From Synechococcus sp. 1G10 (lineage in GTDB: Bacteria > Cyanobacteriota > Cyanobacteriia > PCC-6307 > Cyanobiaceae): 38,319 nt of DNA. The stretch is taken from positions 1 through 38,319 of the forward strand of contig NZ_NQKW01000024.1 in NCBI RefSeq assembly GCF_002252625.1. Direction: 5' to 3'. Below the pieces are notes generated by a model that saw nothing but the letters and a program-made list of their open reading frames with translations, searched no databases and was not told the origin of the DNA. Below, piece by piece: positions 1-38,319 of the stretch. The translations under genes and the position numbers were made by a program. Within the stretch, counting starts at the first letter, position 1; each line of letters starts with the position of its first letter.

Positions 1-218
1 TTGGCGTGAGCACGATGGCCTTCAACCTGAACGGTTTCAACTTCAACCAGTCGATCCTCGATGGCCAAGGCCGCGTGATCAACACCTGGGCTGATGTACT
101 GAACCGCGCTGGTCTGGGTATGGAAGTGATGCACGAGCGCAATGCTCACAACTTCCCACTTGACCTGGCATCTGCAGAAGCCACCCCTGTGGCACTGACC
201 GCCCCTGCAATCGGCTGA
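1..218 (+). CDS. psbA: Photosystem II reaction centre protein D1 (C-terminal part)
   Basis: The reading frame is open from the window edge (first full codon at base 3) and gives the last 71 residues of D1, the photosystem II core subunit in the thylakoid membrane. The stretch [13 protein letters not shown] carries the manganese-cluster ligands known as His332, Glu333, His337, Asp342 and the free carboxylate of Ala344. It is followed by a 15-residue tail ([15 protein letters not shown]), which in the family is removed after Ala344 by the protease CtpA, so this is a precursor form. The 5' part of the gene lies outside the window, so D1 isoform type and promoter cannot be judged. A hairpin terminator follows 55 bases after the stop. 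Confidence 0.98.
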
Positions 219-273
219 TGCAGCCGGTGGGTCGCTGCGGCCCACCAGCAGCTTCAACTGAATAGCAAGTGAA

Positions 274-299
274 GCCTCCGCCTTGGCGGGGGCTTTTTT
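274..299 (+). terminator. Rho-independent terminator of psbA
   Basis: A 9-bp stem (GCCTCCGCC pairing with GGCGGGGGC, one G-U pair) with a 2-base loop is followed directly by six T residues. It lies 55 bases after the psbA stop and fits an intrinsic terminator on the plus strand. Confidence 0.88.
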
Positions 300-564
300 C
301 TTGACGTCTCTGGGATTGGCAAAAGGCATGATGACCTCTGCTGTTGTCTCTGCTGGAATGGCTAGAGCTAGAGCCAGCACGGGACATGCAGAGTTGTTAT
401 TCGCAAACGTTTTCAACTCTTGACTGGCGTCTCATGAATATTGGCCGGGTATCGGTCCAGTTCAAATCAGCCAAGTGCTCCACAGCGCGAAAAGCTACTG
501 ATGATGATCAACCTGAAGCTGCTCACTGCGGCCGAAAGAATCTACAATTCACACCCCTCACTCA
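300..564. other. Non-coding stretch between psbA terminator and DUF2256 gene
   Basis: No convincing gene is seen on either strand. Frames that stay open here have no recognisable protein pattern. The stretch presumably holds the promoter of the small gene at 565, but no clear -35/-10 pair or Shine-Dalgarno site stands out. Confidence 0.4.
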
Positions 565-732
565 ATGCCTCATCACCTTGATCGCCCAACCAAGAGCTGC
601 AAAGCCTGCGGACGACCATTTCAATGGAGAAAGAAGTGGAAAGACGTTTGGGATGATGTTCTCTACTGCTCAGAACGCTGCCGCAAAAACAAGAATCAGT
701 CGCATCCGACAGCCCCACTGGAAAAGAGATGA
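565..732 (+). CDS. DUF2256 family zinc-ribbon-like mini-protein
   Basis: This 55-residue protein matches the DUF2256 pattern almost throughout. It has [20 protein letters not shown] (residues 12-31), then LYCSERCRK, giving four cysteines in two CxxC/CxxxC-like pairs that probably bind one zinc ion, plus the Trp/Lys-rich middle typical of the family. The length is normal for the family (about 45-60 residues). Function is not known; family members are often found near photolyase/cryptochrome genes, but none is present here. The ATG at 565 gives the conserved start a few residues before the first cysteine; no strong ribosome site precedes it. It stands alone between non-coding stretches. Confidence 0.85.
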
Positions 733-998
733 GACGCCTACAATTCAAGACAAATCTCTAATGCTGTCACCAGAGTGACACAGAGCGGATAGCAATTATC
801 CGAGAGAACGCTTGCATTACAAACTCGCATCTATGACGAACCGGCCTTTACTGCAAGATATTATTAGATATTTTACCTCAGATAAGCCGAGTTAGATTAT
901 ACCGTAGAGAGCCTTGTCGCATCTTCCTGACTACCTGCTCGAACCAGGTTGCAAGCCTGAGTTGATGAATTTTTCCAATGGAGATATTGGGGTTGGGG

Positions 999-1697
999 TT
1001 AAGAAAGAATTTGCTCGCCCCGTTCCCAGGCGCATCGACGCGAAAGAAGCTCTAGGTCGTCAAACCAGGTTGTCTTGGTCATCTGCCCTGCGTGCAAACG
1101 GATATGATACACATAGTCATTAATAATAATTCCTGGTGCCATACAAGTAACTGCAATCATCATGCCAATATCTTCGCCTTGAGACAAACCCATCCAGCCA
1201 CCAGCCTTCTTCAAGAGATTGGCTTCTACCAGCAGGGTTGTTGGCCCCAACGGAATGCAGGCCTTAGGTGTTGGCCAGGCACGCCAGATATCTCCAGGAA
1301 AGCTTGGTCCAGCTGGCACAATTCCTGGATCCGACTTGGAGTCGTCTGTACAGTATCCAGCAGACCAAAGAGCTCCATACTGACCATTGATTGCATCTAG
1401 TCGCTGATCGATAGAGTGTGGATAAAGCCAGTCATCGTCGTCGGCACTAGTGATCCAGTCTCCCCTGGCAATGACTAAACCTAGATTGCGTGCTGCGGCC
1501 TGGCCGATCGGACGATCCGTAGCAATGACGGTGGCATGCTCACAGATCCCATCGGGTAGCACTTCCCGACTCGTGCCATCAACAACAATGACATGCTCAA
1601 CCACACAATCGTTATTTTTTATACTTTGATTTAATTCAACCAACATACTTAGCCGATCTGGCAGCAGTCTGGTTGGCGTGATCACACTGACAGTCAT
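999..1697 (-). CDS. Family 2 glycosyltransferase, small soluble type
   Basis: The 232-residue protein begins MTVSVITPTR, the usual first strand of a GT-A fold nucleotide-sugar-binding domain. It has VIVVDGTS (residues ~37-44) and RNLGLVIARGDWITSADDDDW (~70-90), where the Asp run is the metal/nucleotide-sugar DxD motif of GT2 enzymes. A later segment around SQGEDIGMM is a likely acceptor/base region (ED motif). It has no membrane segments, so it is probably cytosolic, transferring a sugar to an unknown acceptor. It stands alone, is AT-richer than the genes after 7.5 kb and has no pathway partners nearby, which suggests horizontal acquisition. Sugar and acceptor cannot be told. Confidence 0.82.
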   Translation of the reverse strand: MTVSVITPTRLLPDRLSMLVELNQSIKNNDCVVEHVIVVDGTSREVLPDGICEHATVIATDRPIGQAAARNLGLVIARGDWITSADDDDWLYPHSIDQRLDAINGQYGALWSAGYCTDDSKSDPGIVPAGPSFPGDIWRAWPTPKACIPLGPTTLLVEANLLKKAGGWMGLSQGEDIGMMIAVTCMAPGIIINDYVYHIRLHAGQMTKTTWFDDLELLSRRCAWERGEQILS

Positions 1698-2326
1698 CTA
1701 GTTGCCAAAGGATTTGCTTGTTATCTTCGACTTAAATCGTCCAGGGCCTCATCATCCTTCAGGCCTCACAGCTGAAACTGAAGCGCACTTAAGCATTAAT
1801 TCCAAAAGCACATTTTGGCCTAAAAAGCTCTCGGTCTTAAGAGACACCATCATAGAGTACCGGCGCGGAGGCCGCCTTGAAAAGCCGCGCCTGAGTCCTA
1901 CGCATGCGGAGATCACTCGACTGCCTGGTCTCCAAGCATAAATGTTGAGAAGTAAGACCCCAGCTGACTATGAGACAGCCAGCACAGGCCTGAAATTGCA
2001 GTGCAGATAGCCAAGAATGCTGAATATAAGGGCACGTTAAGCTCTCAATGAATCTGAGGTCGTGATTCTATTCCACTTCATCATGCTCCCCAATGGGGCG
2101 ATGCGCTCCCTGCAAACGTTCTGATATCTTGCCAATACTCTCAATCAATTCACTTTACTTGCCTGGGCTTTTAGAACTCAACAGCATCGCTCAGCGCGGG
2201 TGAAAAGGATCATGTTACCGCTGCCGATCAACCAGTTCACCGGCCAGCAGGTGAGCCCCAGCTCGCTCTTGATCTAATCGATCGATCAGCTCCAGCGGCT
2301 CCAGCGGCTCGCGCCCGGGCACTGAT
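1698..2326. other. Intergenic region without a convincing gene
   Basis: A 79-codon plus-strand frame opens at a TTG near 1702 and closes at 1941. Its product matches nothing I recognise, it lacks a ribosome site and has no family signature, so it is not called as a gene. The remaining bases to 2326 show no coding pattern. The region may be degraded sequence. Confidence 0.4.
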
Positions 2327-3304
2327 TCACGCCGTTGAGGCCCTGAAACAAATGTGCCCGTCATGCTGCTGGAAGCCAATAACAACCAAGAGCACCAAGC
2401 GGCATTCTGGCGTAGGTATCTGATCACAGCCGATGCCGTCTTCCGGCTCCAGCTGGAGAGTGGCGTGCTCTACGCCCAGCCTGCGCAGCCTCTCCTGAGC
2501 CTCACGGAGCAATGTTTCGTCGTCGATCAGGCTTTGGCGGCGGCAAAGGTGGGCGGTGAGGGCCACCCGCGACGTGCTGATGCTCCAGACATGAATATGG
2601 TGAACGCCACAGACTCCTGTAATCGTGCGCAGTGAATCTTCCACCGCATCCAGATCCACGGCTCCTGGCACCGCATCGAGGGAAAGAGCGCCGGCTTCCA
2701 ACATCAGCCGCCAGCCATTCCAGCCCACGACAAAGCCGACACCGATCGCCACCAGGGAATCAAGCCACGTCCAACCGGTGAGAGCAATCAACAACGTGCT
2801 GACAAGGACTGCCGCCGAGAGAGCTGCATCACTGAGCAGGTGAAGGACCGCCGCACGGCGGTTGAGGTCATGCTGATGACCAGGGCCGAACAACCTTGCC
2901 GAGAGCAGATTCACCGCCAGACCAGCGAGAGCTGCAAGCGCCACCGGAGTGGTGCCGAGTTCGACGGGCCGCCCGAGTCGCTGCAGACCTTCGACGACAA
3001 CGACCCCACCTGCCACCATCACAAGCGCCGCATTGGCCATGGAGGCCATTTGGGTGCTGCGTCCGTAGCCATAGGTGAAACGCCGATTGGCCGGCCGGCC
3101 GGCCAGTCGCTCCGCCCCCCAACTCAGCAGCAACCCCACCACATCCCCGAGGTTATGGAGGGCATCGCCGATCAGCGCCAGCGACCCGAAGCCAAACCCG
3201 ATCACCAGCTACACGCCGACAAGCCCGGCGTTGAGCAGAACTCTCCAACTAAACGCCGCCGAACCACTGGCAACCCGCCGGTGAGCGTGGGCCTCAGACG
3301 ACAT
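2327..3304 (-). pseudogene. Cation diffusion facilitator (CzrB/CzcD-like), interrupted by in-frame TAG
   Basis: Read from the ATG at 3304 this is a 325-codon zinc/cadmium/cobalt exporter of the CDF family: a His-containing N-terminus, TM1 starting about residue 20, the TM2 metal-site motif ALIGDALHNLGD (HxxxD replacing the usual D/HxxxD), a His-poor loop, the TM5 motif LLSDAALS, and a cytoplasmic C-terminal domain with GVHHIHVWSIS. Codon 32, in TM1 (bases 3209-3211), is TAG; both sides continue perfectly in the same frame. A shorter product could start at the GTG at 3205 (292 aa) but would lose the first transmembrane start. The ATG overlaps the 3' end of the ArsR-like gene, the standard czrA-czrB arrangement. 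Most likely a pseudogene by point mutation. Confidence 0.82.
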
Positions 3305-3567
3305 GAAGCACCTGGGCCATCTCCGTGATGGCCTCCGCCACAACGCGGTAGTACACACTCATGCCACGCCGGGGGTGGTGACTGACGGTGGACTCCGAGA
3401 GCTTCACCAGGGGGGCGAGATTGCAGGTGCAGTCTTCTCTGGCGTGCTCACGCAAGAGATGTTCCAGCAGCTGCAACCGTACGGGATCGGATCAGCACTG
3501 CCCAGAGGCGGGCAGCAGATCCGCGCGAGATCAGTGGGAACGGGAAGAGTCCTTGGCACCTCGCCAT
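3294..3567 (-). pseudogene. ArsR/SmtB-family metal-responsive repressor, frameshifted and deleted
   Basis: The frame ending at 3294 encodes DPVRLQLLEHLLREHA, then EDCTCNLAPLVKLSESTVSHH (helix-turn-helix with a CTC metal motif), then RRGMSVYYRVVAEAITEMAQVL. That is the SmtB/ArsR fold, but the normal ~15 residues between SHH and RRGMSVYY (end of recognition helix and first wing strand) are missing. Just before DPVRL the 5-bp unit GATCC is tandemly repeated (within 3484-3495), and removing one copy joins the upstream frame (PTDLARICCPPLGSAD) to PVRLQ. A strong ribosome site precedes the ATG at 3567, so the gene was once well expressed. It would have repressed the adjacent CDF exporter. As it stands it cannot give a working repressor. 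Confidence 0.8.
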
Positions 3568-3574
3568 GTTGCCA

Positions 3575-3581
3575 CCTCCTT
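3575..3581 (-). promoter_or_regulatory. Ribosome binding site of the broken ArsR gene
   Basis: On the minus strand AAGGAGG lies 7 bases before the ATG at 3567. It is one of the strongest Shine-Dalgarno sites in the window and fixes the original start of the repressor gene. Confidence 0.7.
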
Positions 3582-4086
3582 GACAACCATCAAAGAAGTG
3601 GCCCCTCAAGCGCATCAGCGGCGGGGTGATGCGGTAATCAGACGGGTACGGGAATAGGTACTAACAGAAGCCTCCACCTGAGCCCGCTCGGTGTAACTTG
3701 ATGTTGAGGGGAGGAACGGGAGCCGACCCGGCCTTTCCCTCCAGAAGAGTCCGGCCAGCATCCCTGAGCCGGTGATCAAAGCGGAGGTGCGATTGGAACC
3801 AGATGTGTCCTCGGTGGCGCAGCGTGAACGCTATCCCTTAGCTGCAGTAAGCCATATGCCATCTCTATTTCCCGCTTGTTGAAATCCCGGGCTGCATAAC
3901 CCGGGCAGCGGTCACAACTGCGGAGGTCAAGCCCCGAGCATCTCTCCCCAGCGCCGTGACTGGATCCTTAACTGCCAGGCCCTAATCGCAGGCTTCTGCA
4001 TAGCAGTAGACAGGCCGACCGTTGAATACCAGACACCCGACCGCACGGCATCCCAACTGCCAAGGTGACCATCCGCAACCGGTGCA

Positions 4087-4111
4087 AAGGCGCCCCCACA
4101 TGGGGCGCCTT
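4087..4111. repeat. Perfect 10-bp stem-loop
   Basis: AAGGCGCCCC is followed by CACAT and its exact complement GGGGCGCCTT. No U-tract follows on either strand, so it is either a weak terminator, an operator-like palindrome, or a relic. It lies 118 bases upstream of the broken GNAT gene. Confidence 0.6.
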
Positions 4112-4228
4112 CCGATGGACCCAGCAGATCCTGGGCCCGATGGGTGGCGAAGTGCAGCAGCAGCTCACACCTCGCGGCAACAAGGGACGAGACAATCAAT
4201 GACTTGACGATCCGTTTCTCTGGCCCCG

Positions 4229-4744
4229 GTGGCTTCCCCGTTGCAGATCAGGCTCTTTGAGCCGGCCGACTGGCCTGGAGTGTGGCGGCTGCTGGAGCCG
4301 GTGTTCCACGCCGGGGAAACCTTCCCCCACGACCCGGCCATCAGCGAGACCGAAGCGCGAGTTATTTGGGTGGAGCAGAGCCAGACGGCGATGGTGGCTC
4401 TTGATGCCGATGGCGCCGTGGCTGGCACCTAATACCTGAGGCCCAACAGCCTCTGCCTTGGGGCCCACGTAGCCAATGCCGGCTATGTGGTGGCCGAGCC
4501 ATGCCGGGGGGAAGGCATCGGCAGCCGCCTCTGCCAGCACTCACTCCAGACCGCCCTCCAGCTGGGATTTCGGGCCATGCAATTCAACCTGGTGGTCAGC
4601 ACCAACACCGCCGGCATTCGCTGCTGGGAGCGCAACGGCTTCCGCGCCATCGGCACCCTGCCGGCGGCCTTCCGCCATCGGCAGCTCGGCTACGTGGATG
4701 CCCATGTGATGTTCCAGGTGCTGGTCAAGGGGAAGGTCCCATGA
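4229..4744 (+). pseudogene. GNAT N-acetyltransferase interrupted by one stop codon
   Basis: From the GTG at 4229 the frame gives IRLFEPADWPGVWRLLEPVF (GNAT strand 1 and helix 1), then VALDADGAVAGT, a TAA at 4430-4432, then YLRPNSLCLGAHVANAGYVVAEPCRGEGIGSRLCQHSL and GFRAMQFNLVVSTNTAGIRCWERNGF to the stop. CRGEGIGS is the acetyl-CoA pyrophosphate loop (Q/RxxGxG/A). Both halves are in the same frame, and the family normally has Tyr at the stop position, so one base change (TAC or TAT to TAA) explains the break. The full reading would be about 171 residues. The stop overlaps the next gene's start (ATGA), so both were co-transcribed. The acceptor substrate is unknown. Confidence 0.83.
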
Positions 4745-5088
4745 GGGTGGTGCCGCTGCGGTTGACTCCAGGGGCAGACCTGCGCCTGGCCTTGGAGGCC
4801 TGGATGCTGCAGCAGAGCGAGCGGGCTGGCTGCGTGATCAGCGGCATCGGCAGCCTGTCGGTAGCCCGGCTGCGCATGGCGGGCCAGGAGAACATCACCA
4901 GCCACAGCGGTGATCTGGAGATCCTTTCGCTGGCCGGCACCCTCTCCCCCGATGGCGCCCACCTGCACATCGCCATCGCAGGCAGCACAGGAGCGGTGGT
5001 CGGCGGCCATCTCTGCAACGGATCGCTTGTGCGCACCACCGCTGAGCTGGTGCTGGGGCTGATGCCGAAGTGGGAGTTCCGCCGGTAG
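4741..5088 (+). CDS. PPC/DUF296 domain protein
   Basis: The 115-residue protein matches the plant-and-prokaryote-conserved (PPC, DUF296) domain over its whole length. It opens VVPLRLTPGADLRLALEAWM, continues AGCVISGIGSLSVARLRMAG and LEILSLAGTLSPDGAHLHIAIA, and ends GGHLCNGSLVRTTAELVLG. The HLHIAIA and GGHLCNG histidines are the usual conserved ones. These proteins form trimers; in plants the domain sits in AT-hook DNA-binding proteins, while in bacteria the role is unclear. Translation is coupled to the preceding, now broken, acetyltransferase by an ATGA overlap, so its expression may be reduced by the upstream stop. The gene itself looks intact. Confidence 0.88.
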   Translation: MRVVPLRLTPGADLRLALEAWMLQQSERAGCVISGIGSLSVARLRMAGQENITSHSGDLEILSLAGTLSPDGAHLHIAIAGSTGAVVGGHLCNGSLVRTTAELVLGLMPKWEFRR

Positions 5089-5395
5089 CTGGATCCAGCC
5101 ACCGGCTTTGGCGAACTGCTGATCCGGCCAGCTCCAGCCTGCGACGAGCGCGACGGGCCCGGCGAGGGCAGTTGATGACAGCCCCAGTTAGAAGCCTGCT
5201 CAATGCCGACAACCGTTTGGATGAGGGACGCGCCAGAAAGTTTGCGCTCCCTACTGTCGCGTACTGAGACTCATCCTTGCAGTCGTGAGGTCCCGCCTGG
5301 CTCATCGTCGCCCGACGGTGATTACCCCCTTTTGGGGGCATGACAACGTTGTCTGTTGACCGAGACTTAACCCAACGAAAGCAAGGGAGTCCGCC
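5089..5395. other. Intergenic region with a small hairpin
   Basis: No gene is supported. CCCCC-TTTT-GGGGG at 5325-5338 can form a short stem-loop about 60 bases before the small frame at 5396. No T-run follows. Confidence 0.4.
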
Positions 5396-5572
5396 TTGGC
5401 AGAATCCGACATGACCATCAGTGTCAGCAGCTGCCTCGGGCGCACCTGTATGAAATGGGGCAGCGATGGCGAGCTCACAGACCTGGATATGAACTTGGTC
5501 ATGGAGCGCCTGGCCCAGGTGGATCAGGGTGTGTCAGCCCTGCGCCAGGGAACGCAAGTCAGCGAGCCGTAG
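5396..5572 (+). CDS. Possible small protein of unknown function
   Basis: A 58-codon frame starts at TTG 5396 behind AAGGGAG (5383-5389), or at ATG 5411 (53 residues). The product has SSCLGRTCMKWG near its N-terminus and an acidic, helix-favouring rest (LTDLDMNLVMERLAQVDQGVSALRQG). Two cysteines are spaced CxxxxC. I recognise no family. Support is the ribosome site and protein-like composition; it could still be a chance frame in a decaying region. Confidence 0.35.
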   Translation: MAESDMTISVSSCLGRTCMKWGSDGELTDLDMNLVMERLAQVDQGVSALRQGTQVSEP

Positions 5573-6337
5573 AGCCAGATCCATCAATCAGCTGAAAGTT
5601 ATCTTCACCAGGATTAGGGAAGATATAGGCCGTTGCTTGTCGGTAGTGATGACGATCTTCTACTGCGCATCTCCGGCCAGCATGGGTTTCAATTGTGCAA
5701 TCTGACACAGGGAAAGCCACACAAGTGAGAACGAAGCCTGCTGCGATTTGGTTCTCATAGAAGAAAGCATGATTGCCCTAGTTTACGGTGTCACTAATCA
5801 ACTTGCCTGCGCAAGACGAACAGGAGCCAGCGCGGCAGGACAACGGCAGATCGATATCTCGATCCGCCGCAGCATCAAAGATTGACTGATACTCATCGCA
5901 GTAGATCTTCGATTCAGACCCTCTTTGGCGTTGATGAGTGTGACCTTGTAGATAGCTATCGAAGCAGGGTGGGTGATGGGGTCAAGCCTATGCCGGATCG
6001 TTCATCAGCTTGCTTCAACTGGTGGGATCATGCGCAGTCCCCAACCGGAGATAGTTTGCAATGTCTTATCAGCTGGCGGACAGTATCCCAGCTAGCTTCG
6101 AAAAGGCATTTCATCCCTCAGGGATGCTCTCATAGGTTGAGGAGCCGAGGCTCTGTTGCGCAAGTCCCCTTTCAGGGATATCGTCTTCAATTGACATATA
6201 CAACTCGTCCGCCTGGATCGAATCAAGCAGCTGCGCTCCTATGTTGCCATGGGTCCAAATGTCAGCCCAACTCTGTGAAGGCCAACAGAATTACCAGTCC
6301 CCAAATGGGGTTGGTGGGGGTGCCAGATGGCGGGCGA
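5573..6337. other. Long intergenic region without a supported gene
   Basis: A plus-strand frame runs from about 5882 to 6643 but its composition is not protein-like and it is antisense to the better candidate at 6338-6727. A small palindrome, CATCCCT-C-AGGGATG, lies near 6114-6128. Nothing else is recognised. Together with its neighbours it fits eroded sequence. Confidence 0.4.
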
Positions 6338-6404
6338 TCAGGGCCAGGCGATGAAACTGACCGGTTCATATTTGGCGATCGTGATGTGCCAGGCCCTGAT
6401 CGCC
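6333..6404. repeat. 13-bp inverted repeat at the 3' end of a hypothetical gene
   Basis: GGCGATCAGGGCC (6333-6345) and its exact complement GGCCCTGATCGCC (6392-6404) are 46 bases apart. The right arm is part of a 12-bp direct repeat GCCAGGCCCTGA at 6388-6399 and 6402-6413. The pair spans the stop of the minus-strand gene and may be a relic of a small repeat element. Confidence 0.55.
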
Positions 6405-6727
6405 AGGCCCTGAAGGCTGCCGAGAAACGCTTCAGTATCACCACTGGAGACCCAGTTCGCCTTGAGCAGGGGCAGTTGTTCGCTCATCACATCCAACGGA
6501 AGCTCCACCAGCAGCAAACTGGGGTCCCCGGCAGCCCGTTGCAGAGGGCCCTCTTCGCTGCGCTGCCAGAGCCGAAGCAACAGTTCCAACGCCAGGGTGC
6601 GGCCATCATCGCCGGGATCAGTGGCGTCGGCAGCTTCTGCTGACTGGGATTTGCCTGTAAGCGGCAACGCCCGCTTGCCTGCAAATTCCACCAGTGCCAA
6701 GGCAACAAGATAGGGAGCGTCGGCCAT
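6338..6727 (-). CDS. Hypothetical protein
   Basis: From the ATG at 6727 (preceded by AGGG on the minus strand, 9 bases away) the frame gives 129 residues: MADAPYLVALALVEFAGKRALP, an Ala/Asp-rich linker, then LALELLLRLWQRSEEG, SLLLVELPLDVMSEQLPLLK and a C-terminal LGSLQGLAIRAWHITI. The composition is normal for a soluble, mostly helical protein and the codons look used, unlike the antisense frame. No family is recognised. An in-frame ATG at 6736 is possible, and the frame stays open to 6808. It has no operon partner; the stop lies inside an inverted repeat. Confidence 0.45.
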   Translation of the reverse strand: MADAPYLVALALVEFAGKRALPLTGKSQSAEAADATDPGDDGRTLALELLLRLWQRSEEGPLQRAAGDPSLLLVELPLDVMSEQLPLLKANWVSSGDTEAFLGSLQGLAIRAWHITIAKYEPVSFIAWP

Positions 6728-7225
6728 GGAATTCATCCCTAAGAGCCGTTCCACACTGCCCGATCGCGGGCGACGAGGCGATCGGGCGCCACGAGCAAAA
6801 ACCTCCACCCTGCAAGGGAGATCAACAACCGAGAGTTTGGACGATCAATCCAAGGATCGACATAGCTACATTTGCACGGTTATTTCGCCCCCTTTGGGGA
6901 TAGGCTCCATGGCCACCATCTGAGACCAGTTTCAGATCTATAGCGGTGTCCCTGTAGAAGCAAAGCCAAGGACGAAGCCGCCGCAGGCGCTTGTGCATCT
7001 GGAAACTGAAGCGCGCCTCGCGACAGATCGCAGCGACTCAAGATCAATTGCCCCAAGCGCTGGCATCGGCCGATAGGGCAGCTGAACGAATCTGAATAAT
7101 GTCAAAGATGGTGCCCCCATGAGCCGGGGGCACCCATATCAAGGTCGGGAGAGTAATGAAGAAACCTGCAAAAGGCTGCGTCGCTGAGATAGCGGACAGC
7201 CGCCTACAGCCACACCCTTGGCATT
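6728..7225. other. Intergenic region with a strong hairpin
   Basis: No gene is supported. GGTGCCCCC and GGGGGCACC (7110-7118 and 7126-7134) form a perfect 9-bp stem with a 7-base loop. CCCCTTTGGGG near 6891 is another small palindrome. The 9-bp unit GCATTGGTA is repeated at 7221 and 7233, just at the start of recognisable AbrB-like sequence. Confidence 0.4.
7110..7134. repeat. Perfect 9-bp GC-rich stem-loop
   Basis: GGTGCCCCC, loop ATGAGCC, GGGGGCACC. No T-run follows on the plus strand; on the minus strand a weak ATCTTT follows. It may be a terminator without a U-tract or a relic of lost sequence. Confidence 0.55.
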
Positions 7226-7469
7226 GGTATTAGCATTGGTAAGGATGGTAGCGAGCGACTGACTTCACTGCCTTCAATGAAGCGTTGCTGGAAGCCAGGC
7301 GGGCCGCAGCCTGCGCTAGATCGCCAAGGTGCAATTCAACGGCAACCTCCTGATAGAGATGACACATACCAGCCTGCTGGGCCTCAAGCCGGGTGATGAG
7401 TTTGAGATCAAGATTGGCAAGAAGCAGATCCGGTCGATCCCGGTTGGCGCCAGCGACGAAGAGGATTGA
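7226..7469 (+). pseudogene. Cyanobacterial AbrB-like regulator, remnant in three frames
   Basis: Three successive frames give pieces of one cyAbrB-type protein. The first (7226-7261) reads GISIGKDGSERL, matching the usual KKDGSERL. The second (7258-7302) reads TDFTAFNEALLEAR. The third (7326-7469) reads KVQFNGNLLIEMTHTSLLGLKPGDEFEIKIGKKQIRSIPVGASDEED and stops. KPGDEFEIK is the hallmark of the C-terminal AbrB-like DNA-binding domain, which in cyanobacteria regulates carbon and nitrogen genes. A frameshift lies near 7260, and a deletion of the linker plus another shift near 7305-7325. No start codon can be assigned. It ends 24 bases before def and is not functional as it stands. Confidence 0.78.
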
Positions 7470-7493
7470 TCATTCCAGACTGGAGAACCACCC

Positions 7494-8135
7494 ATGGCAG
7501 TACGTACCGTCCTGCGGCTCGGTGATCCACGCCTCCGGCAGACGTCCCGACCCGTTACCAGGTTCGGGACAGCAGACCTGCGCGCCTTGATCACGGATCT
7601 CCGGGACACGATGGCAGCCCGCGATGGGGCGGGCCTCGCCGCTCCGCAGATCGCCGTTCCGCTGCGGGTAGTGATCTTTGGCATCACCCACAACCCGCGC
7701 TATCCGGAGGCGCCCCCGATCCCTGAAACGGTGCTGATCAACCCGGAGATCACCCCGATCGGCGAGACACGGGATTCAGGCTGGGAAGGCTGCCTCAGTG
7801 TGCCGGGGCTCCGAGGCCAGGTTGCCCGCTGGCGGGCAATTCACTATCGAGGCTTTGATGGTGAGGGACAGCCGATCGAGCGATCCGTGGATGGATTTCA
7901 CGCCCGCGTGGTGCAGCACGAATGCGACCATCTCGATGGCGTGATCTTCCCTGATCGCCTGGACAACATACGGAGCTTTGGCTTCACAGAAGAGCTCGAG
8001 GCCAGTGGTCTGCTGCCAGGCAACCAGTCAGCGGTGCCCGGCAAGCAGCTGGGCAGCCTCGATGCGATGCACCGGCAGCTGCAGGAGCACTCCGCACTCG
8101 AGGATCTCGGCCCCCTGTTCAGCCCAAAGGCCTAA
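7494..8135 (+). CDS. def: Peptide deformylase
   Basis: This 213-residue cytosolic metalloenzyme removes the formyl group from the N-terminal methionine of new proteins. All three family motifs are present: GAGLAAPQ (45-52), EGCLS (98-102, with the metal ligand Cys100) and QHECDHLDG (141-149, with ligands His142 and His146 and catalytic Glu143). The N-terminus VLRLGDPRLRQ is also standard. A C-terminal extension of some 45 residues after the core is longer than in many bacterial enzymes. The ATG at 7494 follows the AbrB remnant by 24 bases. It is the first clearly intact, densely packed gene after the decay zone. Confidence 0.97.
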   Translation: MAVRTVLRLGDPRLRQTSRPVTRFGTADLRALITDLRDTMAARDGAGLAAPQIAVPLRVVIFGITHNPRYPEAPPIPETVLINPEITPIGETRDSGWEGCLSVPGLRGQVARWRAIHYRGFDGEGQPIERSVDGFHARVVQHECDHLDGVIFPDRLDNIRSFGFTEELEASGLLPGNQSAVPGKQLGSLDAMHRQLQEHSALEDLGPLFSPKA

Positions 8136-8157
8136 GCACACCTGCCATGTCTGCCGG

Positions 8158-8418
8158 CTAGAGACCCGCCTTCCCTCGACCACGCCACATTCCCGCCGCG
8201 TAGCCGATCGCCGGCAGCAGCAGGTCAGGCCGCAGGGGTAACTGCACCACCAGGGCGATCCCAATAAGCCAGGGCAGGAGCAGCAGACTCCCATAGGCCA
8301 GCTGAGTGCCCCTGGAACGGCGCGCCAGGGCGCCCGAGCGCTGCACCAAGCGCGGAACGCCTTTCCCCAGGCCGTACCCCAGCAGCACGGTGAGAACGGT
8401 GAGCAGAATCACGCCCAT
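8158..8418 (-). CDS. Small membrane protein of unknown function
   Basis: The 86-residue protein has a first membrane segment at residues 2-17 (GVILLTVLTVLLGYGLG), a basic loop (RLVQRSGALARRSRG), a second hydrophobic stretch (YGSLLLLPWLIGIALVVQL) and a third short one (LLLPAIGYAAGMW) before a basic tail. That suggests three membrane passes. No family is recognised. It is divergent from the small membrane protein at 8485 across 66 bases and convergent with def. It could be a lineage-specific picocyanobacterial protein. Confidence 0.6.
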   Translation of the reverse strand: MGVILLTVLTVLLGYGLGKGVPRLVQRSGALARRSRGTQLAYGSLLLLPWLIGIALVVQLPLRPDLLLPAIGYAAGMWRGRGKAGL

Positions 8419-8484
8419 CTGTGGGAAGCAGCCGATCGGAGTCTGCAGCCTGAACAGTCAGAATCGATCCAAAGGACCTCCCCC

Positions 8485-8730
8485 ATGCTGCTGCCCAGCC
8501 CCTTCTGCCCCCTCACTGCCGCCAAGATCGCCGGGCTGCAGGCCACGGTGCTGCTTCTGCTCACCTGCCTGATCAAGGCCAGAATCCAGATCAAGGCCGC
8601 CTCGGCGCTGGGGCTGTTCCTGCTGGCCCTGCAGACCTTTGTGTTCCTTGCCGCCAGTGGGGCGCTCGGCCTGGCAGCCCTCGCGGCCGGGGCCGTTGCC
8701 CTCAACCGCCGCCCAGCCCAGACAGCGTGA
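8485..8730 (+). CDS. Small membrane protein of unknown function
   Basis: The 81-residue protein starts MLLPSPFCPLTAAKIAG and has two long hydrophobic segments, about residues 19-30 (TVLLLLTCLIKA) and 38-72 (ASALGLFLLALQTFVFLAASGALGLAALAAGAVAL). It ends in a short basic tail. The codon use matches its GC-rich neighbours. No family is recognised. It faces the serine hydrolase gene convergently across 15 bases and shares a divergent promoter region with the membrane gene ending at 8158. Confidence 0.6.
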   Translation: MLLPSPFCPLTAAKIAGLQATVLLLLTCLIKARIQIKAASALGLFLLALQTFVFLAASGALGLAALAAGAVALNRRPAQTA

Positions 8731-8745
8731 CGACCCAGCCTTCCT

Positions 8746-10434
8746 TCATGGGGCGACTGGTGGGTTCTGGCGTTGGAATACGCCCTGGCCGTCGAGATTC
8801 AGATTGTCGATCTGGACGCGGCTGGCGGGGCCATTGCCGCCGACGCTGAAGGCGACGGCACTCGGTCCGGCGGCGTTCTCGCCGCTGGGTTGATAGCGAA
8901 ACGTGTCACCGCTGACGTGGGTGAGGGGGTAGGCCCTGCGCTGAGGACCAAGCTCCAGCACAAGGCCACTGCCCTGTGGCTTCACGGCGATCACACCCAC
9001 GTAGCCATTGCTGTAGGTGCCGCTGTAGGCCGCCAACGGCCGCGCAGGGCCGGGGTTCGCTGGCTGGGGCACCCGCGGATACTCCTGGCTGGCGATCTGG
9101 GCGAAGATTCCACCCAGGGGTTTGAGGTAGTCGAGCTCGACCTTGCCGAAGCGGGCCAGATCGAGAAAACTCAGCGCCACTGTTTCAGGCACCCCGATCG
9201 GCTGGCCGTTGGTGAGGACAACGATGCCGAGCGATTCGCCCGGCAGCAGATACGCCGCCGTGGCGGCACCGAGCTCGAAGCCACCTGAGTGGCTGAGCTG
9301 CACGGCGCCCTGGTCGGTGCTGCTCACGTTCCAGCCCAGGCCGTAGAAGCCGGTGCGGTATACCGCTGGATCCCGCGATGGTGCGCTGGCGATCAGCGGG
9401 CGGTGGGTTTCGGCCAGAGCGGCTGGGGCCACGATCTGACGGCCGCCGGCCGCGGCTCCCAGGCGCCCTCCCGCCAGCTGCAGCCGCAGCCACTGGGAGA
9501 GGTCGCGCGCTGTGGAACTCACCCCACCGGCAGGCGACTGGGCATCAGGGTCCCGCTGGTAACGGGCCACCCAGCGGCGGCTGGCCACTCCCTTTGGGGT
9601 CTCCCGGACATGCAGGACGGCGCGGTTGGGGACATCGATCAGATCGGCGTAGCTGGAGCTGGTACGGGCCATGCCCAGCGGGCGATAGAGCCGTTCTCTG
9701 GAGAGCTCCTCCCAGCCCTGGCCGCTGGCGTTCGCCGCCGCGATAGCGCCGGCAGTGAAGCCGAAGTTGGTGTAGTTGAAGACGGCCCTGAAGCGATTCC
9801 CCAATGGCAGCACCCCCAGTCGCTGGAAGATGGTGGCGCGATCAAAGCCGATGTCCTCCAGCAGGTCGCCGGCATGGTCGGGCAGGCCACTGCGGTGCGA
9901 AAGCAGATCCCGCAGGCTCACTTCCTCGGCGATGGCGGCCGGGCCGAGGCGAAAGCCGGGGAGATCGCCGATCACCGGATCGTCCCAGCGCACCCGCCCA
10001 TCCCCCACCAGGGCTGCCACCACCGTGCTGGCGATCGGTTTCGAGAGCGAGGCCAGCTGAAAGACCGTGTCGGGATCCACTGCCCCGGGCTTGCCGACCT
10101 CCTGCAGCCCGTAGCCCTTGAGGAAAACCACCCGGTCGTCGTGGACCACCGCGATGGCCATGCCCGGCACCCCCGTCTGCCGCAGGATCTGCGTGGCGAA
10201 GGCGTCCAGCCTGGGCAGCGCCGCAAACACCTTGGCAGTGGTCACCAGTTTCGGCGGCGGCGGCGGACCGCCGGCGGCGGTGGCGGCAGTGGCGTTGACG
10301 GTGGCCATCAACAGAGCTGCCGGACTGATCACGCCAACGCCGAGCACCAGGCCCACCAATCGGGGCACCAATCGGTGCCGCAGCAGCATCCGAGTGGCAG
10401 TCGGGAGTGGTTGACGCTGCATCACCGAGAACAC
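8746..10434 (-). CDS. Serine hydrolase, beta-lactamase class C / DD-peptidase fold
   Basis: The 562-residue protein has a hydrophobic segment at ~25-50 (signal peptide or anchor), a proline-rich spacer, then the serine beta-lactamase-like domain. The catalytic SxxK is SLSK at 129-132 (in QLASLSKPIAS), the YxN motif is YTN at 221-223, and HSGG at 382-385 takes the place of the KTG box, as in esterase/DD-peptidase relatives. After ~430 a C-terminal beta-rich domain follows, like those in other family members (GTYSNGYVGVIAVK). It probably acts in the periplasm on peptides or esters; true beta-lactamase activity is not implied. It is in the same orientation as the DUF6880 gene, with 111 bases between them. 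The start at 10434 or the in-frame ATG four codons later are both possible. Confidence 0.9.
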   Translation of the reverse strand: MFSVMQRQPLPTATRMLLRHRLVPRLVGLVLGVGVISPAALLMATVNATAATAAGGPPPPPKLVTTAKVFAALPRLDAFATQILRQTGVPGMAIAVVHDDRVVFLKGYGLQEVGKPGAVDPDTVFQLASLSKPIASTVVAALVGDGRVRWDDPVIGDLPGFRLGPAAIAEEVSLRDLLSHRSGLPDHAGDLLEDIGFDRATIFQRLGVLPLGNRFRAVFNYTNFGFTAGAIAAANASGQGWEELSRERLYRPLGMARTSSSYADLIDVPNRAVLHVRETPKGVASRRWVARYQRDPDAQSPAGGVSSTARDLSQWLRLQLAGGRLGAAAGGRQIVAPAALAETHRPLIASAPSRDPAVYRTGFYGLGWNVSSTDQGAVQLSHSGGFELGAATAAYLLPGESLGIVVLTNGQPIGVPETVALSFLDLARFGKVELDYLKPLGGIFAQIASQEYPRVPQPANPGPARPLAAYSGTYSNGYVGVIAVKPQGSGLVLELGPQRRAYPLTHVSGDTFRYQPSGENAAGPSAVAFSVGGNGPASRVQIDNLNLDGQGVFQRQNPPVAP

Positions 10435-10545
10435 GGCAAGGACCTCTGCAAGCAGGAAACTTGGTCGGTGACCCGAAAATCCGCAAGGCCTTGGGCCAGT
10501 GAGGGGAAACGGTGAGAGCAGATTCAGCTGGCCATAGTCCGGCTC

Positions 10546-11886
10546 CTACCTCTCCAGCAGTTTCCAGAAGCTCCACTTCGTCGCGAAGGCCTCCCGCAAA
10601 CGACCCGTGAAACTCTCGTGGCTCTCAACCCCTTGCCACTCATCAATTCTGGCGGACAGCTGCTCGCAGGTGCGCAGATGTTCGGCGGCGTAGCGGTAGC
10701 GCTTGGCCCGACCGATCGACAGGGCGAACACCACCATCGCCCGCAGCAACACCGTGGCAGCCAGTGGTTGGTCGGCGCTGAGACGTTCGGCGGCGGGGCT
10801 GCAGATCTCGTAGGCCTCCCCGTCCCATTCCGCCCGATGCTCGATCACGTAGCGGGCAGCACGGGGCAGGGCGGGCCAGGCCACCAGGAACTGCAGGGCC
10901 AGCAGCGGCAGCGCGTGCCCTTCCGCCAGCTGGAAAGCGCGCTCCTCGGCCTCAGCGTCCTCGAATGCCTCGAGCCGCTTGAGGTACTCGCGCAGGTGGG
11001 GGATCGACAGGGTTTTGCTGAAGCTGTGCCAGCGCAGCTGCTGGGCTTCTGTCCCCCGCCCGAGTGCTTCCATCGCAGCGATGCGTGCATCGTCCCAGTC
11101 GGGGGAATGCCAGCTGTTCGCGCCCTTGGCGGCGCCATCCAGCACGGCCAGGGCCTGCTCCGGCCGGCCCGCCGCCAGCAGATGACGTGCCACGTCGGCG
11201 GCGGTGTTCGGCCAGCTGAGCTGGCTGGCGTTGAACTGAGCCAGATAAGCCTCGACATCACTGCTGCACTCGGCGATCTGCAGCAGGGCGGCATGGCCAT
11301 CACGGGCGCCCCGGTCGCGGCAGTTTCGCTCCAGCCGCCGCAGCCCCTGCTCGCCCAGGGTCTCGGCCATCGCTGGAATCAGCTGATCGAACTGGCCGTA
11401 ACCGTCGTCGGCCAGCAGGTCGGCCACCTGCTCCGCCAGGGTTTCAGGCTCCACCTCGGCGGCGGTGGCGATCGGTCCCAGCTCGGCGACCGCCTGCCGG
11501 AACACTCCGATGACGGTGCCGGTGCTGTCGGAGCAGCGGTCGATCACCCCATCGGCCAACTGCAGGAAGCGCACCAGCAGATCAAAGGCCAACGGCGGAT
11601 CCGCCTTGGCGATCGGCCCGCTGATCGCCTGGCGCTGGGCCTCCAGCTCCGCCACCAGGGCCTTGCGTTTGCGGGAATCCACGTAGGTGGTGGAGCGGGC
11701 TATGGCCGCGAGGCGCTTGCGCACTTCCTGGGCGGCTTCGCTGGCCCCCTCTGCAGCGGCCAGGGCCAGGCGCAGCCGCCGTTGGACCACGGCATTGCCA
11801 CTGCTCAGCTCCATCAGCAGCTCGGCGAGGGCAGCCGCCCCGAGTGTTTCCAGGTTTCCGGCGTTGAGGGTGCGCTTGCCGGCCAT
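10546..11886 (-). CDS. DUF6880 family protein
   Basis: The 446-residue protein opens MAGKRTLNAGNLETLGAAAL, then AELLMELSSGNAVVQRRLRLALA and EVRKRLAAIARSTTYVDSRKRKALVAELEAQRQAI. That opening is characteristic of the DUF6880 family, best known from proteobacteria. The whole protein is helical, with TPR-like repeats in the middle (AADVARHLLAAGRPEQALAVLDGA at ~235-260) and no catalytic motif or membrane segment. Function is unknown; a helical-repeat scaffold is an inference. Its spread suggests transfer between phyla. It is divergent from the lipase-like gene at 12015. Confidence 0.75.
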   Translation of the reverse strand: MAGKRTLNAGNLETLGAAALAELLMELSSGNAVVQRRLRLALAAAEGASEAAQEVRKRLAAIARSTTYVDSRKRKALVAELEAQRQAISGPIAKADPPLAFDLLVRFLQLADGVIDRCSDSTGTVIGVFRQAVAELGPIATAAEVEPETLAEQVADLLADDGYGQFDQLIPAMAETLGEQGLRRLERNCRDRGARDGHAALLQIAECSSDVEAYLAQFNASQLSWPNTAADVARHLLAAGRPEQALAVLDGAAKGANSWHSPDWDDARIAAMEALGRGTEAQQLRWHSFSKTLSIPHLREYLKRLEAFEDAEAEERAFQLAEGHALPLLALQFLVAWPALPRAARYVIEHRAEWDGEAYEICSPAAERLSADQPLAATVLLRAMVVFALSIGRAKRYRYAAEHLRTCEQLSARIDEWQGVESHESFTGRLREAFATKWSFWKLLER

Positions 11887-12014
11887 GGCGTCAGGGGAGC
11901 GCAGGGAGCAGGTCGAGCGCTGCCTCGACCCGACAAGATCTGCCCATTGAAGCTGGCTACAGGGTGAGCCGACCAGGCCATGGTGGGAGACCGTTTCCCA
12001 GGCGACACCAAGCG

Positions 12015-12743
12015 ATGCCCATGCCCCGCCAACCGATCGTGATCCTCGGTGGCTTCCTGATCAGCCCGGAGGCCTATGCCCCGATGGTCGCCCGGCTCCA
12101 GCAGCTGAGCGGCCAACCGGTGCGGCTGGTTGCAGTGGGCAAAGCCGAATGGCTGCTCACTGTCTTCGCCTTCGCCTGGGCGCGGATCCTGGATCGGGTC
12201 GCTGCCACTGCGGCCGAGCTGGCCCGGCAGTCCCCCAGCGGCAGGGTGACACTGATCGGCCACAGCTCCGGGGGGATCATGCTGCGCCTCTTCCTGGATA
12301 ACGCCCCGTTCCAGGGCCGCAGCTACGACGGCAAGGCCCTGGCCGACACGCTGGTGATGCTGGGCAGCCCCCACACGGCGCTCAAGGCCACGGTGCTGCG
12401 CCAGATGGTGCAGCGTCGCCTGCCGGGGGCGCCCTTCGCCGATCGGGTGAGGTACCTCTCGGTGGCGGGGAATCTGGATCTGGAGAGCGCCAGCCCCATG
12501 GCCCGGCGCCTGGCGCCGACGGCCTACCGCAACAGCAGCGGCGATGCCCTCGACCGTGGCGACGGTCTGGTGCCGGTGGCCTCAGCATTGCTGGAGGGCT
12601 CCACCCAGCTGGTGCTGCCCGGCGTGGCCCATGGCGGCGCCTTCGGATCCTGCTGGTACGGCAGCCCGGAAGTGGTGGAGAACTGGTGGGCCCTGGCTCA
12701 GGAAACCGGACCGAGCCGTGCTTCCAGCAGCACAGATGATTAG
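12015..12743 (+). CDS. Alpha/beta hydrolase, lipase-like
   Basis: From the ATG at 12015 the protein has 242 residues. It starts PIVILGGFLISPEAYAPM (strand and oxyanion loop of the alpha/beta fold) and has the nucleophile elbow GHSSGG (82-87; Ser84). GSPHTA follows one strand later, then RGDGLVPVASALLEG with a candidate acid, and GVAHGGAFGSCWYGS with the candidate catalytic His. No signal peptide is evident, so a cytosolic or membrane-peripheral esterase/lipase is likely; the substrate is unknown. Similar proteins are common in cyanobacteria and in plant plastids. An upstream in-frame start at 11964 adds 17 unconserved residues and was not chosen. Confidence 0.85.
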   Translation: MPMPRQPIVILGGFLISPEAYAPMVARLQQLSGQPVRLVAVGKAEWLLTVFAFAWARILDRVAATAAELARQSPSGRVTLIGHSSGGIMLRLFLDNAPFQGRSYDGKALADTLVMLGSPHTALKATVLRQMVQRRLPGAPFADRVRYLSVAGNLDLESASPMARRLAPTAYRNSSGDALDRGDGLVPVASALLEGSTQLVLPGVAHGGAFGSCWYGSPEVVENWWALAQETGPSRASSSTDD

Positions 12744-13263
12744 CCGCAGCGGGGGCACTCCACTCGGAGTTGGATCGTTATCACCAGTGTGCGGGGCTGC
12801 CAGACCTCTCAAAGATGTTGCCGGAGACGTAAAGGGAAGCTGGAGGCCAGCTTCACACTGAAATCCGAACGACTGATCTGTTGAGTTGACGGATCTGGGG
12901 CTGCTTGGTCTGGTGTTTCACGCCGAGAGTCTCAGATCATCGCCAGGCAGAAAGTCTGGTCTTCATGCCTGGAACATTTCTAACTTCTAACAGCTCAGTG
13001 CTCATGGCTCATGGCTCATGGCTCACTGCTGGGCAGAAGGAGTTCGTCAGCAGAAAGATCAACGGTGAACGTCAAGGTTTATACAACTGACAGATAAGCA
13101 GTCATAAGTAGAAGGTGATCAAGGCGCCTCATCAGCACAAGATCACCTGCATCATGACCGGCAAAGCAATAGCTTCAGCATCTTACAGGCTGATCTTTGC
13201 TTGTTCTGGGGCCCGCTGTCCTAGGATTGATTTGATTAACCAAACTCCTGGCGCTTCCCCTTC
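12744..13263. other. Intergenic region with heptamer repeats
   Basis: No gene is supported. A tandem array of a 7-bp unit lies at 12993-13030. The last 60 bases before the gene at 13264 are AT-rich and likely hold its promoter, but I cannot place -10/-35 boxes with confidence. Confidence 0.4.
12993..13030. repeat. Tandem 7-bp repeat, five units
   Basis: The units are GCTCAGT, GCTCATG three times, and GCTCACT, followed by GCT. Three are identical and the outer two have drifted in their last two bases. Short tandem heptamers are known in cyanobacterial intergenic DNA and change copy number by slippage. Confidence 0.75.
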
Positions 13264-14376
13264 ATGCTGCACGTTGACATCCCCACCCGCGGAGAGATCG
13301 AAGCGCTGATGCTCAATCACGGCCCGGCACGGGTCAGCCTGGTCCTGCCGACCACGCCACTGACCCAGGAGGCCCAGGCCGACCGCATCGCCCTGAAAAA
13401 CCTTGCTGGCGAGGCCATTGAGCAGCTCGCGGCCCACGACAAGCGCGAGGTTCTGGCGATTGAGGAGCTGCTGCACGACCTCATTGACGACGATGACTTC
13501 TGGGAGGTCCAGGCCAACAGCCTCGCCGTCTTCGTTTCGCCGGAAGGCCTGCGCAGCTTCCGTCTGCCCAACCACCTCAAGCCAGCCGTGGAGGTCAGCG
13601 ACCGTTTCCACATACAGCCGCTGCTGCGAACGGTCACCGTGCCCCAGTCGGCCTATGTGCTCGCCCTGACTCAGAACTCGGTGAGGCTGGTAGGGGTCTC
13701 CTCCGACCTGCCGGCCATCGAGCTCAGTTTGAACGGCATGCCCAAGGATGTGTCCAGCTCCGCAGGGAAGGCTTCAATCAAGGACCGCGCGCCGAGCGGG
13801 CGCCTTCAGGGCTCCGAAGGGATGAAGGTGCACCAGGCCCAGTACGCCCGCAAGATCGACAACGCCCTGCGGGCGCTGCTGACGGGCCGGGAAACCCCGC
13901 TGATCCTGGCTGCAACAGAACCGATGCTCTCGATCTACCGCGAGATTCAGTCGTATCCCCACCTCACGCGCGCAGCAATCCCCCACAACCCTGAGACCCA
14001 GAGCGATGACGATCTGGCGGCAAGCGCGCGCGCCATCCTTGATGAGCTGTTCAGGGACGAGCTGGCTGAAATCCAGTCGCTCTACACGCTGAGGGCCAGC
14101 CAGGATCGGGCCACTTCCGATCTGGAGAAGGTGGCGCGCGCGGCGACCTACGGCGCGGTTCAACTCCTGTTGATCGACATCGACGATGTAAACCCCGGCA
14201 CCATCGACGACGAAGGGGCTGTGACTTTCGCCGGAAGTCCCAGTGCGAAGAGCTATGGCATCGTCGATGAAATCGCCAGCCGTGCCCTGGTCACCGGTGC
14301 AAAGGTGATGGGTGTGCGCAAGGGCGACATCCCTGGTGAGGCCAGCCTGGCAGCGATCCTGCGCTATTCGCTCTGA
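13264..14376 (+). CDS. baeRF-type protein (bacterial archaeo-eukaryotic release factor-like)
   Basis: The 370-residue protein opens MLHVDIPTRGEIEALMLNHG followed by RVSLVLPTTPLTQEAQADR, the N-terminal pattern of the bacterial archaeo-eukaryotic release factor families (I would guess family 11). These resemble eRF1/pelota domains and are predicted to act at ribosomes, possibly in stress or rescue. The C-terminal part (SLYTLRASQDRATSDLEKVARAATYGAVQLLLIDIDD, ~280-317, and ASRALVTGAKVMGVRKGDIP, ~340-359) matches the L7Ae/eRF1 domain-3-like fold. No catalytic GGQ loop is seen. It is a single gene, convergent with the CbpM-like gene 4 bases away. It is well expressed-looking and intact. Confidence 0.75.
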   Translation: MLHVDIPTRGEIEALMLNHGPARVSLVLPTTPLTQEAQADRIALKNLAGEAIEQLAAHDKREVLAIEELLHDLIDDDDFWEVQANSLAVFVSPEGLRSFRLPNHLKPAVEVSDRFHIQPLLRTVTVPQSAYVLALTQNSVRLVGVSSDLPAIELSLNGMPKDVSSSAGKASIKDRAPSGRLQGSEGMKVHQAQYARKIDNALRALLTGRETPLILAATEPMLSIYREIQSYPHLTRAAIPHNPETQSDDDLAASARAILDELFRDELAEIQSLYTLRASQDRATSDLEKVARAATYGAVQLLLIDIDDVNPGTIDDEGAVTFAGSPSAKSYGIVDEIASRALVTGAKVMGVRKGDIPGEASLAAILRYSL

Positions 14377-14380
14377 GACC

Positions 14381-14689
14381 TCAACGGGGCAGCAGACACT
14401 CCAGTTCTCGCAACCGATGCTCCAGGGCCTCGATCTTCTCGAGATAAGTGAGAGCCAGGGCCATGCCAGGAGGGTTGAGCCCGAAGGAATCCCGTAGCTT
14501 CACCATCCGCCGCGCCTGGTGGACCGCCCGGGACTGGAAACACCAGCCCGTGGCGGTCTCCCTGATCTCGAACAGGCCGAACTCCACCAGCTCAACCAGC
14601 TCGTCGTGGGCAAGGCCCGAGGCCGCCAGCAGCTCCGCCGACTCCACCAGACTGTCGGAGTCCACAGGGATCAGGAGATCGTCAGCCAT
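14381..14689 (-). CDS. cbpM: CbpM-like chaperone modulator (MerR-type helix-turn-helix)
   Basis: From the ATG at 14689 the protein has 102 residues: ESAELLAASGLAHDELVELVEFGLFEIRE resembles the MerR-like HTH of CbpM, and VHQARRMVKLRDSFGLNPPGMALALTYLEKIEALEHRLREL gives the dimerising coiled helix. In E. coli CbpM binds the J domain of CbpA and inhibits it; the same gene pairing is seen here. The ATG lies inside the last codons of the DnaJ-type gene (8-base overlap), so translation is probably coupled. An earlier in-frame start would run over the DnaJ gene and is not likely. Confidence 0.82.
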   Translation of the reverse strand: MADDLLIPVDSDSLVESAELLAASGLAHDELVELVEFGLFEIRETATGWCFQSRAVHQARRMVKLRDSFGLNPPGMALALTYLEKIEALEHRLRELECLLPR

Positions 14690-15596
14690 GGGTCGACTCT
14701 CCAGTGTATTGAGGACGGGGTTGGAAGGATGACGCCTCCGCCAGCTCACGATAGAGCTCCTGTTCACGTTCACTGATCTCCGTGGGCAACACGATCTGCA
14801 GCACCCCATAGAGATCGCCGGCTCCCTCGCCCCGCTTCGGCAGCCCCTTACCGGCCAGCCGCAGTTTCTGGCCAGCCTGCGCGCCTGGTTTCACCGTCAC
14901 CCGCACGCGGCCATCGAGGCTGGGCAGCTCGATCTGCGCGCCGAGGGCCGCCTCCCAGGGGGTCACAGGCAACTCCAGGTAGAGGTCATGACCCACCGGC
15001 CGGAACAGCTTGTGCGGCAGCACCTGGATCTGCACATACACATCGCCATCGGGGCCACCACCGCTGCCGGGGCCGCCGCGCCCCGGAATGCGAAGCCGCT
15101 CCCCGTCGGTCACGCCCATGGGAACCCGGATGCGCACACTGCCGCCGGGCCGATCCAGGGTCACCTGGGTGCCGCGTGAGATCTCTTCGAGCGTCAGCCG
15201 GGCCACAGCCTCCACGTCCTGACCTCGGATCGGGAAGTCCATGCCCCGGGCCTGGCGCCGCTGCTGGGAGGCGCGGAATCCCATCTGCTCGAAGAGCTCG
15301 GAGAGATCCACCTCCTGGTGGGGCTGGCCCTGCCAGAAGCGGGTGTCCCAGTCCGGAGGCGGCTGGAAGTCCTCGCCGGGGTGATGGCGGCCGAGTTCGT
15401 CATAGGCCTGGCGCTTCTCCGGATCGAAGAGGGTCTGGTAGGCCTCGCTGATCTGCTTGAAGCGCTCCTCGGCGCCCGCTTCCTTCGAGATGTCGGGGTG
15501 GTACTGGCGGGCAAGGCGCCGGTAGGCCTTCTTGATCTCCTCCTCACTCGCTCCCCGCTCGATGCCGAGGGTCTCGTAGTAGTCCTTGAACTTCAT
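14682..15596 (-). CDS. cbpA: CbpA-type DnaJ co-chaperone
   Basis: The 304-residue protein has an N-terminal J domain (residues 1-70): KDYYETLGIERGASEEEIKKAYR, the diagnostic HPD at ~33-35 (RQYHPDISKEAG), and the usual helix IV. A linker without the Cys-rich zinc domain of classical DnaJ follows, then the two C-terminal beta domains (LTLEEISRGTQVTLDR; IRVPMGVTDGERLRIPGRGGPG; LRLAGKGLPKRGEGAGDLY). It stimulates DnaK ATPase and binds unfolded protein in the cytosol. The ATG at 15596 begins the conserved MKFKDYYE; an upstream frame to 15665 adds unconserved residues. It is divergent from the DNA ligase gene across 121 bases. Confidence 0.93.
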   Translation of the reverse strand: MKFKDYYETLGIERGASEEEIKKAYRRLARQYHPDISKEAGAEERFKQISEAYQTLFDPEKRQAYDELGRHHPGEDFQPPPDWDTRFWQGQPHQEVDLSELFEQMGFRASQQRRQARGMDFPIRGQDVEAVARLTLEEISRGTQVTLDRPGGSVRIRVPMGVTDGERLRIPGRGGPGSGGGPDGDVYVQIQVLPHKLFRPVGHDLYLELPVTPWEAALGAQIELPSLDGRVRVTVKPGAQAGQKLRLAGKGLPKRGEGAGDLYGVLQIVLPTEISEREQELYRELAEASSFQPRPQYTGESTHG

Positions 15597-15717
15597 CGGG
15601 CTGTCGCACCGGGTGGCCGCTGGGGCCTGGCCCCCATCCTCCCGCGAGCCGCAGAGCGGGAGCAATCAGCAGCGGGGCTTGCCAGGGTGTGGTCTCGAAT
15701 CGCTCGAGCCGCTGTCC

Positions 15718-17388
15718 ATGCGCGACTTCTGCGCCCTCTACGAGCAGCTTGACCGCAGCCCCGGTACCACTGCCAGGGTGGCGGCTCTTGGGGCCTATCT
15801 GGCGGCAGTGGATCCTGCAGATGGGGCCTGGGCCGTGACCCTTCTGCTCGGCAAGCGGCGCAAGCGGCTGATCACCGGCCGGCGGCTGCGGGAGATCGCA
15901 CTGGCCGCCTCGGCCCTGCCCGATTGGCTTTTCGACGACTGCCACGCCCAGGTGGGCGACAGCGCCGAGACGATCGCCCTGCTGCTGCCGCAGCTGCAGT
16001 TGCCCGAGGCCGAGCCGATCGAGCGGCCCCTGGCGGTGTGGATGGGGGAGCGGCTGCCGGCGATCGCGTCGCTGGAACCCAGTGCCCAGGCAGAAGCTGT
16101 GCTCAACACCTGGGCAAGCCTGCCAGCTGGCCAGGCCTTCCTGTTCAACAAGCTGCTCACCGGCGGGCTGAGGGTGGGGGTGTCCACGGGCCTGGTGACC
16201 CGGGCCCTGGCTCGGGTGGCCGGGCTGGAGGAAGCCGAGATCGCCCAGCGACTGATGGGGGGCCTTGAGCCCAGCGCCGAATCATTCACCTCCCTGCTCG
16301 CCCCGGCACTGGAGGGGGAGGCGGTGCCGGCCAGCCGCCCCTTTCCCTTCTTCCTGGCCAGCCCCCTCGATCCGGCCCAGCTGGCGAGCTGGGATCCCAG
16401 CCAATGGCGAGCGGAGTGGAAGTGGGATGGCATCCGCGGCCAGCTGATCCGCCGCTCCGGCAGCAGCTTTCTCTGGAGCCGGGGCGAGGAGCTGGTGAAC
16501 GAGAGCTTCCCCGAGCTGGTGAGCCTGGGTGAAGCCCTGCCGGAGGGCACCGTGCTTGATGGCGAAGTGATCGTCTGGCATCCCGGCGAGGAGCGGCCCC
16601 AGGGCTTTGCCGCCCTGCAGCGGCGGCTGGGGCGCAGGAGCGTGGCAGCGAGCCTGCGCCGCCAGTGCCCCATGGCTTTCGTGGCCTACGACCTGCTGGA
16701 ATCAGCCGGCGCCGACCGGCGCGACGAACCGCTGCGGCAGCGCCTGGAGAGGCTGGAGGAGCTGCGCAGCGCCCTGGCCGACAGCGATCACCCAGAGCGG
16801 GGGCGTCTGCGTGGCTCAGCCGCCGTGCCCCTCGGCAGCTGGGAGGAGCTGGAGCAGCAGCGCGGCCGCGCCCGCCTGGTGGGAGCCGAGGGGCTGATGC
16901 TCAAGCGGCTGGAGTCGCCCTACAGGTCCGGCCGTCGCCGCGGCGACTGGTGGAAGCACAAGCTCGAGCCGCTCCACCTCGATGCGGTGCTGCTCTATGC
17001 CCAGGCTGGCAGCGGCCGCCGCGCCAACCTCTACACCGACTACACCTTCGGCCTCTGGAGCCACCCGCCGGGGGATGCCGACACGAGCGAGCCCCAGCTG
17101 ATGACCTTCGCCAAGGCCTACTCGGGTCTCGACGATGCCGAGATCGCAGAGCTCGACCGCTGGATCCGCCGTCACACCACCGAACGCTTCGGGCCGGTGC
17201 GGGCGGTGGAGCCCCTGCAGGTGTTCGAGCTGGCCTTTGAGGGGCTGCAGCCCTCGAAACGTCATAAGAGCGGCCTGGCGGTGAGGTTCCCGCGCATCAG
17301 CCGCTGGCGCCGCGACAAACCGGCGGCGGAAGCCGACAGCCTCGCCACGGCCCTCAACCTGCTGGAGGGCATCAACCACCCGGGCTGA
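15718..17388 (+). CDS. ATP-dependent DNA ligase, ligase-associated DNA damage response type
   Basis: From the ATG at 15718 the protein has 556 residues and matches the bacterial ligase family annotated as cisplatin damage response ligase. It begins MRDFCALYEQLDRSPGTTARVAAL. A helical N-terminal DNA-binding domain (1-200) includes AWAVTLLLGKRRKRLI and ETIALLLP. The adenylation domain carries KWDG at 235-238 (Lys235 takes AMP), GEVIVW, motif IV-like EGLMLKR and the motif V region DWWKHK. An OB-fold end includes RFPRISRWRRDKPAAEADS. It seals DNA nicks using ATP. In other bacteria it travels with an exonuclease, an Lhr-like helicase and PdeM; the helicase and PdeM are downstream here (21150 and 28526), but the exonuclease is absent. 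Its end overlaps the DUF4178 gene by 17 bases. Confidence 0.93.
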   Translation: MRDFCALYEQLDRSPGTTARVAALGAYLAAVDPADGAWAVTLLLGKRRKRLITGRRLREIALAASALPDWLFDDCHAQVGDSAETIALLLPQLQLPEAEPIERPLAVWMGERLPAIASLEPSAQAEAVLNTWASLPAGQAFLFNKLLTGGLRVGVSTGLVTRALARVAGLEEAEIAQRLMGGLEPSAESFTSLLAPALEGEAVPASRPFPFFLASPLDPAQLASWDPSQWRAEWKWDGIRGQLIRRSGSSFLWSRGEELVNESFPELVSLGEALPEGTVLDGEVIVWHPGEERPQGFAALQRRLGRRSVAASLRRQCPMAFVAYDLLESAGADRRDEPLRQRLERLEELRSALADSDHPERGRLRGSAAVPLGSWEELEQQRGRARLVGAEGLMLKRLESPYRSGRRRGDWWKHKLEPLHLDAVLLYAQAGSGRRANLYTDYTFGLWSHPPGDADTSEPQLMTFAKAYSGLDDAEIAELDRWIRRHTTERFGPVRAVEPLQVFELAFEGLQPSKRHKSGLAVRFPRISRWRRDKPAAEADSLATALNLLEGINHPG

Positions 17389-18043
17389 TTGGCCGGTACA
17401 CCGAGCGTCCATCCCCCGGCAGCAGCACCAGCGAGGCTGGATCCAGCACACGGCCGAGGGTCACCTCCGCCTCGGCCGGACCGGGCTCGGAGCCAGGGGC
17501 CGGTGGGCGGGTGCCGGGGCTGCCCCCGTCCCAGCGCTCGAGGGACAACACCTGGCCATCAGGGCCCTCGTAATCGCCGTAGCGGCAGCCGCTCAGCCTC
17601 CGGTTCATCGTCCGGGAACTGGAGCTCACCGCAGCGCGGCCCTGCTCCTTGAGCTGGTAGGTAACTCCCTCCCACGTGATCTGGGCGGGGAAGGGCAGGG
17701 GCTGACGATCCAGTTCCAGAGCCAGTTCAGCCGGCCCCCGCTCCAGCCAGCTCACCTCCAGCCAGTCGTCTTCGCAGACGCTGAGCCAGCGACCCTCGCT
17801 GCCGTCGCGCAGGAGATACTCCAGCCACTGAAAACCCTCCTCGTCGTAGAGCAGGCGGTCTTCCACCATCCAGTCGCGGCCGCCCGTCTGCACGATGTCG
17901 CCGGTGCGCAGATCGAAGAGGGTGCGCTCCAGCGACTCCTGGGGCAGGTTCGCCCCCGACCGCTGGCGTTGTTTCTGCAGCTGGCGCAGGCCCCACGCCG
18001 CCAGCAGCAGCAGCACCAGCAGAACCCAGACGCCCATGGGCAT
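17372..18043 (-). CDS. DUF4178 domain protein, membrane-anchored
   Basis: The 223-residue protein has one N-terminal membrane segment (GVWVLLVLLLLAAWGL, residues 4-19), a basic linker, then a DUF4178 domain: LFDLRTGDIVQTGGRDWMVEDRLLYDEEGFQWLEYLLRDG followed by RWLSVCEDDWLEVSWLER and the later CRYGDYEGPDGQVLSLERWDGG. The role of DUF4178 is not established; the gene is often found beside spermidine-synthase-like and DUF350 genes, and both are here. It lies 62 bases after the aminopropyltransferase-like gene in the same direction, so it is probably in that operon. Its last codons overlap the end of the DNA ligase gene on the other strand. Confidence 0.85.
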   Translation of the reverse strand: MPMGVWVLLVLLLLAAWGLRQLQKQRQRSGANLPQESLERTLFDLRTGDIVQTGGRDWMVEDRLLYDEEGFQWLEYLLRDGSEGRWLSVCEDDWLEVSWLERGPAELALELDRQPLPFPAQITWEGVTYQLKEQGRAAVSSSSRTMNRRLSGCRYGDYEGPDGQVLSLERWDGGSPGTRPPAPGSEPGPAEAEVTLGRVLDPASLVLLPGDGRSVYRPISPGG

Positions 18044-18105
18044 GGCCTCGGCCCGGAGCCTGACGTCCGGAGAAGCTCAGCCTATCGATCACCGCCTGAA
18101 GGGGA

Positions 18106-19638
18106 TCAGTCCTGCCGCCAGAGGGGCTGGCGCTGATATCGATCCAGCACCGGCCGAGTCAGTCGGTTCGGCAGCACTTCCACACCCTCCGGGGGTCGCA
18201 GATCCCTGGGCAGCACGAATAGCCTCTCCAGCTGGGCGCGATCGAACCAGCGCCCCTCAAACGGCGGAGTTGCCAGCTGCAGGCTCCGGCCGGGGCGATG
18301 GGCCAGCACGAACCCCCATGGCCCGAAACTGGGCACATCGACGCTGTAGGGGCGCGTGATCAGATTCAGCTCGGCCCTGGTGGCCTGAATCGATGCCATC
18401 ACCTTCGGCGTGAAGAACGGGGTGGAGGCCTGGGTCACCAGCAAGCCGCCGGGCGCCAGCCGCTCCAGCAGGCGCCCATAGAACGTGACGCTGTAGAGCC
18501 GCGCCACGACAGGGCTGTCGGGGTCGGGGAAGTCGGCGATCACCACGTCGTAGGGGGCCTTCAGGCGTCGCACCAGCTCGAACGCATCACCCACGTACGT
18601 GTGCACCCGCGGGTCTTCAAGGCTCGCCTGGTTGAGGCGGCGCAGGAAGGGATGGGCCCGTGCCAGCTGCAGCATCTGCGGATCCAGTTCCACCAGATCG
18701 AGCCGGCGCACCCCCGGCCAGCGCAGGATCTCCCGGGCCGCCAGCCCATCGCCGGCCCCCAGCAGCAGCACCCGCTCAGGCTGGCCGTGCAGCGCCAGGG
18801 CTGGATGCACCAGTGCCTCGTGATAGCGGTATTCATCCAGGCTGGAGAACTGGAGGTTCCCGTCGAGAAACAGGCGCAGATCACCGCGACGGCTGGTGAG
18901 CACGATGCGCTGATGGCGCGACTGAACCCGCCCCACCACCGGGTCGTCATAGAGGCCGTCCTCGATCCGATTGCCAAGGGGCACCAGCGCCCAGGCAGCC
19001 AGGGCGGCCAGGGGCAGGGCACCGCTGAGCGGCCAGCGCCAGCGACGGCAACTCGGGAAAACCCAGCACAGCACCGCACTGCTGATCAGGGGCACCATCG
19101 CCAGCAGTCCCGCGGTGGGCAGCAGGCCGAAGACCGGCAGCAACAGCAACGGAAAGAGCAGGGAGCCCAGCAGGGCGCCGAGGTAATCAAGGGCCAGCAC
19201 CCGGGCCAGGGCCGTGCGCAGGTGCTGCTGGCTCTCCAGCAGCCGGGTGAGCAGAGGCACCTCCATGCCCCCCAGCACCCCCACCATCACCGTCACCACC
19301 ACCAGGACAAGCCAGAGCGGGCCATCGACGCTGAACACAGCGAACAGCGCCAGCGGGCCCAGCAGGCAGAGCGGCGAGAGGCAGATCTCCACCAGCAGGA
19401 ACGCGCCCAGGAGTCGCTGCATGGGCCGCTCGCCGCCATCCACGAACTGGCTGAGCCAGGCCCCCAGCCCCATGGCCGCCAGGAAGGTGCCGATCACCAC
19501 CCCCGTGGCCAGGGCCGCGTCACCGAGCAGATAGCTGGCCTGGGTGACCAGCATCAGCTCCAGCACCAGTCCCACGCTGGAGGAGAGCGCCGCGGTGACC
19601 AGCAGCACCCGCACCTGCAGCGCTGAAAACGGCGGCAT
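18106..19638 (-). CDS. Membrane-fused spermidine synthase-like aminopropyltransferase
   Basis: The 510-residue protein has six or seven membrane segments in residues ~10-230 (MFS-like arrangement) and a C-terminal spermidine-synthase fold. Key pieces are DEYRYHEALVHPAL, the AdoMet-type nucleotide loop VLLLGAGDGLAAREIL, VELDPQMLQLARAHPFL, a GDAFELVRRL stretch and DVVIADFPDPDSPVVARLYS, which includes the Asp pair for substrate amine binding. The catalytic pattern looks intact. These fused proteins may act on polyamine-like or other amino substrates at the membrane; true spermidine formation is not proven. No SpeD (AdoMet decarboxylase) gene is present. The start at 19638 comes 2 bases after the stop of the preceding small gene; an upstream frame to 19737 lies over that gene. 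Confidence 0.88.
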   Translation of the reverse strand: MPPFSALQVRVLLVTAALSSSVGLVLELMLVTQASYLLGDAALATGVVIGTFLAAMGLGAWLSQFVDGGERPMQRLLGAFLLVEICLSPLCLLGPLALFAVFSVDGPLWLVLVVVTVMVGVLGGMEVPLLTRLLESQQHLRTALARVLALDYLGALLGSLLFPLLLLPVFGLLPTAGLLAMVPLISSAVLCWVFPSCRRWRWPLSGALPLAALAAWALVPLGNRIEDGLYDDPVVGRVQSRHQRIVLTSRRGDLRLFLDGNLQFSSLDEYRYHEALVHPALALHGQPERVLLLGAGDGLAAREILRWPGVRRLDLVELDPQMLQLARAHPFLRRLNQASLEDPRVHTYVGDAFELVRRLKAPYDVVIADFPDPDSPVVARLYSVTFYGRLLERLAPGGLLVTQASTPFFTPKVMASIQATRAELNLITRPYSVDVPSFGPWGFVLAHRPGRSLQLATPPFEGRWFDRAQLERLFVLPRDLRPPEGVEVLPNRLTRPVLDRYQRQPLWRQD

Positions 19639-19640
19639 GC

Positions 19641-19871
19641 CTACTTGGCCGTCCCGGGGCCGCGGCCCTGGAAGCGCGACCAGTCGCGCGGCCGCTCGCG
19701 GTTCAGCCAGCGGCCGTTGAGGCCACTGCCGCGCCAAGTCGTCGCACCGGAGGCCGAAGGGGTGCCGTCATCCCCAAGCCGGTAGAGCAGCGGCCGGGTC
19801 ACCGCGGTGGTGGTGCCCATAGCCACCGCCGACAGGGTGAGCACAAGAATCAGCGTGCGCTCCACCGTCAT
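19641..19871 (-). CDS. Small single-pass membrane protein in the aminopropyltransferase operon
   Basis: The 76-residue protein MTVERTLILVLTLSAVAMGTTTAVTRPLLYRLG has one hydrophobic segment (6-25) and then a hydrophilic, Arg/Trp-rich tail (TTWRGSGLNGRWLNRERPRDWSRFQGRG). I recognise no named family. Its ATG overlaps the stop of the upstream membrane gene by four bases (ATGA) and its stop lies 2 bases from the aminopropyltransferase-like start, so it is firmly in this operon and likely works with those proteins at the membrane. Confidence 0.7.
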   Translation of the reverse strand: MTVERTLILVLTLSAVAMGTTTAVTRPLLYRLGDDGTPSASGATTWRGSGLNGRWLNRERPRDWSRFQGRGPGTAK

Positions 19872-20887
19872 CGCGGCTGCTCCTCGCCAGGGCCCGCCAG
19901 CGTTCCGACCCGGGCCAGCGGCGGGGCCGCCACCGGAAACGCGGGGAGAACTCCATCCTCCAGCACCAGCTCACACCACTCGATCTCCCAGGGCTCGCCG
20001 CCGTCCTCGATCCGCTCTGGCAGATCAAAGCGGAACCGCAGGCCCTGCGGCTCGCCCACCTGCAGATAAAACGTCTCCACGAGGGTCAGCCAGTGGTCGC
20101 CGTCCTCGCTGGAGCCATGGAACGGCGCGAGGCTGCGCTGCTCGCTGAGCCGGCAGCGGCCCAGCGCGTCGCTCACCGTGAGCGTGAGCTGGACGGCTGG
20201 CAGATCTGCCAGCGGCGGTCGGTCGTTGATGGGGCGCTCCCACCAGGCCCGCAGCTCCAGCCGTAGCAGCCCCGACCCGCCGACGCGCAGCCGCAGCCCC
20301 AGCCGCGCCTCCTCCACCCGCCGCATCCGCTGCAACTGCCAGCCCCGGTACACCGAAGCCTGAAGAATCAACACCATCGCCAGACTCACCATCGCGGTGA
20401 ACAGCAGCAGCGGGGCGTCGACGGTGTGGTTGCGCACCTCCAGCCGCAGCGTGATCGGCTCGGTGCGGGGCAGCCCGGCGCTGTCGAGCAGGTCCGCGAG
20501 CGTGAGCCGCAGGCGGTGGGGTCCCCCCGTGCGGGGCCGCAGGGCCACGGTCATGGCGGCTTCGCTCTCATCCCCGGTAAAGGTGGCACCCTCCTCGACC
20601 CAGGTGACCGTCTGCCGCCATCCCTCCTGGCTGAACTGCAGAACTACCGTGCCGGCCAGATCGAGCAGGTCCGCATCGAGCTCCATCGCGGTTTCGGGCG
20701 GCAGCTCCGCCTGCAGACTGATCCTCGGAAAGCCCAGATACCCACCGCGCAGCTCGAACGGGGCGCTCAGCACCGGCTCGTCGGGCGCCAAGGCGATGAC
20801 CTGGCGCTGGGTGGGCACCAGGGCCGAAGCCGCCAGAATCAGCAGCGGAACCATCGGCAGAAGACCGGCCAGCAGGGGCCAGGTCAC
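19868..20887 (-). CDS. Membrane protein of unknown function, first gene of the aminopropyltransferase operon
   Basis: From the GTG at 20887 the protein has 339 residues. Residues ~2-20 (TWPLLAGLLPMVPLLILAASALV) form a first membrane segment. A beta-rich extracytoplasmic part follows (ELRGGYLGFPRISLQAELPPETAMELDADLLD; TVTWVEEGATFTGDESEAAMTVALRP). A second membrane segment is near 178-196 (LLFTAMVSLAMVLILQASVY), and the rest is cytosolic and beta-rich. No family is recognised, though similar proteins seem to accompany DUF350/DUF4178 clusters. An upstream ATG at 20989 would cross the divergent DUF350 gene at 20925; the GTG leaves a 37-base divergent gap and is preferred. It overlaps the next gene by four bases. 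Confidence 0.72.
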   Translation of the reverse strand: MTWPLLAGLLPMVPLLILAASALVPTQRQVIALAPDEPVLSAPFELRGGYLGFPRISLQAELPPETAMELDADLLDLAGTVVLQFSQEGWRQTVTWVEEGATFTGDESEAAMTVALRPRTGGPHRLRLTLADLLDSAGLPRTEPITLRLEVRNHTVDAPLLLFTAMVSLAMVLILQASVYRGWQLQRMRRVEEARLGLRLRVGGSGLLRLELRAWWERPINDRPPLADLPAVQLTLTVSDALGRCRLSEQRSLAPFHGSSEDGDHWLTLVETFYLQVGEPQGLRFRFDLPERIEDGGEPWEIEWCELVLEDGVLPAFPVAAPPLARVGTLAGPGEEQPR

Positions 20888-20924
20888 CCCCTGGTTAGCG
20901 TGGCGTCCGGTCTCAGGGGAGTCG

Positions 20925-21134
20925 ATGGACAAGCCGCTGCTCCAGCTCCTGCTGACGGTCGGGTGGACCATTGTCGGAGTCATCCTCATCTACGGGGGCC
21001 TGTTGCTGTTCGACAAGCTCTCCCCGATCGACTACCGAGCCGAGATCCGCAAGGGCAACGTGGCCGCCGGCGTGGTGCAGGGAGCCGTGATCCTGGCCAT
21101 CGCCGCGGTGGTGGTGGGCATCCTCACCACCTGA
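20925..21134 (+). CDS. DUF350 family membrane protein
   Basis: The 69-residue protein has two membrane segments, ~8-29 (LLLTVGWTIVGVILIYGGLLLF) and ~47-68. Between them is DKLSPIDYRAEIRKGNVAAGVVQGAVILA, the DUF350 signature (D-x-E-I-x-x-GN-x-A-x-x). This corresponds to one repeat; many family members carry two. AGGGGAG lies 4-10 bases before the ATG. It is divergent from the DUF4178/aminopropyltransferase operon across 37 bases, and the helicase gene starts 15 bases after its stop. Its function is unknown; small channel-like or partner roles have been guessed for the family. Confidence 0.9.
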   Translation: MDKPLLQLLLTVGWTIVGVILIYGGLLLFDKLSPIDYRAEIRKGNVAAGVVQGAVILAIAAVVVGILTT

Positions 21135-21149
21135 TACGGCACCTCTGCC

Positions 21150-23681
21150 TTGGCCTCCCAGAGCGCCGCGCTTGAGCCGATCGAGGCCTGGTTCCGCCAG
21201 AAGGGCTGGCGGCCCCTTCACTTTCAGCGCCAGTGCTGGAAGGCGTACCTGCGCGGACAGAACGGTCTGATCCAGGTGCCCACCGGCGCCGGCAAAACCT
21301 ATGCGGCGGTGATGGGACCGATCGCCGCGATGCTCGCGAACCCGGCTGCCGGCCTGCGCCTGCTCTATCTCACACCCTTGCGGGCCCTCAGCCGCGATCT
21401 GGCCCTGGCGATCCGAGAGCCGATCGAGGCCATGGGCTGGCCGCTGACGCTGGGCATCCGCAACGGCGACACCGCCAGCAGTGAACGCAGCCGGCAGCTC
21501 AGGCAGCCTCCCCAGATCCTGATCACCACGCCGGAATCACTCTCGGTGCTGCTGGCGAACCGGGCGGCAGCGCAACTGTTTGCGGGCCTCGAGGCGGTGG
21601 TGCTGGATGAATGGCACGAGCTGATGGGCAGCAAGCGCGGCAGCCAGACGGAGCTGGCCCTGAGCTGGCTGCGAGGGCAGCGCCCGGGACTGCGGACCTG
21701 GGCGATCAGCGCCACCATCGGCAACCTGGAGGAGGCCGCCCATGCGGCTGTGGGTGTTGGCGCAGGCGAGGACCCCCTGCTGGTGTGCGCGCGGGTCAAG
21801 CGGCACACCGAGATCCGCAGTCTGCTGCCCGAATCGATCGATGGCTTCCCCTGGGGTGGGCACCTGGGCCTGCGCATGTACGAGGAACTGGTGGCGGCCC
21901 TGGATCCAGCCATCTCCACGCTTCTGTTCACCAACACGCGCAATCAGTCGGAGCGCTGGCACCAATGTCTGCGCTACTCCTGCCCGGAGATGGAGGGGGC
22001 GCTGGCCCTGCACCACGGCTCGATCGACCGGGCCGAGCGGGAGGCGATCGAGGCGGGGGTCAAGTCTGGGGCGGTGCGCTGGGTGGTCTGCACCAGCTCT
22101 CTCGATCTGGGGGTCGACTTCCAGCCGGTGGAGCGCGTGGTGCAGATCGGCAGTGCCAAGAACCTGGCGCGGCTGCTGCAGCGGGCCGGCCGCTCGGCCC
22201 ACAATCCCGGCGGCACCTCCCAGGTGCTGTTCATGCCCACCAACGCCCTCGAGCTGCTGGAGGTGTCGGCGATGCGGCGGGGGCTGGCGGAGGGGCTGGT
22301 GGAAACCCGGCGGCCGCCGGTGGCGCCGCTGGATGTGCTGCTGCAGCACCTCACCAGCCTGGCTTGCGGGCCGGGCTTCGAGCCGGAGCGGGAGTTGGAG
22401 CGGGTGCGCAGCAGCTGGAGCTACCGCGACCTCGATGGGGCCAGCTGGCAGTGGTGCCTGCGCTTCCTGGAGCACGGCGGCGACTGCCTCGGCGCCTATC
22501 CCCGCTACCGCAAGCTGGAGCGGGAGGAGCCCCCTGGTGCCGTCCCAGCCACGGGCGCGCCCGTTCTGTTCCGGGTCAAGGATCCCGTAATCGCCCGCCT
22601 GCACCGGCTGGGGATCGGCACGATTACCTCCAGCAGCTCGATCAACGTCAAGGTGGTGCGCGGCGCCACCCTCGGTCATGTGGAGGAGGGCTTCGTCTCG
22701 CGCCTGAAGCCGGGCGATGTGTTCTTTTTTGCCGGGCGGCAGCTGGAGTTCGTGCGGCTGCGCGACATGACCGCTCTAGTGAAGGCCAGCACCCGCAAGA
22801 GCCGCACAGTGCCCGCCTGGGCCGGGGGCCAGATGGCCCTCTCCGACCTGCTCAGCGTTCACCTGCGGCGGGAAGTGCACCGCTGTGCCGGCGCCATCCA
22901 GGCCACCGATCCGGCAGCAACCAGCGGCGAAAGCCTTCAGCTCGACACGGACGAACTACGGGCCCTCGAGCCCTTGCTGCGCCGCCAGGCCGACCTCTCG
23001 CGCCTGCCGCGTGAGGATCAGTTTCTGGTGGAGGTGACCCGCAGCCGCGAGGGCAGCCATCTGTTCGCCTATCCCTTCGAGGGGCGCTTCGTGCATGAGG
23101 GTCTGGGCTTCCTCTGGGCCGGGCGGCTCACCCGGATCCAGTCGGCCACGATCACGGTGTCGGTGAACGACTACGGCTTCGAGCTGCTGGCTCCCCGCGG
23201 CTACCCCTTCGAAGCGCTCTACGAGGACTGGAGCGATGCCCTGCTCGATCAGGCGGGGCTCGAAGCGGATCTGGAGGCTTCGATCAACCTCTCCGAGCTC
23301 TGCCGCCGCCGCTTCCGCTCCATCGCCCAGATCGCCGGACTGGTGGTGGACGGCTTCCCGGGGCAGAAAAAAAGCGGCGGCCAGCTGCAGATCAGCGCTG
23401 CTCTGCTCTTCGATGTCTTCAGTCGACATGAACCCGGCAACCTCCTGCTGGAGCAGGCCCGCCGCGAAGTGATGGACGAGCAGCTGGAACTGGGGCGCCT
23501 GCGCCAGGCCCTTGAGCGCCTCAGCAGCGCTCAGCGCTTGCTGGTGCGCACCCCGCGGCCAGGGCCCTTCGCCTTCCCTCTGCTCGTGGAGCGCCTCAAC
23601 AACCGCATGAGCAGCGAGTCGGTGCTGGAGCGGGTGCAGCGGCTGGTGGCAGAAGCCAGGAAGGCGGAAGACGACGGCTGA
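21150..23681 (+). CDS. Lhr-like DEXH helicase, ligase-associated DNA damage response type
   Basis: The 843-residue superfamily 2 helicase has Walker A VPTGAGKT (43-50), LTPLRAL (motif Ia), TTPESL (motif Ib), DEWHEL (153-158; motif II), SATIGN (187-192; motif III), and motifs IV-VI ending in LLQRAGRSAHNPGG. The Lhr-type winged-helix and C-terminal beta domains follow (KDPVIARLHRLGIGTITSSSSINVKVV; FVSRLKPGDVFFFAGRQLEFVR). It matches the compact helicase group that travels with the ATP-dependent ligase and PdeM rather than long Lhr. It would unwind or remodel DNA, or DNA-RNA, in damage repair. The start is a TTG just after the DUF350 gene, so they may be co-transcribed. Confidence 0.93.
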   Translation: MASQSAALEPIEAWFRQKGWRPLHFQRQCWKAYLRGQNGLIQVPTGAGKTYAAVMGPIAAMLANPAAGLRLLYLTPLRALSRDLALAIREPIEAMGWPLTLGIRNGDTASSERSRQLRQPPQILITTPESLSVLLANRAAAQLFAGLEAVVLDEWHELMGSKRGSQTELALSWLRGQRPGLRTWAISATIGNLEEAAHAAVGVGAGEDPLLVCARVKRHTEIRSLLPESIDGFPWGGHLGLRMYEELVAALDPAISTLLFTNTRNQSERWHQCLRYSCPEMEGALALHHGSIDRAEREAIEAGVKSGAVRWVVCTSSLDLGVDFQPVERVVQIGSAKNLARLLQRAGRSAHNPGGTSQVLFMPTNALELLEVSAMRRGLAEGLVETRRPPVAPLDVLLQHLTSLACGPGFEPERELERVRSSWSYRDLDGASWQWCLRFLEHGGDCLGAYPRYRKLEREEPPGAVPATGAPVLFRVKDPVIARLHRLGIGTITSSSSINVKVVRGATLGHVEEGFVSRLKPGDVFFFAGRQLEFVRLRDMTALVKASTRKSRTVPAWAGGQMALSDLLSVHLRREVHRCAGAIQATDPAATSGESLQLDTDELRALEPLLRRQADLSRLPREDQFLVEVTRSREGSHLFAYPFEGRFVHEGLGFLWAGRLTRIQSATITVSVNDYGFELLAPRGYPFEALYEDWSDALLDQAGLEADLEASINLSELCRRRFRSIAQIAGLVVDGFPGQKKSGGQLQISAALLFDVFSRHEPGNLLLEQARREVMDEQLELGRLRQALERLSSAQRLLVRTPRPGPFAFPLLVERLNNRMSSESVLERVQRLVAEARKAEDDG

Positions 23682-23714
23682 ACGACGAGAGTGGGCGCCG
23701 CTGGGCTGGGCTCC

Positions 23715-24971
23715 ATGACCATGGCGATCACAATCCAGCTGCTGCTGGTGGCTGGCTGGCTGGCGGCCTTCGGGCTGCTGGTGCTGCTGCTGGCCCTGGA
23801 GCTCACCATGGGGCGCGCCCCGCGCCTGGGGGCCACGGAAACCAGCCCCGCTGGAGCTTCCACGGGTGCAGCTGAGGCCAGCGGTCGCGACTTCCTCAGC
23901 GTGATCGTGCCTGCTTACAACGAGGCCTCCAGGATCGAGAGCTGCGTGGGCGCCCTGCTCGCAAGCGAGCTGCAGGGGCTGGGCTGGCGGCTGATTGTGG
24001 CCGACGATGACTCCAGCGACGGCACAGCCGAAGGGCTGGAGGCGCTGATCGAGGCCGGCACCTTCCCATCACCGCCCCTGCAGGTGCTGCGCTGCGGGCC
24101 CCGCCCCGTCGGCGAACGCTGGAGCGGCAAGAACTGGCCCTGCAGCGAAGCGGTACGGCTGCTGAGCCAGCACCCCACTCCCGAAGCTGGCCCGCCCCCG
24201 ACGGAGTGGCTGCTGTTCGTTGATGCCGATGTGACCGTGGCGCCGGCGGCTCTGGCCAGCGCCGTGGCCGAGGCGCGCCGCAGCGGTGCCGATCTGCTCA
24301 CTCTCGCCCCGCGAATCCGCTGCGGCTGCCTGGCCGAATGGGTGGTGCAACCGATCGTGGTGGCGCTGCTGGGACTGGGCTTTCCGATCGCCCGCGCCAA
24401 CGACCCCAGCAACCCCACCGCCTTCGCCGCCGGACCGTTCATGCTCTTCCGCCGCTCCAGCTACGAGGCCATCGGCGGGCATCGTGCCCTGGCGGCGGAA
24501 GTGGTGGAAGATCTCGCCCTGGCGCGGGCCATCAAGGAGCGGGGTTTAAGCCTGCGCTACCTGCTCGGCGTCGACCTGCTGGAGCTGCGCATGTACCCAG
24601 ATTTCAGTGCGCTCTGGGAGGGCTGGACCAAGAACTGGCATCTCGGCCTGAACCGCAACCCCCTGCTCACCCTGGCCAGCGGTGTTGTGGTGCTGAGCCT
24701 GTTCAGCGGCCCCTGGCTGCTGCTGCTGTTGGCGGGGCTGCAGGCGATCCGGCAACCCTTGGCCTGGCCGTCGTTGCTCTCGCCGGCCCTGGCAGGGGTG
24801 GGCCTGCAACTGGCGCTACGGCTCTGGAGCCGCTGGCGCTTCAGGCTCGACCTGCGTTACTGGTGGCTGAGCTGGCTGGGGGGTTTGGTGATTGCCGCAA
24901 TCGCTCCAGTCTCGATCTGGAAGGTCAGCACAGGACAGGGCTGGACCTGGCGAGGACGTTCGCTGGCCTGA
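23715..24971 (+). CDS. Membrane glycosyltransferase family 2
   Basis: From the ATG at 23715 the protein has 418 residues. The first membrane segment (MAITIQLLLVAGWLAAFGLLVLLLALEL) is followed by a GT2 domain with VIVPAYNEASRIESCV, LIVADDDSSDGTAEG, LLFVDADVTVAP (DxD), the acceptor region VVEDLALARAIKERG, and EGWTKNW in place of QxxRW. Two or three C-terminal membrane segments and the ending TGQGWTWRGRSL follow. This architecture resembles HpnB/CruC/CrtQ-type enzymes that glycosylate hopanoids or carotenoids; which one cannot be told. It starts about 30 bases after the helicase stop in the same direction. A GTG at 23691 is an alternative start. Confidence 0.86.
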   Translation: MTMAITIQLLLVAGWLAAFGLLVLLLALELTMGRAPRLGATETSPAGASTGAAEASGRDFLSVIVPAYNEASRIESCVGALLASELQGLGWRLIVADDDSSDGTAEGLEALIEAGTFPSPPLQVLRCGPRPVGERWSGKNWPCSEAVRLLSQHPTPEAGPPPTEWLLFVDADVTVAPAALASAVAEARRSGADLLTLAPRIRCGCLAEWVVQPIVVALLGLGFPIARANDPSNPTAFAAGPFMLFRRSSYEAIGGHRALAAEVVEDLALARAIKERGLSLRYLLGVDLLELRMYPDFSALWEGWTKNWHLGLNRNPLLTLASGVVVLSLFSGPWLLLLLAGLQAIRQPLAWPSLLSPALAGVGLQLALRLWSRWRFRLDLRYWWLSWLGGLVIAAIAPVSIWKVSTGQGWTWRGRSLA

Positions 24972-25005
24972 AGCTGCAGCAGCTGGCGGGTTGCTCAGGC
25001 CTGGA

Positions 25006-25086
25006 TCAGGCCTTGCTGAGCTTCTTGACGATCCAGCTCATCAGCACCAGGGAGCCCACCAGGGCAATCAGCAGGGCGATGATCAT
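25006..25086 (-). CDS. Possible 26-residue single-pass membrane peptide
   Basis: The frame from ATG 25086 encodes MIIALLIALVGSLVLMSWIV followed by KKLSKA and TGA. It is a continuous 20-residue membrane helix with a positive tail, typical of small cyanobacterial membrane subunits. It matches no photosystem or cytochrome subunit I can name. No Shine-Dalgarno site precedes it (CCTCCCCCC), which is not unusual in cyanobacteria. It stands between convergent and same-strand neighbours, 22 bases from the next gene. Confidence 0.5.
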   Translation of the reverse strand: MIIALLIALVGSLVLMSWIVKKLSKA

Positions 25087-25108
25087 GGGGGGAGGCCGTC
25101 TGGCGTGA

Positions 25109-25357
25109 TTATGTCGGGTCGCAGAGAAGCGAATCCACCAATACGGTTCGATCCCGCAGCAGCCGAGCCACCGTGAGGTTGCTTACGGGTTGATCGTGGC
25201 CGGCCTCCAGCAGCCACTCGGCCATTTCCATCCGCAGGGCATAGGCCTCTTCGAATTGATCCCGGCTCTCGAGGGCGTGCAGGCGGCACTCAAGCCAGTG
25301 GAGGGTTTCGCCCGGAAGCTGGCGCTGGAGGCGTCGTCTGGTCACAGGGCTCTCCAT
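25109..25357 (-). CDS. Hypothetical small soluble protein
   Basis: The 82-residue protein MESPVTRRRLQRQLPGETLHWLECRLHALESRDQFEEAYALRMEMAEWLLEAGHDQPVSNLTVARLLRDRTVLVDSLLCDPT is helical and charged, without membrane segments. Residues 15-52 resemble a short helical hairpin. No family is recognised, but its codon use and lack of interruption on this strand support a real, probably lineage-specific gene. The same-strand 26-residue peptide gene begins 22 bases after its stop, so the two may be co-transcribed. Confidence 0.6.
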   Translation of the reverse strand: MESPVTRRRLQRQLPGETLHWLECRLHALESRDQFEEAYALRMEMAEWLLEAGHDQPVSNLTVARLLRDRTVLVDSLLCDPT

Positions 25358-25437
25358 CTCTTGCTGAATCCTGGCGGAGCGCGGCAGCTTTGGTGTAGCA
25401 GCTGGAACACATCTGGTTGGACACTGGACACAGCTGG

Positions 25438-25716
25438 ATGTCGTCGATGCGCCACCGTTGCCTCGGGCCTGCCCTGTTGATCACCACGCTGCTGGCGGGC
25501 CCAAACGGGGTGTGGGCGACTGGCCTCACCAACGACACCCGCCACGACTGCCGGCTGTGGCGGAACAGCCGCGGCCTTGAGCGGGTGGAGATCGCCAACC
25601 GCCTCGGTGCCACCAACCTGCTCACAAAAGAGCACAACTTCGCCGTGCACACACCTGGAGCAACGCGAAGCCTTTACAGCAGCTCCGACATCCGACGGCT
25701 CTGCGCGCTGCTGTGA
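25438..25716 (+). CDS. Small secreted protein of unknown function
   Basis: The frame from ATG 25438 gives 92 residues. MSSMRHRCLGPALLITTLLAGPNGVWA looks like a signal peptide with cleavage after Ala-27. A short polar domain follows, with DTRHDCRLWRNSRGLERVEIANRLGATNLLTKE and a cysteine near the C-terminus (RRLCALL), so a disulfide with Cys38 is possible. No family is recognised. It is divergent from the small gene at 25109 across 80 bases and convergent with the large iron-sulfur fusion gene. An ATG at 25447 is a second possible start. Confidence 0.55.
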   Translation: MSSMRHRCLGPALLITTLLAGPNGVWATGLTNDTRHDCRLWRNSRGLERVEIANRLGATNLLTKEHNFAVHTPGATRSLYSSSDIRRLCALL

Positions 25717-25769
25717 GGCCCTGACGGATCCTGCCGCCAGTGCGGAGCCTGCGGCCTTGGCGAGCCTGC

Positions 25770-27896
25770 CTAACCCGCCACAAGCCAGCGCCCCCCCGCC
25801 CCCAGGGCCAGGGCCGCGGCGCTTCCCCACCACAGAGCCGTCCGGCTGTTCAGCAGCAGGCGGCGCAGCAGCACCAGCGACCCGCCGACCCCCAGCAGCA
25901 GCACCAGGCTCTGGCAGAAGGCAATCACGTGAGGATCGGCGCTCCAGCTGGGCAGCGGCTGCTGGAAGCTGACCGGCAGCAACCGGCCCGCTTCCGCCAT
26001 CCCCACCGGCAGGTGCCGCGCCAGCAACAGCGCCCAGAGCAGGGGCAGCAGGCCATAGAGCCCGAGGCGAAGACGCCGGGCGGCCCGCTCCGGCGGTGTC
26101 AACCAGCTCCCGATCCGAAGCGCAAGCAGGGCCAGGGCAGAAGGCAGCGCCAGAGCCAGGACGGCAAAGGCCAGGCGCGGCAGAAAGGGGCCCGCCTGCA
26201 GGCTGTCGGGGGCCAGGGGCAGCCACCCCAGCAGCCGATCCCAGAACTTCAGGCAGACGCCGCCGGCGAGCACCAGGATCAGACCAGCCTCACCGTCGGG
26301 TGGAGCCATCTCCCGCTGCAGATCGGCCGCGGGTGGGCGCAGGCTCAGCTGCACGGAGCGATGCGGGCAGGCCTGGGCGCAGGTGAGACAGAGCACGCAG
26401 TTGCGGTTGTCGTCGAGGTGAGCCGGGTGGGTGCCGAGCGGGCAGCCGGCCGTGGCCAGTCCCTCCCCATCGGCGGGACCGCCCTTGAAGCAGGCATAGG
26501 TGCTGCAGCTGCCGCTGCAGGTGCCCACCTGGGCGCGCAGCTCCAGAACTGAGAGCTTGGCGAACAGACCGTTCATCCCCCCCACCGGGCAGAGATAGCG
26601 ACACCAGAACCGCTTTTCGAAGCGCACCGAACCGATCACAGCCCCGGCGGTGATCAGCAGTAGCAGACAACTGCTCAGCCGGGCGCTGTTCTCCAGATCT
26701 GCCAGCTCCTCCCAGAGCAGGATCGCGGCAAAGCCGGCTGCCAGGGCAGGCGCGGCCCAGCGGTCGGTTTCCCCCCTCGGCCAGCGGGATGGCTGCCAGC
26801 CCAGGGCAGCCGCCAGCCGCTGGCTGATCTCACCCCAGACCATGAACGGGCAGAAGGAGCACCAGATGCGGCCCACCAGGGGGTAGCCCAGCAGGATCAG
26901 GGGCCACCACCAGGCCCAGAACAGCGTCAGTGCCCCGCTGTGGGCGCGGTCCTGGGGTCCCAGCCACAGCCACAGGTTCACCAGCACGAACACCCAGCTC
27001 ACCAGGCCGAAGAGCAGGGCGTTCCACAGCTTCGGTGAGCGCATCCAGGGGCGCAGGGCCGGCTTCCAGCGCCAGAGGTCGAAGCGGGGGCGACTCTGGC
27101 GGGAGGGTCGCCAGAACACGTCCTCCGGCAGCTCCGGGGGCGGATCTCCCTCAGCCGGAACCGGCAGTTGACGCAGGGCCCGCTCCACCAGGTCTTCAAG
27201 CTCGCGCACGTTGCCGGGGAAGTCGTGGGTCTGCAGGCGGCGGACCAGCTCCGCCCCCGCCACCGGCGCCGTCGGCCAGCCCAGGGCGCGACTCTTGAGG
27301 CGCAGGTCGTAGCGCAGCCAATCGCCGAGGTCCTGGCGCCGCACCCGCAGCGGCGGCACCCGGATCAGCGTGCAGACCCGCTCGAAGCCGGGCACCACCG
27401 CCTCGGTGGTGAAGAAGACCCTGCCGGTGAAGTGGTGGGGAGCTTCGGCGGGATCCGGCGCCTGCCAATGGCCACTCTTAGCCAGCTCCAGCAGGGCGGG
27501 CAGCAGCTGGGGATCGACCCGATCGAGCTTGTCGATCAACAGGGCGCCCACCTCGGGGTTGTCCAGGAAGGAGCCCTCCCCGCCACGGCCGGCAGCCCCG
27601 AAGAGCTCGGCACCATCTCCACGCAGCAGCGCCCCGTCGAGGCGCACCATCAGCTGCCGCCGGGAGGAGGAGCCGAAGTGAATCAGGGCGGCGATGTTGT
27701 CCTTCTCCAGCCCAGGTTCACCGGTGATCAGCAGCGGGCCACCGAGCGGGTCCTGGGAGGCCGTGCGCACCGCCTCACGCAGGGAGCGGGCATAGCGGCT
27801 GTCTCCAACGATGCCGCGACGGGCGCGGCCCACCAGATGGGGAGCCAGACGGAGCAGGCTGTCGGCCACTGGCGCTTCGTCCCCATGAGGCTCCAT
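25770..27896 (-). CDS. Fusion of degenerate sigma-54-activator-like AAA+ domain to NapH/CcoG-like iron-sulfur membrane domain
   Basis: The 708-residue protein starts with an AAA+ domain of the bacterial enhancer-binding type (31-240): GPLLITGEPGLEKDN, VGALLIDKLDRVDP, FFTTEAV, LRVRRQDL and FPGNVRELEDLVERAL. Walker A lacks the usual GTGK[E/S], Walker B has DK instead of DE, and the sigma-54-contacting GAFTGA loop is missing. From ~288 come several membrane helices with CSFCP (346-350), CRYLCPVGG (432-440), further cysteines at 460, 464 and 469, and a ferredoxin-like CVLCLTCAQACP (500-511), as in NapH/CcoG/NosR. More membrane segments follow. Cyanobacteria lack sigma-54, so the first domain probably senses or regulates rather than activating transcription. 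It is divergent from the GST gene across 32 bases. Confidence 0.87.
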   Translation of the reverse strand: MEPHGDEAPVADSLLRLAPHLVGRARRGIVGDSRYARSLREAVRTASQDPLGGPLLITGEPGLEKDNIAALIHFGSSSRRQLMVRLDGALLRGDGAELFGAAGRGGEGSFLDNPEVGALLIDKLDRVDPQLLPALLELAKSGHWQAPDPAEAPHHFTGRVFFTTEAVVPGFERVCTLIRVPPLRVRRQDLGDWLRYDLRLKSRALGWPTAPVAGAELVRRLQTHDFPGNVRELEDLVERALRQLPVPAEGDPPPELPEDVFWRPSRQSRPRFDLWRWKPALRPWMRSPKLWNALLFGLVSWVFVLVNLWLWLGPQDRAHSGALTLFWAWWWPLILLGYPLVGRIWCSFCPFMVWGEISQRLAAALGWQPSRWPRGETDRWAAPALAAGFAAILLWEELADLENSARLSSCLLLLITAGAVIGSVRFEKRFWCRYLCPVGGMNGLFAKLSVLELRAQVGTCSGSCSTYACFKGGPADGEGLATAGCPLGTHPAHLDDNRNCVLCLTCAQACPHRSVQLSLRPPAADLQREMAPPDGEAGLILVLAGGVCLKFWDRLLGWLPLAPDSLQAGPFLPRLAFAVLALALPSALALLALRIGSWLTPPERAARRLRLGLYGLLPLLWALLLARHLPVGMAEAGRLLPVSFQQPLPSWSADPHVIAFCQSLVLLLGVGGSLVLLRRLLLNSRTALWWGSAAALALGAGGRWLVAG

Positions 27897-27928
27897 TCTG
27901 CGGCGAAGGTTCCAGCTCCCCCCAACCC

Positions 27929-28513
27929 ATGACCCTCACCCTCTACGGCGGTCTCCGCTCCAGGGCGTCCATGCCCCGCTGGTATCTGGCCGAGAAGGGG
28001 ATTCCCTACAACTGGCGCCTGCTCGACATGCAGGCCGGAGAGCACCGGCAGGAGGCCTTCCTCGCCATCAATCCCTTCGGCAAAGTGCCGGCCCTGGAGG
28101 ACACCGGCGCCCAGGACCCGCTCGGAAAACCCCTGCGCCTGTTCGAGAGCGGCGCGATCCTGCTCTACCTCGCCGATCGCTATGGCAAGGAATTCACCAG
28201 CCCAGAGCAGCGGGCCCTGGCCGAGCAGTGGGTGCTGTTCGCCAATGCCACCCTGGCCACTGCCCTGTTCGTGGAATCGGCCCGGGAGCGGGAGTTTCCG
28301 CGGCTGATGGCCGCTCTCGACCAACGCCTGGCCGATGGCCAGGCGTTGGTCGGTGCGGCCTGGGGTGTGGCCGACTGCGCCGTGAATGCCCACCTGGCCT
28401 ACCTGCCCGTCTTTTTCCCCCAGCTCGATCTGAGCCCCTACCCGGCGGTTCAGGCCACGATCGAGGCCACCCGCGCCAGGCCCGCCTATCAGGCAGCGAT
28501 GGCCACGGACTGA
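27929..28513 (+). CDS. Glutathione S-transferase
   Basis: The 194-residue protein has the thioredoxin-like N-terminal domain: LTLYGGLRSRASMPRWYLAEKGIPYNW, NPFGKVPALED (the cis-Pro of the glutathione site) and LFESGAILLYLADRYG (the E-S pair binding glutathione). A helical C-terminal domain (~90-190) follows. A Ser in the active-site turn (SRAS) suggests a Ser-type GST. It probably conjugates glutathione or reduces peroxides in the cytosol. A perfect 16-bp inverted repeat lies inside the coding sequence (28318-28352). It starts 32 bases from the divergent iron-sulfur fusion gene; PdeM follows after 12 bases. Confidence 0.93.
   Translation: MTLTLYGGLRSRASMPRWYLAEKGIPYNWRLLDMQAGEHRQEAFLAINPFGKVPALEDTGAQDPLGKPLRLFESGAILLYLADRYGKEFTSPEQRALAEQWVLFANATLATALFVESAREREFPRLMAALDQRLADGQALVGAAWGVADCAVNAHLAYLPVFFPQLDLSPYPAVQATIEATRARPAYQAAMATD
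28318..28352. repeat. Perfect 16-bp inverted repeat inside the GST gene
   Basis: CGACCAACGCCTGGCC (28318-28333), loop GAT, and its exact complement (28337-28352). It codes for DQRLADGQALVG in the GST reading frame. It is too long for chance in a stretch under coding constraint, and can form a very stable RNA hairpin. Confidence 0.85.
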
Positions 28514-28525
28514 GCGGGCGGCGTG

Positions 28526-29233
28526 ATGGTGGACCACCCCCTCGATCGGGCACCCTTCCACTGGCGGGGGCAGCGGCTGGAGCTGCTGGCGGCAAAGGCG
28601 CTCTGGGATCCCGAGCAAAAGCTGCTGCTGGTGGCCGATCTGCACCTGGGCAAGGCCGAGACCTTCCAGAGCCAGGGCATCGCCCTGCCCAGCGACGGGG
28701 ATGCGGGCACCCTCAACGCCCTGCTGACCCTGGCCCACGTCTGGCGCCCGCAGGAAGTGGTGGTGCTGGGCGACCTGATCCACAGCCGGCTGGGCCTCAC
28801 CGCCGAGCTGCGCCAGAAACTCAGGGCCCTGCCCCAGCTGCTGGGCTGCCGACTGCGGCTGATCGGCGGCAACCACGAACGGGGCAGCTGGATCGAGGGG
28901 CTGCCCCAGGAACCGGCCATGGCCCGGGGAAGCCTCTGGCTGAGCCATGGTCCCGAAGATCAGCCCCCACCCGGGTCAACCGATCGTCTGCACGTCTGCG
29001 GCCACCTGCACCCTGTGGCGCTGATCGGTGACCGCAGCGATCGCCTGCGCCTGCCCTGCTTCAGCTACGACGAAGGGGTACGGCGCCTGGTGCTGCCCTC
29101 CTTCGGGCAGCTCACCGGCGGACATCCCTGCGATCGGCGCGAGCAGATCTGGCTGGTGGCTGACGGGGCGATCGTGCCCTGGCAGGCGCTCAGCCCTCAG
29201 CCGCCAGGGCGCGCACCACATCGCCGCGGGTGA
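28526..29233 (+). CDS. pdeM: Ligase-associated DNA damage response endonuclease PdeM
   Basis: The protein has about 235 residues and is a calcineurin-like metallophosphoesterase of the PdeM family. Its motifs are LLVADLHLGKAETFQSQG (DxH), VVVLGDLIHSRLG (GDxxH), RLIGGNHERG (GNHE) and, near the end, LSHG and CGHLHPVALIG (GH.H). These bind two metal ions for phosphodiester cleavage. In other bacteria pdeM lies directly with the ligase and Lhr-like helicase; here it is about 11 kb from the ligase but in the same neighbourhood. ATG 28526 is preceded by GTG 28523. The 3' end overlaps the CBS-domain gene on the other strand by 44 bases. Confidence 0.9.
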   Translation: MVDHPLDRAPFHWRGQRLELLAAKALWDPEQKLLLVADLHLGKAETFQSQGIALPSDGDAGTLNALLTLAHVWRPQEVVVLGDLIHSRLGLTAELRQKLRALPQLLGCRLRLIGGNHERGSWIEGLPQEPAMARGSLWLSHGPEDQPPPGSTDRLHVCGHLHPVALIGDRSDRLRLPCFSYDEGVRRLVLPSFGQLTGGHPCDRREQIWLVADGAIVPWQALSPQPPGRAPHRRG

Positions 29234-29666
29234 GCACCCCCACCACGGCTTCGCCCTCACGCACGAACAGCCGCTGGGTGGAGCGGTCGTGCAGCAGCTT
29301 GGCGGCCGCGGCCAGCGACACCTCAGCGCTGCAGCTATGGGGGTGGCGGTTCATCACATCAGCCACCGTGTTGCCCAGCACCTGGTGCACCTGCTTGTCC
29401 CAGTCGAGGGGGTTGCGCAGATAGATCACGGCGTCGAGCAGCATCACGTAAGGGCCGGCATCAAAGCCGCTTTCGCGCACCATCAGGTCCTGCTCGCTCA
29501 ACTCGCCGATCAGGGCCCCGTGCTCGTCAAGCACGGGCAGGCCGCTGATGTGGTGATCACTCATCAGCTTCACCGCCTCCTGCAGCAGCGTGGTCGGTGT
29601 CACCGACAGCACGGGTGTGGACATCGCGTCGGCCACCCGTACGGTTCCTGGGGTGTCGGGGGTCAT
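29190..29666 (-). CDS. CBS-domain protein
   Basis: The 158-residue protein consists of two CBS motifs. The first is RVADAMSTPVLSVTPTTLLQEAVKLMSDHHISGLPVLDEHGALIGELSEQDLM (~10-62) and the second is VADVMNRHPHSCSAEVSLAAAAKLLHDRSTQRLFVREGEAVVGVLTRGDVVRAL (~101-154). A longer insert (DAGPYVMLLDAVIYLRNPLDWDKQVHQVLGN) between them is typical of plant/cyanobacterial stand-alone CBSX-like proteins. CBS pairs bind adenosine nucleotides and regulate partner proteins, such as thioredoxin in plants. Its end overlaps pdeM, and it is divergent from the phosphatidyltransferase gene. Confidence 0.93.
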   Translation of the reverse strand: MTPDTPGTVRVADAMSTPVLSVTPTTLLQEAVKLMSDHHISGLPVLDEHGALIGELSEQDLMVRESGFDAGPYVMLLDAVIYLRNPLDWDKQVHQVLGNTVADVMNRHPHSCSAEVSLAAAAKLLHDRSTQRLFVREGEAVVGVLTRGDVVRALAAEG

Positions 29667-29727
29667 CGGTGCAGAGCGTCTGCAAGGGTTCTAGGCCAGC
29701 GTGGGGGCACGCCCAGGCACGGCCGCG

Positions 29728-30315
29728 ATGACCCCTTTCGCACCTGAATCCGATGGCGGGCAGCCCGCCGCGCCCCTGGCTCGCCGCCTGGCCGATGCAC
29801 TCACCGTTGCCCGGGCCTTCCTGGGACTGCCGATCCTGTTGGCCCTCGGCGCCGGCCAGGCGGGCCTGGGCTGGGCCTTGCTGCTGCTGGGCGGGTTCAG
29901 CGACTGGGCCGACGGCTGGCTGGCCCGGCGCTCTGGCGGCGGCTCGGTCTGGGGAGCACGGCTCGACCCCCTCACCGACAAGATCCTGATCAGCGCTCCC
30001 CTGCTCTGGCTGGCAAGGGAGGGGACTCTGCCTCTCTGGGCGGTGTGGTTGCTGCTGGCGCGGGAGCTGCTGATCTCCGGCTGGCGGGCCGGTCAGGACA
30101 GTGGTGGACCGGCCTCGAGTGCTGGCAAGGCCAAGACCGTGCTCCAGTTCGCCGCCCTGCTGCTGCTGCTCTGGCCCCAGTCCTGGCCCCTGGCCAGCGG
30201 TATGCGCGGCCTGGGCTGGTGGTTGTTCTGGCCGTCGCTGCTGCTGGCGCTCAGCTCCGGGTTGGGCTACCTCGGTGTGGGCCTCAGCCGGCCAGCAGGG
30301 CCTCGTCGGAGCTGA
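29728..30315 (+). CDS. CDP-alcohol phosphatidyltransferase (PgsA-like)
   Basis: The 195-residue membrane protein has the signature DG-x2-AR-x8-G-x3-D-x3-D. It is seen in DWADGWLARRSGGGSVWGARLDPLTDK (Asp59, Asp62-Gly63, Ala66-Arg67, Gly76, Asp80, Asp84). Four to six membrane segments are present, as in the family. It transfers a phosphatidyl group from CDP-diacylglycerol to an alcohol; PgsA (glycerol-3-phosphate) is the likeliest member, since phosphatidylglycerol is essential for photosystems. ATG 29728 is chosen; an upstream in-frame start at 29701 adds nine residues. Its end overlaps the CSP41-like gene by 32 bases. Confidence 0.85.
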   Translation: MTPFAPESDGGQPAAPLARRLADALTVARAFLGLPILLALGAGQAGLGWALLLLGGFSDWADGWLARRSGGGSVWGARLDPLTDKILISAPLLWLAREGTLPLWAVWLLLARELLISGWRAGQDSGGPASSAGKAKTVLQFAALLLLLWPQSWPLASGMRGLGWWLFWPSLLLALSSGLGYLGVGLSRPAGPRRS

Positions 30316-31204
30316 AGTCGGGTGTGGTGGGGCCGCGCAGGGCGTAATCGTTGCTGAAGCTGTCAGCCAGGCCGGCTTCGAGATCGAAGGCGGGCGACCA
30401 GGCCAGCTCGCGCTGCACCCGGTGGATGTCGGTGAGGAAATGGGCCAGGCGCAGGGGAAAGGCCTTTCGGGCTTTTTTGTCGAGCCCCGAGGGATCAAAA
30501 CTGCGGATCTCCACCGCCGCCGGGTCGACGCCGCAGGCCCGCGCCGCCGCGGCCACCAGGCCCCGGAAAGTGACGCCCTGGGCCCCGCTGCAGTTGTAGA
30601 TGCGATTGGCCGCAGCCTCCACATCCAGGCAGCGGGCCATCGCCGTGGCCAGATCCCTCACATGACCCAGTTGGGTGATGGTGGTGCCATCCCCGGGCAG
30701 GGGCACATGCCGGCCGTGGACGATTCGATCGAAGAACCAGCTCTCGACCGGGTTGTAGTTGCCGGGTCCATAGATGTAGGTGGGGCGGAAGCTGGTGAAG
30801 GGGATCGCCTGCTGCCGCAGCCAGGTCTCGGTGTCGAGCTTGCCGGCATGGCGACTGGCCGGATCGGTGGCGGCCTGCTCATCCAGGGGCCAGAGCTCGC
30901 TGTCGGCATAGACCCCGGCGGAGCTGACGTAGACGAAGCGGTAGCTGGGTGCTCCGGTGCGCTCCACCACGGCCTCGCTGTCGGCGCCGCTGCGACCGCT
31001 GCTGTCGATGATCACGTCGAAGCTGCGGCCTTGCAGCTGGGCGAGGTCCTCAGCGGAGGTTCGATCGCCGACCAGATGCTCCAGATCCGCCGGCACGGGA
31101 TTGCGGCCGCGGGTGAACAGGGTGATGGCATGGCCGGCCTCCTGCAACTGGGCCACCAGGGGCTTGCCGATGAAACGGGTGCCACCCATCACAAGGATCT
31201 TCAT
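30284..31204 (-). CDS. CSP41-like NAD(P)-binding epimerase-family protein
   Basis: The 306-residue protein starts MKILVMGGTRFIGKPLVAQLQ (Rossmann-type GxxGxxG variant) and has the SDR-like YVSSAGVYADS and FRPTYIYGPGNYNPVESWFFDRI (a YGPGNYN segment in the CSP41 style). It then has TQLGHVRDLATAMARCL, a conserved CSP41/RNA-binding epimerase pattern. Cyanobacterial homologues belong with plastid CSP41 proteins, which bind RNA stem-loops and lack ordinary epimerase activity. It probably acts in RNA stability or ribosome assembly. ATG 31204 is chosen as the standard start; the frame stays open to 31291. It is divergent from the broken coq4-like gene. Confidence 0.85.
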   Translation of the reverse strand: MKILVMGGTRFIGKPLVAQLQEAGHAITLFTRGRNPVPADLEHLVGDRTSAEDLAQLQGRSFDVIIDSSGRSGADSEAVVERTGAPSYRFVYVSSAGVYADSELWPLDEQAATDPASRHAGKLDTETWLRQQAIPFTSFRPTYIYGPGNYNPVESWFFDRIVHGRHVPLPGDGTTITQLGHVRDLATAMARCLDVEAAANRIYNCSGAQGVTFRGLVAAAARACGVDPAAVEIRSFDPSGLDKKARKAFPLRLAHFLTDIHRVQRELAWSPAFDLEAGLADSFSNDYALRGPTTPDFSSDEALLAG

Positions 31205-31294
31205 GGGGCGCTTGGCCGTACTGGGGCCATTCAAGCGAGCCATGGAGGCCCTACCCAAAAGAGCCACAGTGGACGCGGTCCTGAGCGACATCTG

Positions 31295-31992
31295 ATGACG
31301 CGCTTCGCCGAACTGCTGCGTTCCCTGAACAACCTCGAGCTGCTGTCCGCCATCGGTCGCAGCGGAGGCGATCTGGGTTCGGTGGCGGATCTGGTCGACA
31401 ACCTGATCGACAGCCCCCAGATGGCGGAATGCGTTCGGCGCTTCTGTGCTTTGCCCGGCGGCGCTGAGCTGATGGATGGGCGCTACCCACCCCTCCAGCC
31501 CGATATCGACTCACTGATCCAGCTGCCTGAGGGCAGCCTCGGCCACAGCTACGCCCAACTGATCCGGCAGCTCAACTACGACCCCGAGTTCTTCCGGCCA
31601 CGTCCGGTCGACACCGAAGCCCGCTGGCTGACTCAGCGCATCGCCACCACCCACGACATTCATCATGTGGTGAGCGGCTTCGGCACCGCGGCGGTGGGGA
31701 GAGCGGCGTACTGGCGATCACCGCCTGCCAGATCGGCTTCCCGGCCTACGTGCTGCTCACCACCGCCGGCCAGCTGGCCAGCTTCCGGCTGCAGCTTGAG
31801 CGCTTCGAGCTGCTCAGCCGCGCAGTTGCCCATGGAATGGCGATCGGCCACAGCGCTTCCTGCCTGGCGCTTGCCCGGTGGGAGGAGGGATGGGAGCGAC
31901 CCGTGGCCGACTGGCGACTGGAGCTGGGAATCACCGATCCTGCCGACCATAAGCCCTACGGGCTGGGAGTGGCCTCCAACCAGCCAGGATGA
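31295..31992 (+). pseudogene. COQ4-family protein with a one-base frameshift
   Basis: The first part from ATG 31295 gives MTRFAELLRSLNNLELLSAIG through RWLTQRIATTHDIHHVVSGFGTAAVG, then continues out of frame. The rest, GESGVLAITACQIGFPAYVLLTTAGQL to KPYGLGVASNQPG and the stop at 1990-1992 of that kilobase (31990-31992), is one frame over. The run of four G (31696-31699) would restore one 232-residue reading with five G. The restored protein has HDxxH-x11-E, the metal motif of COQ4, spanning the break. COQ4 proteins act in quinone synthesis; cyanobacterial relatives may have other roles. Homopolymer position means a sequencing error is possible. Confidence 0.8.
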
Positions 31993-32021
31993 GCCGCTAA
32001 CACGGCTCAGTCCGCCCCGCC

Positions 32022-32783
32022 ATGCAGATCATTCCTGCCATCGACCTGCTCGACGGCCACTGCGTGCGCCTGCATCAGGGCGACTACGACCAGGTGACCC
32101 GCTTCAGCGATGACCCCGTGGCCCAGGCCCTGGCCTGGCAGAGGCAGGGCGCCGAGCGGCTGCATCTCGTCGATCTTGATGGCGCCCGCAGTGGCAGGCC
32201 CGTCAACGATGCCGTGGTGCGCGCCATCACCGCTGCCCTCACGATTCCGGTGCAGCTGGGCGGCGGTGTGCGCACTGCAGAGCGAGCCGACGACCTGCTG
32301 GCCTGCGGACTCGATCGGGTCATCCTCGGCACCGTGGCGATCGAGCAGCCGGAGCTGGTGCGGGAACTGGCGGCCCGCCATCCCGGCCGCATCGTGGTGG
32401 GAATCGATGCCCGCAACGGCCTGGTGGCCACCCGGGGCTGGATCGAGGAGAGCCGCACCGTGGCCACCGAGCTGGCCGCCAGCTTTGAAGGCAGCGGCGT
32501 GGCGGCGATCATCAGCACCGACATCGCCACCGACGGCACTCTGGCCGGGCCGAACGTGGAGGCGTTGCGGGCCATGGCCAGCGCCAGTTCCGTGCCGGTG
32601 ATCGCCTCGGGCGGCGTGGGCTCGGTCACCGACCTGCTTGCCCTGCTCAGCCTGGCCCCACTGGGTGTGGAAGGGGTGATCGTGGGCCGAGCGCTGTACG
32701 ACGGCAGTGTCGACCTGGGCGAAGCCCTGCAAGCGGTGGGATCCGCGCGGTTGCAGGACCCTGTTGATGCCTCGTACTGCTGA
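32022..32783 (+). CDS. hisA: Phosphoribosylformimino-5-aminoimidazole carboxamide ribotide isomerase
   Basis: The 253-residue TIM barrel catalyses the Amadori rearrangement of ProFAR in histidine synthesis. It begins MQIIPAIDLLDGHCVRLHQGD (catalytic Asp8), includes VQLGGGVRT (79-84, phosphate loop), VVGIDARNG (catalytic Asp129 region), STDIATDGTLAGPN and IASGGVGS (second phosphate site). Its length matches HisA. Alone among the his genes here, as is usual in cyanobacteria where they are scattered. ATG 32022 follows the COQ4-like stop by 29 bases and has no strong ribosome site. Confidence 0.97.
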   Translation: MQIIPAIDLLDGHCVRLHQGDYDQVTRFSDDPVAQALAWQRQGAERLHLVDLDGARSGRPVNDAVVRAITAALTIPVQLGGGVRTAERADDLLACGLDRVILGTVAIEQPELVRELAARHPGRIVVGIDARNGLVATRGWIEESRTVATELAASFEGSGVAAIISTDIATDGTLAGPNVEALRAMASASSVPVIASGGVGSVTDLLALLSLAPLGVEGVIVGRALYDGSVDLGEALQAVGSARLQDPVDASYC

Positions 32784-32868
32784 TCGAAGCGAGCTCACCC
32801 CACAGGCGACACAAACCGATCGAGCGTGGCCCTTAACATAGAGATCACCTCGTGTTGACCTCCACTCC

Positions 32869-33399
32869 GTGTCTGTCGCCCTCACCACCACAACCGTGCC
32901 GGTGAGCTCCGGAGCGACCCGATCAGCCGGCGAAGGCTCAGCCTCAGCTAACGGCGAAAGTGCTCTGCAGGAATCAGCCCCGGCCGACCTGCGCGTCACG
33001 GTGGCCCAGGCGTTCAGGCGCTGTCGTGATCTGGGCATGCGCCTTAGCCGCCAGCGGCGAATGGTGCTGGAACTGCTGTGGAGCGATCGGCGTCACCTCA
33101 GTGCCCGTGACATCTTTGAGCGCCTCAATACCCAGGGCCGCAACATCGGCCACACCTCCGTCTACCAGAACCTCGAGGCCCTCCAGTCCGCTGGTGTGAT
33201 CGAGTGCCTTGACCGCGCCAGCGGCAGGCTCTATGGCTACCGCAGCGATCCCCACAGCCACCTCACCTGCCTGAATAGCGGCGAGATCCAGGACCTCGAT
33301 GTGGTGCTGCCCGAGGAGCTGGTGCAGCAGATCGAGGATCTCACTGGTTACAGCATCGAGTCGTACACCCTTCAGCTCTTCGGCCGCCACAGGCCCTGA
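32869..33399 (+). CDS. Fur-family transcriptional regulator
   Basis: The 176-residue protein has a poorly conserved N-terminal tail of ~45 residues. A Fur winged-helix domain follows: AFRRCRDLGMRLSRQRRMVLELLWSDRRHLSARDIFERLN and NIGHTSVYQNLEALQSAGVIE (TSVYQNL 96-102 recognition helix). The dimerisation domain starts with the HSHLTC metal ligands (129-134). The CxxC that in most Fur/Zur/PerR proteins makes a structural zinc site is reduced to a single Cys (CLNS), and no second CxxC pair is seen. The metal is therefore uncertain; PerR-like or Zur-like sensing cannot be assigned. The start is a GTG; the first 40 residues could be trimmed. Gene orientation matches hisA and DUF3685. Confidence 0.85.
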   Translation: MSVALTTTTVPVSSGATRSAGEGSASANGESALQESAPADLRVTVAQAFRRCRDLGMRLSRQRRMVLELLWSDRRHLSARDIFERLNTQGRNIGHTSVYQNLEALQSAGVIECLDRASGRLYGYRSDPHSHLTCLNSGEIQDLDVVLPEELVQQIEDLTGYSIESYTLQLFGRHRP

Positions 33400-33444
33400 T
33401 CAGATCCAGGCCCTGGAGTTTCCAGCCTGCGCTCGTTACCTTGA

Positions 33445-35160
33445 GTGCATGAACTGGAACGGCGCGTGACTGAGCCTGCGGCTGCCCATGGGGCTGCCGG
33501 GATCCCCAGCGTCCAGGTGCTGCTGCTGGCTCAGCCGCTGCTGCGTCAGGGCCTGAGCCGCTTGCTCAAGGAAGCGAGCCCCCCCTGCCGGGTGGCGGGC
33601 GAACCCTCCGAACTCGAAGGCGCCCCCCAGCTGGTGATCTGGAGCCTGGAGGCCCCGATCCATCCCAGCAACCTGCTGCTGGAGCTGGAGCGGCTGGAGC
33701 AGCGCTGGTTACCGGCGCCCCTGCTGCTGTTGATCCCCGCCCAGCCCGGCTGCAGCAGTGAATGGCTCCTGCAGCTGCCGGCCGCCGGACTGCTGCAGGA
33801 GCCCGAACCGGAAGCCTTGCTGGAGGCGGTGGCCACCCTGCTGCAGGGCGGACGGGTGGTGGCGCTGGACGGCGGCACCAGCTCCAGAGTCAATCCCCAG
33901 ACCAGCGGCGTCTGGGGAACTGGAACGATGGGGCTCGGCCAGTGGCTGCTGATCAGCGGCCTGCAGCAGATCGATCAGGAGCTGCAACTCTGCGGCCGCC
34001 TGCTGGCCCCTCCTCCCGCCAACCTGCTGCTGCAGTTGATCCTGGAGGGGCGGCTGCGGGAATTGCGCTCCGCCCGGTCCCTGCTGATCTGGCTGTGGGG
34101 GCCGGTGTCGATGGCCTGGGGTGCCACCGGACTGCCTCCTGAGCCGAAGAGCTCTGCCGACGAACCCCGCCCGCCCAGTGGGGGCAGCACCGCCATCACT
34201 CTGAGGCAGCGCACTGCTGTAGCGGTGTGGGAGACGATCCATCAACGGCTGAGCGAGGCCAGCCAGGGGCCGCTGCTGCGCCAGGGCAGCGCCGAGCTGT
34301 TCGCCCTCGAAGGACTGAGCCCGGAGCGCCGGCGCGATCTGTTCGTGGCCTTGCTGAGCCAGCTGGATCAGCTGTTGCGCCAGCTGCGCCAGGAACGCCT
34401 GCGCGGCGACGACCTTCAGGGGCGCTGGCAGAGCCTGCAGCCGGAACTGCGTCGCCAGGCCCTGCGCCAGATGGCCGGTCCCTATGTGCAACTGCCCCAG
34501 CAGGGGGCCCTGCTTCCCGTGGCCGACACCCTCACCAGTCAGGGGAGCTTCGAGCTCGACGACCCTGAGCTTCCCCCCAGCCAGCCGATGCTGGCGGCTC
34601 TGCTCTCCGCCCAGCCGCTGCTGGTGGACGGCCGCCTGCTCGCCCCTGATGAACCTCAGGCCCTGCTCTATCTGGAGTCTCTGGTGAGCAACTGGGTGAT
34701 CCGCAGCGCCGAGCGCATCAGCGCCGATGTGCTCGCCAGTTGCGGCGACTGGCCGGAACTGCGCCGCTACCTGCTGGTGAAGGAGCTGATCGCCACCCGC
34801 AGCCTGGAGCGCCTGCGCAACCAGCTCAATGCCCAGCAGCGCTGGAGCGAGTGGTTTGAGAAGCCGATCCAGCTCTACGAAAGCCAGCGGCGCCTCTATC
34901 GCCTTGAGCAGGGGGGAACGATCTCCCCGCTGCTGCTCACCGAACCCCGCGACGAGGAACTGCGCCAGCTGGGTTGGCTGCAGCAGAGCGTCACCCTGGC
35001 GCTGGAGGCCCGTGATGCCCTGGCACCGCAGCTGCGCACGCTGCTGCAGCGCGTCGGGGATCTGATCGTGGTGGTGCTCACCCAGGTGATCGGTCGTGCC
35101 ATCGGCCTGGTGGGACGGGGGATCCTCCAGGGGCTTGGGCGAGGCATCAGCAGACCCTGA
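33445..35160 (+). CDS. DUF3685 protein with receiver-like N-terminus
   Basis: The 571-residue protein starts with a response-regulator-like region (residues ~20-135): VQVLLLAQPLLRQGLSRLLK and PQLVIWSLEAPIHPSN, then LLLIPAQPG and AAGLLQEPEPEALLEAV. The usual phospho-Asp is not obvious, so it is a pseudo-receiver. A Leu/Gln-rich helical middle follows, and the C-terminal DUF3685 domain (~370-560) contains LVSNWVIRSAERISADVLASCGDWPELRRYLLVKELIATR and ends in hydrophobic GDLIVVVLTQVIGRAIGLVGRGILQGLG. The family is restricted to cyanobacteria and plastids; function is unknown. A GTG at 33466 is an equally possible start. The next gene begins 34 bases later. Confidence 0.82.
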   Translation: MHELERRVTEPAAAHGAAGIPSVQVLLLAQPLLRQGLSRLLKEASPPCRVAGEPSELEGAPQLVIWSLEAPIHPSNLLLELERLEQRWLPAPLLLLIPAQPGCSSEWLLQLPAAGLLQEPEPEALLEAVATLLQGGRVVALDGGTSSRVNPQTSGVWGTGTMGLGQWLLISGLQQIDQELQLCGRLLAPPPANLLLQLILEGRLRELRSARSLLIWLWGPVSMAWGATGLPPEPKSSADEPRPPSGGSTAITLRQRTAVAVWETIHQRLSEASQGPLLRQGSAELFALEGLSPERRRDLFVALLSQLDQLLRQLRQERLRGDDLQGRWQSLQPELRRQALRQMAGPYVQLPQQGALLPVADTLTSQGSFELDDPELPPSQPMLAALLSAQPLLVDGRLLAPDEPQALLYLESLVSNWVIRSAERISADVLASCGDWPELRRYLLVKELIATRSLERLRNQLNAQQRWSEWFEKPIQLYESQRRLYRLEQGGTISPLLLTEPRDEELRQLGWLQQSVTLALEARDALAPQLRTLLQRVGDLIVVVLTQVIGRAIGLVGRGILQGLGRGISRP

Positions 35161-35194
35161 GAGTCACAATGGCCCAAGCCCATCTGGTGTTCGG

Positions 35195-35788
35195 TTGCGC
35201 CTTCCTGCCCGCCTCGGCTTCCAAGCCGGCCACATCCACCCCCTCAAAGCCGGTCTTCTCAGCCTGATCCTCGGCGTCTGGCTGCTACTGGCCCCGGCGT
35301 CTCCAGCGGCGGCTGCCCTCACCACGAACAGCTACGACGGAAACATCTATTCGCTCTATGCCGGCAATGGCTCACTGGTGCCACCCCGCACCAGCCTGGC
35401 TCAGGCCATGGCCGATCACCGTCCGGTGGTGCTGATCTTCTATTTAGATGACAGTGCCGACAGCAAGCAGTTCGCCCCCGTGGTCTCGGAACTTCAGCGG
35501 CTGTGGGCCTCGAGGGTCGAGATCATTCCACTCACCACCGATCAGGTCCAGAACCGACCCGATCAAGGCACCAGCGACCCTGCCCACTACTGGAAGGGGC
35601 TGATTCCCCAGGTGGTGGTGCTCGATGCCGCCGGCCGTGTGGTGTTCGACGGCAAGGGCCAGGTGAGCAGCGAGACCATCAGCGCGGCCCTGAGCAAGGC
35701 CACCGGGCTGAATCCAGCCGGCAGCTCCGGCGCCAGCGCAACCCGAAGCTTCAATGAGCTGAACAGCGAAGTGGTGCCCGCAGGCTGA
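35195..35788 (+). CDS. Thioredoxin-fold thylakoid protein, photosystem I accumulation factor family
   Basis: From the TTG at 35195 the protein has 197 residues. It has a signal peptide or anchor ([22 protein letters not shown]), then [60 protein letters not shown] and IPLTTDQ, a thioredoxin-like fold. The DDSADSKQF segment replaces the CxxC, so it is not a redox enzyme. This matches the cyanobacterial family annotated as thylakoid membrane photosystem I accumulation factor; my assignment rests on the recalled pattern ([16 protein letters not shown]). No ATG lies in frame near the signal peptide. It ends one base into the fumC start (TGATG), so the two genes are coupled. Confidence 0.72.
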
Positions 35789-37182
35789 TGACGATCCAGC
35801 CGGATGCCAGCACGCGGCGTGAAACGGACAGCCTCGGTGCCGTCGAGGTGCCCGCTCAGCGCTACTGGGGCGCCCAGACTCAGCGCTCGATCAGCAACTT
35901 CCCCTTCGGGGCGGAGATGCCGCTGGCGGTGGTTCATGCCTTCGGCCAGCTCAAGGCCGCCTGCGCCGAAGTGAACCAGGCCGAAGGAAAGCTCGCGCCG
36001 GAGCTGACCGCTCTGATCGTGGCCGCCGCCGAGGAAGTGGCGAGAGGGGCTCTGGATGATGAGTTTCCGCTGAAGGTGTGGCAGACGGGTTCCGGCACCC
36101 AGACGAACATGAATGTGAATGAGGTGATCGCCAACCAGGCGATCGAGGCCGCGGGCGGTGTGCTGGGCAGCAAGAGCCCGGTGCACCCGAACGACCACGT
36201 GAATCTGAGCCAGTCGAGCAACGACACCTTCCCTGCAGCGCTGCATGTGGCGGTGGCAATCGAACTGGAGCGGCGGCTGATTCCGTCGGTGGAGGCGCTG
36301 ATCGAAGCCCTGCGCAGCAAGGCAGGCGCGTTCGCGGGAATCATCAAGATCGGCCGCACCCATCTGCAGGACGCGGTGCCGCTGAGCCTGGGTCAGGAAT
36401 TCGGTGGCTACGTGGCCCAGCTGGAGCTGGGACTCGAGAGCCTGCGCCACGCCCAGCCCCAGGTGCGCCAGTTGGCGATCGGCGGCACAGCGGTGGGTAC
36501 CGGTCTCAATGCACCCGCCGGCTTCGGCGAGAAGGTGGCGGCACGGCTGAGCGAGCGCACAGGCCTGCCGTTCACCGCTGCGCCGAACAAGTTCCAGGCA
36601 CTGGCAGGCCATGAACCGCTGGCCGCAGCCCATGGCGCGCTCACGGTGCTGGCCGGCAGCCTGTTGAAGATCGCCAACGACATCCGCTGGCTCGGCAGCG
36701 GCCCACGCTGCGGACTGGGGGAGCTGATCCTGCCGGAGAACGAACCGGGCTCCTCGATCATGCCGGGCAAGGTGAATCCCACCCAGTGCGAGAGCCTCAC
36801 AATGGTGGCGGTGCAGGTGATGGGCAACAACACCGCCGTGCAGATGGCGGCCAGCCAGGGCAATTTCGAGCTCAACGTGTTCAAGCCGTTAATTGCTCAC
36901 AATGTGCTCGAAAGCATCGATCTGCTCGCGGGTGCCTGCACCGGCTTCCGCACCCTCTGCATCGATGGATTGGTGGCCAACGAAAGCCGCATCGGTGATC
37001 TGCTCGATCAGAGCCTGATGCTGGTCACCGCCCTCACACCGGCAATCGGCTACGACCGCGCCTGCTCCATTGCCAAACATGCCCACGAGCACCGGCTGAG
37101 TCTCAGGGAAGCGGCTCTATTGCTCGGGGAGATCAGCGCTGAAGAGTTCGATCGGTGGGTGAAACCCGGAGCGATGGTGTGA
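35788..37182 (+). CDS. fumC: Class II fumarate hydratase
   Basis: The 464-residue enzyme interconverts fumarate and malate. It has [17 protein letters not shown] (98-113), [13 protein letters not shown] (141-153), [10 protein letters not shown] (189-198, with the catalytic His192) and the superfamily signature [14 protein letters not shown] (321-334). Its length is standard for a tetrameric, iron-free fumarase. It works in the cyanobacterial branched TCA cycle. ATG 35788 overlaps the preceding stop. The acquired region begins immediately downstream, so the gene's terminator may have been displaced. Confidence 0.97.
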
Positions 37183-37208
37183 GCGAGCCCCATGGCGAAT
37201 GCGGAGGG

Positions 37209-37418
37209 CTACACCATCTCGATCAGTGCGTGGTTCAGAAGGCGGTGAAGCAGGGCCAGGACATCCGCACGATCCAGGAACAGATGGGCCAGCAGGATGT
37301 GAGCACCACCATGATCTATACCCATGTGCTCAAAAGTGGGCCTATCGGGGTAAACAGCTCAGCAGACTTGGTGAAGCTTTTCAAAAAAGTGATTCACGAA
37401 CCCATAAACCACACTTGA
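37209..37418 (+). pseudogene. C-terminal remnant of an integron-type tyrosine recombinase
   Basis: The frame reads [15 protein letters not shown] followed directly by [40 protein letters not shown]. The latter is the IntI C-terminus with the catalytic Tyr in TMIYTHVL. In intact integrases about 25 residues lie between AVKQ and GQDIRT, including the HxLRHSFATHLL box with the catalytic HxxR; here they are missing, so an in-frame deletion joins the two parts. No start codon or N-terminal domain remains: sequence just upstream is the end of fumC. It is not active. The integron affinity rests on the [10 protein letters not shown] and GPIGVNS patterns. Confidence 0.78.
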
Positions 37419-37470
37419 GCTTGCTGGGCGGAATGGCAGACCCGAAGCTGCCATAGGCTTATGAGCTCAA
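37415..37470. repeat. Nested inverted repeats downstream of the integrase remnant
   Basis: The outer arms are TTGAGCT (37415-37421) and AGCTCAA (37464-37470); the inner arms are ATGGCAG (37433-37439) and CTGCCAT (37448-37454) with an 8-base loop. An imperfect long hairpin with side bulges results. It is the kind of shape an attC site has, but consensus GTTRRRY/RYYYAAC ends are not seen. Confidence 0.45.
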
Positions 37471-37565
37471 TGCGGAGGAGTAGCCGCCGAGATTCACAGA
37501 AAGGAGGTACTTCGGGGCGTGGTTCACGGAAACCATCCAATAACAAGTTATGCGCCCGAACTAAA

Positions 37566-37841
37566 ATGAAGCACATTCCAGACAACGTGTCCTCGTACAG
37601 GCGCACTCCAAACTTTACACAAGACACTATTCCGATTGGCCTGCTCCACAGCCACAATACGAAAGATGGCGTGTGGGGCAAGATCGTGGTGATTGAAGGA
37701 CAGCTCAGATACCGAATCCTTGACCCGGATTTGGAGGAAATCCTGCTCGGGCCAGAGTTGTCTGGGGTGGTGGAGCCGACCGTCAAGCATGAAGTAGAGC
37801 CGCTAGGAGAAGTTCGCTTCTATGTGGAGTTCTACCGATAA
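37566..37841 (+). CDS. DUF1971 domain protein (YeaR-like)
   Basis: The 91-residue protein matches DUF1971 over its whole length: IPDNVSSYRRTPNFTQDTIPIGLLHSHNTKDGVWGKIVVIEGQLRYRILD, then the GVVEPTVKHEVEPLGEVRFYVEFYR ending. It is a small cupin-like fold, with a candidate metal site formed by His27/His29 and His75. Relatives in E. coli (YeaR) respond to nitrate/nitric oxide and the domain occurs in tellurite-resistance-related proteins; the true reaction is unknown. ATG 37566 gives the family's normal start; a frame to 37461 adds unrelated residues. It has lower GC than the core genes and lies among mobile-element remnants, so it is probably acquired. Confidence 0.85.
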   Translation: MKHIPDNVSSYRRTPNFTQDTIPIGLLHSHNTKDGVWGKIVVIEGQLRYRILDPDLEEILLGPELSGVVEPTVKHEVEPLGEVRFYVEFYR

Positions 37842-38143
37842 GGTGTTTCTCTGCTTGCTTCATTGGAAAAAATGGCAAAGCTGGAAAGAGGCAAGCTGAT
37901 TTTTTGGCACCCCTGAGAGACACACTCAACTGAACCCCCGAGGTAGCGCATTTCAAAGGTGTCTGAAATGCTGAACGATCTTGCTCGCAGGCCTTGAAAG
38001 CCGTACAAACGTCAAAGCCGTAATAGGGTGGTGCCGAGAAGACATAGAAAAGCACTCAAAGCCAAACAAGCTCATTCCGACGGCTAACGAACAAGGATAG
38101 ATCGTGGCTACGCACGATCTATCCTTGTTCGTTGGCGTGGCCT
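37842..38143. other. Intergenic region with hairpins, before the cut antitoxin gene
   Basis: No gene is supported. GCATTTCA and TGAAATGC (37948-37955 and 37964-37971) form an 8-bp stem with an 8-base loop. The last 60 bases contain the long hairpin listed separately. GCACTCA at 38052-38058 pairs with TGAGTGC around the antitoxin start. Confidence 0.45.
38083..38136. repeat. 24-bp hairpin, nearly perfect
   Basis: A perfect 21-bp inverted repeat (38086-38106 and 38113-38133) has a 6-base loop GCTACG; three more pairs, one of them G-T, extend it to 38083-38136. The arms start AACGAACAAGG and end CCTTGTTCGTT. It lies 8 bases before the antitoxin start. No T-run follows, so it is not a typical terminator; it could be an operator, a small mobile palindrome or an odd recombination site. 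Confidence 0.85.
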
Positions 38144-38221
38144 GTGAGTGCGAAGCTGTTCAGAATTGGAAACTCGCGGGGCATTCGCCTGACCAAGCCT
38201 ATGTTGAAGGAGGCTGGCTTA
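38144..38221 (+). pseudogene. MazE/AbrB-type antitoxin, truncated by insertion
   Basis: From GTG 38144 the frame reads MSAKLFRIGNSRGIRL then TKPMLKEAGL, the N-terminal half of a SpoVT/AbrB-fold MazE-like antitoxin (KLFRIGNSRGIRLPKP is the family's DNA-binding strand-turn). After 26 codons it runs into GGAACATCTG, the likely left end of an insertion element, and stops at 38231-38233. The remaining ~45 residues, and the toxin gene that usually follows, are expected beyond the element, outside the window. The long hairpin just before its start may have been its operator. Confidence 0.78.
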
Positions 38222-38319
38222 AGGAACATCTGAAAAACCCGCTAAAATCAATCCAGATCCAAGACTGAGACTGGAACGGATGGCCGAACCCCTCCAGCTG
38301 GGCTTCACGGACTACGAGC
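38222..38319 (+). mobile_element. Left end of a probable IS5-family insertion sequence
   Basis: The sequence GGAACATCTGAAAAACC from about 38223 resembles the terminal inverted repeats of IS5-family elements (GGAA-x-x-TCTGA). It interrupts the antitoxin reading just after TTA, compatible with a short TNA/YTAR-type target. A transposase-like frame begins at 38280. The element runs beyond the window, so the right end and target duplication cannot be checked. Confidence 0.5.
38280..38319 (+). CDS. Transposase N-terminus, probably IS5 family (partial)
   Basis: ATG 38280 is followed by GCC GAA and gives MAEPLQLGFTDYE before the window ends. LGFTDYE resembles the start of IS5-family transposases in cyanobacteria. 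Only 13 residues are visible, so the assignment rests mainly on position 58 bases inside a TIR-like end that interrupts another gene. Confidence 0.42.
   Translation, partial: MAEPLQLGFTDYE

Follow-up and report, generated by a model that had tools for sequence, protein, structure and literature searches.

A membrane iron–sulfur protein with a degenerate enhancer-activator-type AAA+ domain is widespread in the Cyanobacteriia

The window analysed here, a 38,319-nucleotide stretch of contig NZ_NQKW01000024.1 from Synechococcus sp. 1G10, contains a long frame in which an AAA+ domain of the enhancer-binding-protein (EBP) type precedes a NapH-like membrane iron–sulfur module. The locus raises the question of what a sigma-54-activator-type domain does on a membrane protein in an organism group without sigma-54. 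An earlier note, made from the sequence alone, had suggested that the AAA+ part no longer drives transcription and may instead hold a nucleotide or scaffold a redox protein. The EBP-type AAA+ fold and the NapH-like module are each known; new are their combination, the conserved dead active site and a second, sulfur-associated family. No description of such a fusion was found in the literature searched, with most subscription journals outside its coverage.

Domain structure and distribution of the fusion protein

That both modules are joined in one frame, as the earlier note had described, is apparent from the open reading frame, from Pfam and from an AlphaFold model of the 708-residue protein (mean pLDDT 77.4). 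Near-invariant columns and row counts refer to an alignment of 66 proteins of what we call family A, comprising the window protein and 65 homologues hand-picked from the BLAST list (34 Cyanobiaceae and 32 other rows). Duplicate locus identifiers of one gene, further close Cyanobiaceae rows, the family B row L107 and split or partial genes (L023, L106, L142, L094, L101, L103, L108, L090 and L077) were left out. The features are the following.

25770–27896, minus strand: fusion ORF, 708 aa, family A short form without a cNMP domain; open frame
27174–27809, minus strand: EBP-type AAA+ domain plus lid, residues 30–241; Pfam, NCBIfam and model match to the FleQ central domain
27699–27722, minus strand: altered P-loop GEPGLEKD, residues 59–66; Lys in 66/66 rows, third Gly in 8/66
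27522–27542, minus strand: non-catalytic Walker B LLIDKLD, residues 119–125; Asp-Glu in 0/66 rows
27198–27218, minus strand: PGNVREL, sensor II region, residues 227–233; Arg231 in 49/66 rows
26307–27056, minus strand: NapH-like membrane and Fe-S core, residues 281–530; Fer4_5 above cut-off, TIGR02163 below
26850–26861, minus strand: Cys346 and Cys349, CX2CP motif (346–350); 66/66 rows
26589–26603, minus strand: Cys432 and Cys436, CX3CP motif (432–437); 66/66 rows
26442–26519, minus strand: Cys460, Cys464, Cys469 and Cys485, possible 4Fe-4S site; 66, 66, 65 and 65 of 66 rows
26367–26399, minus strand: Cys500, Cys503, Cys506 and Cys510, CX2CX2CX3CP, ferredoxin-type 4Fe-4S motif; 66/66 rows
25779–26306, minus strand: C-terminal membrane helices, residues 531–706; helices in the predicted model, 19/176 columns near-invariant

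The domain search proposed in the earlier note returned AAA_lid_14 (28.7 bits, cut-off 27) and Fer4_5 (29 bits, cut-off 22), and left Fer4, Fer4_10 and, just short of its cut-off, Sigma54_activat (18.5 against 20.2 bits) below threshold. The nearest curated family of the membrane part is NapH/MauN (TIGR02163), whose cut-off of 213.05 bits is far above the 41.4 bits obtained, and of the two CX3CP motifs of NapH only the second is present, the first reading CX2CP; both are invariant. Where at least two cysteine clusters had been noticed before, four groups were found. The C-terminal iron–sulfur motifs consist of one of ferredoxin type (500–511), for which Pfam Fer4 stays under its cut-off, and one unusual four-cysteine group (460–486), located in a stretch (456–492) that is modelled with a pLDDT below 50. 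Ten cysteines occur in all 66 rows, and Cys469 and Cys485 in 65, the remaining row having an X at these positions. In families A and B alike, no feature is more constrained than the cysteines, and 98 of the 250 columns of the core (residues 281–530) are near-invariant. The presumed inner loops contain on average 4.5, 4.2 and 5.0 lysines plus arginines, and the outer loops 1.2 and 0.1. Because these charges fit an N terminus on the inside, the AAA+ domain and all four cysteine groups are predicted to face the cytosol.

According to PMC5928378, NapH and NosR have a common membrane module with CX3CP motifs, and quinol oxidation has been proposed for the membrane segments of NapH. Like NapH/MauN, and also NosR and RdhC, the window protein has membrane helices with Cys-Pro motifs followed by iron–sulfur cysteine motifs (PMC5928378). 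It differs from them by the initial CX2CP, by extra C-terminal helices and by the N-terminal AAA+ domain, to which most of its relatives add a cNMP domain. Stand-alone proteins annotated ‘4Fe-4S binding protein’ from Deinococcus ficus (L152, 452 aa) and Natronorubrum (L153, 443 aa) are about 30% identical to P0001 residues 313–558 and 313–543, respectively. Both contain Fer4_5 above its cut-off, like the window protein, but no AAA+ or cNMP domain was found in them.

An assembly error or a chance fusion can be ruled out, as 262 of 388 Cyanobacteriia genomes have a match at E≤1e-5; restricted to genomes with a completeness of 90% or more, the count is 225 of 334. Most listed matches span the fusion in a single frame, single-contig genomes included, and mostly run from about residue 17 to 680–708; no internal stop occurs in the full-length matches among those listed. 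The remaining 126 of the 388 genomes gave no match, and the 20 of these that are listed include every listed Cyanobiaceae genome below 2 Mb, so the gene is dispensable in such small genomes. In the phylum sample 92 of 244 genomes match. In the 31 of these 92 that lie outside the Cyanobacteriia the match covers the membrane part only or, in one genome, AAA+ parts only. None of the 180 matching records of a plasmid collection covers 80% of the query; among the best 40 of these 180, two cyanobacterial plasmid records cover 75%. About two in three sampled cyanobacterial species have the protein, which is easily labelled a nitrogen or sigma-54 regulator despite the absence of sigma-54. One plasmid relative is indeed annotated ‘nitrogen assimilation regulatory protein’.

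Several single loci deviate from this picture. Outside the Cyanobacteriia, a 660-aa frame (G450:C1:127608-129044, minus strand) matches the AAA+ part twice, in tandem. A family A gene is split into two ORFs in overlapping frames in genome G221 and in a metagenome-assembled genome (L142 8880–10860; L023, L106), by frameshift or sequencing error. Synechococcus sp. CS-1325 has fragments of a second, broken-looking copy (L108 5782–6825) besides the full copy L038. In the metagenome-assembled genome titled ‘Bifidobacterium breve’ (L072) there is a cyanobacterial copy, 72% identical and flanked by the same genes; the title is probably wrong.

Lost and retained parts of the AAA+ domain

Fold and lid of the AAA+ domain are of the EBP type. 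The model of the window protein matches the central domain of FleQ (6jdi) in a structure comparison with Z 22.2 and an rmsd of 2.2 over 228 residues. By sequence, its closest solved proteins are NifA (best, E 5.6e-10), PspF and NtrX, and VpsR is among the matches of both the sequence and the structure comparisons. Five family A relatives score 44.6–83.2 bits with Sigma54_activat. In the viral structure comparison the top matches are general AAA+ proteins.

What distinguishes the window protein from NifA, PspF, NtrX and FleQ is the loss of catalytic and contact residues. The GAFTGA loop, reported missing in the earlier note, is absent throughout family A, with no GAFTGA-like string in the 66 aligned homologues. 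LLIDKLD was rightly recognized as an altered Walker B motif: the Asp-Glu pair occurs in none of the 66 rows, which read Asn-Asn (28), Asp-Gln (10), Asp-Lys (8) or a mixture of other residues. No homologue with an intact Walker B motif or GAFTGA was found among the rows examined. The stretch of PspF that we take to be the site of the arginine finger faces a gap in its alignment with the window protein. The PGNVREL helix is present as described (residues 227–233), and its sensor II Arg231 is kept in 33 of 34 Cyanobiaceae rows versus 16 of 32 rows elsewhere.

The description of Walker A as degenerate was only half right, because the P-loop region was held while the hydrolysis machinery went. GEPGLEKD departs from GxxGxGK[ET]; the family A P-loop reads GEPGLxKD, with leucine at position 63 in 66/66 rows and the third glycine lost in 58, in 57 of them to glutamate. 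By contrast, Lys65 is retained in all 66. Near-invariant columns make up 12 of 22 in residues 59–80 (the P-loop and its helix) and none of 67 in residues 81–147, where some marine rows (e.g. L131, L140, L092, L093 and L141) have deletions; over the whole domain they number 40 of 218 across distant clades. Judged from this alignment, the degeneracy is class-wide and ancient, and selection has preserved the P-loop region but not the machinery of hydrolysis. The domain offers a clear natural example of an AAA+ pseudo-enzyme that an entire class has retained.

The genomic context agrees with the premise of the earlier note that sigma-54 is lacking. PF04552 gives no match at E≤0.1 in this genome, in a search that returned a match in nine of 14 control genomes, four of them over the cut-off. 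Across the phylum, eight of 244 genomes match at E≤0.001 and two of 244 exceed the cut-off. One of the latter cases, in the cyanobacterial genome G334, comes from a 202-aa ORF (L174 6915–7523, minus strand) with an isolated RpoN-type DNA-binding domain (62 bits), in which other parts of sigma-54 were not found. PMC3162934 reports sigma-54 and its activators to be absent from 29 cyanobacteria, and PMC12316311 names Gloeocapsa PCC 7428 and Leptolyngbya O-77 as exceptions that have sigma-54. Eight other frames of this genome (452–943 aa) match PF00158, several over the cut-off and some with higher scores than the window copy; judged by their length, they look like other AAA+ proteins. Neither the window protein nor any of five relatives gave a Pfam match to a DNA-binding domain at E≤1. 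Since no rpoN, GAFTGA, Walker B Asp-Glu pair or DNA-binding domain was found, a role as sigma-54 activator is very unlikely. With that role set aside, the earlier suggestion that the AAA+ part may hold a nucleotide or scaffold a redox protein is the best remaining reading.

TyrR, DhaR, HupR and VpsR are soluble DNA-binding regulators. As EBPs with a defective GAFTGA motif (PMC3162934), they resemble the window protein in having an EBP-type AAA+ domain without the sigma-54 loop; the window protein is instead fused to a membrane iron–sulfur module.

Relatives, additional domains and gene neighbourhoods

Outside the Cyanobiaceae, the family A protein is mostly about 840 aa long and its usual order is an N-terminal CRP-fold cNMP domain, the AAA+ domain and the NapH-like membrane iron–sulfur module. 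The cNMP_binding model exceeds its cut-off in four of five family A relatives scanned (the fifth, L145, is without the domain) and in both family B proteins scanned; in the window protein Pfam found no such domain. The full-length Mojavia protein (L100) was modelled with a pLDDT of 78.6, and in this model a long helix (residues 122–156) lies between the cNMP and AAA+ domains. Binding of cAMP seems doubtful because the phosphate-binding cassette, of which we take a Glu and an Arg to be the mark, appears by eye to be without these residues in the sequence stretches viewed.

The domain is absent from the 34 Cyanobiaceae rows, from L122 and from L145, which occupy three separate places in a tree of 89 rows. 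This tree was built by a quick method with SH-aLRT as the sole support measure, leaves 21 of its 86 inner branches open and is drawn with a midpoint root that serves display alone. Rows around L122 and L145 do have it, and tblastn with seven N-termini found only linker-helix matches in these two, so that two losses are clear; against 11 Cyanobiaceae sequences the best E value was 0.4. For the clade of the window protein, the presence of the domain in family B makes a third loss the simplest explanation. This depends on the position of the root: with the root between that clade and all other rows, the tree alone would also allow a gain. As to a stand-alone cNMP gene that might replace the missing domain, this genome gave weak matches only (best E 1e-4, 26% identity, a 497-aa frame).

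A divergent GST gene, whose ORF starts at 27929, 32 bases upstream of the fusion ORF, had been considered to fit a redox-stress link. Its position is as described, but the link did not hold up. Of 79 loci, eight were dropped for missing upstream DNA or a missing 5′ end; among the 71 judged, GST adjoins in 45, PdeM without GST in 13 and neither in 13. L100, L102 and L107, the three loci from outside the Cyanobiaceae, are among those with neither. In the window, the gene adjoining GST is the following.

28523–29233, plus strand: PdeM, ligase-associated DNA damage response endonuclease; TIGR04123, 180.7 bits, over cut-off

The PdeM-CBS-PgsA stretch itself is kept in many Cyanobiaceae loci. The GST neighbour is clade-limited local synteny and no evidence of a common function. 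A conserved operon for family A was likewise rejected: in 48 loci, with crude longest-ORF calling that is weak in GC-rich genomes, no neighbour cluster occurred in more than seven. An upstream gene common to four family A loci encodes a glycosyltransferase in both cases scanned.

Plasmid and genome searches uncovered a second family, B, of paralogous cNMP-AAA+-NapH proteins about 36% identical to the window protein. Hand counts at an identity of at least 55%, which are lower bounds, place it in at least 37 of 291 Cyanobacteriia genomes, at least nine of which show no stronger family A match. Its P-loop is intact (GKT), with G62, G64, K65 and T66 in all 21 aligned rows. Walker B Glu and sensor II Arg occur in 0/21 rows each, and all 12 cysteines in 21/21. 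The loci considered are listed here.

L150 8416–11109, L151 8392–11106 and L154–L171: family B loci

In 13 of 20 family B loci, cysK starts on the same strand within 4 kb downstream of the family B start, versus none of the 40 family A loci L110–L149. Two further A-like copies are L172 and L173, of which L173 alone has a cysK gene, 35% identical and at a distance of 6.9 kb. Family B loci also hold psbA, petC and NPD (5/20 each) and rhodanese (4/20), and genes for thioredoxin-like, DsrE, MerR and ArsP-permease proteins were identified in L150 or L151. These surroundings are likely to be a sulfur/photosystem cassette that is partly on plasmids, and they point to photosynthesis under sulfide. In Synechococcus PCC 7002, H2Sn raises psbA, petC, cysK2 and rhod according to PMC12466478; these genes may differ from the copies in the family B cassette.

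A possible gate on electron flow and its alternatives

Taken together, the sequence points to a membrane redox protein instead of a regulator, and its probable task is to sense or gate the flow of electrons, not to switch on genes. Our tentative proposal, which we regard as quite possible, is that the window gene encodes the short form of a membrane redox protein in which an AAA+ module incapable of hydrolysis gates a quinone-linked iron–sulfur path. The quinone link is suggested because NapH and NosR have a common module and NapH is a proposed quinol oxidizer (PMC5928378). By electron transfer, the NapH-like part would connect the quinone pool with an iron–sulfur or thiol partner in the cytosol. 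The AAA+ domain, a former enhancer-activator module, may have been kept as a non-hydrolysing platform for a nucleotide or a partner, and could gate the electron path according to energy or redox state. In most species a detachable CRP-fold sensor would be part of the protein, and family B, with its intact P-loop and sulfur/photosystem neighbours, may be the form for sulfide or persulfide stress. In a bolder version, which we consider rather unlikely, cyanobacteria, nearly all of them lacking sigma-54, made an EBP AAA+ domain into a gate that no longer hydrolyses but responds to nucleotide or energy charge and controls a quinone-linked iron–sulfur protein, with two ancient families, widespread A (altered P-loop) and sulfur-associated B (canonical P-loop). 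Several findings speak against the main proposal: the glutamate that replaces the third P-loop glycine in most family A rows may block nucleotide binding, the NapH/MauN score is far under its cut-off, the first motif is CX2CP, residues 456–492 are poorly modelled and family A has no conserved neighbour. If gating is true, the protein represents a control point, so far unstudied, at which energy or redox state acts on electron transport in the membrane. The bolder version would amount to a new way of controlling photosynthetic or respiratory electron flow.

CcoG and NosR are maturation-type factors, and AAA+ domains often remodel or hold clients. By analogy, the protein might be a reductase or assembly factor that handles metals or cofactors and whose dead AAA+ domain serves a client complex as a chaperone-like platform. 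We consider this unlikely, even though the membrane module is of the same class, stand-alone relatives adjoin metal transporter and P-type ATPase genes on a haloarchaeal plasmid, and some family B loci have an ArsP-type permease close by: next to family A, no gene for metal handling or assembly is conserved, and the AAA+ domain has lost the hydrolysis residues needed by a remodelling motor.

Less likely again is a sensor of sulfur or persulfide whose thiols or clusters read reactive sulfur and whose AAA+ domain relays this state to a partner. The frequent cysK, psbA, petC and rhodanese genes near family B, together with the H2Sn response of PCC 7002 genes described in PMC12466478, would suit such a function, but these neighbours are limited to family B and cysK is missing from the 40 family A loci.

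It is improbable that the protein is a transcription factor anchored in the membrane and acting, like TyrR, DhaR and HupR, through a sigma-70-type polymerase. The EBP homology of the AAA+ domain and the existence of sigma-70-dependent EBPs with a defective GAFTGA motif (PMC3162934) favour such a role, but Pfam finds no DNA-binding domain in the window protein and five relatives, and the membrane module follows the AAA+ domain directly. We find it equally improbable that the membrane part alone works, with the AAA+ half as a remnant in decay: the variable residues 81–147 and the deletions in marine rows would fit decay, but near-invariant AAA+ columns persist over distant clades and the listed full-length matches are free of internal stops.
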